Both the position numbers and the translations under genes were made by a program. The notes beneath the pieces were generated by a model, which was not told the origin of the DNA, made no database searches, and was given only the letters and a program-made list of their open reading frames with translations. Shown piece after piece: positions 1-59,992 of a DNA stretch of 59,992 nt (position 1 is the first letter of the stretch; every line of letters starts with the position of its first letter). Source of the DNA: Anaeromyxobacter diazotrophicus (GTDB lineage Bacteria > Myxococcota > Myxococcia > Myxococcales > Anaeromyxobacteraceae); NCBI RefSeq assembly GCF_013340205.1, contig NZ_BJTG01000016.1, forward strand, positions 1 through 59,992, read 5' to 3'.

Positions 1-2
1 GA

Positions 3-86
3 GCAGTTCCGGAAGGGCGCGGACCGGAGCGCTCCACCTACTACCGCCAGCGGAAGCACTTTAGGGGCGTGCGGCGCGGGCGCTGA
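3..86 (+). other. possible 3' end of a gene entering from the left
   Basis: The third forward frame is open from the window edge to a TGA at 84-86. It would encode a short basic tail containing STYYRQRKHFRGVRRGR, which is plausible as a protein C-terminus. It is too short to identify and the other frames are also open for part of this stretch, so this is only a possibility. Confidence 0.15.
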
Positions 87-462
87 GACCGCTGGCTCGA
101 CGTGAACGCTCGGACGGCGCAGTACCGGATCGTGAGCCGATCTTGCGGACGGCGCCGCGGCCGGGGAGTGACGCCTCGCTGGCGCCGCTCGCCGGACGGT
201 GCCCTGCCTCGACGGGGCGGCGGCCGCGAGACGGCCACGCACCTCTCTGCTGGCTTGGACGGGCCGGGGAAGACTTGTGGCCAATCATGAGTGCTCCGCG
301 GGGCGAGGGAGACCGACACGCTCGAGACACGGGGCGAGGGGCAGGAGCCTTTGCACTCCAGGTCACGGTTTCCTCTTCCAGAGTGACGGTTCCCTCTCCC
401 CCACCGGGGGAGAGGGCAGGGAGAGGGGGCCGCTCCTCGCGCTCCTCTCCGCCGGCCCGCGC
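87..462. other. gene-free stretch downstream of the histidine kinase
   Basis: About 375 bases with no convincing gene; open frames here have unnatural Arg/Pro/Ser-rich composition. The only structure seen is the strong palindrome at 392-416 and a shorter partial copy just after it (near 417-427). The kinase gene reads into this region from the right. Confidence 0.5.
392..416. repeat. palindromic CCCTCTCCCC-type hairpin
   Basis: Arms CCCTCTCCCCC (392-402) and GGGGGAGAGGG (406-416) form an 11-bp perfect stem with a 3-nt loop. The same core recurs at 22765-22790, where it is a clear terminator. Here it lies 46 nt past the stop of the leftward kinase gene, so it may end that transcript, although no T-run follows. 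Confidence 0.5.
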
Positions 463-1614
463 TCACCCCCGCCGCCTGGGGAGCGTCACCGTGAAGCACG
501 TCTCGCCGGCGTCGGAGCGCAGGGTCAGCTCGCCCCCGTGCGCGGCGACGATGTGGCGCGCGATGAAGAGCCCGAGGCCGAGGCCGCCGCCCTCGCCGCC
601 CGGGTGCACCCCGCGCCGGAAGGGCTCGAAGACGTGGCCGACCAGCTCCGGCGGGATGATCGGACCGCGGTTCGAGACCTCGACCACGACGGCGTCCGGC
701 TCGCCGCGCCAGCGCACCTCGATCGCGTGCTCGGGCGTGCCGTAGCGGAAGGCGTTGCCCACCACGTTGGCGAGCGCCTGGCCGAGCCGGTCGGGGTCGA
801 GCTCGGCGACCGGGTCGCCCTCCCCCTCGCAGCGCGCCACCCGGTCCGGATCGGCCGCCAGCGCCTCCGCCACCACCTCGCGGCAGACCTGCGCCACGTC
901 CACGCTGCTGGGGCGGATGGGGATGCCGCCGCCCACCCGCGCCGCCGTGTAGTCGAGCAGGTCCTCGATGATGCGCTGCATGCGCCGGGCGGCGCCCTCG
1001 ATGACCCCGAGCAGGCGCGCGTGGCGCGGGTCCGGGGCGGCGCGGCCGAGGATCTGGGCCGAGATGCGCACCGCCGCCAGCGGCGACCGGAGGTCGTGGC
1101 CGACGATGCCCAGCACCCGCTCGTGGAACTCCTGCTGCTGCCGCCGGCGCGTCACGTCCTGCACCACGAGGCCCACGCCGAGGATCCCGGCGGTGCCCCG
1201 CAGCGCGTAGCAGGTCGCGACGAGCGCGCGCCGCGCCTCCGGAGGTCGCCCGGGCTCCTCGCCCGCCGCGATCGCGAGCTCCGGCGACGTCTCGCCCGCC
1301 GCGACCGCACGGCGCGCGGCGGCCAGGAGCTCGGGGGAAGCGAGCGCGGGCAGCACCACCTCGAGCGGCCCGCCCGGCACGAGCCCCGGCCGCCCGGCCA
1401 GGCGCGCCAGCACGTCATTGACCCGGATCACCCGAAGCTCGCGGTCGAGCAGCGCCAGGCCCACCGGCGCGGCGTCGAAGAAGCCGTCCAGGAGCGACGC
1501 GGCCGCGGCCAGGACTTCGCCCTCGCCCTGCGGCGGCTCGCCTCGCCCCGGCTGGTCTGCGGGGCCGGAGGGCTCGCCCTCTTCGGCCTGCGCGCGCAGC
1601 TCGCTCGCGGTCAT
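463..1614 (-). CDS. PAS-domain sensor histidine kinase
   Basis: Predicted two-component sensor kinase of 383 residues with no membrane segment, so probably cytoplasmic. A PAS-like region spans about residues 35-155. A HisKA H-box follows with VGHDLRSPLAAV, putting the phosphoacceptor at His173. The HATPase domain shows an N-box (NVVGNAFRYG), an F-box region (VFEPFRRG) and a glycine box (GGGLGLGLFIARHIV). The ATG at 1614 is preceded by a G-rich tract, and codons further upstream give unnatural protein. No response regulator lies beside it, so it is an orphan kinase. The ligand and partner cannot be told from the sequence. It diverges from transketolase across a region with two inverted repeats. 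Confidence 0.9.
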   Translation of the reverse strand: MTASELRAQAEEGEPSGPADQPGRGEPPQGEGEVLAAAASLLDGFFDAAPVGLALLDRELRVIRVNDVLARLAGRPGLVPGGPLEVVLPALASPELLAAARRAVAAGETSPELAIAAGEEPGRPPEARRALVATCYALRGTAGILGVGLVVQDVTRRRQQQEFHERVLGIVGHDLRSPLAAVRISAQILGRAAPDPRHARLLGVIEGAARRMQRIIEDLLDYTAARVGGGIPIRPSSVDVAQVCREVVAEALAADPDRVARCEGEGDPVAELDPDRLGQALANVVGNAFRYGTPEHAIEVRWRGEPDAVVVEVSNRGPIIPPELVGHVFEPFRRGVHPGGEGGGLGLGLFIARHIVAAHGGELTLRSDAGETCFTVTLPRRRG

Positions 1615-1638
1615 GCGCTCGCCCCCCCGCGCGTAGGA

Positions 1639-1684
1639 TGCGGGCCAGCCCGCACGATGGGTATCGGCCGACGGGGCGATACCC
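1639..1684. promoter_or_regulatory. two inverted repeats between divergent genes, candidate operator
   Basis: The 181-bp gap between the kinase and transketolase holds two perfect inverted repeats. TGCGGGC/GCCCGCA lies at 1639-1645 and 1648-1654, and GGGTATCG/CGATACCC at 1659-1666 and 1677-1684. On the minus strand TTGACG (1706-1701) stands 18-19 nt from GTATCG/TATCGC, so the second palindrome would overlap the -10 box of the kinase promoter. Operator function is inferred. Confidence 0.4.
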
Positions 1685-1795
1685 AAGCAGCCCCGCGCGC
1701 CGTCAAGTCGCGAGCGCGCGGGCGGGGCGGCAGGAACCCCTTGATCTGAAACGCCGCGCCGGGCGATGTTCGCGCGCCCACCGGAGGAGCGACCC

Positions 1796-3787
1796 GTGCC
1801 ACAGGCGAGCGCCGAGCTCACGAAGAAGTGTGTCGACACCATCCGCATGCTGGCGGCGGACGCTGTGCAGCAGGCGAACAGCGGCCACCCCGGCATGCCC
1901 ATGGGCGCCGCCGACCTGGCGTTCGTGCTGTGGACCCGGCACCTGCGGTTCGATCCCAAGGAGCCGCGCTGGCTGGGGCGCGACCGCTTCATCCTCTCCG
2001 CCGGCCACGGCTCGATGCTGCTGTACGGGCTCCTGCACCTCTCCGGCTACGACCTCGGCCTCGAGGATCTGAAGCAGTTCCGGCAGCTCCACTCGCGCAC
2101 CCCGGGCCACCCCGAGTTTCGCCACACCCCCGGCGTCGAGGTGACGAGCGGCCCCCTGGGCCAGGGCTTCGCGAACGGCGTCGGCTTCGCGCTCGGCCAG
2201 GCCATGCTCTCCGCCCAGCTCGGGCCCGGGAACCCGCTCGAGGATCACTTCGTCTACGCCATCTGCGGCGACGGCGACCTCATGGAAGGCGTCTCCGCGG
2301 AGGCGGCCAGCTTCGCCGGGCACCACCGGCTCGGGCGGCTCGTCTACCTGTACGACGACAACGGCATCACCATCGACGGCAAGACCGACCTCACCTTCAC
2401 CGAGGACGTGACCGGCCGGTTCGAGGCCTACGGCTGGCACGTCCAGTCGGTGGACGGCCGCGATCACGAGGGCATCGACCGCGCCCTCCGGGCCGCGAAG
2501 GCCGAGCTCTCCCGCCCGAGCCTCATCCGCGTGAAGACCGTCATCGGCTTCGGCGCGCCCAAGAAGGCCGGCACCTCGGGGGTGCACGGCGCGGCGCTGG
2601 GCGAAGAGGAGCTGGCGGCCGCCAAGAAGAACCTGGGCTGGCCGGAGGGCCCGCGCTTCCTCGTGCCGGACGAGGTGCGCGCCTACTGGCGCGAGGTGCA
2701 GGAGGAGAAGCGCATGCTGCGCGCGGCCTGGGACCGCAAGGCGACCGCCTGGCGCGCGGCGAACCCGGCGCCGGCCGCCCTCCTCGACGCGCACGTCGAG
2801 CGCAAGGTGCCGGCCGACCTGCGGGCGAAGCTGCTCGAGGGCGCCGACGCCGCCGACGCCACCCGCAAGCTCTCGCAGGCGGCGATCCAGAAGGCGGCGG
2901 CGCTCGTGCCCGCGCTGGTGGGCGGCTCGGCCGACCTGGCCGAGTCGAACAACACCGACATCAAGGGCGGCGGCTTCGTCGGCGCGGGCAGCTACCAGGG
3001 CCGGAACGTCCACTACGGCATCCGCGAGCACGCCATGGGCGCCATCGCGAACGGCCTCGCCTACGACGGGTTGCACATCCCGTTCTCCGGGACGTTCCTC
3101 GTCTTCTCCGACTACATGCGCCCGCCGGTGCGGCTCGCCGCGCTCTCCCGCCTGCAGTCCATCTACGTCTGGACGCACGACTCCATCTTCCTCGGCGAGG
3201 ACGGGCCAACCCACCAGCCCATCGAACAGCTCACCGCGCTCCGCGCCATCCCCGGGCTGCACGTGGTCCGCCCGGCGGACGGGCTCGAGACGGCGGCCGC
3301 CTGGGCGCACGCGATCGAGCGGCGCGAGGGCCCCACCGCGCTCGTGCTCACCCGGCAGAAGCTCCCCAAGCTCGCGCGCGCCTCCTCCGACCCGGAGCAG
3401 CTCTTCCGCGGCGGCTACGTGGTGACGGACGCCCCCGGGGCGAAGGTCACGGTGATCGCGACCGGCTCCGAGGTGGGCACGACGCAGGCGGCGCTGGCGC
3501 TCCTGGCGGCGAAGGGCGTGCCCGCGCGGCTCGTCTCGATGCCGTGCCTCGCCTGCTTCGAGGAGCAGCCGGCCTCGTACCGCGACGCGGTCGTGCCCCC
3601 GGGTCACCGGGTGGCGGTGGTCGAGGCGGCGCGGGGGCTGGAGTGGTGGAAGCTGGCCGGAAAGGACGGCCTCGTCCTCGGCATCGACCGCTTCGGCGCG
3701 AGCGCGCCGGAGAAGGCGCTCGCGGGAGAGTTCGGCTACACGCCGGAGCAGGTGGCCGCGAAGCTCGAGGCGTGGGCGCGGGGCTGA
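1796..3787 (+). CDS. tkt: transketolase
   Basis: Thiamine-diphosphate enzyme that moves two-carbon ketol units between sugar phosphates in the non-oxidative pentose phosphate pathway. The GTG at 1796 is chosen because GGAGGAGC (1783-1790) precedes it at good spacing; the in-frame ATG at 1766 has no such site. The product is 663 residues, normal for the family. Recognisable motifs are [18 protein letters not shown] near the N-terminus, the ThDP/metal motif [18 protein letters not shown] followed by [11 protein letters not shown], and [17 protein letters not shown] in the pyrimidine domain. It appears monocistronic, with a palindromic repeat directly after the stop. Assignment to transketolase rather than dihydroxyacetone synthase rests on length and motif fit. 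Confidence 0.96.
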
Positions 3788-3799
3788 CCCGCGGCGCGG

Positions 3800-3820
3800 G
3801 GCGGGGGACGAGCCCCCGCC
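3800..3820. repeat. palindromic repeat, copy 1
   Basis: Arms GGCGGGGG and CCCCCGCC flank an ACGAG loop, followed by CTAC. The same 25 bases, including CCTAC-type flank, occur at 22023-22047 upstream of tsf. This copy sits 13 nt after the transketolase stop and could act as its terminator hairpin, but no T-run follows. Confidence 0.6.
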
Positions 3821-3871
3821 CTACGCGGAGGGACCCTCGGAGAGGACGAGCCGCCTGCGAGCGGCGCCGGA

Positions 3872-4219
3872 CTACCGCGCGGCCATCGCCGGCGGACCCG
3901 CCACGGCGGCTCCGGCGGCGGGCTGCGCCGGGGCGACCGGCCGCGGCTCGATGCGCTCGCCCTTCGCCAGCATCTTGAGCGACATCGAGAGCAGGCTCGC
4001 GAGCAGCTCGCCCGAGCCCGGCACGTCCAGCTTGCGGTAGATCCTCTTCCGGCGCGCGCGGATCGTCTCCGGGGACACGCCCGCGGCGGCCGCGGAGTCC
4101 TTGCACGCGAACCCCTGGGCGATGCGCAGCACCTCGGCGCGCTCGGCGGGGGTGAGGGTCGTGCCCTCGAGGAACTTGGCGGCGAACGGGGTCAGGATCT
4201 CGATATCGATCTGCGGCAT
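3872..4219 (-). CDS. small LuxR-type helix-turn-helix protein
   Basis: Predicted DNA-binding regulator of 115 residues. Residues from about 16 to 70 match a LuxR/GerE helix-turn-helix: LTPAERAEVLRIAQGFACKD, then AAAAGVSPETIRARRKRIYRKL. There is no receiver or ligand domain in front, so it is a single-domain protein. The C-terminal third is Ala/Pro-rich and low in complexity. The ATG at 4219 follows GGGGAGAC, a good ribosome site. It converges with transketolase and is probably transcribed alone. Targets are unknown. Confidence 0.75.
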   Translation of the reverse strand: MPQIDIEILTPFAAKFLEGTTLTPAERAEVLRIAQGFACKDSAAAAGVSPETIRARRKRIYRKLDVPGSGELLASLLSMSLKMLAKGERIEPRPVAPAQPAAGAAVAGPPAMAAR

Positions 4220-4373
4220 CGTCTTGTCTCCCCTGGGGAAGCCAGTCAGCCGGGCGTCCGGTCCGCTGGGCGCATGGTCCTGGGGCGCGCCCCTTCTCGG
4301 CCGTCTTCCCCGGCGACTCGACGATGACAACGCCCCGCTCGGCTGCCAACCCCCTGTGTGTTTTTCGGGATAA

Positions 4374-4411
4374 GGCCCCAAGAGGATTGCGTTTTCGTCT
4401 CTCTGGGGGCC
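4374..4411 (-). terminator. candidate terminator of the solute-binding protein gene
   Basis: GGCCCC (4374-4379) and GGGGCC (4406-4411) can pair, with a further short GAG/CTC match inside. The hairpin lies about 40 nt past the stop of the leftward gene ending at 4453 and is followed on that strand by TTATCC and an A-rich run. A weak structural call. Confidence 0.3.
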
Positions 4412-4452
4412 GGTTGAGCGCGACCCATCGCGATATGGCGCGCCTAATGGGC

Positions 4453-5418
4453 TTATGGCGGCCAGGCCGCCAGCAGCGGCGCGAGCCTCCGCTTCTCTGC
4501 GGCGAGCCGGTCCCAGTCGAGGGGGAGCGCCACGACGTTTCCCGCCGGGCGGACCCCCACCGGCACCGGCACGCCGGCGCGCAGCGGCATGAACCCCGGC
4601 GCCCGCGCCGCGAGCAGCGCCTCCGCCTCGGCGCCCACCAGCCAGGTCGCGAGCCGCGCCGCGGCTGCGCCGCCGGCCGCGCGCTGCGCCACCGCCACCG
4701 CGGTGGGCAGCACCACCGCTCCGCGGCCCTGCTGATCCGGGACCACCACCTCCAGCGCCGCTGCGCTGGCCGCGCCCGCCGCCGCCTCCTCGCTGCCCAG
4801 AAGCGCGACCGCGGCCTCGCCCGAGGCGACGAGCGCCCGCGCCGCGCGCTCGCTCTCGGCGACGCGCGTGCGGTTCCGGGCGAGCAGCGCGAGGAACCGG
4901 CGCAGGCTGGCCTCGCCGTAGGTGACGCCGAGCGCGGCGAGCGGGGTGGCCAGGCCCGGCGCGCCGGGCGGCCCGACCGCCACCCGCGCCGCCAGCCGCG
5001 GGTCGGCGGCGTCCCGCACGTTCACCGGGTCGAGCGGCAGGGCGGCGCCCGGGGCGACGACCAGCACCAGGGCCCGGGCGCAGAGCGGCGCCCAGCGGCC
5101 GCGCGGGTCGCCGAACCGGGAGTCGACGCCCTCGGGGAGCGCGACCGCGCCGGGGAGGAGCAGCGCCTCGGCCTCGACCGCCTCGGTGGGGTCGCCCAGC
5201 CAGAGCACGTCCGCGTCGGCCGCGGCCGCGACCCGGCGCACCCGCGCCACGCCGGCCCGCGCCGCGGCGGCCGAGAGCGCGGCCGCGGGCGCGTCACCCA
5301 CCGTGCTGAAGAGGGCCACCTCGGGCGCCGCGGGGGCCGCCCGCTCGCCGCGGCAGGCGAGCGCGGCGGCGAGGAGGACGCCCACGAATCCGCTGCGCAC
5401 GGCCCGGAACTGTAGCAT
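4453..5418 (-). CDS. putative extracellular solute-binding lipoprotein
   Basis: Resembles the periplasmic binding component of iron- or molybdate-type ABC importers. With the ATG at 5418 it has 321 residues: a short hydrophobic segment ending LLAAALAC, a loose lipobox, then a binding-protein fold with DVLWLGDPTEAVEAEALLL and RFGDPRGRWAPLCARALVLV, which follow the usual pattern of such proteins. It is rich in Ala. No permease or ATPase gene is adjacent, so it is an orphan binding protein. The start overlaps that of nadE on the opposite strand. A GTG at 5400 is an alternative start but would shorten the signal peptide. The substrate is unknown. Confidence 0.65.
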   Translation of the reverse strand: MLQFRAVRSGFVGVLLAAALACRGERAAPAAPEVALFSTVGDAPAAALSAAAARAGVARVRRVAAAADADVLWLGDPTEAVEAEALLLPGAVALPEGVDSRFGDPRGRWAPLCARALVLVVAPGAALPLDPVNVRDAADPRLAARVAVGPPGAPGLATPLAALGVTYGEASLRRFLALLARNRTRVAESERAARALVASGEAAVALLGSEEAAAGAASAAALEVVVPDQQGRGAVVLPTAVAVAQRAAGGAAAARLATWLVGAEAEALLAARAPGFMPLRAGVPVPVGVRPAGNVVALPLDWDRLAAEKRRLAPLLAAWPP

Positions 5419-7132
5419 GTTCACGGCCGTGCCGACCCGCCGCATCGCCCTCGCGCAGGTGAACACGACGGTGGGCGACTTCGCCGGCAACGCCGCGCGC
5501 ATCCGGGCCGCCGCCGAGCTCGCGCGCGGCGCCGGCGCGTCGCTCGTCCTCTTCCCGGAGCTGGCGCTGTCCGGCTACCCGCCGCGCGACTTCCTCGACG
5601 TCCCGGAGTTCCTGGAGCGCGCCGGCCGCACGCTCCGCGAGCTGGCCGAGCCGGCCGACTGGTCGCGCGGGCTCGCGCTCGTGATCGGCTTCCCGGAGGC
5701 GCCCCCCGGCGCGCCGCCGCCGGGCGTCTACAACGCCGCCGCGCTGGTCGAGGGCGGGCGCGTCGCGGCGGTGGGGCGCAAGTCGCTCCTGCCCACCTAC
5801 GACGTCTTCGACGAGACGCGCTACTTCCTCGCGGCGAAGGACGCCACCGCTGCCGACTCGCCGGCGGCCGGCGCGCGGCTCGGCCTCTCCATCTGCGAGG
5901 ACATCTGGAACGACAAGCGCTTCTGGCAGACGCCGCGCTACGACCGCGACCCCATCGGCGAGCTCCGGCACGCCGGCGCGCAGCTGGTCGTGAACATCTC
6001 CGCGTCGCCCTACGGGCTCGGCAAGCCGGCGCTGCGGGCGCGCATGGTGGGCGCCGCGGCCGAGCGGCAGGGCGTGCCCATCGCCTACGTGAACCAGGTG
6101 GGCGGCAACGACGCGCTCGTCTTCGACGGCGGCTCGATGCTGGTCGGCCGGGACGGGAAGGTCCTCGCCCAGGCGCCGCTCTTCGAGGAGGCGGTGGTGG
6201 TCGCCGGCGGCGACGGCGCGGCCCCGGAGCTGCTGCGCTTCCCGGGGGCGCCGCGGCTCGCGCCGGGCGAGGGCCCCGACGCCGAGGCGGACGAGGTCTA
6301 CCGGGCGCTCGTGCTCGGGCTGCGGGACTACGCCCGCAAGTGTGGCTTCCGGAGCGCCGTCATCGGGCTCTCGGGCGGGATCGACAGCGCGCTCACCGCC
6401 GCCCTGGCCGCCGACGCGCTCGGCCCGGAGAACGTCTTCGGCGTCGCCATGCCGTCGCGCTACTCGTCCATGCACTCGCGCCAGGACGCCGCGGCGCTGG
6501 CGAAGAACCTCGGCCTGCGCTTCCGCGAGATCATGATCGAGCCGATGCACGCGGCCTACCTGGCGCAGCTCGAGGGCGCGCTGGCGCACCCGCTCTGCGA
6601 CCTCGCCGCCCAGAACGTGCAGGCGCGCGTGCGCGGGCAGATCCTCATGGCGCTCTCCAACGAGGAGGGCTCCCTCTGCCTGTCCACCGGCAACAAGAGC
6701 GAGCTCGCCGTCGGCTACTGCACGCTCTACGGCGACATGGCGGGCGGCCTGGCGGTCATCGGCGACGTCCCGAAGACCTTGGTCTACCGGGTGGCGCGCG
6801 CGGCCAACGCCCGCGCCGGCCGCGAGGTCATCCCCGAGCGCACCTTCACGAAGCCCCCCTCGGCCGAGCTGAAGCCGGACCAGACCGACCAGGACACGCT
6901 GCCGCCCTACCCCGAGCTCGACGACATCCTGGCCGCGTCCATCGAGGAGCGGCTCCCGCTCGAGGCCATCGTGGCGCGGGGGCACGCGCCCGAGACGGTG
7001 CGGCGCGTGCTGAAGATGATCATCACCTCCGAGTACAAGCGGCGCCAGGCGGCGCCGGTGCTCAAGGTGAGCGCGAAGGCGTTCGGCGAGGGCCGGCGCC
7101 TGCCCATCGCGCACGGCTTCCGCTACGAGTGA
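5417..7132 (+). CDS. nadE: glutamine-dependent NAD(+) synthetase
   Basis: Last step of NAD synthesis: amidates nicotinate adenine dinucleotide using ammonia from glutamine and ATP. The N-terminal half is a nitrilase-type amidase with Glu in FPELALSGYPPRDFLD, Lys in GRKSLLPTYDVFDETRYF and Cys in GLSICEDIWND. The C-terminal half is the synthetase, with the PP-loop VIGLSGGIDSALTAALAAD and STGNKSELAVGYCTLYGDMA. It has 571 residues from the ATG at 5417. A GTG at 5429 is an equally possible start, because TAGCAT (5413-5418) may be a -10 box. There is no convincing ribosome site at either. It is followed 4 bp later by ppk2. Confidence 0.95.
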   Translation: MFTAVPTRRIALAQVNTTVGDFAGNAARIRAAAELARGAGASLVLFPELALSGYPPRDFLDVPEFLERAGRTLRELAEPADWSRGLALVIGFPEAPPGAPPPGVYNAAALVEGGRVAAVGRKSLLPTYDVFDETRYFLAAKDATAADSPAAGARLGLSICEDIWNDKRFWQTPRYDRDPIGELRHAGAQLVVNISASPYGLGKPALRARMVGAAAERQGVPIAYVNQVGGNDALVFDGGSMLVGRDGKVLAQAPLFEEAVVVAGGDGAAPELLRFPGAPRLAPGEGPDAEADEVYRALVLGLRDYARKCGFRSAVIGLSGGIDSALTAALAADALGPENVFGVAMPSRYSSMHSRQDAAALAKNLGLRFREIMIEPMHAAYLAQLEGALAHPLCDLAAQNVQARVRGQILMALSNEEGSLCLSTGNKSELAVGYCTLYGDMAGGLAVIGDVPKTLVYRVARAANARAGREVIPERTFTKPPSAELKPDQTDQDTLPPYPELDDILAASIEERLPLEAIVARGHAPETVRRVLKMIITSEYKRRQAAPVLKVSAKAFGEGRRLPIAHGFRYE

Positions 7133-7136
7133 CCTC

Positions 7137-7955
7137 ATGGCGAAGACCCGGGCGAAGCGCGGCGCGCGGCGGCCGCGGGCGAGGAAGGCCGGCGGCGCGC
7201 CGGGCGCGCTGGTCGAGCGCGCCGACCGGTTCCAGGCGTTCGCGCCGGGCACCCTCCGCCTGGACGAGGTGGACCTCTCCGCGCAGGTCGACCGCCGGCG
7301 CTACGAGCGGCGCCTGCTCGAGCTGCAGCGGAAGGTCTACGCCCACCAGATCACGAACTACCTCGACGGCCGGCGCACGGTCTTCGTCTTCGAGGGGTGG
7401 GACGCCGCCGGCAAGGGCGGCTGCATCAAGCGGCTCACCGCGCTCCTGGACCCGCGCGGCTTCAAGGTGTGGCCCATCGCGGCGCCGCGCGACGAGGAGA
7501 AGCGCAACCACTGGCTGTGGCGCTTCTGGTACCGGCTCCCCGAGCGCGGCGAGATCGCCGTCTTCGACCGCAGCTGGTACGGGCGGGTGCTGGTGGAGCG
7601 GGTGGAGGGGTACGCGACCGAGGCGGCCTGGAAGCGCGCCTACGACGAGATCAACGCCTTCGAGAAGATGCTCACCGACGACGGCGTGAAGCTGTGCAAG
7701 TTCTGGCTCCACATCGACCGCAAGACCCAGCTCCAGCGGTTCGAGGACCGCGAGGCCGACCCGCTCAAGAAGTACAAGCTCTCCTCGGAGGACTGGCGCA
7801 ACCGCAAGAAGTGGCGCGACTACGCCGAGGCGGTGCAGGACATGCTCGACCGCACCCACCGCCCCGACGCGCCCTGGCTGCTCGTCCCCGCGAACGACAA
7901 GAAGTACGCCCGCCTCGCCGTCCTCGAGACCTGCGCGCGCGTCCTCGCGCCCTGA
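7137..7955 (+). CDS. polyphosphate kinase 2 family phosphotransferase
   Basis: A PPK2-family enzyme, which transfers phosphate between polyphosphate and nucleotides. The protein has 272 residues with a basic Lys/Arg/Ala-rich N-terminus (about 25 residues) before the catalytic domain. Walker A appears as FEGWDAAGKGGCIKRL and Walker B as VFDRSWYGRVLVERVEGY; the lid region has DREADPLKKYKLSSEDW. Whether it favours ADP, GDP or AMP cannot be settled from sequence alone. It begins 4 bp after nadE, so the two are almost certainly cotranscribed. NadE consumes ATP, so a polyphosphate-driven ATP supply beside it is a reasonable but unproven link. Confidence 0.9.
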   Translation: MAKTRAKRGARRPRARKAGGAPGALVERADRFQAFAPGTLRLDEVDLSAQVDRRRYERRLLELQRKVYAHQITNYLDGRRTVFVFEGWDAAGKGGCIKRLTALLDPRGFKVWPIAAPRDEEKRNHWLWRFWYRLPERGEIAVFDRSWYGRVLVERVEGYATEAAWKRAYDEINAFEKMLTDDGVKLCKFWLHIDRKTQLQRFEDREADPLKKYKLSSEDWRNRKKWRDYAEAVQDMLDRTHRPDAPWLLVPANDKKYARLAVLETCARVLAP

Positions 7956-7969
7956 CCCCACCGGAACCC

Positions 7970-8413
7970 ATGACCCTCCAGCTCGTGCTCCGCTTCCTGC
8001 ATGTCCTCGCCGCCGCGGTCTGGATCGGCTCGGCGCTGTTCTGGCCTGGCGCGGTCCGCCGGGCGGTCGCCGCCGCCCCGGCGCAGCCGCCCTCCCCCGC
8101 GCTGGCGCTCGCCCGGAGCGGCCTCGCGCTCGACCTCGCCTTCGGGCTCGCCACGATCGCGACCGGGCTCCTCTACCTCGCGATGGGCGAGGTGCCGATC
8201 CGGCACGGCATCGAGGCGGGGATGCTCTTCGCGCTCCTCCGGCTGGCGCTCCTCTCCGCGCTGGCGCGCCCGGCGCTGCGCGGGGTCACCGAGGGCCTCG
8301 CGGCCGGCGACCTCGAGCTGGCGCGCGCCGCGTCGCGCAAGCTGCCGGCCTACGCCGGGGCGGCGCACCTGCTGTGGCTGCTGGCGCTCATCGGGATGGT
8401 CTGGCCGGTGTGA
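7970..8413 (+). CDS. four-helix integral membrane protein
   Basis: A 147-residue membrane protein of unknown function. The first helix carries LRFLHVLAAAVWIGSALFW, resembling small membrane proteins of the CopD/DUF2269 kind that begin with a conserved His-Trp helix. Further hydrophobic segments lie near residues 45-70, 80-100 and 125-145. It follows ppk2 by 14 bp and is likely the third gene of the nadE operon. The His in helix 1 could bind metal or haem, but that is only analogy. It converges directly with the gene ending at 8414. Confidence 0.7.
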   Translation: MTLQLVLRFLHVLAAAVWIGSALFWPGAVRRAVAAAPAQPPSPALALARSGLALDLAFGLATIATGLLYLAMGEVPIRHGIEAGMLFALLRLALLSALARPALRGVTEGLAAGDLELARAASRKLPAYAGAAHLLWLLALIGMVWPV

Positions 8414-8614
8414 TCAGAGCCACCCCAGCGCCGCGGCGGTGAAGAGCCAGGCGGGGGCGCCGAGGAGCAGGAGCAGGATCCAGGCGAGGTCGAGCGCGCG
8501 CCGGCGGCGCGGGTCGGGGCTGCGGCGGGCGAGGGCGTGGACGAGCCCGGCGGCCGCGCCGACGAGGAGCAGCGGCAGGTAAAGCGCCAGCGCCTGGCGA
8601 ATGCCCCCGCTCAC
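8414..8614 (-). CDS. small two-helix membrane protein
   Basis: Sixty-six residues with two hydrophobic segments (YLPLLLVGAAAGLVHAL and LAWILLLLLGAPAWLF) joined by an Arg-rich loop. It starts with GTG inside the stop of frr (GTGA overlap), implying translational coupling to ribosome recycling factor. No family was recognised. Coding is supported by the coupling, the hydrophobic pattern and the lack of any alternative gene here. Confidence 0.55.
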   Translation of the reverse strand: MSGGIRQALALYLPLLLVGAAAGLVHALARRSPDPRRRRALDLAWILLLLLGAPAWLFTAAALGWL

Positions 8615-9174
8615 ACAGTGAGGACTTCCTTCTCCTTGGCCGCGACCATCTCGTCGATCTTCTTCACGCCGTCGTCGGTCTCCTTCTGGACCTTCTCCAG
8701 CGCCTTCTTCGCCTCGTCGGCCGAGATGTCGCCGTCCTGCTCCGCCTGCTCGAGCAGCTCCTTCGCGTCACGCCGCTCGTTGCGGACGGCGAGCTTCTGC
8801 TCCTCGCCCTTGTGCTTCACCTGCTTCACGATCTCCTTGCGCCGCTCCTCGGTGAGCGCCGGGACCGGCACGCGGACCAGGTCCTTGTCGCTCATCGGGT
8901 TGAGGCCCAGGTTCGCGTCGCGGATGGCCTTCTCGATGACCGGGATGAGGCTCTTCTCCCAGGGCTTCAGGGTGATGAGCCGGGCGTCCGCCACCGCCAT
9001 GTTCGCCACCTGGCTGAGCGGGGTGGGCGTGCCGTAGTAGTCGACCCGGACCGCGTCGAGCAGGTGCAGCGAGGCGCGCCCGGTGCGCACGCCCATGAGG
9101 TCGGCGCGGAAGTGCTCGAGCGTCTTCAGGATGCGCGCGCGCTGGTCGTTGAGGATGTCGTCGGCGGCAGACAT
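8611..9174 (-). CDS. frr: ribosome recycling factor
   Basis: Splits post-termination ribosomes together with EF-G so they can be reused. The 187-residue length is typical. Diagnostic stretches include GVRTGRASLHLLDAVRVDYYG near the N-terminus, the PLSQVANMAVADARLITLKPW region, and VPALTEERRKEIVKQVKHKGEE. The C-terminal helix ends VAAKEKEVLTV. It lies 30 bp after pyrH and overlaps the small membrane gene downstream by 4 bp, so the three form one transcript. In many bacteria pyrH-frr follow rpsB-tsf; here those genes are 11 kb away on the other strand. Confidence 0.97.
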   Translation of the reverse strand: MSAADDILNDQRARILKTLEHFRADLMGVRTGRASLHLLDAVRVDYYGTPTPLSQVANMAVADARLITLKPWEKSLIPVIEKAIRDANLGLNPMSDKDLVRVPVPALTEERRKEIVKQVKHKGEEQKLAVRNERRDAKELLEQAEQDGDISADEAKKALEKVQKETDDGVKKIDEMVAAKEKEVLTV

Positions 9175-9204
9175 GGCGCTCTCCGTTCTTTCGTGGTGCG
9201 TCGG

Positions 9205-9963
9205 CTAGCCCGCGGCGCGGGTCTGGGTCTTCCCGACCGTGGTGCCGATGTCCTCGCCCACCACCACCCGGCGCACGTTGCCGCGCGCGGTGAGGTCGAA
9301 CACGACGATGGGGAGGTCGTTGTCCATGCACAGGCTGATGGCGGTCGAGTCCATCACCTTGAGGTTCTTCTTCAGCACGTCGAGGTAGGAGAGGGAGCGG
9401 AACTTGGTGGCGGCCGCGTTCTTCTTCGGGTCGTCGCTGTAGACCCCGTCCACCTTGGTCGCCTTGAGCAGCACGTCGGCGTGGATCTCCATCGCGCGCA
9501 GCGAGGCGGCGGTGTCGGTCGTGAAGTAGGGGTTGCCGGTGCCGGCCGCGAAGATGACCACCCGCCCCTTCTCCAGGTGCCGGATGGCGCGCCGCCGGAT
9601 GTAGGGCTCGGCCACCTGGTGCATCTCGATGGCGGACTGGACCCGGGTGGAGACGCCCATCTTCTCGAGCGCGTCCTGCAGCGCCATCGAGTTGATGACG
9701 GTGGCGAGCATGCCCATGTAGTCGGCGCTGGAGCGGTCCATCCCCTCGGTGGCGCCGGAGACGCCCCGGAAGATGTTGCCGCCGCCGATGGTGAGCGCGA
9801 CCTCCACGCCCAGCTCGACCACGTCCTTCACTTCTTGTGCAATGGCGACCAGCGTCTTCGGCGAGATGCCGTACTTCCCGTCGCCGATGAGCGCCTCGCC
9901 CGAGAGCTTGAGCAGGATGCGCTTGTACCGGGCCTTCGGCTTGTCCGCTCGCTCGCTGGGCAT
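9205..9963 (-). CDS. pyrH: UMP kinase
   Basis: Phosphorylates UMP to UDP in pyrimidine synthesis; the bacterial enzyme is a hexamer of the amino-acid-kinase fold. The 252-residue protein shows [14 protein letters not shown] at the start, the [14 protein letters not shown] glycine loop, [20 protein letters not shown] and [12 protein letters not shown]. The ATG at 9963 follows a short leader. A TATGAT box at 10021-10016 on the minus strand may be its -10 element, but no good -35 is seen. It is first in the pyrH-frr-membrane protein operon. Confidence 0.97.
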
Positions 9964-10091
9964 ATCCGGCGCCTTCTATCGCACGCCGCCCGGAGGGGCA
10001 AGGCGCGGAGCTGTCATCATACCGGGCGCGAACGCCCGCGCCGCGCCAAGCGCGGGGGAGGCGCCGGCGAGCGGGCGAGCCGCCGGCCCCG

Positions 10092-11618
10092 TCAAGCGGG
10101 CGGGCCGGAGGAGCCGGCCGGGGCGCCGCCGCCGCGCCGGTGCCGCCGGCGGCCGCCGCGGTGCCGGCGCCGGCGCTTGGCGCCCTCCGCCGCCGGGCCG
10201 GCCTCCTGGGCCGGCCGGTCGGCGGGGACCGCCCCGAGGTCGAGGTCGTCCCCGGCCGGGGCTGCGCGGCCCGCCCGGGCCCGCCCGGGCTCGGGCGCGT
10301 CGCCGCCCTCGGCGCCCGCGTCGTCGCTGCGCCAGCGGTCGAGCACCTCGCGCCCTTCGCCGGTCGCCTCGACGGTGAGCTCGAGGAGCTGGAGCGCGTC
10401 GCGGAAGTACACCTGGGAGGTGAGGCCGCGCCGGCGCCGCCGGGGCGGGCCGCGGAAGGCGCGCTGCGAGGCGAGCGCGAGCCGGACCCGCTCGGCGATG
10501 CGCCGGGGTAGCCGGGCCGTCGCGACCAGCTCGGCCAGGAGCCGGTCGCGCTCGCTGGGCGCGCCGGGCTCGGGCGCGGGCAGGTGGAGCAGGAGCGCGC
10601 CGAGGAGCACCGCCTCGCTGGGGTCGCCGCCCGCCTTCACCAGCCGGTCGAGCGCGGCGAGGTGCGCCAGGAAGCGGCGGCGCGCCTCGTCGCCGGCGCC
10701 GTCGAAGAACGAGGCCAGGGCCGGCAGGATCACCGGCAGCGCGCCGGAGGAGCGGAGCAGCTCGAAGGCGCGCTGGGAGGCGCCGCAGCGCAGGATCTTG
10801 AACGTCTCCTCGAGCAGGCGGGGCGGGGCGCAGCGACCCAGCTCGGGGGCGTGCCGCCGCATGGCGGCGAACGTCTCCGGCTCGATGGTGAACCCGAGCC
10901 GCGACGCGAAGCGGATGGCCCGCAGCGCGCGCACCGGGTCCTCCTGCATGCGGATCTCGGGGTCCCCGATGGTGGCGATGCGGTGCGCCTCGAGGTCGGC
11001 GCGGCCGCCGACGTAGTCGATGACCTCGCCGGCGAAGACGTCGTAGAAGAGCCCGTTCACCGTGAAGTCGCGGCGCCGGGCGTCCTCCTCGGCGGTGCCG
11101 AAGACGTTGTCGCGGGTGATGAGGAGGTCGCCCTCCTCGCCCAGGTCCTCGCCGGCGTCGGTGGGGTTCTTCCGGAAGGTGGCGACCTCGATGATCTTCG
11201 CCCCGCGGAAGTAGACGTGCGCCAGCCGGAAGCGGCGGCCGATGAGGCGGCAGTTGCGGAAGGTCGCCCGCACCTCGCCGGGGTGGGCGCTGGTCGCGAC
11301 GTCGAAGTCCTTGGGCGTGAAGCCGAGGAGCACGTCGCGCACGCAGCCGCCGACGAAGTAGGCCTGGTGGCCCACGTGCCGCAGCCGCGCGATGGTGCGG
11401 ATGGCGTCCGCGTCGAGCCGGTCCTCCGGAATCTCCGGGGGGTGGGCCGGCGCCGGGACGGGCACGTCGAGCGCGAGCCCGCGCTCGGCGTCGAGCCCGC
11501 GGTGGCGCGGGTCGCGGTCGCGGACGCGGCCATTGCGGCGTCCGTCGTGGTCGCGGTGCTGGGGTTCGGTGTCGCGGGGGGCTGCGGTCGCTGCGATCGA
11601 AGGGTGGGGATCTCGCAT
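10092..11618 (-). CDS. pcnB: poly(A) polymerase / CCA-type nucleotidyltransferase
   Basis: A class II nucleotidyltransferase adding A residues to RNA 3' ends. Catalytic elements are seen in YFVGGCVRDVLLGFTPKDFD, where the DFD pair binds metal, followed by NCRLIGRRFRLAHVYF, typical of PcnB rather than CCA-adding enzymes. RRRDFTVNGLFYDV and EDPVRALRAIRFASRLGF follow. The 508-residue protein has a His/Arg/Asp-rich N-terminus of about 55 residues and a C-terminal tail rich in Arg, His and Gly, probably an RNA-binding extension. A clear promoter lies about 90 nt upstream. It appears to be transcribed alone. A CCA-adding role cannot be fully excluded. Confidence 0.9.
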   Translation of the reverse strand: MRDPHPSIAATAAPRDTEPQHRDHDGRRNGRVRDRDPRHRGLDAERGLALDVPVPAPAHPPEIPEDRLDADAIRTIARLRHVGHQAYFVGGCVRDVLLGFTPKDFDVATSAHPGEVRATFRNCRLIGRRFRLAHVYFRGAKIIEVATFRKNPTDAGEDLGEEGDLLITRDNVFGTAEEDARRRDFTVNGLFYDVFAGEVIDYVGGRADLEAHRIATIGDPEIRMQEDPVRALRAIRFASRLGFTIEPETFAAMRRHAPELGRCAPPRLLEETFKILRCGASQRAFELLRSSGALPVILPALASFFDGAGDEARRRFLAHLAALDRLVKAGGDPSEAVLLGALLLHLPAPEPGAPSERDRLLAELVATARLPRRIAERVRLALASQRAFRGPPRRRRRGLTSQVYFRDALQLLELTVEATGEGREVLDRWRSDDAGAEGGDAPEPGRARAGRAAPAGDDLDLGAVPADRPAQEAGPAAEGAKRRRRHRGGRRRHRRGGGAPAGSSGPPA

Positions 11619-11706
11619 GGTTGGCCGGATCGGGGGGCGCCGTCGGGCGGGTCATTCCGCCGCGGACCGGTCGCACCGACACCGTCGGGCTTCGTCCTCG
11701 GGGCTC

Positions 11707-11735
11707 GTTCTATCCTCCGGGATGCTCAGCGTCAA
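11707..11735 (-). promoter_or_regulatory. sigma70-type promoter of pcnB
   Basis: On the minus strand TTGACG (11735-11730) and TAGAAC (11712-11707) are separated by 17 nt. This predicts a start near 11700 and a 5' leader of about 80 nt before pcnB. The hexamers match those found at tonB, the TonB receptor and the MYXO-CTERM gene in this window. Confidence 0.55.
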
Positions 11736-11764
11736 ATGCCGCTCGCGCGCGGGCGGCGGGCGGC

Positions 11765-11974
11765 CTACCGGCCGGCGAGGTACAGGAGCGCGGTCACGGC
11801 CAGCTCGCACAGGCCGATGAACGCGACGAGGAGCCCCGCCCGCACCGCCGCCGGCCCCTCCCGCACCACCCCCGAGCGATCGCGGTAGCGGCGGCGGAAC
11901 GCCTGGGCGAGGCCGAAGCCGAGCAGCGCCGCCGAGGAGACGAGCCCGAAGAGGAGCAGCGCGGTGTGCGCCAC
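11765..11974 (-). CDS. small two-helix membrane protein
   Basis: Sixty-nine residues with an N-terminal hydrophobic helix (LLLFGLVSSAALLGFGLAQ), a basic loop (RRRYRDRSG) and a second helix (AGLLVAFIGLCELAVTALLYLAG). It begins 3 bp after the rnhB stop and is surely cotranscribed with it. No family was recognised and no function can be assigned. Coding is supported by the tight spacing and regular two-helix pattern. Confidence 0.55.
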   Translation of the reverse strand: MAHTALLLFGLVSSAALLGFGLAQAFRRRYRDRSGVVREGPAAVRAGLLVAFIGLCELAVTALLYLAGR

Positions 11975-11977
11975 CGC

Positions 11978-12820
11978 CTACTTCTCGCCCTCGGCTCGCG
12001 CCGGGAAGAGCTCCTCCTGCACCGGCTCGAGCCCGAGCGCCTGCCGCACCGGCGCGAACGACCGGCGGTGGAGCGGGCTAGGCCCGAGCTTCTCGAGGGC
12101 GGCGAAGTGCTCGGCGGTGGGGTAGCCCTTGTGCCGGGCGAACCCGTAGCCGGGGTGGGCGAGGTCCTGCTCCGCCATGAGCGCGTCGCGCGTCGTCTTG
12201 GCGAGGATGCTGGCGGCGGCGATGGTGAGGCTCAGCGCGTCGCCGTGGATGATCCCCTGCTGCGGGATCTTGAGCTCCGGCAGCCGCCGCGCGTCGATGA
12301 GGAGGTGCTCCGGCGCGCGCGAGAGGCCCTCGACCGCGCGGCGCATGGCGAGGAGGCCGGCCCGGTAGATGTTGATGGTGTCGATCTCCTCCACCGCCGC
12401 CAGCCCCACCGCCCAGCACACCGCCGCCGCCTTGATCTCGACCGCCAGCCGCTCGCGCTCGGCCGCGTCCACCTGCTTCGAGTCGTCGATGCCGCGCGGC
12501 CGGAACTCGCGCGGCAGGATGACCGCCGCCGCCACCACCGGCCCGGCGAGCGGCGCCATCCCCGCCTCGTCCACGCCGCCGATGTGGAGGACGCCCTGCT
12601 CCCACAGCGCCGTCTCGAAGCGCAGGAGGTGGCGCAGCCGCTGCCCCTCGGCGCGGTTCTCGCGCCGCCGGCGCAGCACCGCCTGGTAGACCGCCCTGGC
12701 GCCGGCCCGGTCGTCGTCGCGCAGCGCCTCCTCGCACCCCTCGGGCAAGGGCCGCCCGGCGTCCACGAAGCGCGCCTTGAGCTCCGCGAGGCTCATCCGC
12801 CGGATGTCGTCGGGGCCCAT
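11978..12820 (-). CDS. rnhB: ribonuclease HII
   Basis: Removes ribonucleotides from DNA by cutting RNA-DNA hybrids. From the ATG at 12820 the protein has 280 residues. An N-terminal extension of about 75 residues ([20 protein letters not shown] onward) resembles the one in Bacillus-type RnhB. The catalytic domain starts [20 protein letters not shown] and contains LLIDARRL and [20 protein letters not shown], supplying the metal-binding acids. The usual GRG tripeptide after DEA is GMA here, which is unusual. Other starts at 12859 (TTG) or at the inner ATG of MSLAEL are possible. A two-helix membrane protein gene follows 3 bp downstream. Confidence 0.92.
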
Positions 12821-12889
12821 CGAGGGGGCATCATGGCACCGGCGCCGGTCGGGCGGCAACGCGGCGGCCGCGCCCGCCCAGAAAGGCGA

Positions 12890-12917
12890 AGGGCGGCGCC
12901 CGGAAAGGCGCCGCCCT
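12890..12917 (-). terminator. terminator of the MYXO-CTERM protein gene
   Basis: Perfect 11-bp inverted repeat AGGGCGGCGCC/GGCGCCGCCCT with a 6-nt loop, lying 27 nt past the stop at 12944. On the minus strand it is followed by TCGCCTTTC, a short pyrimidine tract. Position and stem strength fit a rho-independent terminator. Confidence 0.6.
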
Positions 12918-12943
12918 CGCGAGGCTGCGGTGAGGCTCGGACG

Positions 12944-14101
12944 CTAGGCGGTGCGGCGACGGCGGGCCGCGAAGACGGCCGCCGCCATCAGCGCCACGGC
13001 GAAGAGGCCGCCGGGGCCGCCGCTGCTGCAGCCGCCGCCCTCCTTGCCGATGCGGATGCCGGCCGCGTTGGCGTCGTTGTTGTCGAGGTCCGGGTCGGCG
13101 ACGCCGCGCTTCGCGCTGGAGAACGGCGGCTCCTTGCCGGCGGCGAACGAGTACGCGTCGAACTCGTACGGGATCGTCGTCTGGGTCACGCTCTCCGGCA
13201 GGTTCCCGAGCTTGAAGCTGTACGTCCAGGTGACGGAGGCGCCGGGGGCGATGTCGCCGAGCGGGCAGATGGCGTCGTTGATCGGGTCGGCGGAGGCGCA
13301 CGGGCCGGTGGCCGAGGCCGCGTCGAAGGTGAGCATCGTGCTCACGTTGATGTTGGGGAAGAAGCTCGCGATGACGTTGGTGGCCGGGCAGGGGCCGCGG
13401 TTCGTCACCGTGTGGGTGAACTTCGCGAGGTCACCCGTCTTGCCGGAGGACGGCCCGGCGAGGGTGATCGCGACGTCGGCCCACTGCTTCACCTCCACGG
13501 CGGCGCCGGGCAGCGTCACGGGCGTGGTCGTCGGCGTCGAGGTGGCGCTGATCTCGATCGCGATGTCGCCCATGCTGTTGGCGGCCGGGCAGGCGGCGGT
13601 CACCGGAGGCACCAGCTTGCCGTCGGCGTCCGTCGGCACCGCCCACTCGACCGTGATCGTCACCTCGGCGACGTTCGCCGGCGTGGCGCCGGTGCCGGGG
13701 TCGTTCGTGAAGTCCGCGATGATGGGGCAGGGCTTCGCGCCGGTCGGCTTGCCCTTCGCGTCGAGACCCTGGATGACGCCGGCCGTGTCGACGATCACGA
13801 AGCCGTTGGCGTCGGTGTCGCAGGTCGCGCCGTCGACCCCGGCGATCTTGAGGGTGCCCGTGCTCGCCGGCGCCGCCGGGAGGACGATCTTCGAGAGCGC
13901 CACCTCGGTGGCGTGGTTCGGGCCGGTGTTGGTGATGTCGACGACGTAGCTGGCGGTGCCCCCGAACCGGATGGACGCCGGCGGGGTCACGGCGGCCGTC
14001 AGCACGGCGTTCTGCGGCGTGACCGCCGCCCCGGCGCTCAGCGCCATCGAAAGCACGCCCGCCCCGACCGACGCCCGCAGCACTGCGTTGCGAATACCCA
14101 T
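12944..14101 (-). CDS. secreted DUF11-type surface protein with MYXO-CTERM tail
   Basis: Exported protein of 385 residues. It has a signal peptide (about residues 1-26, ending SMALSAGAA). Two Ig-like modules of the DUF11 kind follow: RFGGTASYVVDITNTGPNHA and KTGDLAKFTHTVTNRGPCPA each carry the 'tNtGp.' signature. The C-terminus is a MYXO-CTERM sorting signal: GGGCSSGGPGG, a hydrophobic helix, then ARRRR. In this system the Cys is lipidated and the protein is cut by myxosortase and retained at the surface; that is family knowledge. GAGGAG precedes the ATG. Its promoter and a terminator are both visible, so it is monocistronic. Specific function is unknown. Confidence 0.85.
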   Translation of the reverse strand: MGIRNAVLRASVGAGVLSMALSAGAAVTPQNAVLTAAVTPPASIRFGGTASYVVDITNTGPNHATEVALSKIVLPAAPASTGTLKIAGVDGATCDTDANGFVIVDTAGVIQGLDAKGKPTGAKPCPIIADFTNDPGTGATPANVAEVTITVEWAVPTDADGKLVPPVTAACPAANSMGDIAIEISATSTPTTTPVTLPGAAVEVKQWADVAITLAGPSSGKTGDLAKFTHTVTNRGPCPATNVIASFFPNINVSTMLTFDAASATGPCASADPINDAICPLGDIAPGASVTWTYSFKLGNLPESVTQTTIPYEFDAYSFAAGKEPPFSSAKRGVADPDLDNNDANAAGIRIGKEGGGCSSGGPGGLFAVALMAAAVFAARRRRTA

Positions 14102-14138
14102 TTGTGGTTACTCCTCTCGACGAGGACACCAAAGGTTG

Positions 14139-14175
14139 AGCCTGCCTCCCTAGCAGGCTGGCAGGCGGCAGTCAA
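14139..14175 (-). promoter_or_regulatory. promoter with overlapping palindrome
   Basis: Minus-strand TTGACT (14175-14170) and TAGGGA (14152-14147) are 17 nt apart, upstream of the MYXO-CTERM gene. The inverted repeat AGCCTGC-N7-GCAGGCT (14139-14145 and 14153-14159) brackets the -10 box, and a third GGCAGGC lies at 14160-14166. A repressor site covering the -10 is inferred. Confidence 0.5.
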
Positions 14176-14249
14176 GAAATGTAGGTGCCTGGCACAGCCG
14201 GGGACCCACGCACTCCGAGTCGCGGAGCGCACCGGTCCACGCCCCAGCT

Positions 14250-14765
14250 TTACTGTCCGACCTGCACGATCCCGAGCAGGGCGTCGCGGTCCACCGTGAC
14301 CCGCAGAATCTGCCCGCGCCACGTGAGCAGCCGCACGCGCAGCCCGTTGCGGAACGCCCCTCCTTCGAGGGTGGTCCGGTGATAGCCGCAGGCGCCGCTG
14401 ATGAGCGGCAGGCGGAGCGCCTCGCCCGCCAGCGTGAAGCGCTCCTCGGCGGGCCGCTGCCAGTAGGACGAGAGCCGCTCGTAGTCGCGCACCACGCCCT
14501 CGAGCACGCGCCCCTCGTCGTGCAGCGACGCCTGGACGCACGCCAGGTGGTGGCGGTGATGCGCGAGGGAGCCCCACACCACCCCGCCCGCGACGCAGCC
14601 CGAGACCGCGAGCGCCAGCGCAGCGGCGAGGGCGCTGCGGCGGCGCAGCACGACGGCCCAGGAGATGCCGAGGAAGAGGGCCGAGGCCGCCCACAGCCCC
14701 TCGCCGGCGCTCCCCCACCGGACCGGCTCGGACGCGACGTCCCACACGGTGACCCAGCCGCTCAC
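14250..14765 (-). CDS. membrane protein coupled to mutM
   Basis: A 171-residue protein starting at a GTG that overlaps the mutM stop (GTGA), so translation is coupled. Two hydrophobic helices lie near residues 20-36 (LWAASALFLGISWAVVL) and 40-62 (AAALALAVSGCVAGGVVWG). A soluble part of about 100 residues follows, containing HHRHHLACVQASLHDEG and two more Cys-bearing stretches. No family was recognised. The His-rich loop just after helix 2 might bind metal, but this is conjecture. It is probably the last gene of the mutM transcript. Confidence 0.65.
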   Translation of the reverse strand: MSGWVTVWDVASEPVRWGSAGEGLWAASALFLGISWAVVLRRRSALAAALALAVSGCVAGGVVWGSLAHHRHHLACVQASLHDEGRVLEGVVRDYERLSSYWQRPAEERFTLAGEALRLPLISGACGYHRTTLEGGAFRNGLRVRLLTWRGQILRVTVDRDALLGIVQVGQ

Positions 14766-15592
14766 CGCTGACACCTCGGGCAGAAGAACGTCGAGCGCTG
14801 CGCCTGCACGGCGCGCGCGATCTTCTCGCGCCGGCAGCGCGGGCACCTCTCCCCGGCGCGGCCGTAGACGAGGAACGGGTTCTCCGACCCCGGCTCCTCG
14901 ACGTAGTGCGGCTCGGGGCCGGCCTCGCGCGCGATGGTCTCCTCGATCGACGCGCGCACCGCCTCCGCCAGCCGCTTCACCTCGGCGCGCGTGAGCGCGT
15001 CCGCCCGGCGGCGCGGGTCGAGGCGCGCGCGGAAGAGCGCCTCGCTGGCCTGGATGTTCCCCACCCCGGGCAGGAGCTTCTGGTCGAGCAACGCCACCTT
15101 CACCGGCACCCTGCGGCGCGCGAAGGCCGAGGCCAGCCAGCCGGCGTCGATCCCGTCGTCGAGCGGGTCGGGGCCGAGCGCCGCCAGCTCCGGCACGGCG
15201 TCGAAGTCGGCGCCGGGGACGAGCCGCAGCCGCCCGAAGAGGCGCGGATCGCGGTAGTGCAGCGTCGTCCCGTCGTCGAGCTCGAGCTGCGCCCGCGAGT
15301 GGCTGGGCGGCGCCTCGCCGCGCTCGCGCCGGAGCCACTTGCCGGTCATGCCGAGGTGGCTCAGCAGGCCGAGCGGCGCCTTCCCGCCCTCGAGGCGGAT
15401 GAGGAGCTGCTTGCCGATCCGGCGCACCTCGCCCACGCTCCGGCCGGCGAGCGCGGCCGTGAAGGCGCGCGGTCGGCCCGGGCGGAAGATCCGGCGCGCC
15501 TTCTCCTCCGCGCCGGCGGAGAGGACCCGGCGCCCGAGCGTCCACGCGCGCAGGTTGCGCGCCGCGATCTCGACCTCGGGGAGCTCCGGCAT
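14762..15592 (-). CDS. mutM: formamidopyrimidine-DNA glycosylase
   Basis: Base-excision repair enzyme removing oxidised purines such as 8-oxoguanine and nicking the abasic site. The ATG at 15592 gives the required PELPEVE N-terminus, where the Pro after Met is the catalytic nucleophile and the following Glu is essential. RRIGKQLLIRLEGG carries the conserved Lys, and LLSHLGMTGKWL and LLPGVGNIQASEALFRARLD are typical. The C-terminal zinc finger has four Cys in CPRCRREK and FFCPRCQR. At 276 residues it is of normal length. The PELPEVE start and zinc finger favour Fpg over Nei. Confidence 0.95.
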   Translation of the reverse strand: MPELPEVEIAARNLRAWTLGRRVLSAGAEEKARRIFRPGRPRAFTAALAGRSVGEVRRIGKQLLIRLEGGKAPLGLLSHLGMTGKWLRRERGEAPPSHSRAQLELDDGTTLHYRDPRLFGRLRLVPGADFDAVPELAALGPDPLDDGIDAGWLASAFARRRVPVKVALLDQKLLPGVGNIQASEALFRARLDPRRRADALTRAEVKRLAEAVRASIEETIAREAGPEPHYVEEPGSENPFLVYGRAGERCPRCRREKIARAVQAQRSTFFCPRCQR

Positions 15593-15669
15593 CCGCCGGT
15601 TCTTACCACGTCCTGTGGCGGAAACGCGCAGGGGGTGTGCGACGAGGCGCACCCGGAGGAAGGATTACG

Positions 15670-17574
15670 TCAGGGTCCGCCAGCGCCGGCGAGCTGCGGG
15701 CGGCCGGCGGCGGCGCGGAGGCCTCCCCCGAAGAGCGCATGGTCCACCTGCTCCAGCCAGCCGCGGTTGTGGTGGGTGACGTCGTCGAGGGTGGTCGCGT
15801 ACGGCACGTCGGGCTGCACCGGGCGATTCTCGAAGGTCAGCGCCTGGAAGAACTCGTCGGCGGGCCGGTCGCCGCCCGCGAGCGGCAGCGCGCGCTGCAC
15901 GCCCATGGCGGCGTTCGGGATGGCGAGCGCGAGCAGGCCCTCGGGGTCGCTCCAGCGCACCGGCAGGTTGCGCGCCTCCTGCTGGCTCCCGCCCGCGCCC
16001 TCGGTCGGGCCGCCGAGCAGCGTCGCGCGCCCGGCGCTCTTGAGCAGCGCCGCGACGCGGTCGCAGGCGCTCATGCAGGTCGGCGCGACGAGCGCCACCA
16101 CGCGGCCCTGGTAGCCGCCCACCGCGTCGCTCGCCCGGAGCGGCTGCTCGAGGAAGGCCGGGGTGAACTCGGCGCGCGCGCGGCGGGCGGCGCCGATGGC
16201 GTCGGCGATGCGGCGCGGGTCGAGCGGATCGCCGGCGCGGGCGGGCGCGCCGGAGAGGGACGGCGCGCGCTGCTGGTAGACGAGCTGGTTCTGGGTCGAG
16301 GCGCGCAGGAGCAGCGCGCCGCCGGGATAGGCCTTCTGGCGCTCGCCCAGCGCCGCGAGCAGCGCGCTCGAGTGGGCGAGGTAGCCCCCCTCGTTCTGGC
16401 GCAGGTCGAGGACCAGGTCGAGCTCCTTCTCCTGGCACTCCTTCACGAACGCGCCCAGCACCGCCGAGAACGGCTGGCGACCCTGGCCGCCGGCGAGGTT
16501 CTCGGTGTGGAAGGTGAGGATCTGGAGGTAGCAGAAGGCGCGGTCGCGCCGGCGCACCACCTCGCCCAGGCGCACCGCCGGCCGGTCCTGGTCGTCGGCG
16601 TACTCGCGCAGGGAGGCGGCGTCGGCGGGCGGCAGGATGGTCTCCGTGCGCAGGTAGCCCTGCGCGGAGCCGAGGTCCTTGTCCCAGGTGTCCTTGGCCG
16701 GGTCGTACCGCCAGTTGAGGAGGTCGGTGGTGGCGACGCCGGTGCGGCGCACCCACGCCCGCGTCATGAGGTGGCCCTCGGCGTCGGGCGAGATCCACCA
16801 CGGCAGCTCGACGGCGCGGCGGGCGCCGCCGGCGGAGACCGTGAGCGCGCAGGCGCGCCGCTCCGGGAAGGCGAAGTCGCGGCGGGTGAGCGCGTCCACG
16901 GCGCGCTCGAGGCGCGCCGCGTCGGAGCTGGCCGGGAGGTACTGCGCCAGGCGGTGCAGCTCCTCCTGCACCGGGCGGCCGTCCACCTCCAGCACCTCGT
17001 TGCCGACCGCGACCAGGTCCTCGAGGTCGCGCACGCCGGAGACGGTCTTGAGGTACGAGACGAGCTTCTTCTCCCGGTTCGCGATGTAGACGTGCCCGTC
17101 CACGGCGCGCAGCCCGAGGCCGAGCGCCACCTGCGGCAGGCGCGCCGGCGCGCCGAGCAGGAGGTGCCCGTCGGCGAAGGCGGCCGTGCAGCGCCGCACC
17201 CGGTCGTAGAAGCGCAGCGGGTCGTCCTCGCGCGGGAGGGCGCGCTCCTCCTCGACGCAGGCGTCGAGGTGGCGGCGCGAGTCGAACCCCTTCCCCTCGG
17301 CGCCGAGCATCTTCCCCTTCACCGGGAAGAAGACGTAGCGCTTCTCCAGGGCGTCGCGGACCTGGCAGACGAGCTGGACGCGCTGCCGGACGGAGCAGAG
17401 CGGCGCGTCCCCGCAGTCCGGCGCGTCGTCGAGCGCGGAGAGCCGATCGCACGGGTCCGGGCGCGCGGCGCCGGCCGCCGGGGCGGCGGTGATCGCGCCG
17501 GCGGCGGTGGCGAGGGCCGGGCCCGCCGCGGGCGCCGCGGCGAGGAGGAGCGAGAGGAGGAAGGGCGTGGGCAT
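15670..17574 (-). CDS. secreted S41-family peptidase-like protein
   Basis: Probable periplasmic protein of 634 residues with a signal peptide ([19 protein letters not shown]). The middle contains a PDZ-like segment (VAVGNEVLEVDGRPVQEELH). The C-terminal half matches the S41 tail-specific protease fold: LDLVLDLRQNEGGYL, then APTCMSACDRVAALLKSAGRA, whose Ser lies where the S41 nucleophile sits. The Lys found in the CtpA motif TFGKG is missing; the equivalent stretch reads PTEGAGG. It may therefore be a tricorn-like S41 variant or inactive. There are at least nine Cys, several in the N-terminal 130 residues. It appears monocistronic. The substrate is unknown. Confidence 0.75.
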   Translation of the reverse strand: MPTPFLLSLLLAAAPAAGPALATAAGAITAAPAAGAARPDPCDRLSALDDAPDCGDAPLCSVRQRVQLVCQVRDALEKRYVFFPVKGKMLGAEGKGFDSRRHLDACVEEERALPREDDPLRFYDRVRRCTAAFADGHLLLGAPARLPQVALGLGLRAVDGHVYIANREKKLVSYLKTVSGVRDLEDLVAVGNEVLEVDGRPVQEELHRLAQYLPASSDAARLERAVDALTRRDFAFPERRACALTVSAGGARRAVELPWWISPDAEGHLMTRAWVRRTGVATTDLLNWRYDPAKDTWDKDLGSAQGYLRTETILPPADAASLREYADDQDRPAVRLGEVVRRRDRAFCYLQILTFHTENLAGGQGRQPFSAVLGAFVKECQEKELDLVLDLRQNEGGYLAHSSALLAALGERQKAYPGGALLLRASTQNQLVYQQRAPSLSGAPARAGDPLDPRRIADAIGAARRARAEFTPAFLEQPLRASDAVGGYQGRVVALVAPTCMSACDRVAALLKSAGRATLLGGPTEGAGGSQQEARNLPVRWSDPEGLLALAIPNAAMGVQRALPLAGGDRPADEFFQALTFENRPVQPDVPYATTLDDVTHHNRGWLEQVDHALFGGGLRAAAGRPQLAGAGGP

Positions 17575-17786
17575 GCGCGGATCAGGTGTGCGAGCGAGCC
17601 CCACCTCGGAGGCTCACCCAGCGCGCGCATCCTAGAGAACCGCCCACCCGGGGGCAGCAGCCGGGCGAGCAGGCGCGACGCCGCCGGGACGGGTGCGAGC
17701 GGCAGAACGCCGCGCGCGCGCTCGGAGCACACATCGGCGCCACCGCAGCCGAAAAATGAAGGGGCGGGCGCCTGCCCGATCCCCTG

Positions 17787-19157
17787 CTAGCGGGCGCGCT
17801 GGAAGCCGGCGCAGAAGAAGCCGTCGGTGCCGTGGCGGTGCGGCAGGAGCGAGAGCGCGTCCCCCCCGGCCCCGAGGGCGGCCGCCAGCTCGGTCCCCAG
17901 CATGGCCGCGACGCTCATCCGCTCGAAGCCCTCGAGCGAGCGCGCGGCGAGCTCCGCCACGCCCTCGTTCTCGATCCGGCCGACGGCGCAGGTGGCGTAG
18001 ACGAGGCGGCCCCCCGGCTTCACCAGCGGCGCGAAGCGCGCCACCAGCTCCGCCTGCAGCCGGGCGAAGCGGGCCGGGTCCTCCGGCGTGAGCCGCCAGC
18101 GCGCGTCGGGCTTGCGGCGCAGCGCGCCGATCCCGCTGCACGGCGCGTCCACCAGGACGCGCTCGCACTTGCCCGCGAGGTCGGCGAGCGCCTCCGCGGC
18201 GGCGGCGCCCTCCGGGATGAGCCGGCTCCGCAGGTTGTGGACCCCGGCGCGGCGCGCCCGGCGCTTCGCCTCGGCGAGCCGCTCCTCGTCCACGTCGAGC
18301 GCCACGAGCGAACCCTTGCCGTGCATCTCGGCGGCGAGCGCGAGCGACTTCCCGCCCGCGCCGGCGCAGGCGTCCACCACCGTCCACCCCGGCCGCGCCC
18401 CCACCGCAAGCGCGAGCAGCTGGCTGCCCTCGTCCTGGATCTCGAACAGGCCGTCCTGGAAGGCGGGGAGCTGGAAGGCGTTCTCGTGGCCGTCGAGGGT
18501 GAGCCCCCAGGGCGAGAAGCGCGTCGGCGCCGCGGCCACGCCCTCCTCGGCGAGGCGCGCCCGCAGCGCGTCGCGCGTCGTCTTGAGGAGGTTCGTCCGC
18601 ACCGTGAGCGGCGCCCGCTGGTTGAGCGCGAGCGCCAGCGCGCGCGCCTCCTCCGCGCCGAGCTCGTCGAGGAACCGCTCCGCGAGCCAGCGCGGCAGGG
18701 AGGCCTCGACGGCGAGCCGCTCCGCCGGATCGGCCACCGCCGCGATGCGGGCGTCGGCGCGGTCGAGCGCCTCCGTCACGATCCGCGCCGGGACGCCGAG
18801 GCGCTTCGCGGCCGCCTCGGGCGCCGCGGCGCCGGTGCGGGCGAGGAAGAGCGCGTAGAGCGTCGCCGGCTCGACCGAGGCCGCGGCCCGGCCCGGCCCG
18901 CCGCGCCCCGCCGGCGCGGGCGCCGGGTTCCCCCGGATGAAGGCGGTCTCGCCGGCGAGCCAGCGGAGCTGCCCCTCGCGCCGCAGGAGGCCGTAGACCG
19001 CCTCGGCCACCGCCCGCCGCTCGCTGGCGTAGAGGCGCGACTCGCGCCGGAGCACGCGCTCCAGGGCGCGATCGGCGAGCCAGCCCTGCTCGCGCACGAG
19101 GCCGTTCACCTCCAGCGTGGCGGCGTCGACGAGGTCGTGGCGGAGAGGTCGGGGCAC
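17787..19157 (-). CDS. rsmB: 16S rRNA m5C methyltransferase RsmB/NSUN family
   Basis: SAM-dependent RNA (cytosine-5) methyltransferase of 456 residues. An N-terminal NusB-like helical region (about residues 1-150) is followed by the catalytic domain. Motif I is VVDACAGAGGKSLALAAEM. Motif IV is VLVDAPCSGIGALRRKPDAR with its Cys, and motif VI is LVYATCAVGRIENEG with the nucleophile Cys. The NusB-like region supports RsmB over RsmF. The GTG start lies 5 nt after TATAAG (19168-19163 on the minus strand), so the transcript may begin at or next to the start codon. It is preceded by the peroxiredoxin gene, 33 bp upstream in the same direction. Confidence 0.9.
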   Translation of the reverse strand: MPRPLRHDLVDAATLEVNGLVREQGWLADRALERVLRRESRLYASERRAVAEAVYGLLRREGQLRWLAGETAFIRGNPAPAPAGRGGPGRAAASVEPATLYALFLARTGAAAPEAAAKRLGVPARIVTEALDRADARIAAVADPAERLAVEASLPRWLAERFLDELGAEEARALALALNQRAPLTVRTNLLKTTRDALRARLAEEGVAAAPTRFSPWGLTLDGHENAFQLPAFQDGLFEIQDEGSQLLALAVGARPGWTVVDACAGAGGKSLALAAEMHGKGSLVALDVDEERLAEAKRRARRAGVHNLRSRLIPEGAAAAEALADLAGKCERVLVDAPCSGIGALRRKPDARWRLTPEDPARFARLQAELVARFAPLVKPGGRLVYATCAVGRIENEGVAELAARSLEGFERMSVAAMLGTELAAALGAGGDALSLLPHRHGTDGFFCAGFQRAR

Positions 19158-19190
19158 GCCCTCTTATAGCCCCGAAGCGCCGGCCGGGCG

Positions 19191-19646
19191 CTAGAGCGCG
19201 GCCAGCACCTCCGCCACGTGGCCGGCCACCTTCACCTTGGGGAAGATGCGCTCGACCTTCCCGTCCGGCCCCACCACCACGGTGGTGCGCTCGGTGCCCA
19301 TGACCTTCTTCCCGTACATGTTCTTCTCCTTCCACACCCCCCAGGCCTGCTGGACCTTCGCGTCGGGGTCGGAGAGGAGCGGGAACGGGAGCTGGTGCTT
19401 CTCCTTGAACTTCTGCTGCGCGGCGGGCGAGTCCTTCGAGATGCCGAGCACCGCCGCGCCGTGCTTCGCGAACGCGTCGACTTCGTCACGGAAGTCGGAG
19501 GCCTCCTGGGTTCAGCCGGGGGTGCTGGCCTTCGGGTAGAAGAAGACGACGACGCGGCGGCCCTTGAAGCCGGAGAGCTTCACGAGCTCGCCGCGCTCGT
19601 CGGGCAGGGCGAAGTCCGGCGCCTTCTTGCCGATCTCGAGGGGCAT
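19191..19646 (-). CDS. bcp: BCP-type peroxiredoxin with in-frame TGA at the peroxidatic position (predicted selenoprotein)
   Basis: Thiol-type peroxidase that reduces hydroperoxides. Read through one TGA (19514-19512) it gives 151 residues, normal for BCP/PrxQ. Residues 1-44 are typical and end [10 protein letters not shown]; codon 45 is TGA where E. coli BCP has catalytic Cys45; the frame continues [14 protein letters not shown] and [19 protein letters not shown] to the normal end LAAL. The resolving Cys at position 50 is Ser, and no Cys occurs anywhere, so Sec45 would be the only redox-active residue. A hairpin suited to a SECIS element follows the TGA. The ATG at 19646 has a weak AAGGA upstream. 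A TGC-to-TGA sequencing error or mutation is the alternative. Selenocysteine machinery genes are not in this window. Confidence 0.85.
19478..19497 (-). promoter_or_regulatory. candidate bacterial SECIS element
   Basis: In the mRNA, CGACUUC (19497-19491) and GAAGUCG (19484-19478) form a 7-bp perfect stem closed by the 6-nt loop CGUGAC. The stem starts 14 nt, and the loop 21 nt, after the UGA. Bacterial SECIS elements known from fdhF-type genes have a small apical loop with a G near its 5' side about 16-37 nt from the UGA, which this fits. The lower stem is poorly paired. Confidence 0.6.
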
Positions 19647-19690
19647 GGTGTCCTTTCGCGCGAGGGTGGAGCGGTAGTAATGAACCCGCC

Positions 19691-20692
19691 GTGCCGCGGG
19701 CAAGGAACACGGGGCGCCACCCCTCCCCGACCCCCTCCGCCCGCCGGCGGGGCGCGGGCGACGAGCCCGAGGTCCTCCTCGCCTGGGCGAAGGACCGCCA
19801 GGGGCGGCACCTCCACGTCGGCGCGCTCGACCGCGCCTCGCGCAAGGCGCTCGCGCCCTTCACCTGCCTGGGCTGCGGCGAGGAGCTGGTCGCGAAGCTC
19901 GGGCCCATGCGCGCCCGCCACTTCGCGCACCGGCCCGGCTCGACCTGCCCGCTCACCCGGCCGGAGACGGCGCTCCACCTCGACGCCAAGGAGCGGCTCC
20001 TCTTCCTGTGCGCCGAGGCGTTCGCCGGGCGGCTCCCGGTGCGGCTCGGCGCGCGCTGCCCGCGCTGCCGCCGCGAGCTGCCCATCGACCTCGGCCGGGC
20101 CGGCGACGCGGCGGTGACCGAGGGGGCCGCCGGCGCGCTGCGGGCCGACGTCCTCGTCACCCGCCGCGGGAGGCCGGCGCTGGCGCTGGAGGTGCTCGTC
20201 ACCCACGCGGTCGACGCCGACAAGGAGGCGGCGCTGGCGGGGCTCCACCTGCCCGCGCTCGAGATCGACGCCCGCGAGCCCTGGGAGGAGGAGCTGGCGG
20301 AGGGCGGCGTGGCGGTGCGGGTGGCGAGGACGCTGGGCGTCCCGCCCTGCCCCTCCTGCCAGGCGACCGCCCGCGCCGACGAGGGGCGCGCCCGGGGCGG
20401 CGAGGAGGCGGCCGTGGCGGAGCTCGAGGCGTACCGCGCCCGCGGCCTCATGGGCGGCCGGCCCGGCCCGGCGCTGGCCGGCCCGCCGCCGCCCCTCGGC
20501 GCGGCCGAGCGCCGCCGCCTGGAACGCGCGTTCACCTGCCCGGAGTGCGGGGGCCGCGCGCTCGACCTCGGGACCCGGCTCGTCCGCCACGCCTGCCCGG
20601 GCCGCTCCCCCCGCCCGGTGGCCTGGCGGGGCTACGACGGGGCGCTCGTGGAGCTCGGCTGGTGGAAGGCGGGTCTCCCCCGAAAACGGTGA
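19691..20692 (+). CDS. CoiA-like predicted nuclease
   Basis: A 333-residue protein like the competence protein CoiA family. After a low-complexity start there is a zinc-ribbon-like segment, [20 protein letters not shown] followed by [11 protein letters not shown]. Then comes a putative PD-(D/E)XK nuclease core: [13 protein letters not shown], and [20 protein letters not shown], supplying the acidic and E-x-V pattern. Two more CxxC pairs occur, CPSC near residue 218 and CPEC near residue 280. It starts with GTG at 19691, 45 bp from the divergent peroxiredoxin. No competence operon is nearby. The nuclease role is a family inference; catalysis is unproven. Confidence 0.65.
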
Positions 20693-20704
20693 CGAACCGG
20701 GACC

Positions 20705-20733
20705 TTGCGGCGGGCGCCTCGCTCGTGTTAAAG
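20705..20733 (+). promoter_or_regulatory. candidate promoter of rpsB-tsf
   Basis: TTGCGG (20705-20710) and TTAAAG (20728-20733) are 17 nt apart. Transcription would start near 20740 and give a leader of about 180 nt before rpsB, long enough for autogenous control by S2. No known leader fold was identified. Confidence 0.35.
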
Positions 20734-20923
20734 GAGCCGTCCCCATCGATCTCGGCCGATCGCGAGCGACGGGCGTAGCTCAACCAGAAGTCGTCGTAAA
20801 TTCACACACTTCCCGGCGACGCGCTCCGGTGCCTGACGAGGCCGGTGGAGAGGTCTTCCACGGCGGCAGGCGACGCGCGGCGAGGCGGGAGTGGCGGAAC
20901 ACCAACCGGAGAGACGAGAGACC

Positions 20924-21955
<1,032 letters not shown>

Positions 21956-21981
21956 CCAGCCGGCGCCTGGTCACAGGACTG

Positions 21982-22011
21982 CGGGGCGGGCTCCAGCACG
22001 GGCTCGCCCCG
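21982..22011 (+). terminator. hairpin between rpsB and tsf
   Basis: A 12-bp stem with two G-U pairs (21982-21993 with 22000-22011; CGGGGCG/CGCCCCG core) and a 6-nt loop, followed by TTTCAC. It may partly terminate or attenuate transcription between rpsB and tsf. Confidence 0.45.
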
Positions 22012-22022
22012 TTTCACATCGC

Positions 22023-22043
22023 GGCGGGGGACGAGCCCCCGCC
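22023..22043. repeat. palindromic repeat, copy 2
   Basis: Arms GGCGGGGG and CCCCCGCC around ACGAG, then CTAC, identical to the copy at 3800-3820. It lies 24 nt before the tsf start and next to its ribosome site, so it could shape tsf translation or, with the hairpin just before it, transcript ends. Confidence 0.6.
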
Positions 22044-22066
22044 CTACTTCGAGGAGACGGACGACG

Positions 22067-22726
22067 ATGGCCGAGATCAGCGCGAACGCGGTGAAGGAGC
22101 TCCGGGAGAAGACCGGCGCCGGCATGATGGACTGCAAGAAGGCCCTCGCCGAGGCCGGCGGCGACGCCGCCAAGGCGGAGGAGCTGCTGCGGAAGAAGGG
22201 CCTCTCCGCCGCCGCCAAGAAGTCGGGCCGCGTGGCCTCCGAGGGCGCGGTGGCGAGCTACATCCACATGGGCGGCAAGATCGGCGTCCTCGTCGAGGTG
22301 AACTGCGAGACCGACTTCGTCGCGCGCACCGACGGCTTCCAGGGGCTGGTGAAGGACCTGGCGATGCACATCGCCGCGGCCAACCCGCTCTACGTCCGCC
22401 GCGAGGAGGTGCCGCCCGAGGTGATCGAGAAGGAGCTCGAGATCGCCCGCGCCCAGGCCCGCGAGCAGAAGAAGCCCGAGGCGATCGTCGAGAAGATCGC
22501 CCAGGGCAAGGTCGACAAGTACTTCAAGGAGGTCGCGCTGCTCGAGCAGCCCTTCGTGAAGGACGACAAGAAGACCGTCCAGGAGACGATCACCGACGCG
22601 GTGGCGAAGATCGGCGAGAACATCCAGGTCCGCCGCTTCGCCCGCTTCGTGCTCGGCGAGGGCATCGAGAAGAAGCAGGAGAACCTGGCCGAAGAGGTCG
22701 CGAAGGCGGCCGGCGTCGCCAAGTAG
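22067..22726 (+). CDS. tsf: elongation factor Ts
   Basis: Guanine-nucleotide exchange factor for EF-Tu. The 219-residue protein is the short form of the family. The N-terminal UBA-like part contains [20 protein letters not shown], and the core begins [20 protein letters not shown] followed by [11 protein letters not shown], whose TDFV interacts with EF-Tu. [15 protein letters not shown] occurs further on. GAGGAG precedes the ATG by about 8 nt. It is the second gene of the rpsB-tsf pair and ends just before a strong terminator. Confidence 0.97.
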
Positions 22727-22764
22727 CTCCCGCGCGAGGGGCCGCGGTGCGGCCCCCGCTCCCT

Positions 22765-22798
22765 GCCCTCTCCCCCTGCGGGGAGAGGGCATTTTTTT
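22765..22798 (+). terminator. rho-independent terminator after tsf
   Basis: An 11-bp perfect stem, GCCCTCTCCCC with GGGGAGAGGGC, a 4-nt loop and a run of seven T (22792-22798). This is the clearest terminator in the window. Its stem belongs to the same CCCTCTCCCC repeat family as 392-416. Confidence 0.9.
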
Positions 22799-22804
22799 CG
22801 CGCG

Positions 22805-24433
22805 CTACCTGCGCGTCCCCACCAGGATGATCACGTACGCCGTGTTCCGGCCGAGCACCGGGTTCCCGCCGCCGGCCACCCCGACGCCCATCACCTTGGC
22901 CTGCGAGACGACGCCCGGCTCCTCGGCGAACTCCAGCGGCTCGGGCTTGGCGCCGCCCACCAGGCTCACCGTGCGGAACGTCTTGTAGAGCGGCGACAGG
23001 ATCGCGTCGGCCTGCGCCTTGGGCAGCTCGCCCTTCGCGGCGGCGAGCGCGCTGGCGTACTTCTGGGCCACCTCCTCCAGCGTGGGGTCGGCGGCGAGCT
23101 TCTCGGCGCGCGCGTCGGCGCGCTTGCGCGCCACCGCCTCGCGGAGCTTCGCGCGGAGCGCCTCGGCGTCCACCGGCGGCTGCTCGCGGACGAGCAGCTC
23201 GGTGACGAAGTAGACGTCGCCCGCGTCGGGGTCCTTGTAGCTCGCGAGCCCCACCCCGGCGTGCGTCGCCTGCGGGTTCAGCATGTTCGAGCGGTGCAGC
23301 GGGCTGTGCGCGAGGCGCCAGTGCGCCTCCTCGGGCGAGCGCGAGGCCGCCGGGTTGAGCAGCACGAGCGGGCTCATCACGTCGTTCTTCTTGAGCTGCG
23401 CCACCACGTCGAAGCTCACCGTGCTCGAGCTGGTGTTGGCGCGCGTCTCGTCGCGCGAGGCCTCGGAGGCGGCGCGCGCCACCGCGGCCACGCCGTCGTC
23501 CCACTGCAGCGCCGGCGCCTGGGCCGCGGCCCGCTCGGCGTTGACGAGGTCGAACACGCGGCGCTCGGCGCCCGGCGCGGCCGCCTGCTTCGCGTCGGGC
23601 GGCGCCTTCACCGAGGCGGGGAGCGGCACGCCGCACTGGACGGGGAAGCGCGCCGCGCTGACGGCCTGGCCGCCGCGCTCGGCACGGACCTCGACCACCA
23701 TCGTGCCCGGGCGATCGCCGCAGCGCAGGTCGCCGGCGAGCTGGCCGCCCGGCGCCGCCGGCACGTCCACGAGCTTCCCGGCCGGGTCGCAGTACGAGAT
23801 CTTGGGCTTGTCCACCCCGGCGGCGAGCTTGCCGCGGAGCGCCACCTGCCCGCCCGCCTCGACGCGGCGGGGGATGGGCTCGAGCTCGGCGACGGCGTCG
23901 TAGACCACCGCCACCACCTTCGTGAAGCCCTTCTTCTCGCGCTGGGTGACCGCGCCGAAGCGCGGGGCCACCGCGTGCTGCGCGAAGCCGTTCACCGGCT
24001 CGAGCAACCGCTGCGCGAGGATGCGCGGATCCTCGCTCTCGACCGTCGCGATCACCACCCGGCCCGGCGCGGCCGGCAGGCCGAAGTGCCAGGCGAGGAA
24101 GCTCGTCACGCTCTCCGGCGGCGTACCCTGCTCCTTCCAGCCGAGGAGCGTGTCGGCCAGCGCGCAGAGGCGGCCGTCGGGCTGCGGCGCGACGCGGCCG
24201 CCGTCCTTGGCGACCTCGGCCACGTCGGAGGTGAGGATGGGGAAGGCGCCGCCCGTCGGGCAGACGTACGCGGGGTTCGGCCCGAGCTGGGCCGCCGCGG
24301 GCCGCGCCGGGGCGAACGCGCCCCCGCTGAGCGTCCCCGGCTCGTGCCGGTTGGCCTGGACGGCGGCACACCCCATCCCCAGCGCCGCCGCGGTGAGCGC
24401 GGCGGCGAGTCCTCTACGGCGCACGACGGTCAT
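22805..24433 (-). CDS. CAP-domain lipoprotein
   Basis: Predicted exported lipoprotein of 542 residues: a signal peptide ending ALGMGCAAV gives a lipobox Cys at about residue 21. A CAP (SCP/PR-1) domain lies around residues 290-420, seen in RVFDLVNAERAAAQAPALQW and HSPLHRSNMLNPQATHAGVG. The 270 residues before it and the Lys/Ala-rich helical region after it match nothing I recognise. Bacterial CAP proteins are often surface-associated and of uncertain activity. It starts 37 bp after tonB on the same strand and is likely cotranscribed, which suggests an envelope role linked to the TonB system. Confidence 0.75.
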   Translation of the reverse strand: MTVVRRRGLAAALTAAALGMGCAAVQANRHEPGTLSGGAFAPARPAAAQLGPNPAYVCPTGGAFPILTSDVAEVAKDGGRVAPQPDGRLCALADTLLGWKEQGTPPESVTSFLAWHFGLPAAPGRVVIATVESEDPRILAQRLLEPVNGFAQHAVAPRFGAVTQREKKGFTKVVAVVYDAVAELEPIPRRVEAGGQVALRGKLAAGVDKPKISYCDPAGKLVDVPAAPGGQLAGDLRCGDRPGTMVVEVRAERGGQAVSAARFPVQCGVPLPASVKAPPDAKQAAAPGAERRVFDLVNAERAAAQAPALQWDDGVAAVARAASEASRDETRANTSSSTVSFDVVAQLKKNDVMSPLVLLNPAASRSPEEAHWRLAHSPLHRSNMLNPQATHAGVGLASYKDPDAGDVYFVTELLVREQPPVDAEALRAKLREAVARKRADARAEKLAADPTLEEVAQKYASALAAAKGELPKAQADAILSPLYKTFRTVSLVGGAKPEPLEFAEEPGVVSQAKVMGVGVAGGGNPVLGRNTAYVIILVGTRR

Positions 24434-24469
24434 GGGTCCCCTCCCCAGCCGCCCGCGACGCGCGGGCGG

Positions 24470-25198
24470 TCACTGTGGCAGCTTGAGCTTGATCGTGAAG
24501 ACGTAGTCGACGTCGAGCGCCTGGCCGCCCTGGGTGGCCGGCTTGTAGCGGCGCCGCTCCAGCACGCTCACCACCGCCCGGTCCATGAACGGCACGCTCT
24601 TCAGGACGCGGCAGTCGTGCACCGTGCCGTCGACGCGGACGATGCACTTCACCAGCATGGTGCCCTCCACCTCGCGCTCGAGCGCCTGCTGCGTGTACTC
24701 GAGCGGCGGCCCGGCCAGCACCTGCGGCGGCGTCATGGTGGCGTTGAACTCCACGGGCGCCTTCGCGACCGGCGCCGCCGGGGCGCCCCCGGTCACGCCG
24801 CCCACCACGCCGCCGACCACGCCGCCGTCCTCGCCCTCGTCGCTGCCCGTGTCCTCCTCGGGCGGCTCGTTGGGATCGGGCGGCTTCAGCTCCTGCGGCA
24901 TCTCCTTCGGCTGCACCATCGCCGGGCGGGGCTTCGCGTCCACCTTGGGCTTCTGCTGCTGGACGACCTTCCGCTTGGGGGCGGGGGGCGGCGGCGGCGG
25001 CGCGGGCCGGGCGGCGGGCGCCTGCTTCACGAACTTGACCTCGACGAGCTTGTCGTCGGCCGCCTTCTTCGCGAGCGCGGTGGAGACCGCGATGAGCCCC
25101 ACCACCAGCGCCGTCTGGGCCGCGGACGAGCCGAGGATCCAGATCCCGCGCTTCGCGGCCCGCTTGCCGCCTTCCCTCTTCGTCACTTCATCGAACAC
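24470..25198 (-). CDS. tonB: energy transducer TonB
   Basis: Carries energy from the inner-membrane ExbB-ExbD complex to outer-membrane receptors. The 242-residue protein has a cytoplasmic start, one membrane anchor (about residues 20-42, SSAAQTALVVGLIAVSTALA) and a long periplasmic Pro/Lys-rich stretch. The C-terminal TonB domain reads EREVEGTMLVKCIVRVDGTV and VVSVLERRRYKPATQGGQAL, with a Cys pair (KCIV, HDCRV) possibly bridged. A Gly-Val repeat (GGVVGGVVGGVTGG) sits in the linker. It diverges from its likely receptor gene, and a matching promoter is present at 25245-25274. Confidence 0.9.
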   Translation of the reverse strand: MFDEVTKREGGKRAAKRGIWILGSSAAQTALVVGLIAVSTALAKKAADDKLVEVKFVKQAPAARPAPPPPPPAPKRKVVQQQKPKVDAKPRPAMVQPKEMPQELKPPDPNEPPEEDTGSDEGEDGGVVGGVVGGVTGGAPAAPVAKAPVEFNATMTPPQVLAGPPLEYTQQALEREVEGTMLVKCIVRVDGTVHDCRVLKSVPFMDRAVVSVLERRRYKPATQGGQALDVDYVFTIKLKLPQ

Positions 25199-25244
25199 GG
25201 AGGTCTCGTCCCGGTTGACGCCGAAATCAGCGTGCGAAGTGGGC

Positions 25245-25274
25245 TCTCTAGTACCCGGGGGTTCGGATTGTCAA
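25245..25274 (-). promoter_or_regulatory. sigma70-type promoter of tonB
   Basis: Minus-strand TTGACA (25274-25269) and TAGAGA (25250-25245) with an 18-nt spacer, about 45 nt upstream of the tonB start. It mirrors the receptor promoter on the other strand. Confidence 0.6.
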
Positions 25275-25596
25275 CTCTCGCCGACAGCCGCCCGACCCCA
25301 CCCTGGACCGCCCCTCCCGCGGCGCCGGCGGCCCCGCCCTCGGGAGAGCAGGCGGGAGGCGCCGCGTCCCCGCGCTGTCCCTTGATCGTGGGGTGACCTC
25401 GCGTGAAGCAACCGGTTGCTGCGGTCGGCCCAAGCGGGACCGCCTGGGGCCGCGCGGGCGGGGCGCGCCCGCCCCGGCATCGCAACCCCGCGAATTTGCG
25501 CGCCAAAGCTCGAAGTGGCGCAATGGATTGAACAGGTCCGCTCCCGGCACTGCGCAATCGGTCGCCGCGCCACGCCCTTTGGCGGCACTCTCTTTC

Positions 25597-25626
25597 TTGA
25601 CATTCGCCTACCCGCGCGCCTAGAAA
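25597..25626 (+). promoter_or_regulatory. sigma70-type promoter of the TonB-dependent receptor
   Basis: TTGACA (25597-25602) and TAGAAA (25621-25626) with an 18-nt spacer, the same arrangement as the divergent tonB promoter. The near-palindrome at 25496-25523 lies about 75 nt upstream. Confidence 0.65.
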
Positions 25627-25739
25627 CGCCGATCTTTGCGGTAATGTGTCGGGATCGAGTCAGAACATGCAGCGCGCTCGGGACGCATGAGCCGCTCCAC
25701 CGTGATTGTCAGGCGAGTATCAACTACTGAGGAGGCGCA

Positions 25740-27050
25740 ATGTCGCTGAGACGCAAACTCATGGCGGCGGCCGTCGCCGCTGGCGCGCTGGTGGGAACCT
25801 CCGGGGCTGCCTTCGCCCAGGACCCGAACCAGGCGGCGCCCGCGCCGTCGTCCCCGAGCACCCCGGCCAGCCCCCCCAGCTCCGGCACGATCGAGCCGAA
25901 CGCCCCGACCCCGGCCCCGGCGGTCCCGCCGTCGCAGGTCGCCCCCAGCAACCAGCCCGGTGAGGCCGCCCAGCCCCCGGCGGCCGAGGTGGTGCAGCCC
26001 TCGCCCGCCGAGGAGACGGTGGCGGCCCCCGGCGCCGGCAAGCGCGCGGGCAAGCAGTTCGGCGAGGAGATCGTGGTCACCGGCTCCCGCATCCGCCGCA
26101 AGGACCTCACCACCCCCGCCCCGGTCGCGGTGCTCAGCAAGGAGCAGATCCAGGCGTCCGGCAAGGTGTCGCTGGGCGACTTCCTGCAGAGCCTCCCCGA
26201 GCAGGCGAACGCGCTCAACACCCAGGTGAACAACGGCGGCTCGGGCGCTACCCGCGTCGACCTCCGCGGCCTCGGCAACACCCGCACCCTGGTGCTCCTC
26301 AACGGGCGCCGCATGGTGGCGGCCGGCACCGGCGCCGACACCGGCAACGGCGTCGACATCAACACCATCCCGATCGCGGCCGTCGAGCGCATCGAGGTGC
26401 TGAAGGACGGCGCCTCGTCCGTGTACGGCTCGGACGCCATCTCGGGCGTGGTGAACATCATCACCCGCCGCTCCTTCAACGGCATGGAGTTCAACGCCTT
26501 CGAGGGCATCTCCAGCCGCGGCGACGGCAACACCGTCGACCTCAACGTCACCGCCGGCACCTCCAGCGAGAACGGCTCGTTCATGTTCTCGGGCGGCTTC
26601 TACGACGCGCAGCAGGTCATGGCGCCGGATCGCCCGTGGAGCACGCACCAGCTCGACTACGACTGGAACGGCAACGTCACCGAGCTCGGCAGCTCGCGCG
26701 TGCCGAACGGCCGCGTCCTCACGCCGAACCTGCCGGGCACCACCGGCCCGGGCAGCTCGTACACCTACGACCCCACGCTGCCCGGCTGCGCGGTCTCGAA
26801 CGACCCGACGGTGAAGCCGAAGGCGAGCTGCTTCCGCCCGTTCAGCTCGGCCAAGGACCTCTACAACTTCCAGCGCACGAACTACGACGTCACCCCGAAC
26901 CGGCGCGTCAACCTCTTCTCGGCCGGTGAGCTGAAGCTCAGCGACACGGTGCCGGTGAAGGCGTTCTTCGAGGGCTCGTACACGAACCGCAGCTCGGCCT
27001 ACCAGCTCGCCGAGGAGCCGCTCATCATCGGCGCCGGCGCCTCGGCGTGA
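25740..27050 (+). CDS. TonB-dependent receptor, N-terminal part (frameshifted)
   Basis: First 436 residues of an outer-membrane receptor. A signal peptide ([19 protein letters not shown]) leads into a Pro/Ala-rich spacer, then a TonB box ([12 protein letters not shown]) and the plug domain: [27 protein letters not shown]-like [20 protein letters not shown] and [13 protein letters not shown]. Barrel strands follow. It ends at a TGA at 27048 where homologous reading continues in the next frame from 27047. A good GGAGG lies 8 nt before the ATG. If the shift is real, this product would be a plug without a full barrel. The substrate is unknown; the long Asn/Gly/Ser-rich barrel loops resemble receptors for plant or polymer-derived compounds, but this is weak. 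Confidence 0.85.
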
Positions 27051-28837
27051 CGGTCTCGAAGGACAACTACTACAACCCGTTCGGCCAGGACCTCACCCAG
27101 GTCACCCGCCGCCTCACCGAGTTCGGCCCGCGCCGCCAGAGCGAGCACGCGGACACGTTCCGCGTGGTGGGCGGCCTCAACGGCATCCTGCCGTTCGGCT
27201 GGTCCTGGGATGCCGCCCTCATCTACGGCCGCACCGACTGGACCAACGTCAACACCGGCAACATCTGGAAGTCGCGCCTGCAGGCCGCCGTCGGCCCGAC
27301 CACCCAGACCGTCGACCCGGTCACCGGCAAGGTCACGAAGGTCTCGTGCGCCACCGGCGACGCCGCCTGCGTCCCGCTGAACCTCTTCGGCGGCTCGGGC
27401 TCGATGACCCCCGCGATGGCGAAGTACCTCTCCTTCTCCGGCGTCGGCTCCATCGAGAACCAGCTCACCTCCGTCCAGCTCAACACGGCCGGCGAGCTCC
27501 CCGTGACGCTGCTCGCCGACCGGCCGCTCGCCCTCGCCGTCGGGTACGAGTACCGCTTCGAGCAGGGCTCCGACACGCCGGACCCGCTCACCGCCTCGGG
27601 TGAGTCCTCGGGCAACAACCGCTCGGCGACCACCGGTCACTTCTTCACGAACGAGGTGTACGCCGAGCTCTCGATCCCGATCATCAACCACGTGCCGGGC
27701 GTCGAGAACCTCGAGGCCACCGCGTCCGCCCGCATCTTCGACTACAACACGTTCGGGACGGACTGGACCTACAAGCTCGGCGCCCGCTACACGCCGGTGA
27801 GCGACATCACCTTCCGCGGCACGTACTCCACCGCGTACCGCGCGCCGACCATCGCCGAGCTGTTCGCCGGGGCGTACGACAACTTCCCGACCATCAGCGA
27901 CCCGTGCTCCGACCTGAGCAACGCCTCGGCGGACCTCAAGAAGGCCTGCGCGGCGAACGGCGTCTCGAACCCGGCGGGCAGCGGCCAGACCGACACCCAG
28001 CTGCGGAGCCAGAACGGCGGTAATCCGAAGCTCAAGCCCGAGACGGCGAAGACCTACACCTTCGGCGCCGTCATCGAGCCGAGCATGGTGAAGAACCTGT
28101 CCTTCACCGTGGACTACTACCACATCGATATCACCAACGCGATTTCGGCCCAGGGCGCCGGCTTCATCCTCAGCCAGTGCTACCCGTCGGCCGGCAACTC
28201 GAACCCGGCGGCCTGCGCCCTCGTCACCCGTGACGCCTCGGGCTTCATCGACCGCATCAGCGACCTCAACGTGAACGTCGGCGGCACGAAGACGGCCGGC
28301 GTCGACATCTCGGCGCGGTACAGCATCCCCACCGAGGAGTACGGCCGCTTCGGCTTCGGCGTGGACGGCAACTTCCTGCAGTACTACGACGTGATCCAGC
28401 CGGACGGCACGATCATCCACGGCCGCGGCAACTACGACATCGGCCAGCTCAACAACGGCCTCCAGGGCGTCTACCCGACGTTCAAGGGCATCGCGAGCGT
28501 GGTGTGGGGCCTCGGCGGCTTCGGCGCCGGCGGCACGCTGCACTACATCGGCAACATCAAGCAGTGCGCCGCCACCGACGGCACCTCCACCGGCGGCGTC
28601 TGCTACGACAACCCGCTCCACATGGAGCGCGACGTCGGCGCCTACGCCACGGTCGACGCCTTCCTGAGCTACGGGTTCAAGTCGACGGCCGGCACCACCT
28701 CGCTCGCCGTCGGCGTGAACAACCTGTTCGACGCGGCGCCGCGCACCATCTACGGCGCGCTGACCCCGAACTCCGACCCGACGGCGTACGACTACATGGG
28801 CCGGTTCTTCTACGTGCGCCTGGGGCAGCGGCTCTAG
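27047..28837 (+). CDS. TonB-dependent receptor, C-terminal barrel (frameshifted)
   Basis: Remaining 596 residues of the same receptor, in the -1 frame relative to the first part. It opens with [15 protein letters not shown], the 'D-N-YNPFG' segment found mid-barrel in this family, and has no signal peptide, so it cannot be an independent outer-membrane protein. Barrel landmarks include YRAPTIAELFAG and NPKLKPETAKTYTFG, ending FFYVRLGQRL. The GTG at 27047 overlaps the upstream stop (GTGA). One extra G near 27045 would fuse the two parts into a protein of about 1030 residues. Confidence 0.8.
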   Translation: MTVSKDNYYNPFGQDLTQVTRRLTEFGPRRQSEHADTFRVVGGLNGILPFGWSWDAALIYGRTDWTNVNTGNIWKSRLQAAVGPTTQTVDPVTGKVTKVSCATGDAACVPLNLFGGSGSMTPAMAKYLSFSGVGSIENQLTSVQLNTAGELPVTLLADRPLALAVGYEYRFEQGSDTPDPLTASGESSGNNRSATTGHFFTNEVYAELSIPIINHVPGVENLEATASARIFDYNTFGTDWTYKLGARYTPVSDITFRGTYSTAYRAPTIAELFAGAYDNFPTISDPCSDLSNASADLKKACAANGVSNPAGSGQTDTQLRSQNGGNPKLKPETAKTYTFGAVIEPSMVKNLSFTVDYYHIDITNAISAQGAGFILSQCYPSAGNSNPAACALVTRDASGFIDRISDLNVNVGGTKTAGVDISARYSIPTEEYGRFGFGVDGNFLQYYDVIQPDGTIIHGRGNYDIGQLNNGLQGVYPTFKGIASVVWGLGGFGAGGTLHYIGNIKQCAATDGTSTGGVCYDNPLHMERDVGAYATVDAFLSYGFKSTAGTTSLAVGVNNLFDAAPRTIYGALTPNSDPTAYDYMGRFFYVRLGQRL

Positions 28838-28847
28838 CGCGCCACGC

Positions 28848-28877
28848 GGCGGGTGGGGCGTCTTCGCCCCGCCCGCC
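28848..28877 (+). terminator. first hairpin after the receptor gene
   Basis: A 13-bp stem, GGCGGGTGGGGCG with CGCCCCGCCCGCC (one G-T pair) and a TCTT loop, 10 nt after the stop. No T-run follows, so it probably works together with the next hairpin. Confidence 0.5.
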
Positions 28878-28887
28878 GGTCACCTCG

Positions 28888-28934
28888 CCGGGCCGGCCGG
28901 GCGCTCCGACGCCCGACCGGCCCGGCGCCGTTTT
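28888..28934 (+). terminator. rho-independent terminator after the receptor gene
   Basis: CCGGGCCGG-C-CGGGCG pairs with CGCCCG-A-CCGGCCCGG (one mismatch) around a 6-nt loop, followed by CGCCG and TTTT (28931-28934). With the preceding hairpin it forms a double terminator separating the receptor from exbB. Confidence 0.65.
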
Positions 28935-28982
28935 GAGGCCCAATCTTCCGAGCCGTGTCGCGTTTCAACGGCTCTGGCGTCC

Positions 28983-29012
28983 GAGCGCCCCTTGCGCTAG
29001 TAAAGGGCGCTC
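28983..29012 (+). promoter_or_regulatory. inverted repeat in the exbB leader
   Basis: GAGCGCCC (28983-28990) and GGGCGCTC (29005-29012) flank a 14-nt loop containing CTAGTAAA, about 36 nt before exbB. It may be an operator or an mRNA hairpin. No clear promoter hexamers were found next to it. Confidence 0.35.
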
Positions 29013-29048
29013 TCGAGCGGTCAGCCGTCTACCAAGGAGATCTCCTCG

Positions 29049-29816
29049 ATGTCGCCTCAGCTCGTATCCGCCCTCAACCAGCTCGTGGTCAGCGCCGAGC
29101 CGGCCATGTCCTTCGACCTCGTGTCGATGTGGCACACGATGGGGTTCTTCGCGAAGTTCATCGCGTGCGTGCTCGGCATCATGAGCATCTACTCGCTGGG
29201 CGTCATGGCCGAGCGGCTCGTCACCTACGCGCGCGCCAGCGCCGCCTCGCGGCAGTACGCGGAGCAGCTGCGCGCCCTCCTGCCGACCCGCAAGTACTCC
29301 GACGCGGTGGCGCTCTCGAAGAAGCTCAAGCGCGGCCACCTGTCGAAGGTGCTCGGCCTCGCCATCGAGGAGTACGAGCGCGGCGTGAAGGCCATCCGCA
29401 CCCGCGGCCCCGAGGACGTGGGCGACTTCGACGTGATCGCGGCCGTGAACCGCGCCATCGACCGCAGCTCGATGCGCACCGTGGCCGACCTGCGCCGCGG
29501 CCTGGGCGCCCTCGCCACCGTCGGCTCGACCGCGCCCTTCGTCGGGCTGCTCGGGACGGTGGCCGGCATCATCACCGCCTTCCAGGCGATGGCGGCCACC
29601 GGCTCCGGCGGCCTCGGGTCGGTCTCGGCCGGCATCGCCGAGGCGCTCGTCACCACCGCCTTCGGCCTGCTCGTCGCCATCCCCGCCGTCATGATGTTCA
29701 ACTACCTGACGAACCGGGTCGAGGACATGCAGGTCGACATCAACGACTCGGCGAACGAGCTCGTCGACTACTTCATGAAGGAAGGGCGCAGCGAGCCCAC
29801 CACGGCGGCGAAGTAG
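29049..29816 (+). CDS. exbB: MotA/TolQ/ExbB proton channel protein
   Basis: Inner-membrane channel component that harvests the proton gradient for TonB. The 255-residue protein has a first helix at about residues 35-55 (FFAKFIACVLGIMSIYSLGV). A cytoplasmic loop follows, then two C-terminal helices: TVGSTAPFVGLLGTVAGIIT, the signature of the family, and IAEALVTTAFGLLVAIPAVM. AAGGAG lies 9 nt before the ATG. It leads a three-gene run with two exbD genes. The neighbouring receptor and tonB point to ExbB rather than TolQ, since no tolA, tolB or pal is present. Confidence 0.92.
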   Translation: MSPQLVSALNQLVVSAEPAMSFDLVSMWHTMGFFAKFIACVLGIMSIYSLGVMAERLVTYARASAASRQYAEQLRALLPTRKYSDAVALSKKLKRGHLSKVLGLAIEEYERGVKAIRTRGPEDVGDFDVIAAVNRAIDRSSMRTVADLRRGLGALATVGSTAPFVGLLGTVAGIITAFQAMAATGSGGLGSVSAGIAEALVTTAFGLLVAIPAVMMFNYLTNRVEDMQVDINDSANELVDYFMKEGRSEPTTAAK

Positions 29817-29849
29817 CGCCGTCCCGACGGCGGGAACCGAGAAGACGCA

Positions 29850-30272
29850 ATGTCGATGGACGTCGGTGGCAAGAGCGTCAAGAGCGACATCAACGTCACG
29901 CCGCTCGTCGACGTGGTGCTGGTGCTGCTCATCATCTTCATGGTCATCACGCCCATGCTCCAGCGCGGGAAGCCGGTGCAGCTCCCCCGCGCCAAGATGG
30001 TCTCGGAGCTGAAGCACGGCGGCGACCCCATCCTCCTCTCCCTCACCGGCGACGGGCGCACCTGGCTCGACAAGGTGGAGGTGAAGCGGAAGGAGCTCTC
30101 CGACGCGCTGGTGGCCGAGATGGCCGTCCGCCCGGGGGCGCCGATCATCCTCAAGGGCGACAAGAGCGTCGACTACCGCACGGTGCGCGAGGTCATCCTC
30201 GAGGTCTCCAAGACGCGCGTGGTCGGCGTCTCGCTGGCCGCCTCGCAGATCAAGACCGGGGAGGCCGAGTAG
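29850..30272 (+). CDS. exbD: biopolymer transport protein ExbD, first copy
   Basis: Single-span partner of ExbB, 140 residues. The N-terminal SDINVTPLVDVVLVLLIIFM contains the proton-relaying Asp of the membrane helix. The periplasmic part includes PIILKGDKSVDYRTVREVI, the usual ExbD/TolR domain. It follows exbB by 33 bp and is 2 bp ahead of the second copy. Differences between the two copies lie mostly in the periplasmic domain, so they may form a heteromeric complex. Confidence 0.92.
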   Translation: MSMDVGGKSVKSDINVTPLVDVVLVLLIIFMVITPMLQRGKPVQLPRAKMVSELKHGGDPILLSLTGDGRTWLDKVEVKRKELSDALVAEMAVRPGAPIILKGDKSVDYRTVREVILEVSKTRVVGVSLAASQIKTGEAE

Positions 30273-30274
30273 CC

Positions 30275-30745
30275 ATGGCGATGGGACTCGGGACGAAGCG
30301 TCCCGTCACGGACATCAACGTCACCCCGCTCATCGACGTCGTCCTCGTGCTGCTCATCATCTTCATGGTGATGACGCCGCTGGCCGAGAAGCAGATGTTC
30401 ACGCGCGTGCCGGAGTACGAGCCGCCGAACCAGGTGATCCCGCCGGACCAGGTCCCCCCCGACCAGACGGTGCTCACGCTCAAGGCCGACGGCCGGGTGC
30501 TGCTGAACCGCCAGGACAAGTCGATCGACGAGGCGATGCTGTACCTGCACGACGCCTACAACGGCCGCCCGTCGAAGGTCCTCTTCTTCAACGCCGAGGA
30601 CCCGGTGAAGTACGACCTGGCGGTGAAGGTGCTCGACCTCGCCCACCAGGCCGGCGTGAACACCATCGGCATGATGACCGACGCGCCGTCGGGCCCCGGC
30701 GCCGCCCCGGGGCCGGAAGCGGCGCCCGCGGCGCCCGCCCAGTAG
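30275..30745 (+). CDS. biopolymer transport protein ExbD, second copy
   Basis: A second ExbD/TolR-type protein of 156 residues with TDINVTPLIDVVLVLLIIFM as membrane helix. Its periplasmic domain carries a Pro-rich insert (EYEPPNQVIPPDQVPPDQ) absent from the first copy, and an Ala/Pro-rich end. The start lies 2 bp after the first copy's stop and uses GGGGAGG within that gene as ribosome site. Tandem unequal exbD genes are common in Myxococcota and related groups. Confidence 0.9.
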   Translation: MAMGLGTKRPVTDINVTPLIDVVLVLLIIFMVMTPLAEKQMFTRVPEYEPPNQVIPPDQVPPDQTVLTLKADGRVLLNRQDKSIDEAMLYLHDAYNGRPSKVLFFNAEDPVKYDLAVKVLDLAHQAGVNTIGMMTDAPSGPGAAPGPEAAPAAPAQ

Positions 30746-30760
30746 CCGCGGCGCCCGCGG

Positions 30761-31690
30761 TCATCCCCCCGCGCCGAGGGTCCCGAGCACCCGCTCCAGC
30801 TCCGGCGGGAGCGGGCTCTCCACCCTCACCCTCCCCCCCTCCGGCCGCTCGAAGCCGAGCACCGCGGCGTGCAGGAAGTGCCGCCCGAGGCCCGGGAGCG
30901 CCGCCGCCGCGCCGCCGTAGAGCTCGTCCCCGGCGACCGGATGGCCCAGGTAGGCGAGGTGGGCGCGGATCTGGTGCATGACCCCGGTGACGATCCGCAC
31001 CTCGAGCAGCGTGTGCTGCGCGAAGGCGCGCCGGACCTCGAAGCGGGTCTCGGCCGGGCGCGGCGCGCCGGTGGAGCGGGGCGGCCGCTCGAGGTCGGGC
31101 ACCGCCACCACGCGCCCGGTGCGCGCCGCGAGCGGGACGGAGCACACGCCGCCCGAGGCCACCCGCCCCGCGGCGAGCGCCAGGTACACCTTCTCCACGG
31201 TCCGGGCGGCGAGCTGTGCGCGCAGCACCTCCCAGGCGGCGGGGGCGCGCGCGAAGAGCACGCACCCGCTCGTCTCGAGGTCCAGCCGCTGGAGCGCGCC
31301 GCCGTCGCGCGGGTCGGGCGACGCCGCGGCGCACTCGGGGTAGCGCGCCACCACCGCGCTCGCCAGCGTGCCGGTCTCGCCCTCGCGCAGCGGATGGGTC
31401 GCGACGCCCGCCGGCTTGTCCGCCACCAGCCAATCCGGCCCCTCGGCGAGGACGCGCAGCGGCAGGTCGAGGTCGGGCGCGATGGGGCCGCCGGACAGCT
31501 CGAGGTCGAGCGCGACGGGCGCGCCCGGCTCGGCCGGGTCCGAGGCGCGCGCCCGGCGGCCCCGCACCCGCACCTCCCCCAGCGCGAACGCCTGCTTGAC
31601 GGCGGCGCGCCCCACCCCCAGGGCGTCGGCGAGCGCGCGGTCGAGTCGGCCGTGGGCGGTGAGGGGCAGGCGGAGCTCGCGGTGGGCCAT
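30761..31690 (-). CDS. RluA-family pseudouridine synthase
   Basis: Predicted to isomerise uridine in rRNA or tRNA. The 309-residue protein has an N-terminal S4-like part (GRLDRALADALGVGRAAVKQ) and a catalytic domain with LVADKPAGVATHPL. The catalytic Asp stands in GGALQRLDLETSGCVLFAR, where the usual HRLD is QRLD; the Asp is kept. GVMHQIRAHLAYLGHPVAGD is the typical C-terminal motif. It converges with exbD and is divergent from the fumarase-like gene. The exact target position cannot be deduced. Confidence 0.88.
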   Translation of the reverse strand: MAHRELRLPLTAHGRLDRALADALGVGRAAVKQAFALGEVRVRGRRARASDPAEPGAPVALDLELSGGPIAPDLDLPLRVLAEGPDWLVADKPAGVATHPLREGETGTLASAVVARYPECAAASPDPRDGGALQRLDLETSGCVLFARAPAAWEVLRAQLAARTVEKVYLALAAGRVASGGVCSVPLAARTGRVVAVPDLERPPRSTGAPRPAETRFEVRRAFAQHTLLEVRIVTGVMHQIRAHLAYLGHPVAGDELYGGAAAALPGLGRHFLHAAVLGFERPEGGRVRVESPLPPELERVLGTLGAGG

Positions 31691-31846
31691 TCAGGTTCCT
31701 CGGCGGGGAGAGCCGTGGGGGCTCCCGCGCGGATGCGACCCATAGGCCGCCACCTCGCCCGCTGGCAAGGAGGACGGAGGAGGGCGCGGGGTGCCGCCGC
31801 GGCGCGTCGTCACCAGCTTTTGGATCTGGCGGGGGAGGCGCGGCGG

Positions 31847-32434
31847 ATGCCCAGGATCGTGACGCTGCCGATGGACGGGGAGCAGGCGAGGGAGCTGCGC
31901 GTCCGCGACGAGGTGCTCGTCCGCGGCCGCATCGTCACCGGCCGCGCGGCGGCGCGGCGCCGTCTGCTGGAGCGGGACCACCCGGAGATCCGCGCCTTCT
32001 CCAAGGGGGCCCTCCTCTTCCATTGCGCGCCGCTCGTGGCGCGCGACCCGGACCGCCGCTGGCGGGTGCGCGCCGCGGCGCCGGCCAGGTCCCTGCGCGA
32101 GGAGCCCTACGCCGCGGAGCTCCTGGCGCGCTACGGGCTGCGGGGCTTCCTGGGCAAGGGCGGGCTGGGCGTCCGGACCCTGGCGGCGCTCGCGCTCCAC
32201 GGCGGAGCGTACCTGCACGCCGCGCCCGGGCTCGCGGTGGCGCTGGCGCGGACCATGGTCCGGGTCGAGGCCGTCCACCTGCTCGCGGAGCTGGGGCCGG
32301 CCGAGGCCGTCTGGTGCCTGGAGGTGGAGGACCTCCCGGCGGTGGTGACGATGGACGCGCACGGCCAGAGCCTGCACGCGCTCGGCGGCACCCGCCGCGC
32401 CCAGGGCCAGCACGACCGCAACGCGATCGCCTGA
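31847..32434 (+). CDS. class I fumarate hydratase/tartrate dehydratase beta subunit
   Basis: A 195-residue protein equal to the C-terminal (beta) half of iron-sulfur fumarases. It shows LRVRDEVLVRGRIVTGRAAA and LFHCAP, then FLGKGGLGVRTLAALALHGG, the family's GKGGL motif, and MVRVEAVHLLAELGPAEAVW. In two-subunit enzymes the alpha partner holds the 4Fe-4S cluster; no alpha gene is adjacent. The ATG at 31847 is chosen because upstream codons give unnatural sequence. Either the alpha gene is elsewhere, or this beta protein has another role. Confidence 0.85.
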   Translation: MPRIVTLPMDGEQARELRVRDEVLVRGRIVTGRAAARRRLLERDHPEIRAFSKGALLFHCAPLVARDPDRRWRVRAAAPARSLREEPYAAELLARYGLRGFLGKGGLGVRTLAALALHGGAYLHAAPGLAVALARTMVRVEAVHLLAELGPAEAVWCLEVEDLPAVVTMDAHGQSLHALGGTRRAQGQHDRNAIA

Positions 32435-32443
32435 GCCTCCTCG

Positions 32444-33064
32444 CTACTCGCCCTCCTCCTCGTCCCGCCCGCGCCGGCGCCGCCGGGGCCGCGCCTCGGG
32501 CTCCGCCTCGCGCGGCGCCCGGGTGCGCAGCGGCATGTAGCCGTGGAAGAGGAGCGGGCCGGCGTCCCGGCCGGCGCCGCGCACGCGGCCGGCGCGCGGC
32601 CCCCGCAGCCACATGCGGATCTTCACCACGCCCTCGCCGGAGAAGGGCGCGACGAGCTCCGGCGGGGCGGCGGCCAGGTAGCGCCGCAGCAGCTCCTGCA
32701 CGTGCCGGTCGTAGCGCGCCCGCGGCAGCCGCGCGTGGCGGCGCTCCCGGTGGAGCGAGCCGTCGAACCGGATCGACGCGTGGTAGAGCTCGTGCAGGAG
32801 CGTCGCCACCCGCTCCTCGGCGGTCGAGGCGAGGAACCAGAGCGGACGCAGCGTGATGACGTACCGGAGGTCGCGCCCGCGCAGCCGCAGGAAGCGCCGC
32901 TTGCCCCCCGCCCGGGGCGGGCCCAGCTGGCCCCCGCGGATGGTGGCGCGCGACGAGCCCCGCGCCTCGCCGGCCACCACCAGCACCCGCGAGGCCTCCA
33001 CGTGCGCCAGCTCCGGCAGCCGCCCTGCGAGGTCGCGGATGAGCCGCTTCACCGCCAGCGTCAT
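32444..33064 (-). CDS. predicted HExxH metalloprotease-like protein
   Basis: A 206-residue protein with RVATLLHELYHASIRFDGSL, whose HELYH fits the zinc-binding HExxH pattern, followed by HRERRHAR. The segment before it (FLRLRGRDLRYVITLRPLWF) and after it (YDRHVQELLRRYL) suggest a compact domain. The C-terminal 40 residues are strongly charged (Arg then Asp/Glu). No signal peptide is seen, so it is cytoplasmic. It resembles small uncharacterised putative metallopeptidases; activity is inferred from the motif only. The ATG at 33064 is preferred to an upstream TTG. Confidence 0.65.
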   Translation of the reverse strand: MTLAVKRLIRDLAGRLPELAHVEASRVLVVAGEARGSSRATIRGGQLGPPRAGGKRRFLRLRGRDLRYVITLRPLWFLASTAEERVATLLHELYHASIRFDGSLHRERRHARLPRARYDRHVQELLRRYLAAAPPELVAPFSGEGVVKIRMWLRGPRAGRVRGAGRDAGPLLFHGYMPLRTRAPREAEPEARPRRRRRGRDEEEGE

Positions 33065-33138
33065 GTTCGGCCGCAAGGGCACCAGGCACCGTTACCGCCG
33101 GCGGGCGCCCGGCACAAGCGCCGCGGGGCCGCGCCCGC

Positions 33139-33167
33139 TTTACGGGTCGCGCGCGGGTCGCTAGCAT
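33139..33167 (+). promoter_or_regulatory. promoter adjoining the start of a small gene
   Basis: TTTACG (33139-33144) and TAGCAT (33162-33167) are 17 nt apart. The ATG at 33177 lies 9 nt after the -10 box, so the transcript would be leaderless or nearly so. Confidence 0.45.
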
Positions 33168-33176
33168 GGGATCTCG

Positions 33177-33446
33177 ATGCTCACGGCGCTCGTCAGCGCG
33201 GTCGCGATCCTGGCCCTGGCCGGGGCCGCTGCGGCCGGCGCCTGGTGGGCCCGCCGCGAGGCCGAGATCGAGCTGAGGGCGCTGCGGGGGCGCCTGCGCG
33301 AGCTGACGGCGCGCCTCGCCACCCTGGAGCAGGGCTCCGCCGGCAGCGGCCGCGTCGGCGGCAGCGCGCCAGCGCTCCGCGCCCAGGCGCGCCCCGAGGA
33401 GCCGGCCGCCTCCGAGCCGGGGCACGGGCCGCGTACGGTTCACTAG
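33177..33446 (+). CDS. small membrane-anchored coiled-coil protein
   Basis: Eighty-nine residues: an N-terminal membrane helix (ALVSAVAILALAGAAAAGAWW), then a short predicted coiled coil (EIELRALRGRLRELTARLAT), then a Pro/Ala-rich tail. No family is recognised. It has no ribosome site but has a well-spaced promoter whose start point falls at the ATG. It converges with the YhbY-type gene. Confidence 0.5.
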   Translation: MLTALVSAVAILALAGAAAAGAWWARREAEIELRALRGRLRELTARLATLEQGSAGSGRVGGSAPALRAQARPEEPAASEPGHGPRTVH

Positions 33447-33480
33447 GAGCGGCCCCCGGCAGGGCCGAGGGGCCGCGGGG

Positions 33481-33918
33481 TCACCTTCCCTTGCGGAAGC
33501 TCCCTTTACGGACCGTGCGCTTGCGCGCCGGCGCCCGCCCGGCGGAGCGCGGCTCGGGAGCCGCGCCGCGCGCGTCCTCCGCCGGCCCCGGCTCGAACTT
33601 CGGCTTCCTGGGGTGCTTCCGGTAGAGCAGCAGCGTGCGCCCGAGGATCTGGGCCAGCTGCGCCTGCGCGCCGGCGGCGAGCCGCTCGGCGGCCTCGAAC
33701 CGGTCCTCCGGGCTCTCGGTGCCGACCTTCACCTTGACGAGCTCGTGGTCGAGGAGCGCCTGGTCGAGCTGGCGCGTCACGGCCTCGGTGGCGCCCTCCT
33801 TCCCCACCTGGACGATGGCGGTGAGGTGGTGGCCGGCGGCGCGGAGCGACCGGCGCAGGGGCCCGCTCGGCATGAGCGCCTTCTTCTTGGGGTTCTGGGG
33901 TGCGGGCACGGGGTTCAC
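33481..33918 (-). CDS. YhbY-family (CRM domain) RNA-binding protein
   Basis: Small RNA-binding protein associated in other bacteria with ribosome assembly. The CRM domain spans LRRSLRAAGHHLTAIVQVGK to QLAQILGRTLLLYRKHP, including the GxxG-like VGKEGATE loop. A basic tail (ARKRTVRKGSFRKGR) follows. The GTG at 33918 overlaps the upstream stop (GTGA), giving 145 residues. The ATG at 33873 matches the usual family start better and has AAGAAGG ahead of it, giving 130 residues. Either way it is cotranscribed with the DUF4388-J-TPR gene. Confidence 0.85.
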   Translation of the reverse strand: MNPVPAPQNPKKKALMPSGPLRRSLRAAGHHLTAIVQVGKEGATEAVTRQLDQALLDHELVKVKVGTESPEDRFEAAERLAAGAQAQLAQILGRTLLLYRKHPRKPKFEPGPAEDARGAAPEPRSAGRAPARKRTVRKGSFRKGR

Positions 33919-35606
33919 TTTCGCAGGTACTTGAGCTCGCGCGCGAGGTCGGCGTGCGCCGGGTCGAGCGCGAGCCCGCGCTTGAGGTGCTTCTCGGCCA
34001 GCGCGAGGTCACCCACGACCTTCGCCATCTGCCCGAGGAAGAGGTAGGCCGCCATGCAGCGCGGCACCTTCTTGAGGGCCGCCTCCATGACCGCGGCGCT
34101 GGCGGACTGCTGGCGCTTGCGGTCGGCCGCGGTGAGGAACTCCGCCCAGGCCTTCCACACGCCGAACTCCGGCTCCTCGGGGTTGAGCTTCATCGCCTCG
34201 GCCAGCGCCTCGAGGGCGGCCTCGTACTGGCGCGTCCTCACGAGGACGGTGGCGCGCTGGAACAGCTCCTCGGCCTTGAAGATGGCGGAGACGTCCACGT
34301 CGGCGGCGCCGCCCGAGGCGAGCTGCTGCAGGTACTCGGCGCGGCGCGCCTCGTCGGAGAGGACGCCCCACGCCTCGCCCAGCCGGGCGAAGACGTCCGC
34401 CCGCAGCTTCTTCACGGTCTCCGGCTCGCCGGGCGCGCCGGCGTCGGGGTGGTAGACGCGCGCCAGCTGGAAGTAGGCGGCCTTCACCTGCGCCGCGGGG
34501 GCGTCGCGCTTCACGCCGAGCGCCTCGAAGTGATCGGCCTTCGCGATCCGGTCGTGCAGCTCCTGCAGGGCCGCCGCGTCGGTCGGCGGCTTCGGCGCCG
34601 CGGGCTTCGCGGGCGCCGCGGGCTTGGCGGCCTGCGGCGGCGGTCGCGGGACCGGCGTCGGCGGCCGGACCGGCGCCGGGGTGCGGGCCGGGATCGGGGT
34701 CGGAGTCGGGCTCGCCGCGGTCGCGGTCGCCGTCCCGGTCGTGGTCGCCTTCGCGGTCGCGGTCGCGGCGCTCGCAGCCGGGCCCGGCGCCGCCGCCCCG
34801 AACTGGAGCAGCTCCGTCTCCGCGAAGAGGAGCGCCACGCGCAGCAGCACCTCGCCCTCGGCCGGGTGCGCCGCCGCGAGCTGGGCCGGGCTGCTCCGGC
34901 CGTCGAAGAGCGCGGAGACGCGCGCCTCCACCGCGGTGAGCTTGAGCTCGGCCACCTCGACGCGCCCGCCGGCGCGCGAGGCGAGCCGCTCGGCGCGCGG
35001 GCCGAGGAGCTTGCGCACCGCGAGGCCGTCGAGGCGCCGCACCGCCTCGCACAGGAGGCCCCAGCGCGAGCCGAGCGGGAACGACGAGGGCGGCGGCGGG
35101 ACCTTGGGCGTGAACCGCGCGGTGCCCTTCTCGGCGGCGAGGGCGCGCGCCAGCACCGCGCCGCCGTGCTCCTGCAGCGCGCGGAAGCTCTCGGCGGGGT
35201 TCATGAGCCCGAGGCTCGAGAGCGCGGTCACGAGGTCGCCGCCGGACGCCGCGCGCGCCCCCTCGCCCCGCGCCAGCGCCTCCGGGGAGACCACGCCCTT
35301 CGCCACCAGGTGGCGGCCGAGGTCGTCCTCGGGCGCGTCGGACGAGGCGTGCTCGACGGCGCCGCGCTTGAAGTGGAGGGTGAAGCGCGCCCGCTCGGTC
35401 GCGAGCTCCAGCTTGCCCTGCGCCTGCGCCGCGGCGGCGAGGTAGTACAGGTGGAGCGGCCGGTTCTCGGAGAGCGGACCGTCCCAGCCCAGGCCGGCGG
35501 CGAACGCGGCCGCGGCGGTCACCTCGCGCGCGGCGAGGCCGTGGCTCGCGCCGGGCTTGACCCGCTCCAGCCTGGGGGGCCCCCCTGATCCCGTGTCTGC
35601 GCTCAC
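33915..35606 (-). CDS. DUF4388-J domain-TPR protein
   Basis: A 563-residue multidomain protein. Residues about 40-260 match the DUF4388 (PATAN-like) region common in Myxococcota, for example ARFTLHFKRGAVEHASSDAP. A low-complexity Thr/Ala/Pro linker follows. A J domain lies near 350-428 with the HPD tripeptide in LARVYHPDAGAPGE, so it may recruit DnaK. TPR-like helices fill the C-terminus (YEAALEALAEAMKLNPEEPE, LALAEKHLKRGLALDPAHAD). It starts with GTG and ends overlapping the YhbY-type gene. The linker is encoded by a GCGGTC-type hexamer track. Its client is unknown. Confidence 0.75.
   Translation of the reverse strand: MSADTGSGGPPRLERVKPGASHGLAAREVTAAAAFAAGLGWDGPLSENRPLHLYYLAAAAQAQGKLELATERARFTLHFKRGAVEHASSDAPEDDLGRHLVAKGVVSPEALARGEGARAASGGDLVTALSSLGLMNPAESFRALQEHGGAVLARALAAEKGTARFTPKVPPPPSSFPLGSRWGLLCEAVRRLDGLAVRKLLGPRAERLASRAGGRVEVAELKLTAVEARVSALFDGRSSPAQLAAAHPAEGEVLLRVALLFAETELLQFGAAAPGPAASAATATAKATTTGTATATAASPTPTPIPARTPAPVRPPTPVPRPPPQAAKPAAPAKPAAPKPPTDAAALQELHDRIAKADHFEALGVKRDAPAAQVKAAYFQLARVYHPDAGAPGEPETVKKLRADVFARLGEAWGVLSDEARRAEYLQQLASGGAADVDVSAIFKAEELFQRATVLVRTRQYEAALEALAEAMKLNPEEPEFGVWKAWAEFLTAADRKRQQSASAAVMEAALKKVPRCMAAYLFLGQMAKVVGDLALAEKHLKRGLALDPAHADLARELKYLRK
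34695..34770. repeat. degenerate GGTCGC hexamer track inside the DUF4388-J-TPR gene
   Basis: About 76 bases of imperfect GCGGTC/GGGGTC/GTGGTC hexamers. Read on the minus strand they encode the Ala-Thr repeats of the protein's linker. The same hexamer makes tracks at 51911-51993 and 59124-59183. Confidence 0.6.
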
Positions 35607-35707
35607 GCCCCGAGGTTACCACGGCGCTGGACGCGTCCGGCCCCGCGGGCGCGCGCCGGCGCGGCGGAACGGCGCGGCGCCGATGTCGCCGCGCCGCGCC
35701 CCGCCGC

Positions 35708-37351
<1,644 letters not shown>

Positions 37352-37425
37352 GGGTACGCTGCCCTCTTTCATGTCCCGGCGCGCGGACGCGGGCCGGGGA
37401 CGAGACGCTCCGTGCGCTGCAGTTC

Positions 37426-37938
37426 CTACTCGATCACCGCGAGCGTGGCGCCGCTCTCGACGGCCTGCCCCTCGACGGCGGCGAGCTCGACCAGCTTCCC
37501 GGCCTTGGGGCTCCTGAGCTCGTTCTCCATCTTCATCGCCTCGATCACCACGAGGCCCTGCCCTTCCCGCACCTCGTCGCCCGCGCGGGCGAGCACCTTC
37601 ACCACCTTGCCCGGCATGGGCGAGGCGAGCGTCTGGCGCCCCTCGACCGTGAACTTCCCGGCCGCGCGCCGCATGCGGAGCCGGCGCTCGTCCAGGATCT
37701 CGAGCGGGTAGGCGTCGCCGCGGATCCACACCTTCACCGCCGTGGCGCCCTGGTCGAGCTGCGCCGAGTAGCTGGCGCCGTCGACGAGGAGGCTCACCGT
37801 CCCGTAGTCGTGGCGGAAGGCGTCGACGCGGTAGCTCTGCCCGCCCAGGCGGACCCGGTACAGCCCCGGGCCGTCGGGCTCGACCTCGACCGTCTCCTCG
37901 CGCCGCCCGCCGTCGAGGAGCGCCACGTAGGTGCTCAT
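37426..37938 (-). CDS. biotin carboxyl carrier protein
   Basis: A 170-residue carrier subunit of an acyl-CoA carboxylase. The C-terminal biotinyl domain has [20 protein letters not shown] and the attachment site [14 protein letters not shown], in which Lys is biotinylated. The N-terminal 90 residues resemble the linking domain of propionyl- or methylcrotonyl-CoA carboxylase alpha chains. Its ATG overlaps the stop of the biotin carboxylase gene (ATGA), so the two behave as a split alpha chain. Confidence 0.93.
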
Positions 37939-39467
37939 CGCGCAGCCCCCCGCAGCGCCCGCAGCCGGCCCAGCCGCAGCCAGTTGGAGCGCGCCGGGTC
38001 GCCCCCGGACCGCTCGCCGAAGGCGGCGCGCGCGTCGTGGTCGCGCCGGTGGGCGGCCACCGCCGCCGCCAGGAGGGCGACCGTCTCGTACCGCGGGTCG
38101 GGCCGGACGAGCAGCTCCTTCGCGTAGGTCTGGCAGAAGCCGGTGTCGTAGTCGCCGGCGCGGAAGGCGGGGTGCTCGAGCACCGCGCGCAGGTAGCGGA
38201 GGTTCACGGTGATGCCGTGCACCGTGTACTCGTCGAGCGCGCGCGCCAGCCGCGCCAGCGCCTGCTCGCGGGTGGGGGCCCAGGCGAGCAGCTTCGAGAT
38301 CATCGGGTCGTAGAACTGCGGCACCACCCACCCGCCGTAGACGCCGCCGTCGTCGCGGATGCCGGGGCCGCTCGGGACGCGCAGGTAGCTGATGCGGCCG
38401 GGGCTGGGGAGGAAGTTCCGGGCCGGATCCTCGGCGTAGACGCGCGCCTCGATGGCGTGCCCGCGCCGGACGATCTCGTCCTGGGCCGGCACGCGGCCGC
38501 CCTCGGCCACCTCGATCTGCAGCCGCACCAGGTCGAGCCCGGTGCAGAGCTCCGTCACCGGGTGCTCCACCTGGAGCCGGGTGTTCATCTCGAGGAAGTA
38601 GAAGCTCCTCCCCGCGTCCACGAGGAACTCGACCGTGCCGGCGCCCCGGTAGCCGACCGCCCGCGCCGCCTTGACCGCCACCTCGCCCATGGCGCGCCGC
38701 AGCGCGTCGTCGAGGACGCACGAGGGGCTCTCCTCCACGATCTTCTGGTGCCGGCGCTGCACCGAGCACTCGCGCTCGCCGAGCCACACGCAGCCGCCGT
38801 GCTCGTCGGCGAAGATCTGGATCTCGACGTGCCGCGGCCGATCCAGGAACTTCTCCAGGTACATCCGGTCGTCGCCGAACGCGCCCGCCGCCTCGCGCCT
38901 GGCCGACTGCCACAGGGCGGGGAAGTCCTCGGCCCGGTCGCACCGCTTCATGCCCTTCCCGCCCCCGCCGGCGGCGGCCTTGATCATGACCGGGTAGCCG
39001 AGCTGGCCGGCGAAGGCGCGCGCCTCCGCCTCGTCCGCGATGGGATCGGGCGAGCCGGGGACGGTGGGGACGCCAGCCGCCTGCATGTGGCGCCGGGCGG
39101 TGGTCTTCACCCCCATGGCGTCCATCGACTCCGGGGGCGGGCCCACGAAGCCGATCTTCGCCGCCTGCAGGGCGCGCGGGAGCTCCGCCTTCTCGGAGAG
39201 GAAGCCGTAGCCGGGGTGGACGGCGTCGGCGCCGGTGCGCCGGGCCGCGGCCACGATCTTGTCCACCGCGAGGTAGCTCTCGGCCGCGGGCGGCGGGCCG
39301 AGGTGGACCGCCTCGTCCGCGAAGCGCACGTGCAGCGCGCCGCGATCGGCGTCGGAGTAGACGGCGACGGTGGCGATGCCCATCTCGCGGCAGGTGCGGA
39401 TGACGCGGACCGCGATCTCCCCGCGGTTCGCCACCAGGATCTTGCGGATCCGCCTGCCTCCGGACAT
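37935..39467 (-). CDS. biotin carboxylase subunit of acyl-CoA carboxylase
   Basis: ATP-grasp enzyme that carboxylates biotin on the carrier protein. The 510-residue protein starts [20 protein letters not shown] and shows [17 protein letters not shown] and the ATP loop [34 protein letters not shown] and [20 protein letters not shown] follow. The ATG at 39467 is the family start. It is the first gene of a three-gene block with the carrier and the mutase. The carboxyltransferase at 47889-49463 is its likely partner, giving a propionyl-CoA carboxylase. Confidence 0.94.
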
Positions 39468-39582
39468 CGAGCCCTCGCGGTGTAGGACCCGTGACGATAG
39501 CGGCGCACCCCCGGGGCCGTAAAGGACCAACGCTCCGCCGGCGCGCCGCCGCGCGTCGTTTGGCCACCCCTCGCAAGGAACG

Positions 39583-39612
39583 TTGCCGCCGCTCGCGCCC
39601 CCTCCCTATGCT
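39583..39612 (+). promoter_or_regulatory. candidate promoter of serA
   Basis: TTGCCG (39583-39588) and TATGCT (39607-39612) are 18 nt apart, 34 nt upstream of the serA ATG. Confidence 0.45.
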
Positions 39613-39646
39613 CCCCGGCGCTCTTCCCCCATCAGCAGGAGGTCCC

Positions 39647-40849
39647 ATGAAGGTCCTCATCGCGGACGCCTTCCCTAAGGAGCGCCTCGCCGACCTCGCC
39701 GCGCTCGGGCTCCAGGTCGACCACCGGCCCGAGCTCAAGGCGCAGGACCTCCCGGCCGCCGTCGGCGACGCCTCGATCCTGATCGTCCGCTCGAAGCAGG
39801 TGACCGCGCAGGTGTTCGAGCAGGCGGAGGCGCTGTCGCTCGTGGTCCGCGCGGGCGCCGGCACGAACACCATCGACGTGGCCGCCGCCTCGCGGCGGGG
39901 CGTCTACGTCGCGAACTGCCCGGGCCAGAACGCCATCGCGGTGGCCGAGCTCGCGATCGGGCTCGCGCTCGCGCTCGACCGGCGCATCCCCGACAACGTC
40001 CAGGCGCTGCGCGAGGGACGCTGGGACAAGAAGGCCTTCTCGGTGGCGCGCGGGCTCTACGGGCGCACCTTCGGGGTGCTCGGCCTCGGCGCGATCGGCC
40101 GGGAGACGGCCGCCCGGGCGGCCGGCCTGGGGATGCGCGTGCACGCCTGGTCGCGCTCGCTCGACGCCGAGCGGGCGGAGGCGCTGGGCGTCGTGGCCGC
40201 GCCCAGCCCGCTCGAGCTGGCGCGCCGGGTGGACGTCCTCTCCGTCCACCTGCCGCTCAAGAAGGAGACGCGCGGGCTGGTGTCGCGCGAGGTGCTCGAG
40301 GCGCTCCGCCCGGGCGCGCTCGTCGTCAACACGGCGCGCGCGGAGGTGGTGGACCAGGCGGCGCTCGAGGAGCTGACGCGCGCCGGCCGGCTCCGCGCCG
40401 CCGCCGACGTCCACCCGGGCGAGCCGGAGGGCGGGCGCGCCGAGTTCCGCCCGCCCATGGCCGAGCTGCCGGGCTTCTACGGCACGCACCACATCGGCGC
40501 CTCCACCGACCAGGCGCAGGACGCCATCGCCCAGGAGACGGTGCGCATCCTCGCCTCGTTCGTTGGGAAGGGCGAGGTGCCGAACTGCGTCAACGTCCTC
40601 GACCGCACGCCCGCCCGCTGCCGGCTGGTGGTGCGCCACCTCGACAAGGTGGGGGTGCTCGCGAACGTGCTCACCGCGGTGCGCGAGGCGGGCATCAACG
40701 CCCAGCAGGTGGAGAACACCGTCTTCCAGGAGGCGGCCGCCGCCTGCTGCGTGATCGAGCTCGACGAGCGCCCGCCGGCCGAGGTGCTGGAGCGGATCCG
40801 CGCCCGGCGGGACGAGATCATCTTCGCCGAGGTCTTCGACGTGGCGTGA
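39647..40849 (+). CDS. serA: D-3-phosphoglycerate dehydrogenase-like protein with ACT domain
   Basis: First enzyme of serine synthesis, oxidising 3-phosphoglycerate with NAD. The 400-residue protein has the dehydrogenase fold with TFGVLGLGAIGRETAARAAG as nucleotide loop, NTARAEVVDQAALEEL, and catalytic His in FYGTHHIGASTDQAQ. The C-terminal ACT domain (VVRHLDKVGVLANVLTAVRE) suggests feedback control by serine, as in other members. AGGAGG precedes the ATG at ideal spacing. Unlike many Myxococcota, no serC is adjacent. It converges with plsC, 12 bp apart. A related 2-hydroxyacid dehydrogenase role is possible. Confidence 0.88.
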   Translation: MKVLIADAFPKERLADLAALGLQVDHRPELKAQDLPAAVGDASILIVRSKQVTAQVFEQAEALSLVVRAGAGTNTIDVAAASRRGVYVANCPGQNAIAVAELAIGLALALDRRIPDNVQALREGRWDKKAFSVARGLYGRTFGVLGLGAIGRETAARAAGLGMRVHAWSRSLDAERAEALGVVAAPSPLELARRVDVLSVHLPLKKETRGLVSREVLEALRPGALVVNTARAEVVDQAALEELTRAGRLRAAADVHPGEPEGGRAEFRPPMAELPGFYGTHHIGASTDQAQDAIAQETVRILASFVGKGEVPNCVNVLDRTPARCRLVVRHLDKVGVLANVLTAVREAGINAQQVENTVFQEAAAACCVIELDERPPAEVLERIRARRDEIIFAEVFDVA

Positions 40850-40861
40850 AGCGGGCGCGCG

Positions 40862-41605
40862 CTAGGCCGGGGCGGACGCGGGCGCCTCGGCCTCCCCCAG
40901 CTCGCGGGCGATCGCCTCGCGCGCCGCCTGCTTGAGGGAGAGCACGTCGGGGAAGGCGGCCGGGTCGAGGGGGGCGAGCACCTTCACCCGGCCGCGCATG
41001 CGCTGCCGCAGCACGAGGCCGTGCTTGGGCACCGTCTCGTGCGTCCCCTGGATGACGACCGGGATGAGGGGCACCTTCGCCTCGTGGGCCAGCCGGAACG
41101 CGCCGTCCTTGAACGCCTGCAGCCGCCCGTCCTGCGAGCGCGTGCCCTCCGGGAAGATGAGCACCGGCGCGCCGCGGGCGAGGTGGGCGCGGCAGTGCTC
41201 CATCATGGCGCGGATGGACTCGCGGTCGCCGCGCGTGAGCCGGACGTAGTCGTTGATGACCATGTTCCAGCCCACCACCGGCACGCGGAACAGCTCGGCC
41301 TTCGACACCCACTTGAACGGTCGGTAGAGCCCGTACAGCACCAGGATGTCCACCAGCGACAGGTGGTTCGCCACGATCACCGCCGGGCCGTGCCACGGCA
41401 GGCGCTCGCGCCCCTCGAACCGCACCCGCCAGAGCGGGTTGGCGTAGATGTAGAACGAGGCCCAGAAGCAGGAGTAGAGGTGGAGCGCGACGCGCCGGCG
41501 GTCGAAGGCGACGGTGGCGAGGAAGACGAGCAGCGCGCCGGCGAAGAACACCGGCATCGTCGCCACCACGAACACCCAGTAGACCAGGCTGAACGCGCGG
41601 ATCAC
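40862..41605 (-). CDS. plsC: 1-acyl-sn-glycerol-3-phosphate acyltransferase
   Basis: Inner-membrane enzyme that makes phosphatidic acid from lysophosphatidic acid. The 247-residue protein has an N-terminal membrane segment (VYWVFVVATMPVFFAGALLV). Its acyltransferase motifs are NHLSLVDILVLYGLY (the HX4D box) and VLIFPEGTRSQDG, then VIQGTHETVPK. The start is a GTG. It is probably transcribed alone. PlsC-like proteins may also act on other lysolipids. Confidence 0.9.
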   Translation of the reverse strand: MIRAFSLVYWVFVVATMPVFFAGALLVFLATVAFDRRRVALHLYSCFWASFYIYANPLWRVRFEGRERLPWHGPAVIVANHLSLVDILVLYGLYRPFKWVSKAELFRVPVVGWNMVINDYVRLTRGDRESIRAMMEHCRAHLARGAPVLIFPEGTRSQDGRLQAFKDGAFRLAHEAKVPLIPVVIQGTHETVPKHGLVLRQRMRGRVKVLAPLDPAAFPDVLSLKQAAREAIARELGEAEAPASAPA

Positions 41606-41659
41606 GCGCGCATTGTGGAGTGAGGGTCGGCCCGCCGCAAGCGCGGCCTGGGGGCGCCC

Positions 41660-42757
41660 TCAGAAGGCGAACTGCGCGCCCGCCTCGAGGAGCCGGGTGT
41701 GGCGGCTCGCCAGGCCCGCCGCGACGTCGGCGGGGGCCTCCGGCGCCGCGAAGCGGTTCCCGTCCACGTCGTGCAGCGCGGCGCGGACCACGAGGTCGGG
41801 CGAGAACCAGTAGTTCACGCCGGCGGCGAGGTCGCGGTGCCGCAGCGCCGGCGAGTCGCCCGCGTACCCGGTGACCCACGTGCGCGAGCCGTCCAGCCGC
41901 GCCGCGAGCTGCCAGTGCGGCCCGAGCCGGCGCGCGACCTCGACGTAGCCCGCCCAGGCGCGGACGCCCTCGCGGGGATCCTGCTGGTAGAACCCCTCGG
42001 CGCGGACGCTCCAGGCGTCCGTCAGGTACTCCACGGACGGGCCGCCGACCACGATCCCCTTGCCGTCCCCGGCGCCGGTGGCGCGTAACGAGAGCCCCTC
42101 GAGCGGCGTGGAGAGCACGAGCCGCCCGCCGAGCTGGCGACCGTGCGACTCGTCCTCCACGATCGGCGCGCCGGGCGGCGGCTGCTCGCGGCCGGTGGCG
42201 ACCAGCGGGACGAGAGACTCGCGCACCAGCAGCTCGCCGAGGAACAGGTCGTACCCGAGCGCCCACCCGCCGCCGAGCAGCGCGCTGCCGGTCAGGCCGG
42301 CGCCGAGGTAGCTCTCGCCCATGAAGTCGCCCGGCCCGTACACGGCGGAGGGGAGCGACTGGAACGGCCGGAGGATGCCGACGTCCAGGATCTCGCCGTA
42401 GATGCCGAACGGCTCCTTCACCCGGCCGACCCGGAGCGACAGCGCGTCGGAGAAGCGCCAGGTCGCGAAGGCCCAGTCGAGCGCGGCGGCCTGGGTGCCC
42501 TCGCGGCTGGTGAAGAAGAGCTGCGCCGCCACCGAGAGCCGCTCTCCGGGCTGGGCCGCCACCGCCAGCGCGAAGGACGCGTCGTCCCAGCGCCCGCCCA
42601 CCGCGCCGGTCTGGTACGGGTTCCGGTCGGTGTAGCCGGCCGTCCAGGCGCCGAAGCCGTTCACCGACACCTGCTCGGCGCCGAGCGCCGGCGCGCGCGA
42701 GGGCGCCGCGAGGAGCAGCGACGCGGCGGCGAGGGCGAGGAGGAGGCGCGTGCGCAT
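41660..42757 (-). CDS. outer-membrane porin-like protein
   Basis: A 365-residue exported protein with a signal peptide (RLLLALAAASLLLAAPSRAP) and alternating beta-strand pattern ending in LLEAGAQFAF, a C-terminal Phe typical of outer-membrane barrels. Strands such as ALSLRVGRVKEPFGIYGEIL and YWFSPDLVVRAALHDVDGNR resemble the phosphate-selective porin O/P group. The ATG at 42757 overlaps nothing but begins 3 nt after the chemoreceptor stop; a GTG at 42763 is possible. It is the last of three genes with a periplasmic binding protein and a chemoreceptor, suggesting a shared ligand. Confidence 0.75.
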   Translation of the reverse strand: MRTRLLLALAAASLLLAAPSRAPALGAEQVSVNGFGAWTAGYTDRNPYQTGAVGGRWDDASFALAVAAQPGERLSVAAQLFFTSREGTQAAALDWAFATWRFSDALSLRVGRVKEPFGIYGEILDVGILRPFQSLPSAVYGPGDFMGESYLGAGLTGSALLGGGWALGYDLFLGELLVRESLVPLVATGREQPPPGAPIVEDESHGRQLGGRLVLSTPLEGLSLRATGAGDGKGIVVGGPSVEYLTDAWSVRAEGFYQQDPREGVRAWAGYVEVARRLGPHWQLAARLDGSRTWVTGYAGDSPALRHRDLAAGVNYWFSPDLVVRAALHDVDGNRFAAPEAPADVAAGLASRHTRLLEAGAQFAF

Positions 42758-42759
42758 GT

Positions 42760-44346
42760 TCACACCCGGAAGGACTGGACCACGCCCGCGATGCTGTTGG
42801 TCGCGCGCTTGAGCGACTCGGCGGCGCGCTCCGCGCTCCGCTTGCTGCGCAAGGCCTCGCCCATGGCCCGATCGATCTCGACCACGTCCTTCGTGATCTC
42901 GGCGATCGCCTGGCCCTGCTCCGTCACGCTGGCGACGATGGCCCGGGCGGCGCGGCCGCTCTTCTGCACCACGGCGGTGATCTCGCGCAGGCTCTCGCCC
43001 GAGGTGCGGATCTGCTCGAGGCCCTTCTCCATCCGCCGCTTGTGGCCGTCCGAGAGCGCGCCCACGCTGGCCACCACCGCGTCCACCTCGCCGAGCGCCT
43101 TCGTGACCCGGCCGCTCGCCTGGACCAGGCGCGCCGCGACCTCGTGCAGCTGCCGGGCGGAGCCGCTCAGCGGGCCCTCGGAGGCGCCGGCGCGCGCCGC
43201 CTCCACCGAGACCGAGAGCGCCAGCTCGGTCGCCTCGGCGCCGAGCCGCTTCATCGCCAGCACCAGCTCGCGGACGAGCTGGGTGTGCGCCGTCAGCCGC
43301 CCGATGCCGTCGGTCATGGCGCGCACCTCCTCGCCGATGTCCGAGAGGCCGGTCAGGGTGTCGCGCGCCGCGAGCTGGGCCGCGTCGCCGAACGCCTCCA
43401 CCTGGCCCGCCATCTTCAGCACCGCCTCGGCGCGCCGCGAGGTCTCCTCCGACTCCCGGTGGATGCGCTCGGCGGTGGTCCTGGAGCGGGCGAGCCCGGC
43501 CTGCTGCTTCTCCAGCAGCGCGCCCTGGGTGCCCGAGGCGCTCGCCACGGCCCCCACCGCCGCGGAGAGCTCCTCCACCGAGCCGAGCAGCGAGGCCGGC
43601 ACCACCCGCAGCTTCTCGACCATCACCTCGAAGGAGCGGGCGAGCTCCCCGAGCTCGTCCTGGGGGTGCACCCCGAGGCCGTGCGAGAGGTCGCCGGCGG
43701 CCACCCGCTGGGCCGCGCGCGCCAGCTCCAGGACCGGCCGCGCCACGCTGCGCCCGACCCAGGCCGCCAGCCAGGCCAGGAAGGCGACCGCCGCCAGCGT
43801 GAGCCCCCCCATGACGAAGGCCCGGAGCCGCTGCAGCCGGCGCACCTCCTGGAACCCCTCGGCGAGCCGCCGGCGATCGGCGGCGGTGCGCGCCGCCAGC
43901 TCGTCCCGCAGGGCGCGGTAGCGCGCCACCGTCTCCTCCAGCACCTGCGGCGCCGTCCGGCGCGCGACGAGCTGCTCGGCCGCGGCCCGGGCGTGGGCGT
44001 AGTAGGCCCTGAACTCGGCGCTCACCGCGCGCGGCGGCGACCGGTCGTCGCCGGAGGCGGCCTCGGCGGCGCGCGCCAGGAAGGCGTCGCGGAGCTTCGC
44101 CGTCTCGGCGATCGCCTCGAGGTCCTCCGCCGCGACCGCGTCCTGGAGCGCGCGCTGGAGCCGCTCGAGCTGCTCCTGCAGATCGCGGCTCGAGGTGACG
44201 ATGGGCACGCGCTCCGTCTCGAGCTCCTGGAGCAGGGTGATGGCGCGCGCGCCCAGGGCCAGGTCGGTCGCGCCCATCACCAGCAGCGTCGCCGTGGCGA
44301 CCGCCGGGAGGAGGAGCACCTTCTGCTTGAACCCGAGGCCGGTCAC
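42760..44346 (-). CDS. methyl-accepting chemotaxis-like protein with divergent tip
   Basis: Membrane receptor of 528 residues. Helix 1 is near residues 8-30, a periplasmic helical sensor of about 145 residues follows, and helix 2 is near 180-200 (LRAFVMGGLTLAAVAFLAWL). A HAMP region has ARPVLELARAAQRVAAGDLS. The cytoplasmic signalling domain is coiled coil to the end. The normally near-invariant kinase-contact tip reads EATELALSVSVEAARAGASE instead of the usual NLLALNAAIEAARAGE form, so CheA coupling may be altered or lost. It lies between the binding protein (7-bp gap) and the porin, both on the same strand. Confidence 0.85.
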   Translation of the reverse strand: MTGLGFKQKVLLLPAVATATLLVMGATDLALGARAITLLQELETERVPIVTSSRDLQEQLERLQRALQDAVAAEDLEAIAETAKLRDAFLARAAEAASGDDRSPPRAVSAEFRAYYAHARAAAEQLVARRTAPQVLEETVARYRALRDELAARTAADRRRLAEGFQEVRRLQRLRAFVMGGLTLAAVAFLAWLAAWVGRSVARPVLELARAAQRVAAGDLSHGLGVHPQDELGELARSFEVMVEKLRVVPASLLGSVEELSAAVGAVASASGTQGALLEKQQAGLARSRTTAERIHRESEETSRRAEAVLKMAGQVEAFGDAAQLAARDTLTGLSDIGEEVRAMTDGIGRLTAHTQLVRELVLAMKRLGAEATELALSVSVEAARAGASEGPLSGSARQLHEVAARLVQASGRVTKALGEVDAVVASVGALSDGHKRRMEKGLEQIRTSGESLREITAVVQKSGRAARAIVASVTEQGQAIAEITKDVVEIDRAMGEALRSKRSAERAAESLKRATNSIAGVVQSFRV

Positions 44347-44353
44347 CGCGCCC

Positions 44354-44830
44354 TCACTCCTTCACCGAAAGGACGCGGGCGCCCTGGACGTCCGCCGAGG
44401 CGGAGACGTAGCCGACCGCGCCGGGGTGGGTGCGGACGTGCTCCAGCACCGCGGCGTCGCCGCTCACCTCGCGCGGCGGCACACCGCGCCCCGAGAAGAT
44501 GGCGTGCTGCCACTGCAGCTTCACCGCCGAGACCGACCGCCGGTGCACCGCGTGCGTGAAGGCCTCCCGCGCCGCGCTGCCCTCCCGCTGGTCGACCGGG
44601 TCCGCCCGCGTCCCGTCGGGCCACTCCGCGGCCTTGCCCAGGAAGAGGCGCGAGAGCTGCTCCCGGGACAGCTCCGTCACCGGGCAGTCCTCGTGGATCA
44701 CCACCTTGAAGCGCGCGGGCTCCGCGCGCGCCGGCGCCGGGCCGCCGAGCGCGGCCGACGCGAGCGCGAGGCCGAGGGCCAGGGTGAGGCGCCGGCGCGG
44801 GAGACGGGGAGTGCGTGCGGAGGGACGCAT
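44354..44830 (-). CDS. small periplasmic phosphate-binding-like protein
   Basis: A 158-residue exported protein with a signal peptide ending GGPAPARAEP. The mature part is like one lobe of PstS-type proteins: CPVTELSREQLSRLFLGKAA, REAFTHAVHRRSVSAVKLQW and HPGAVGYVSASADVQGARVL. Such short versions occur beside sensory and porin genes in other bacteria. It opens a three-gene run with a chemoreceptor and a porin. Ligand binding by a single lobe is uncertain; phosphate is only the family guess. Confidence 0.75.
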   Translation of the reverse strand: MRPSARTPRLPRRRLTLALGLALASAALGGPAPARAEPARFKVVIHEDCPVTELSREQLSRLFLGKAAEWPDGTRADPVDQREGSAAREAFTHAVHRRSVSAVKLQWQHAIFSGRGVPPREVSGDAAVLEHVRTHPGAVGYVSASADVQGARVLSVKE

Positions 44831-45106
44831 GTGGGCTCGCGGCGGGCGGCAGCCTGACGCCACGCGTCCTAGCTGCGAGCGCCGTACCACCCCTGGGGGT
44901 CAGCGCCGCGCCGCCCGGATCCGCGCCCGCCGCGCCCGGAAGCCCGCGCCGGACACCCGACCCGGCGGGTTCGCCGGCACCGTGGGTCGCCCGGCGCGGC
45001 CCGGTCGCACGTTTCGGCAGATCCCCCGGAATACCGGCCCCATGACGCCGCGGTGACAGGCGGCCGGTACGGTGGGGCCCGCTCTCGCTGGACCCCCGGA
45101 GAAGTC

Positions 45107-46276
45107 ATGGACTGCGTCGAGACCGCCCCCGCCTCCGCCGTCACCTCGCTCGAGGACGTGCGCCGCCGCGCCCCTCGCCTCGACCGCGGCGCCATCGAGG
45201 AGGTCATCCGCTCCGGGAAGCGGCTGCTCGTACAGGGCGCGATGGGCATCCACGCCTCCGACGGCCTCTCGGGCAAGGTGGCGGCCTGGCGCGGCCCGCG
45301 CCTCGTCGGCGTGGGGACCATCTCGGCGGTGGTGAAGAGCGAGGCGCACCTGCGGAGCGAGATCCGGCGCGCCCGCGCCGACGCTCCGTCCGGCTTCGTC
45401 GGCATGAACCTCATGGCCGCGATCAACCGGCAGGAGTTCGACACCTGCCTGCGGATCGCCTTCGAGGAGGGCGTCTCGTTCGTGGTGCAGGGCGCGGGCA
45501 TCTCGCGCGACGTGGTGCGCACCTGCCGCGAGGCGGGCATCCCGTTCGCCGGCATCGTCTCGTCCGGGCGGCTCGCCAAGATGTACGAGAAGTGGGGGGC
45601 CGAGTTCCTCGTGGCCGAGGGCGCGGAGGCGGGCGGGCACATCGGCGACGTCGGCCACCCGCTGCCGGCGCTCCTCGCCGAGGTGGTGGCGAGCACCTCC
45701 CTGCCGGTGATCGCCGCCGGCGGCATCGACGCCGACGACCTGCCCTCGCTCTTCGCGGCCGGCGCCGCGGGCGCGCAGCTCGCGACGCGCTTCCTCGCCT
45801 GCGCCGACGGCGACGCGCACCCGAACTTCAAGCAGATGCACCTCGGCAAGCGCGACGACGACGTCGTGCTCATCACGAGCACGGTGAAGGGCATGAAGGC
45901 GCGCGCCGTGCGCAACAAGTTCACCGAGGCGCTGGCGGCCGGGAAGGCGTTCCCGCCGCGGTCGAAGGCCTGGGCGTACGGCAAGGAGGGCTACCACGGC
46001 CGCCGCAAGGCCTGCGTCGAGTGCCTCGCCACCGACCTCTGCATCTGCCGGGCGACGAACTTCCAGGAGAGCTTCTGCATCACCGACGCGCTCCTGCTCG
46101 CGGCGCTGAAGGGCGACATGGAGAACGGCCTGTTCTACACGGGCCAGAGCGTGACCCGGCTCCCGGAGACCGACGCGGGCAAGCTCCCGACGGTGCTGGA
46201 GATCATGGAGCTGCTGGAGTCGCGCGTGGCGGCGGCCGACTGGGCCGAGGCGCCGGCTGCCGCCGCCCTGTCCTGA
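45107..46276 (+). CDS. nitronate monooxygenase-family flavoprotein with Cys-rich C-terminus
   Basis: FMN-dependent TIM-barrel protein of 389 residues, of the 2-nitropropane dioxygenase/FabK superfamily. Family signatures are LLVQGAMGIHASDGLSG, the FLVAEGAEAGGHIGDVG phosphate loop and PVIAAGGIDADDLPSLFAAG. A late segment, RKACVECLATDLCICR followed by FQESFC, holds five Cys in about 25 residues, which is not usual for nitronate monooxygenase and may bind metal. GGAGAAG precedes the ATG. Substrate could be a nitronate or an enoyl thioester; the sequence does not decide. It appears monocistronic. Confidence 0.8.
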   Translation: MDCVETAPASAVTSLEDVRRRAPRLDRGAIEEVIRSGKRLLVQGAMGIHASDGLSGKVAAWRGPRLVGVGTISAVVKSEAHLRSEIRRARADAPSGFVGMNLMAAINRQEFDTCLRIAFEEGVSFVVQGAGISRDVVRTCREAGIPFAGIVSSGRLAKMYEKWGAEFLVAEGAEAGGHIGDVGHPLPALLAEVVASTSLPVIAAGGIDADDLPSLFAAGAAGAQLATRFLACADGDAHPNFKQMHLGKRDDDVVLITSTVKGMKARAVRNKFTEALAAGKAFPPRSKAWAYGKEGYHGRRKACVECLATDLCICRATNFQESFCITDALLLAALKGDMENGLFYTGQSVTRLPETDAGKLPTVLEIMELLESRVAAADWAEAPAAAALS

Positions 46277-46294
46277 GCCCCGGCGGGGCGGCGC

Positions 46295-46324
46295 GACGGT
46301 GACCCACCGTCACGACCCGTCACG
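46295..46324. promoter_or_regulatory. inverted and direct repeats upstream of the cold-shock gene
   Basis: GACGGTG (46295-46301) pairs with CACCGTC (46305-46311), and CCGTCACG occurs twice, 10 bp apart (46307-46314 and 46317-46324). This could be a binding site on one face of the helix or the end of the upstream transcript. Function is not shown. Confidence 0.3.
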
Positions 46325-46493
46325 CCGCGCCGCGTCGTCGCCCCCCGTCGGGAAGCGGACGGCACGGCTCTACTTGCGGTGATACTCCGCGCTCGACTTT
46401 CGATCGGCTTTTTGAATAGATCGTCTTTGTCTACCCAACCGCACAGGGTTGACCGAGCGCAATGGGGCTCTCGAGCGAAGAAAGTCACACCGA

Positions 46494-46697
46494 ATGGCGA
46501 CTGGTACTGTGAAGTGGTTCAACGACGCGAAGGGCTTCGGCTTCATCACCCAGGACAACGGGGGTGAGGACGTGTTCTGCCACCACACGGCCATCCAGAT
46601 GGATGGTTTCCGCAGCCTCGCGGAAGGTCAGAAGGTCGAGTTCGACGTCGTCAAGGGCCCCAAGGGCCTCCAGGCGGCCAACGTCCGCAAGGGCTAA
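46494..46697 (+). CDS. cold-shock domain protein
   Basis: A 67-residue single-stranded nucleic-acid-binding protein of the CspA family. RNP1 is KGFGFITQ and RNP2 appears as [10 protein letters not shown], where the usual DVFVHHS has Cys in place of Val and Thr in place of Ser. It opens with [15 protein letters not shown], the normal N-terminus. The upstream gene-free region of about 217 bases is relatively AT-rich near 46405-46440 and probably carries the promoter and leader. A terminator hairpin follows the stop. Confidence 0.95.
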
Positions 46698-46715
46698 GGG
46701 CTGCTCGTCTTCGAG

Positions 46716-46744
46716 AGCCCGGTCCCTCGACGAGGGGCCGGGCT
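46716..46744 (+). terminator. terminator after the cold-shock gene
   Basis: AGCCCGG (46716-46722) pairs with CCGGGCT (46738-46744), and the stem extends inward through CCCTC/GAGGG after one wobble pair. TTTCG follows. It lies 19 nt past the stop. Confidence 0.65.
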
Positions 46745-46866
46745 TTCGCATGTCCGGGCGCAGGAGCCCACGGCGCGCGCCGCCCCGGCCGTGTTGAAGT
46801 TCCGCCGCCCGGCCCCCATCGTCCTCTCCTCACGGCCGCGCTCCCTCGCGCGGCGAGGAGGGCGCG

Positions 46867-47535
46867 ATGCCGATGCAGCTCCACGAGCTTCACCCGAGCC
46901 TCATCCACCTGCCGCTGGCGCTCCTGCCGGGCGCCGCGCTCACCGACGCGCTGGCCGCCACCTCGCGCGGCCGGCTGCGGCGGCTCGCGCTCGACCGCGT
47001 CGGGCGCACGATGTGGTGGGCGGGCGTCGGCGCGGCCGCCCTGGCCGGCGTGGCGGGGATGGCCGCCTCGCAGGAGGTGCGCGCCGACGATCCGCGGGCG
47101 CGCGACGCGATGTGGCTGCACGGCGCGGGCAACCTCGGCGTCCTGCTGGCCGGCGCGGGCCTCGCCTCGTGGCGCTCCACCCACCGCGTCACCGCGACCT
47201 CAGCCACCATGGGGGCGGCGGCGGTCGCGGCGGCCGTCTACACCGCCTGGCTCGGCGGCGAGCTCGTGTACACGCACGGCGTGGGCGTGAAGGCGCAGCC
47301 CGCGGCCGCGGCCAACGGCGCCCGCCCCGCGACGCCGCCCCTGCGCTCCTGGGCGGCGCCGGGCCGGATGCTCGCCGACGCCGGTCGCGGGCTCGCCTGG
47401 CTGCTGCGGCGCGGCGGACGCGCCGCCCTCCGCAAGGAGCCGCTCGCCGCCGGCGCGGCCACGCAGCCCGATCGCCCGCTCGTGCCGCCGCCCGGCGGCG
47501 GCGCCTGGGATTCGCAGCTCCGGCCGATCGGCTAG
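46867..47535 (+). CDS. DUF2231-type membrane protein
   Basis: A 222-residue membrane protein beginning LHELHPSLIHLPLALLPGAA, the His-containing start typical of DUF2231 proteins. Four hydrophobic segments are visible (about 12-32, 48-70, 83-105 and 115-135), followed by a soluble Ala/Pro/Arg-rich tail of about 80 residues. In other bacteria such proteins are often next to redox or haem-related genes, which are not seen here. GAGGAGGG precedes the ATG. It overlaps the FKBP gene tail-to-tail by 4 bp. Confidence 0.8.
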   Translation: MPMQLHELHPSLIHLPLALLPGAALTDALAATSRGRLRRLALDRVGRTMWWAGVGAAALAGVAGMAASQEVRADDPRARDAMWLHGAGNLGVLLAGAGLASWRSTHRVTATSATMGAAAVAAAVYTAWLGGELVYTHGVGVKAQPAAAANGARPATPPLRSWAAPGRMLADAGRGLAWLLRRGGRAALRKEPLAAGAATQPDRPLVPPPGGGAWDSQLRPIG

Positions 47536-47855
47536 AAGACCCCGAGCAGCTCCACCTCGAAGACGAGGGTCGCGCCGCCCGGGATCTCCGGCGGCGCGCC
47601 CGCCGCGCCGTAGCCGAGCTCGGGCGGCAGCGTCAGCTTGCGCTTGCCGCCCACCTTCATCCCGGCCACGCCGCGGTCCCAGCCCTCGATCACCTCGCCC
47701 GCGCCGAGGCGGAAGGAGAAGGGCGCCCCTCCGACCGACGAGTCGAACTGCTTCCCGTCGGTGAGCCAGCCCGTGTAGTGCACCTCGACCGTCTTGCCGC
47801 GCACGGCCTCCGGCCCCTTGCCCTTCACCAGGTCCTCGATCTTCGGCTTTGCCAT
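47532..47855 (-). CDS. FKBP-type peptidyl-prolyl isomerase
   Basis: Protein-folding catalyst of 107 residues consisting only of the FKBP domain: VEVHYTGWLTDGKQFDSSVG, GEVIEGWDRGVAGMKVGGKR and PELGYGAAGAPPEIPGGATL, then VFEVELLGVF. The aromatic pocket residues Tyr, Phe, Asp, Trp and Tyr are in place, so activity is expected. No signal peptide is seen, so it is cytoplasmic. It lies 33 bp downstream of the carboxyltransferase gene on the same strand and may share its transcript. Confidence 0.94.
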   Translation of the reverse strand: MAKPKIEDLVKGKGPEAVRGKTVEVHYTGWLTDGKQFDSSVGGAPFSFRLGAGEVIEGWDRGVAGMKVGGKRKLTLPPELGYGAAGAPPEIPGGATLVFEVELLGVF

Positions 47856-47888
47856 TCGTCCGTCCGCGCTCCGTGCTCGGTGGTACCG

Positions 47889-49463
47889 CTACAGGGGCAT
47901 GTTCCCGTGCTTCTTCGGCGGCAGCTCCTGCCGCTTCGTGCGCAGCATCTCGAGGGCGCGGATGAGCCGCGGCCTCGTGTCCTCGGGCCGGATGACCTCG
48001 TCCACGTAGCCGAGCTCGGCCGCCTTGTACGGGTTCGCGAACTTCTCGCGGTAGTCGGCGACGAGCCGCTGCCGGGTCTCCTGCTGCGCCGCCGGATCTG
48101 CGCCGGCCGCCGAGAGCTCCTTGCGGAAGATGATGCCCACCGCGCCCTCGGGGCCCATGACCGCGATCTCCGCGGTGGGGAAGGCGAAGTTCACGTCGGC
48201 GCGGAGGTGCTTGGAGGCCATCACGTCGTAGGCGCCGCCGTAGGCCTTGCGGGTGATGACCGTCACCTTCGGCACGGTCGCCTCGGCGTACGCGAAGAGC
48301 AGCTTCGCGCCGTGCGTGATGATCCCGCCCCACTCCTGGTCGGTGCCCGGCAGGAAGCCCGGCACGTCGACGAAGGTGACGAGGGGGAGGTTGAAGGCGT
48401 CGCAGAAGCGCACGAAGCGGGCCGCCTTCACCGAGGCCTTGATGTCGAGGACCCCCGCCAGCACCGCCGGCTGGTTCGCCACCAGCCCCACCGGCCGCCC
48501 GTTCAGGCGGGCGAAGCCGATCACCAGGTTCTCGGCGTAGTGCCGCCCCACCTCGAAGAAGTGCCCGTCGTCCACCACCGCCCGCAGCACGTCCTTCATG
48601 TCGTACGGCTTGTTCGGGCTGTCCGGCACGAGCGTCTTCAGCGCCGGGTCGCGCCGCGCCGGGTCGTCCGAGCACGGCAGGGCGGGCGGGTCGTCGGCGT
48701 TGTTCTGGGGCAGGAAGGAGAGGAGCTCCCGCACCGCCCGCAGCGTCGCCTCCTCGCTGTCGAAGGTGAAGTGGGCCACGCCCGACTTCTGGGCGTGGGC
48801 GCGCGCGCCGCCCAGCTCCTCCTTCGTGACCTCCTCGTGCGTCACCGCGCGGATCACCTCCGGCCCGGTGATGAACATGTAGCTCGTGTCCTTCACCATG
48901 AAGATGAAGTCGGTGATGGCGGGCGAGTAGACCGCCCCGCCGGCGCACGGCCCCATCACCACGCTCACCTGCGGGACCACGCCCGAGGCGAGGGTGTTGC
49001 GCAGGAAGATGTCGGCGTAGCCCGCCAAGGAGACCACGCCCTCCTGGATGCGCGCGCCGCCCGAGTCGTTGAGGCCCACCACCGGGCAGCCCACCTCCAT
49101 CGCCCGGTCCATCACCTTGCAGATCTTCTCCGCGTACGCGCCGGAGAGCGATCCGCCGAAGACGGTGAAGTCCTGCGCGAAGACGAAGACCTGCCGCCCC
49201 TCGACCAGCCCGTAGCCGGTCACCACGCCGTCGCCCGGGACGCGGTGCTCCTGCATCCCGAAGTCGGCGCAGCGGTGGGTCTTGAACTTGTCGAGCTCGA
49301 CGAAGCTGCCGGGGTCGAGGAACAGCTCCAGCCGCTCGCGGGCGGTGAGCTTGCCCGCCTCGTGCTGGCGCGCGATCCGCGCCGCGCCGCCGCCGCCCTC
49401 CGCCTCGGCGTCGAGCCGGTCGAGCCGCGCGCGGCGCGGGTCCGGATCGACGGGCCCGCTCAC
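47889..49463 (-). CDS. acyl-CoA carboxylase carboxyltransferase (propionyl-CoA carboxylase beta type)
   Basis: Transfers CO2 from carboxybiotin to propionyl-CoA or a similar acyl-CoA. The 524-residue protein shows [40 protein letters not shown], the oxyanion glycines in [20 protein letters not shown] and [40 protein letters not shown] and the end KKHGNMPL are classic for PccB. The GTG at 49463 overlaps the stop of the gene upstream (GTGA). The biotin carboxylase, carrier and mutase genes lie 8.4 kb away, and all four fit one propionate pathway. Confidence 0.93.
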
Positions 49464-51418
49464 GGTCCGCCCTCGCGGCGCCGGCCGCGCCGCTCCCGCC
49501 ACCACCCGAGCCACCCCTCGGCGCCCGCCCCCGAGGCGCCGGTGAGCGCCTCCAGCGCGGCCTCGGCCGCGCCGTGCACCGGCTCGGCGGCGTCGAGCGC
49601 CTGCACCAGCAGCGGGATGGCCTCCTCGTCGCCCAGGGCGCCGAGCGCGCGGGCCGCGCGGGCCCGCCGGTCGCCCTCGCCCGCCACCAGGCTCCGGCGC
49701 AGCCGCTCCAGCACCGGCCTGAACTCTGGGTGCGTCCGCTGCTGCGCCAGCGCCCCCAGCGCCGCGTCGCGCGCGCCGCGGTCCACGTCGAGCGCCGCGT
49801 CCGCCAGCGGCAGGAAGGCGGCCGGGTCGGCCCCGCGGCCGAGCAGGAGCGCCGCCAGCCGGCGCCGCGCCGGATCGGCCTCGCGCAGGAGGTCGATCAC
49901 GTACGGCGTCGCCACCGGGCCCAGCGCCACCAGGGCGGCGAGGAGCGGCCCGCGCTCCTCGACCGGGATCTCCGCGCCCCGCCCCGCCACCTCGACCGGC
50001 CCGGGGAAGGCGGCGCGCAGCGCGGCGGCGGCCTCGGGGCCCTGCTGCGCGAGCCGCGCGATGAGCTCGGCGCGGGCGGGCGAGCCGCGCGGCGCGGCGC
50101 CGAGGCGCGCCACCGCCTCCGCCGCGTCGCGCGGCGGCGGGAGAGGCGCCGCGGCGGGCAGGGGCGCGGGCGCGCCGGGGGCCTCGCCGGCCGCGCGCCC
50201 CGGCTCGCGGACCGCCCACCCCGCGGACACCTCGCCCGCGGGCGCGGCGGCGCGCGCCTGCTTGCCCCGGACGAGCACGCGCTCCAGCGCGGCGCCCACC
50301 GCGCCGAGCAGGAGCAGCAGGTCGCCCAGGCGCGAGGGCGAGACCGGCGCCTCGCCGTTGTCGGCGTAGAGGAGGCACACGGTGCGCTCACGGAGCGAGA
50401 CCGGGTACACGAGCGCCGTCCTCGGCCAGGCGCGCCCGAGGCCGGCGAGGAGCTTCTCGTTCCCGGGGTCCCGCCCCACCGGCCCGAGGTAGGGGCCGCT
50501 CGTGCCCAGCACCGCCCGCAAGAGCCCCGCCTCGTCGCGATCCAGCCGGACCGCGCGGCACCGCTCGCGCGCGTCCGGCCAGCCCACCGCGTCGTGGCCG
50601 ACGACGCGGGCGCGCGTGACCGCGAGGAGCGCGGCCGCCTCGAAGAAATCGAGGGTGTAGCGGAGCGCCACCGCGACCACCTCGTCGCGCCCGGTCGCCG
50701 CCTCGAGCGCCGCGAAGGCCTCGTCGCGCGACCAGCGGGGCGCGGTGCCGGAGGTGGGGGCCGGCGGCGTGGCGTCGCCGAGCAGCGCCTCGAGGTCGCT
50801 CTCGAGCGCGTGGGCCAGCGCCGCGGCCAGCGGCTCCTCCGGCTCGGCGAGGCCGAAGGTGAAGGTGATCGCTGGCTCGTCGTCGGGGCTCTCCGCGCCG
50901 GGCCCCGCCTCGCCGCCGGCCGCCGGGCCGGGCGCCGGCGCCGGGGCGGGGCGGGCGCCCTTCCGCGAGGCCAGCGCGGCGAAGCGCCCCGCCAGCTCGC
51001 CGCCGAAGAGCTGGGCCAGGAGCCGGCGGACGCGCCACTCGGGGGCGACGTGCGGCACGACCTTCAGCGAGAGCATGAACGACAGCTCCTCGAGCGCCGG
51101 GAGGTCGAGCGGGTGCGTCACCGCCACCGCCAGCTCGCCGCCGCGCAGGTGGAAGGGCGCGAGGCCGTGCCGCTCCGCCACCCGCGCCGGGAAGACCGCG
51201 CGCAGGGCCGGGTCGGCGGCGAGCTCGAGCGGCGCCGGCGGCAAGCCCGAGGCGCGGGCGAGGAACCTGACGAGCTCGCCCTCCTCGACCAGGCCGAGCT
51301 CGAGCAGCGCGGTGTCGAGCGCGCCGCCCGCCTGGCGCTGGCGCTCCAGGGCGCGCTGGACGTCCGCCGCGGAGGCCGCGCCCGCTTCGACGAGGAGGGC
51401 GGCGAGGTCGAGCGGCAC
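49460..51418 (-). CDS. MshEN/GspE-N domain protein with HEAT-like repeats
   Basis: A 652-residue protein with no obvious enzyme core. Residues about 1-145 match the N-terminal domain of type II secretion and pilus ATPases ([33 protein letters not shown]), a module that can bind cyclic di-GMP in MshE. The middle (about 210-390) resembles a GAF-like fold, and the last 230 residues form HEAT-like helical repeats such as [20 protein letters not shown]. No ATPase domain follows. The GTG at 51418 has GGAGG too close to it; a TTG at 51454 overlapping the upstream stop (TTGA) is an alternative. It is coupled to the carboxyltransferase gene. Confidence 0.7.
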
Positions 51419-51450
51419 GCCTCCGGTTGTAGGCGGCGAGGTGGAGGGGG

Positions 51451-52185
51451 TCAAGGCGCGCGAACGACGAAGGTGCCCGCGGCCCGGTCGTGCAGGGCGC
51501 GTGGACTCGAGGTGAAGAGCGCGAGCCAGGTGCCGGCGCCCAGCGCCGCGGTGCCGAGGAGCGCCAGCGCGGCGCGCGCGGCCGCCCGCCCCATCCCGGG
51601 ACCCTCGCCGTCGCGCTCGACCACCGCCAGCCCCAGCAGGCGATCGCCGAGGGTGCCCCCCAGGAGCCCGTGCGCCAGCGCCGCATAGGCCACGAACGCG
51701 AGCGCGCCCAGTGCCAGCCCGGCCGGGAAGAGGCCCCGCCAGAGGCTCACCCCATCCGGGAACGCCCAGGCCGCGAGCCCGACCGGCGCGGCGACCCCCA
51801 GCGCGACGAGCGTCCCGTCGGCGAAGCCCGCCGCCAGCCGCGCTCCCAGCGGGGCCGTCTCCGGCTCCTCCGCCGCGCCGCAATCGCGAGCGTCGAGGTC
51901 CTGGTCTCCCTCGCGGTCGCGATCGCACTCACCGTCGCGGTCGAGGTCGCGGTCGCACGCGCGCTCGCGGTCGAGGTCGAGGTCGAGGTCGCCACCGCCC
52001 GCCCCCTCCCCTTCGTCCGGCGCATCGGGGAGAGGGTCGAGCCTCCCCCGCGCTCGCCGGTCGAGGTCGAGCACGCGGTCGAGCCGCGCCGGCCGCGGCT
52101 CCTCGCCGAGGCGCAGCGGCGCCGCGCAGACGGCGCACGCCAGGGCTGCGGGCGAGGCGAGCTCGTGACAGCGGGGGCACTCCAC
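51451..52185 (-). CDS. RDD-family membrane protein with zinc-ribbon start
   Basis: A 244-residue protein. The N-terminus has two CxxC pairs (ECPRCHE, ACAVCAAPL), a likely zinc ribbon. An Asp/Arg/Leu repeat stretch (about residues 65-100) follows, encoded by a hexamer track. The RDD domain has three or four membrane helices, including LVALGVAAPVGLAAWAF and LLGGTLGDRLLGLAVVERDG. The domain end SPRALHDRAAGTFVV is characteristic. The start is GTG. The gene precedes the MshEN/HEAT gene with touching ends. Function unknown; RDD proteins are sometimes linked to ion transport. Confidence 0.78.
   Translation of the reverse strand: MECPRCHELASPAALACAVCAAPLRLGEEPRPARLDRVLDLDRRARGRLDPLPDAPDEGEGAGGGDLDLDLDRERACDRDLDRDGECDRDREGDQDLDARDCGAAEEPETAPLGARLAAGFADGTLVALGVAAPVGLAAWAFPDGVSLWRGLFPAGLALGALAFVAYAALAHGLLGGTLGDRLLGLAVVERDGEGPGMGRAAARAALALLGTAALGAGTWLALFTSSPRALHDRAAGTFVVRAP
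51911..51993. repeat. degenerate GCGGTC/GAGGTC hexamer track in the RDD gene
   Basis: About 83 bases of imperfect GCGGTC, GAGGTC and related hexamers. On the minus strand they encode alternating Asp with Leu or Arg. Similar tracks occur at 34695-34770 and 59124-59183. Confidence 0.7.
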
Positions 52186-52235
52186 GGGCCGACGCTAGCC
52201 CCGCCGGACCCGGTGTCAAAGATCCGGCCCGGCGC

Positions 52236-52961
52236 CTAGCGGAGGTCGCCCGCGAGGTGCTGGACGAGCGCCGCCGCGACGATCGCGGCCGTCTCGTTGC
52301 GGAGGATGCGCGGGCCGAGCGTGGCGAGGCGCGCGCCGGCCGCCAGGGCCGCCTCGACCTCCTCCGGCGCGAAGCCGCCCTCCGGCCCCACCACGAGGAG
52401 GTGTCCCGCCGCGCCCGGGTCCACCACCTCCGCCACCGGCTCGCCGCCCGCCTCGTAGAAGAGCACCGTCCGGAACCCCGGCGGCGCCGCGGCCAGCGCC
52501 GCAGCGAGCGTCGTGGGCGGGTCCACCACCGGCACGTCGGCGCGCCCGCACTGGCGCGCCGCCTCCGCGGCGATGCGCTGCCAGCGGCGCGCGCGCTCCG
52601 CCCCGCGCTGCGCGTCGAGCTTCACCACCGAGCGGACCGCCTGGAAGGGCGTGAGGCGCGCCACCCCCACCTCGGTCGCCTTCTGCACCGCCACGTCGCT
52701 CCGCTCGCCGCGCGCCAGGGCGAAGGCCAGGTGGACCTTGGCCGCCGGCGCCGGCGCGTCGCGGCGCGGCCCGAGCTCCAGCGCGAGCCCGGACTCGGTC
52801 GCGGCGAGCCGCGCCTCGCGCGCGCCCCCCTCGCCGTCGAAGACCTCCACCGTCGTGCCCGGGCCGAGCCGCAGCACCGCGGTGAGGTAGTGCGCCTCGC
52901 TCGCCGTGAGCGCCGCCCGCGCCCCGCCGAGCCGCGCCAGCGGGATGAAGAGCCGCCTCAC
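52236..52961 (-). CDS. rsmE: 16S rRNA m3U1498 methyltransferase
   Basis: SPOUT-fold methyltransferase acting on the 30S subunit. The 241-residue protein has SEAHYLTAVLRLGPGTTVEV near the start, AVQKATEVGVARLTPFQAVR, then LLVVGPEGGFAPEEVEAAL and LGPRILRNETAAIVAAALVQ, which form the knotted SAM site. The GTG start overlaps the prmA stop (GTGA), so both are translated together; this pairing is common. Length is normal. Confidence 0.95.
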   Translation of the reverse strand: MRRLFIPLARLGGARAALTASEAHYLTAVLRLGPGTTVEVFDGEGGAREARLAATESGLALELGPRRDAPAPAAKVHLAFALARGERSDVAVQKATEVGVARLTPFQAVRSVVKLDAQRGAERARRWQRIAAEAARQCGRADVPVVDPPTTLAAALAAAPPGFRTVLFYEAGGEPVAEVVDPGAAGHLLVVGPEGGFAPEEVEAALAAGARLATLGPRILRNETAAIVAAALVQHLAGDLR

Positions 52962-53821
52962 GGCGCCGGCCTCGCGAGCGCCAGGAGGCGCCACTCCGCC
53001 TGCGACCGCTCCCGCGCCGGGTCGGGCACGAGCCCCTGCGCCAGGTAGGCCGCGCGCACCTCGTCCTCCTGTCCGGCCAGGATCCCGGAGAGGAGCAGCG
53101 CGCCGCCCGGCGCCAGCCGCGCCGCGATCCCCGGCGCCAGCTCGACGAGCGTGTTGGCGAGGATGTTCGCCACGACGATCGGGAACCGGCCCTGGACCTC
53201 GTCCGGCGCGGCCAGCTTCAGCTCGAGCTGCACGCCGTTGCGCTCCGCGTTCTCTTCCGCCACCCGCAGCGCCACCGGGTCGTTCTCGGTGGCCGCCACC
53301 CGCCCCGCGCCGAGCTTCCGCGCCGCGATGGCGAGCAGCCCCGAGCCCGTGCCCACGTCGAGCACCGCCGCCCCCGGCGACGCGGCCAGGAGCTCGTCGA
53401 GCCCCGCCAGGCAGAGCGCCGTGGTGGGGTGCGTGCCCGTCCCGAAGGCCATGCCCGGATCGAGCACCACCTCGACCGTCCCCGGCGGCGGCGGTGACGG
53501 CGTCCAGGAGAAGCGGATGAAGACGCGCCCCACGCGGAACGGCGCCAGCCCCGCCTTCCAGGTCTCGCTCCAGTCCTGATCGGCGAGCTCCGCCACCGCC
53601 CCCTCGAGGCCCAGCTCCGCCGCCGCCTCGGTCGCAGCCTGGCGCGCCGCGAAGAACGCGACCACCAGCGCCCGCCCGGCGGAAGGCCGCGGCGTCCCGG
53701 GCATCGGCGCCACCGAGCCGTCGCGCACCTCCGCCCCCGCCGCCCCCGCGTCGAGCAGCAGCGCCGCCGTGTCGTCGGCCTCCGCCTCCGGGACGTCCAC
53801 CGTGAGCGCGTAGCTGGGCAT
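52958..53821 (-). CDS. prmA: ribosomal protein L11 methyltransferase
   Basis: Methylates L11. The 287-residue protein has an N-terminal substrate-recognition region (YALTVDVPEAEADDTAALLL) and a Rossmann SAM domain. The latter has FGTGTHPTTALCLAGLDELL, VLDVGTGSGLLAIAARKLGA and FPIVVANILANTLVELAPGI. The ATG at 53821 follows TTAAAC at a 7-nt gap, so the mRNA may be nearly leaderless. It is followed by rsmE with a 4-bp overlap. Confidence 0.94.
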   Translation of the reverse strand: MPSYALTVDVPEAEADDTAALLLDAGAAGAEVRDGSVAPMPGTPRPSAGRALVVAFFAARQAATEAAAELGLEGAVAELADQDWSETWKAGLAPFRVGRVFIRFSWTPSPPPPGTVEVVLDPGMAFGTGTHPTTALCLAGLDELLAASPGAAVLDVGTGSGLLAIAARKLGAGRVAATENDPVALRVAEENAERNGVQLELKLAAPDEVQGRFPIVVANILANTLVELAPGIAARLAPGGALLLSGILAGQEDEVRAAYLAQGLVPDPARERSQAEWRLLALARPAP

Positions 53822-53853
53822 GGCGGTCGTTTAACACGGAATCCGCGGCTCGC

Positions 53854-55506
53854 TCACTCCAGCCCCGCGATCGGGAAGCCCCGCGGGTAGCGCACCTCGT
53901 AGCGCAGCTCGACCACCTTCTGCTCCCGCGCGCCGAGCGCGAGCTCGTGGATGCGGACGCCGGGGCGCTCGGGGTCCTCGCGCGTCGGGGCGGTCGTGCC
54001 GTCGAGCACCGCCACCGCGATCTTCTCGTCGCGGCTCACCGGCACGAGGTCGAGCAGCCTCACCGCGACCGGCGACGCGTACCGGTTCTTCACGCCGATG
54101 CGGACCCGGAACCGGTAGACCTCGTCCTTGGTGAGCAGCCCCGCCGTCTCGTGCCTGCGCTCGAGCACCTTGCGGTCCACCTCGATCCGGTCGTCCGCGC
54201 CGAAGGCGAGCTCGAGCTCGCCGCCGGCGGGGGTGAAGGGGAGCGCGGTGCGCCCGGCGAACTGCTCGCCCACGTACACGCCCGCCGTCCCGCCGAGGAG
54301 CGGGAAGCCGGTCTCGTTCACCGCCTTGGCGGTGAGGAAGGCCGCCCCGTCCACCCGCGGCGCCGCGGTGCGGACCACCTCCGCCTGGAGCGGGAAGCGC
54401 GCCAGGGAGATCTTCCGGGCCTGCCCCGAGCCGTCCACGGTCTCGCGCCGCGGCGCGGTGAAGGCGGTGGCGAGGAGCCCGTCCTCGACGGTGGCTTGCG
54501 CCGCCTCCACCTCGTACGACTCCGCCTCGCTCTTCTCGGCGCGCTCCGCCGGCGCCGGCGCGGCCGCGCTCGGCGCCGCGGCGGAGCGCCGGAGCGCCTG
54601 CGTGGCCACCATCGGCCTCGGCGGCTCGGCCCGGTGCAGGTAGAGCGGCTCGAGGCGCGGCACGAACAGGCCGCGGGCGGGCTGCGCGGTGGAGACCGAG
54701 AGCGCGACGCCGCTCCAGTCCTCGCCCGTGCGCTGCCAGACCGAGCCGAGGAAGGAGAGCTCCATCCTGGAGGCCTCCGGCAGGAGGCGCGCGTCCCAGA
54801 CCGGCGTCCAGCCGGCGGAGGGGACCGCGTACGACACCGCCAGCTCGAGCGCGCCGTCCCGCTCCGCCTCGAGCTCGACCGCGACCGTCTTGGTGGTGAC
54901 CGCGCGCTTCGCCTGGACCTTGTCCAGCTCGGCGCGCGCCTGCGCGACCCGCCGCGCCAGCTCCCGCCGCGCCGCCTCGGCCTTGCGCGCCTCGCCGGTG
55001 GCCTGGGCGGTCTCGGCGGAGACGAACGCGGCCAGGTCGCCCCACTCCTTGGCCGAGACGCCGCGGACCGCCAGGTTCTTCGAGCGCTCCTCCGAGTAGG
55101 TCGAGCGCAGCGACTTCACGAACTCGAGGCGCGCCTGCGCCGCGCGGATCCGGTCCTCGAGCGCGCGGTCGTCGTCCTGCAGCCGCTCGAGCCGCTCCTC
55201 CGCCGCGCGCCCCTCCGCCGCCGCAGCCTCCGCCGCCGTGACCCGCTCGACCGTGACCCCGAACACGCGCGCCCGCGCGGTCCCCTTCCCCTCGACCCGG
55301 ATCGAGTCGTCGTCGAGCTGGTCCGGCAGCCCGGCCAGCAGGACGCGCGCCGCTCCCGCCGCGAGCTCGACCCGCGCCGCGCGGGTGACCCGCGCAGACG
55401 AGCGGTAGACCGTGACCGCGTCGACGCGGGACGGCGCCGTCACCGCGGCGGGCGCGGCGAGGGCGAGGGCGGGGAGCAGGGTGGTGAGCAGCAGGGCTGG
55501 GCGCAT
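53854..55506 (-). CDS. MuiA-like (DUF4139) secreted protein
   Basis: A 550-residue exported protein with a signal peptide (LLLTTLLPALALAAPAA). It resembles mucoidy-inhibitor MuiA proteins: an N-terminal DUF4140-like part (VDAVTVYRSSARVTRAARVE), a coiled-coil middle (about 110-225) and a C-terminal DUF4139-like domain. The last includes YAVPSAGWTPVWDARLLPEA, WSGVALSVSTAQPARG and YRFRVRIGVKNRYASPVAVR. The family's biochemical role is not known. It lies 33 bp before prmA on the same strand but is probably separate in function. Confidence 0.8.
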   Translation of the reverse strand: MRPALLLTTLLPALALAAPAAVTAPSRVDAVTVYRSSARVTRAARVELAAGAARVLLAGLPDQLDDDSIRVEGKGTARARVFGVTVERVTAAEAAAAEGRAAEERLERLQDDDRALEDRIRAAQARLEFVKSLRSTYSEERSKNLAVRGVSAKEWGDLAAFVSAETAQATGEARKAEAARRELARRVAQARAELDKVQAKRAVTTKTVAVELEAERDGALELAVSYAVPSAGWTPVWDARLLPEASRMELSFLGSVWQRTGEDWSGVALSVSTAQPARGLFVPRLEPLYLHRAEPPRPMVATQALRRSAAAPSAAAPAPAERAEKSEAESYEVEAAQATVEDGLLATAFTAPRRETVDGSGQARKISLARFPLQAEVVRTAAPRVDGAAFLTAKAVNETGFPLLGGTAGVYVGEQFAGRTALPFTPAGGELELAFGADDRIEVDRKVLERRHETAGLLTKDEVYRFRVRIGVKNRYASPVAVRLLDLVPVSRDEKIAVAVLDGTTAPTREDPERPGVRIHELALGAREQKVVELRYEVRYPRGFPIAGLE

Positions 55507-55628
55507 GGTCGTGGCCTCCTCCTCACAGGGACGCACGAACCTGGAAAAGGATCTACCGACCTCTCCCCACATCCCCGCCGCCCGCCTTTTCGCCCGCCGG
55601 TCGAAACGCGCTAGCATGCCCCTTCCCC

Positions 55629-57920
55629 ATGGGACGCGAGCTCCTCCTCATCGATCCGGATCCGGCGCTGACGGAGGCCATCCGGCGCGCCTTCGCGCCG
55701 GCCGGCTGGAGCGTCACCGCGCTCGCCGCGGGAGAGCCGGCGGTGGACCGCTGCCGGGCCAGCCGGCCGGACCTGGTCCTGCTCGCGGCCGAGCTGCCGG
55801 ACATGAGCGGCTTCTCGGTGTGCAACCGCCTGAAGCGCGCCCTCGCCTCGCTGCCGCTCATCCTCTACACGACCGAGGCGAACGCCTCGGCCATCGAGGC
55901 GCACCGGCAGTCGCGCACCCACGCCGACGACTACCTGCGCCAGCCGCTCGACCTCGCCGATCTGGTGGGGCGCGCCAGCCGGCTCGCGGGCGACGGCGCC
56001 CCTGCCCCGGCGCCCGCGCCGCCGCCGCGCAAGCCGCGCGGGGCGGGCGGGCCGCCGCCCATCCCGGGGGCGGCCGCGCCGCGCGCCGCCGCGCCGGCGC
56101 CCGCGGCGGTGCCGCTGCCGGCCCCGCTCCCGCCGGCGCCCCCCGTCCCCGACGCGGGCGCGCTCGAGGCGCTCTTCGCCGACTGGCCGCGCGACCCGTC
56201 GCCGCCGCGCGGCACGCCCGAGGAGCGGGTCGAGTTCTTCCGCGAGCGGCTGCGGGTGAAGGACGCGTTCCTGGGGCGGGTCAAGGAGGCGGTGGCGGCC
56301 CACCAGCGCGCGTCCACCTCCCTCCACGCGGCGCTCGAGGCGCGCCAGGACGCGCTCGCCGCCGCCGAGGTGGCGCGCCGCGAGCTGGAGCGGCGCCTGG
56401 CGGAGACGGACGAGGCGCTGTCCGCGGCCGGCGCCGCGCGCGACGAGGTCGCGCGGCGGCTGGCCGAGTCGGAGGGCACGCGCCAGTCGCTCTCCGAGGT
56501 GCTCTCCGAGACCATGCAGGCGCAGGAGACCGCCGAGCAGGGCTGGTCGCAGCGCCTGGCCTCGGCCGACGACGCCCGCGCGGCGCTGGAGGCGTCGCTG
56601 GCGGAGGCGCGCGCCAGCGGCGTCGCCGCGCTCGAGGCGGAGCGCGCCGCCCGCGCCGAGGCCGACGCCCGCGCCGGCGCCGAGCGCGACGAGCTGCAGG
56701 TGGCGCTCGCCGGCGCGCGGGGCGAGCGCGACGCGCACGCCGCCGACGCCTCCCGGCTCCAGGCGGAGCTCTCGCACGCGCTGCAGCAGGCGGAGGAGGC
56801 GCGCGCCGCCGCGGCGCGGGAGCTCGCGGCCGAGCGGGGCGACAAGGACGAGGCGCGCGCGCGGGCCGAGGGGCTGGCGCAGGAGCTGGCCGAGGCGCGG
56901 GCGGCGGGCGAGGCGCTCCGGGGCGACCTGGCGCGCGAGCGCGCCGGGCGCGAGGCGGCCGAGGAGGCGCTGCGGCTCGCCCGCGGCGAGGCCACGGCGC
57001 AGGCCGAGAAGGCCGCCGCGCTCGAGCACGCGCACCGGGCGCTGCAGGCGGAGCTGGCGGCCTCCCAGGCGCAGACGGCCGATCTGGCCCAGGCGCTCGA
57101 CGAGGGGCGCGCCTCCGCCGCCGGCGAGGTGGGCCGGCTCAGCACGGCGGTCGCCGAGGCGGCGCGGCGCGAGGCGCAGCTCTCCGCGGAGCGCGACGAG
57201 CTGGCGGGCAAGCTCTCGGCCGAGCTGCGGGCCGGCGAGGCGGCGCGGGCCGAGGCGGCGGCGCTGGCGGCGGAGGTGCAGCGCCTGGCGGCGCTCGAGC
57301 CGCAGGCGGCCGAGGCGCCCCGGCTCCGCCGCGACCTGGCGCACGCGCAGGAGGTCCTGCAGCAGCGCACCCAGCAGGTGGAGGCCGCGGCGCGCACCGC
57401 CCACCAGGCGCAGGCCGACCGCGAGCGGGTGAAGGAGCAGGCGGCGGTCGAGCTGCAGGGTCGCGCGAGCGAGCTGGCGCGGCTCGGCTCGGAGCTCAAC
57501 GCGCAGAAGCGGCGCGCGGCCGAGCTGGAGGCGCAGGCGAGCGCGCGCGAGGCGGCGCTGCAGCGGGCGCAGGCCGAGGCCGAGGCGCAGCGGCGCGCGC
57601 TGACCGGCGAGGCGGCCCAGGCGGAGCAGCGGCACGCGGCCGAGGCCGAGCGCCAGCGGGCGGCGCTGATCGAGCTGGAGAAGCGGCTCGAGGCGGTCGC
57701 CCGCGCCGAGGCGCAGGCGCGCCGCCGGGTGGCGGAGCTGGAGCGCGACCACGCCGGCGCCGGGGCGCGCGACGCGCAGCTCGCGGAGGCGCAGGCGGCG
57801 CTGGCGAAGCTCCGCGAGGACTTCGACGACCTCCGCTCCGAGAACGATTTTCTGAACGGCGAGGTGGCGCGCTACCACCAGAAGAACAAGGATCTGCTGG
57901 CGCAGCTCAAGAAGGCCTGA
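55629..57920 (+). CDS. pseudo-receiver/coiled-coil protein of FrzS/AglZ type
   Basis: A 763-residue cytoplasmic protein. Residues 1-120 form a receiver-like domain, but the phosphoacceptor Asp is Ala53 (DLVLLAAELPDMSG) and the conserved Lys of the KP pair is Gln (YLRQPLDL), so it should not be phosphorylated. A Pro/Ala linker spans about 125-185. Almost all the rest (about 200-755) is continuous Ala/Glu/Arg-rich coiled coil. This layout matches Myxococcus FrzS and AglZ, which organise motility at cell poles; orthology is not established. TAGCAT at 55612-55617 may be a -10 box giving a near-leaderless mRNA. hemW follows 7 bp downstream. Confidence 0.75.
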   Translation: MGRELLLIDPDPALTEAIRRAFAPAGWSVTALAAGEPAVDRCRASRPDLVLLAAELPDMSGFSVCNRLKRALASLPLILYTTEANASAIEAHRQSRTHADDYLRQPLDLADLVGRASRLAGDGAPAPAPAPPPRKPRGAGGPPPIPGAAAPRAAAPAPAAVPLPAPLPPAPPVPDAGALEALFADWPRDPSPPRGTPEERVEFFRERLRVKDAFLGRVKEAVAAHQRASTSLHAALEARQDALAAAEVARRELERRLAETDEALSAAGAARDEVARRLAESEGTRQSLSEVLSETMQAQETAEQGWSQRLASADDARAALEASLAEARASGVAALEAERAARAEADARAGAERDELQVALAGARGERDAHAADASRLQAELSHALQQAEEARAAAARELAAERGDKDEARARAEGLAQELAEARAAGEALRGDLARERAGREAAEEALRLARGEATAQAEKAAALEHAHRALQAELAASQAQTADLAQALDEGRASAAGEVGRLSTAVAEAARREAQLSAERDELAGKLSAELRAGEAARAEAAALAAEVQRLAALEPQAAEAPRLRRDLAHAQEVLQQRTQQVEAAARTAHQAQADRERVKEQAAVELQGRASELARLGSELNAQKRRAAELEAQASAREAALQRAQAEAEAQRRALTGEAAQAEQRHAAEAERQRAALIELEKRLEAVARAEAQARRRVAELERDHAGAGARDAQLAEAQAALAKLREDFDDLRSENDFLNGEVARYHQKNKDLLAQLKKA

Positions 57921-57927
57921 AGCCGCG

Positions 57928-59115
57928 GTGGGCCCCGTCCCGCCGGGCGGGCCCCACCGCTCGCGCCGCCCCTTGCGCCCCTTCGGCCTCTACGTCCACT
58001 TCCCCTACTGCACGGTCCACTGCCCGTACTGCGACTTCGCGGTCGCGACGGAGCGCGCGATCCCGCAGGAGCGCTACACCCGCGCCGTGCTGGCCGAGCT
58101 GGCGCTCCGCGCCCCCGGCTTCGAGGGCCTCGCGCCGCGCTCGCTCTACCTGGGCGGCGGCACGCCCTCGCTCTGGGACCCGGAGCGGGTGGCGGAGGTG
58201 GTGGCGGCGGTGCGCGCCCGGTTCGCGCTCCCGGTCGGCGCCGAGGTGACCCTGGAGGCGAACCCGGAGGCGGCCGACCGCGGCCGGTTCGCCGCCTACG
58301 CGCAGGCGGGGGTGAACCGCTTCTCGGTCGGCGTGCAGTCGCTCGACCCCGGCGTGCTCGCCAAGCTCGGCCGGCGGCACCGGCCCGAGGACGCGGAGCG
58401 AGCCGTGCGCGCCGCCGCCGAGGCGGTGGAGGACGTGGCGGTCGACCTCATCTACGGCGCGCGCCGGTCGACGGTCGCCATCGCGCGGGCGGACGCGGCG
58501 CGGGTGGCCGCCTGGCCGGTGACGCACGTCTCCGCCTACGCGCTCACGCTCGACCGCGAGGCGCTGGCCGAGGAGACGCCGCTCGCCCGCCTCCGCCGGC
58601 AGGGGCGCCTGCCGCTGCCCTCCGACGACGAGGTGGTGGCGCAGGCGCGCGCCCTGCGCGGCGCGCTGCGGCGCGGCGGGCTCGCGCGCTACGAGATCTC
58701 GAACTTCGCGCGCCCCGGCTTCGAGTCGGTCCACAACCGCCTCTACTGGGAGTCCGAGAGCTACCTCGGCCTCGGCGTCGGCGCGTACGGCGCGCGGCAC
58801 GCCGAGGGCGGCGAGCACGCCGCGCGGTACGGCAACGCGCGGACCCCCGCCGCCTACCTGGCGGCGGTCGAGGCGGGGCGGCTGCCGACGGCCGAGGAGG
58901 ACCTCCTCGGCCCGCGCGAGCTGGCCGAGGAGCGGCTCATGCTGGCGCTGCGCCTGCGGGAGGGCGCGCCGCTGGCCGCGATCGCGCCGTCGCGCCGTGG
59001 CGAGATCGAGGCGCTCGTGCGGGCCCGGCTGGCGGTGGTGCGCGGCGAGCGCCTCGTGCTGACGAGCCGCGGCCTCGACCTCCACAGCGCGGTGGCGGAG
59101 CGGCTGATGCCGTGA
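57928..59115 (+). CDS. hemW: radical SAM haem chaperone HemW
   Basis: Radical SAM protein of 395 residues. The cluster-binding CxxxCxxC appears as YVHFPYCTVHCPYCDFAVAT; the CPYCDF ending marks HemW, a haem-binding chaperone, rather than coproporphyrinogen dehydrogenase HemN. YLGGGTPSLWDPERVAEV, VNRFSVGVQSLDPGVLAKLG and ARYEISNFARPGFESVHNR agree, as does a C-terminal winged-helix-like part. It starts with GTG 7 bp after the coiled-coil gene, so it is likely its cotranscribed neighbour. Confidence 0.9.
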   Translation: MGPVPPGGPHRSRRPLRPFGLYVHFPYCTVHCPYCDFAVATERAIPQERYTRAVLAELALRAPGFEGLAPRSLYLGGGTPSLWDPERVAEVVAAVRARFALPVGAEVTLEANPEAADRGRFAAYAQAGVNRFSVGVQSLDPGVLAKLGRRHRPEDAERAVRAAAEAVEDVAVDLIYGARRSTVAIARADAARVAAWPVTHVSAYALTLDREALAEETPLARLRRQGRLPLPSDDEVVAQARALRGALRRGGLARYEISNFARPGFESVHNRLYWESESYLGLGVGAYGARHAEGGEHAARYGNARTPAAYLAAVEAGRLPTAEEDLLGPRELAEERLMLALRLREGAPLAAIAPSRRGEIEALVRARLAVVRGERLVLTSRGLDLHSAVAERLMP

Positions 59116-59123
59116 GGGTGAAG

Positions 59124-59183
59124 CCGAGGTCGCGGTCGCGGTCGAGGTCGAGGTCGGGGTCGAGGTCGGGGGTCGGGCTCGCG
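59124..59183. repeat. intergenic GCGGTC/GAGGTC hexamer track
   Basis: About 60 bases of imperfect GCGGTC, GAGGTC and GGGGTC hexamers, starting 9 nt after the hemW stop. It is the non-coding counterpart of the tracks at 34695-34770 and 51911-51993. Confidence 0.7.
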
Positions 59184-59197
59184 GTGGCAGGGGCCCC

Positions 59198-59228
59198 TGC
59201 TCCCCTCGCCCCGCGGAGCGGGGGAGCA
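59198..59228. terminator. hairpin between hemW and the HNH gene
   Basis: TGCTCCCC (59198-59205) and GGGGAGCA (59221-59228) form an 8-bp stem. It lies downstream of both converging genes and may terminate either. No clear T-run is present. Confidence 0.4.
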
Positions 59229-59327
59229 ACCGTGGGAGAGGGGCCGCTCAACCCGCCCGGCCCCGCAACGCTGCCAGCGGTTCCGAGCGGAGCGTCAGGG
59301 GAGCCCTCCGGCCTCGCCCCGCGGCCC

Positions 59328-59992
59328 TCACGCTGCCGAAATCTCCACCCCTTCGCCGGACCGCCTCGCGGGCTCCGGCCCGCTCCACGGCTTCCCGCCG
59401 AGGAACCACCGCAGCGCCTCAGGCGCCCGCCCCACCACGCGCAGGTGGCCGGCGTGGATGCACCGGAGGTGGTGAAAGGCGCAGAGGCCGAGCTGGTTGT
59501 CGAGCTCGTCCCCGCCGCCTTGCGAGCGGAAGAGGACGTGGTGGGCGTGCGTCGCGCGGCGGCTGCAGCCGGGGACCTGGCAATGGCCCTCGTCCCGCTC
59601 CCGGACCTTCCGCGAGCGGGTCCGGGCGCACTTCCCGCCCTTCCAGGTGTCGAGGAAGTGCTGCGCGAGGACGGCGAGGCAGGTCCCGAGCGGCAGCCGC
59701 TTCCCGGTCCGGTCGCGGACGGCCTGCACCGCGGCGGCGAGCACCGCCGCCATCCGGAGCGCCAGCGGGACGGCCAGCTTCCCCTGCGCACGCATCCGCC
59801 GCTCGGCCTCGCCCTCGAGCTCGCGCCGGAGCGCGACGCAGGTGAGGCCCTTCGCCCGCGCGGCCCAGCGGGTGATCTCCGGCTCGGGCAGCTTCGAGAG
59901 GAGCCGCAGCTTCTCGAACGGCAGCCCCTCGCGCTTCGCCTCCTGGAGCGCCGGCGAGGCCCAGCGCCGCTCCTCGACCTTGGCCCGCTCCT
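59328..59992 (-). CDS. HNH endonuclease family protein (5' end beyond the window)
   Basis: The last 220 residues of a gene that continues past the right edge; its frame is open to 59992. The visible N-terminal part is helical (LQEAKREGLPFEKLRLLSKL, RRELEGEAERRM). The C-terminal HNH domain has a CxxxxC zinc pair (CQVPGCSR), then THAHHVLFRSQGGGDELDNQ and LCAFHHLRCIHAGHL, which supply the ββα-metal site. This architecture resembles the dispersed DUF222-like HNH proteins found in high-GC genomes. Whether it is a homing, defence or housekeeping nuclease is unknown. Starts inside the visible region (for example at 59795) are less likely because homology-like sequence continues upstream. Confidence 0.8.
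   Translation of the reverse strand, partial: ERAKVEERRWASPALQEAKREGLPFEKLRLLSKLPEPEITRWAARAKGLTCVALRRELEGEAERRMRAQGKLAVPLALRMAAVLAAAVQAVRDRTGKRLPLGTCLAVLAQHFLDTWKGGKCARTRSRKVRERDEGHCQVPGCSRRATHAHHVLFRSQGGGDELDNQLGLCAFHHLRCIHAGHLRVVGRAPEALRWFLGGKPWSGPEPARRSGEGVEISAA

Follow-up and report, generated by a model that had tools for sequence, protein, structure and literature searches.

The DNA analyzed here, a stretch of 59,992 nucleotides from Anaeromyxobacter diazotrophicus (the window), carries directly upstream of hemW a gene for a 763-aa protein (55629..57920, + strand), which we call T3 as a working label and in which a receiver domain is followed by a coiled coil, the layout of FrzS and AglZ in Myxococcus. 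This raises the question whether T3 is one of these two motility proteins and what it does next to hemW. The open reading frame starts with ATG and is shared with orthologues, and its GC content at the three codon positions (0.88/0.56/0.99) is as expected for a normal coding frame. An earlier note, made from the sequence alone, had stated that both the phosphoacceptor and the Lys of the receiver are replaced and that more than 500 residues of coiled coil follow, and both statements held up. In the receiver (aa 1-119, 55629..55985; Pfam Response_reg over residues 6-114, 3e-15), alignment and residue table place Ala53 (codon 55785) opposite FrzS Ala53 and CheY Asp57 and Gln105 (55941) at the Lys position, while Thr81 is retained. 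The second acidic residue is replaced by Pro10 (55656), which adds a third loss to the two already noticed, and the equivalents of FrzS His92 (55902) and Tyr102 (55932) are present. Behind the receiver follow an Ala/Pro-rich linker with 22 Pro in 60 residues (aa 121-180, 55989..56168), a conserved mid block (aa 181-222, 56169..56294, WPRDPxPPxGTPEExxEFFRxRLR) and a coiled coil of about 540 residues (aa 226-763, 56304..57917), which includes a conserved C-terminal tail (aa 733-757, 57825..57899, ENDFLNGEVARYxQKN). Over residues 197-763 the hydrophobicity repeats with a period of 3.52, a signal matched in strength by 0 of 1000 shuffles, and this part contains 3 prolines.

The likeness to FrzS and AglZ is clear at the level of the family. 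The closest solved structure to the T3 receiver by sequence is the M. xanthus FrzS receiver (2.5e-17), and the same domain (2i6f) is the best PDB fold match (E 1.8e-10, TMq 0.83) of an AlphaFold2 model of residues 1-128 made from 13 sequences (mean pLDDT 84.9). T3 also shares the broad marks of the family, that is a missing phosphoacceptor Asp, the His92 and Tyr102 equivalents and a long C-terminal coil; for AglZ, however, the coil is too short (about 540 residues versus more than 1000). Furthermore, the checks proposed in the earlier note recovered mglA, frzS and aglZ in the genome to which the window belongs (4.83 Mb in 17 contigs): a 572-aa FrzS with the FrzS C-terminal motif is encoded on contig C12 and a 1329-aa AglZ on contig C2. 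A search of this genome with the motif EERVxKAYxKIKxDEK...KALxIAxQLL at E 1e-8 or better gave the C12 protein as the sole match and did not find the motif in T3. The six full-length T3 orthologues share 45-54% identity with the window protein, as well as its mid block and C-terminal tail, and T3 was also found in records named Anaeromyxobacter oryzae, A. soli, A. oryzisoli and A. terrae.

The phylogeny that the earlier note had called for agrees only in part with a FrzS/AglZ-like protein. In the main tree of 37 receivers, calculated without ordinary receivers as outgroup and with row L193 included, T3 forms a clade of its own (11 rows, 98/94) outside both the AglZ clade (8 rows, 100/100) and the FrzS clade (12 rows, 84/76), the FrzS and AglZ labels having been assigned by us on the basis of ORF length together with the C-terminus and the mid block. 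T3 groups there with the two receivers from f9, likewise encoded near hemW (89/85). When four ordinary receivers were included and the long row L116 was left out, T3 (92/96) and AglZ (100/99) persisted, whereas FrzS was not monophyletic and appeared as one clade in 58% of the bootstrap trees, so that the deep branches are unsure. A sister relationship of T3 and AglZ was not rejected (p-AU 0.33). The exclusive pairs T3 + FrzS (p-AU 0.010) and FrzS + AglZ (0.029) were disfavoured, but we give these tests no weight because they also shut out rows standing beside FrzS (L101, L102). A single clade of all hemW-linked receivers was neither established nor rejected (p-AU 0.08), with L193 outside it in the best tree; for T3, AglZ and all hemW-linked receivers together p-AU was 0.022. 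What stands of the earlier claim are the layout and the FrzS receiver as top match by sequence and fold; on sequence grounds, the window protein is a third paralogue, distinct from the FrzS and the AglZ that the same genome encodes. Such a paralogue is named neither in the titles and abstract openings of the literature searched nor in the available part of PMC4546325.

A comparison of the receivers indicates which parts are conserved. Position 53 is Ala (8) or Ser (3) in all 11 T3 receivers, Ala, Ser or Cys in FrzS and Arg in AglZ. Of the 11, 7 still have the Lys, which is replaced by Gln in the window protein alone and by Ala in three (L047-L049). As the Asp is absent from all 11 but the Lys kept in 7, the two losses differ in age, and judged from these alignments the "double" loss combines an old loss of Asp, common to FrzS, AglZ and T3, with a recent loss of Lys. 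The His92 and Tyr102 equivalents are invariant in the 11 T3, 11 FrzS and 8 AglZ rows; in FrzS, which carries Ala53, changing either residue abolished S-motility (PMC1974792). Conservation in the T3 receiver is strongest in alpha3 and the loop joining it to beta3 (aa 55-71, 55791..55841), a predicted partner face with a mean pairwise identity of 1.00 versus 0.74 over residues 1-119, in a set in which some rows are near-copies of each other and the window row is about 58-66% identical to the rest. The identity of alpha3 is 0.73 in FrzS and 0.62 in AglZ. According to PMC12632262, FrzS binds SgmX via alpha3-beta4-alpha4, and PMC11580455 reports that the FrzS coil is sufficient for polar localisation.

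To relate T3 to motility genes, its presence was compared with that of AglZ, FrzS and MglA in 24 genomes of the Anaeromyxobacteraceae. T3 occurs in 13 of them (11 by receiver, G001 and G007 by tail) and is cleanly absent from four (G003, G006, G011, G015); the remaining seven count neither as carrying T3 nor as cleanly without it (G002, G008, G014, G016, G017, G018, G023). An AglZ match is present in 18 of the 24, restricted to the receiver in four of them (G003 and G008 near 1e-34, G014 and G017 at 1e-61 or better), and in 13 of the 13 with T3. In the four genomes without T3, AglZ is missing in three and reduced to a receiver-only match in one, while all four have MglA orthologues and three the FrzS tail. 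The three cleanly T3-less genomes of genus g6 lack an AglZ match and encode 0, 0 and 1 proteins with an AgmX/PglI tail; G003 has three such proteins beside its receiver-only match, and G016 and G023 have no AglZ match and three each. T3 was not found in G002, G014 and G017 despite a strong AglZ match; hemW was not found either in G002 (95% complete, 30 contigs) and G014, and in G017 another ORF lies upstream of hemW on a 3.9-kb contig. The FrzS tail matches in 22 of the 24 genomes and MglA in all, with at least 81% identity to the M. xanthus protein in 20. A typed MglA sequence served as probe because the Pfam family Arf missed most of these genomes (matches in 3 of 24, none in the genome of the window). 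The distribution suggests that T3 follows AglZ in its occurrence, rather than FrzS or MglA, although this pattern may reflect only one or two losses (g3, g6). No motility gene was named beside T3. For A. dehalogenans, surface motility and frz, dif, pil and agl genes have been described (PMC2330069).

Taken together, we assume with moderate confidence that T3 is a third FrzS/AglZ-family paralogue that acts as a phosphorylation-independent scaffold, most likely serving the gliding (AglZ) branch of the MglA polarity network. Like FrzS, it would work without phosphorylation; its pseudo-receiver would be always on and dock a partner through a fixed face formed by the loop and alpha3-beta4-alpha4, and the coil would oligomerise and position the complex in the cell. 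The assignment to the gliding branch should be taken as a lead, and a gliding or polarity role as such seems plausible from the gene content. FrzS and AglZ each connect MglA to one motility machine, and neither has a functional phosphorylation site (PMC4546325).

The neighbouring hemW has to be weighed against this proposal. Its product (57928..59115, + strand) is best matched, among the families listed, by TIGR00539 with 197.9 bits (cut-off 205.4). The earlier note had described a 7-bp link of both genes, which is correct for the GTG at 57928 after the T3 stop at 57920; with the alternative TTG at 57973 the gap is 52 bp. As the protein start from this TTG is closer to that of relatives (by eye), the short gap depends on the start chosen. 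On the other side of T3 the window contains a gene for a MuiA-family protein (DUF4139/DUF4140; 53854..55617, - strand) and then prmA (52958..53821, - strand), both assigned by family search. This MuiA-family gene was not found between prmA and T3 in the loci of relatives searched. In the Anaeromyxobacteraceae, T3 lies divergently beside prmA in 10 of 10 loci (L040-L049); hemW, wherever the contig includes it, lies further along with the same orientation as T3. In G001, which belongs to the genus of the window, and in G007 the T3 tail ends directly before hemW at a contig edge.

That this link is unexpected, as the earlier note had it, was not borne out, since many other myxobacteria share it. 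A profile of the mid block matches in 121 of 195 genomes of the phylum. Of the rows listed, 111 were used and 39 with open frames of AglZ length (1143-1548 aa) were dropped, which left 109 genomes, and in 79 of these hemW follows within 4 kb on the same strand (among the matches listed). Most of them belong to family f4, probably the Myxococcaceae because the FrzS receiver of G050 stands beside that of M. xanthus on the tree: 75 of its 81 genomes with a coil gene have this arrangement among the matches listed, and in the other six hemW is on another contig (5) or not listed (1). Four genomes with frames of 1516-1869 aa (G113, G103, G104, G124) were kept by judgement, because their rows precede hemW or AglZ is represented by another row of the genome; if they are left out, the count for f4 is 71 of 77. 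Outside f4, hemW follows within 4 kb in G000, G031, G036 and G164 (among the matches listed), with other ORFs in between in the two f9 genomes (G031, G036). As a control, 36 of the 39 dropped AglZ-length rows have a listed hemW place, and hemW lies within 8 kb downstream in none of the 36. Chance as an explanation of the link was rejected in view of the 75 of 81 f4 genomes (among the matches listed) and the tight gaps in several families.

The receiver does not always accompany the coil. In 14 loci of f4 and f3 (L083-L086, L088, L089, L091-L096, L099, L100; 12 of them f4) no receiver was found in the coil ORF or in any other ORF of at least 60 aa. In both f6 genomes looked at, hemW is likewise preceded, at 26-27 bp, by a coil without receiver whose tail resembles that of T3 (by eye). 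G164, from another order, has a receiver-bearing coil 39 bp upstream of a hemW match, and of two f7 genomes one has a coil 64 bp upstream of hemW and the other an ORF in between. No such coil was seen directly before hemW in G163, two f3 genomes, G024 (f2) and G030 (f8), and in G163, G183 and G072 a receiver with mid block was seen with no hemW link. Altogether, hemW-linked coils with a receiver occur in the Anaeromyxobacteraceae and two further families. Because the coil adjoins hemW with or without receiver across families, the pair is widespread and the receiver its variable part, which may have been lost in f3 and f4 or gained elsewhere.

The coil that stays beside hemW even without a receiver makes a hemW-tied scaffold the strongest rival: T3 would serve heme delivery or respiration, or general cell organisation, instead of motility, with the receiver as an add-on in some lineages. 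In line with it, the gene immediately preceding hemW encodes a coil protein in the window, in f4 and f6 and in one genome each of f7 and f10, irrespective of its length and of a receiver, and the gap is 0-27 bp in 12 of 13 f4 loci (6-27 bp to the first ATG in 11, 0 bp with a non-ATG start in G042). As the f4 protein has no receiver in the loci read, the basic function may indeed be independent of a pseudo-receiver and other than motility. But hemW stays where T3 is absent and then adjoins prmA (G003, G006, G011, G015), an OPT transporter parts T3 and hemW in all four long loci of genus g4 (L040, L042, L044, L045), the gap in G162 (f4) is at least 220 bp, and tight gaps alone do not establish a shared function. 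We consider this explanation possible, though less probable than not. A combination of both ideas, in which a hemW-linked scaffold family gains or loses a FrzS-type pseudo-receiver as a plug-in linking the MglA polarity network with heme or respiratory assembly, and in which the Anaeromyxobacter form is a third connector of this network in addition to FrzS and AglZ, seems unlikely to us. It is very improbable that the receiver is merely decaying and functionless: the Lys is indeed lost in the window protein and L047-L049, but loop and alpha3 show no variation among the 11 receivers, in contrast to the drifting linker and coil, and the codon-position GC content is that of a normal frame. Least credible of all is that T3 is itself the FrzS or AglZ of A. 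diazotrophicus, an orthology suggested by layout and best PDB match but rejected with both proteins encoded elsewhere in the genome and the T3 clade apart in the tree.

If T3 is a third paralogue acting as a scaffold in the MglA network, its own invariant surface raises the question of a third output beyond the motility machines of FrzS and AglZ. The receiver-less genes at the same place offer a natural test of what the pseudo-receiver adds to a coil scaffold, and, thanks to the pairing with hemW, deletion in a laboratory myxobacterium could test what an unnamed gene does.

Of the proteins compared, the receiver-less f4 coil protein, for which no published name was found, shares with T3 the place beside hemW, the mid block and, in 8 of 11 such loci, a nearby prmA; it differs by the missing receiver, an N-terminus of the DPLADLRESL type (by eye) and a T3 tail that is not evident. 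A single duplication in the ancestor of the Cystobacterineae gave rise to the paralogues FrzS and AglZ (PMC4546325). AglZ (M. xanthus, MXAN_2991) has a pseudo-receiver, the His/Tyr pair and a long coil like T3, and a weak counterpart of the mid block at the start of its coil. In contrast to T3, it carries Arg at position 53 (8 of 8 rows), has open frames of 1336-1531 aa, forms a separate clade and has a coil of 1076 residues in M. xanthus (PMC4546325) versus about 540. FrzS (M. xanthus, MXAN_4149) has the non-phosphorylatable Ala53 receiver, His92, Tyr102 and the coiled coil (PMC1974792) in common with T3, whereas T3 lacks the FrzS C-terminal motif, has Thr81 in place of Gly, has a coil longer than the 235 residues of FrzS (PMC4546325), forms its own clade and adjoins hemW.

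In the window, a gene of the MuiA family (DUF4139/DUF4140; 53854-55617, minus strand) lies between prmA and the gene for the pseudo-receiver coiled-coil protein T3. A MuiA-family gene between prmA and T3 was not found in the relatives' loci searched, which gave weak coiled-coil-like matches at most. On the other side of T3, the loci of one genus of the family (g4; L040, L042, L044 and L045) have a transporter gene on the opposite strand, assigned by eye to the OPT family, which separates T3 from hemW.

Arrays of GAGGTC/GCGGTC hexamers were observed at two sites of the window (51911-51992 and 59125-59185). One is located within a coding gene and leads to a DLDLDR-type stretch in the protein, and the second lies just past hemW. 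Near-matches to GAGGTCGAGGTCG occur 15 times in the window versus 0.37 expected. At the contig end, an ORF on the minus strand (59328-59795) carries a CxxxxC...HAHH motif, recognized by eye, which we take to be HNH-endonuclease-like.

Among the MglA matches in the window's genome there is no MglA-like GTPase in the range of 53-59% identity to the polarity GTPase MglA. Such an additional GTPase is present in ten of the 24 Anaeromyxobacteraceae genomes searched (G004, G005, G009, G010, G013, G016 and G019-G022), in each case alongside MglA proper and a copy of 41-44% identity.
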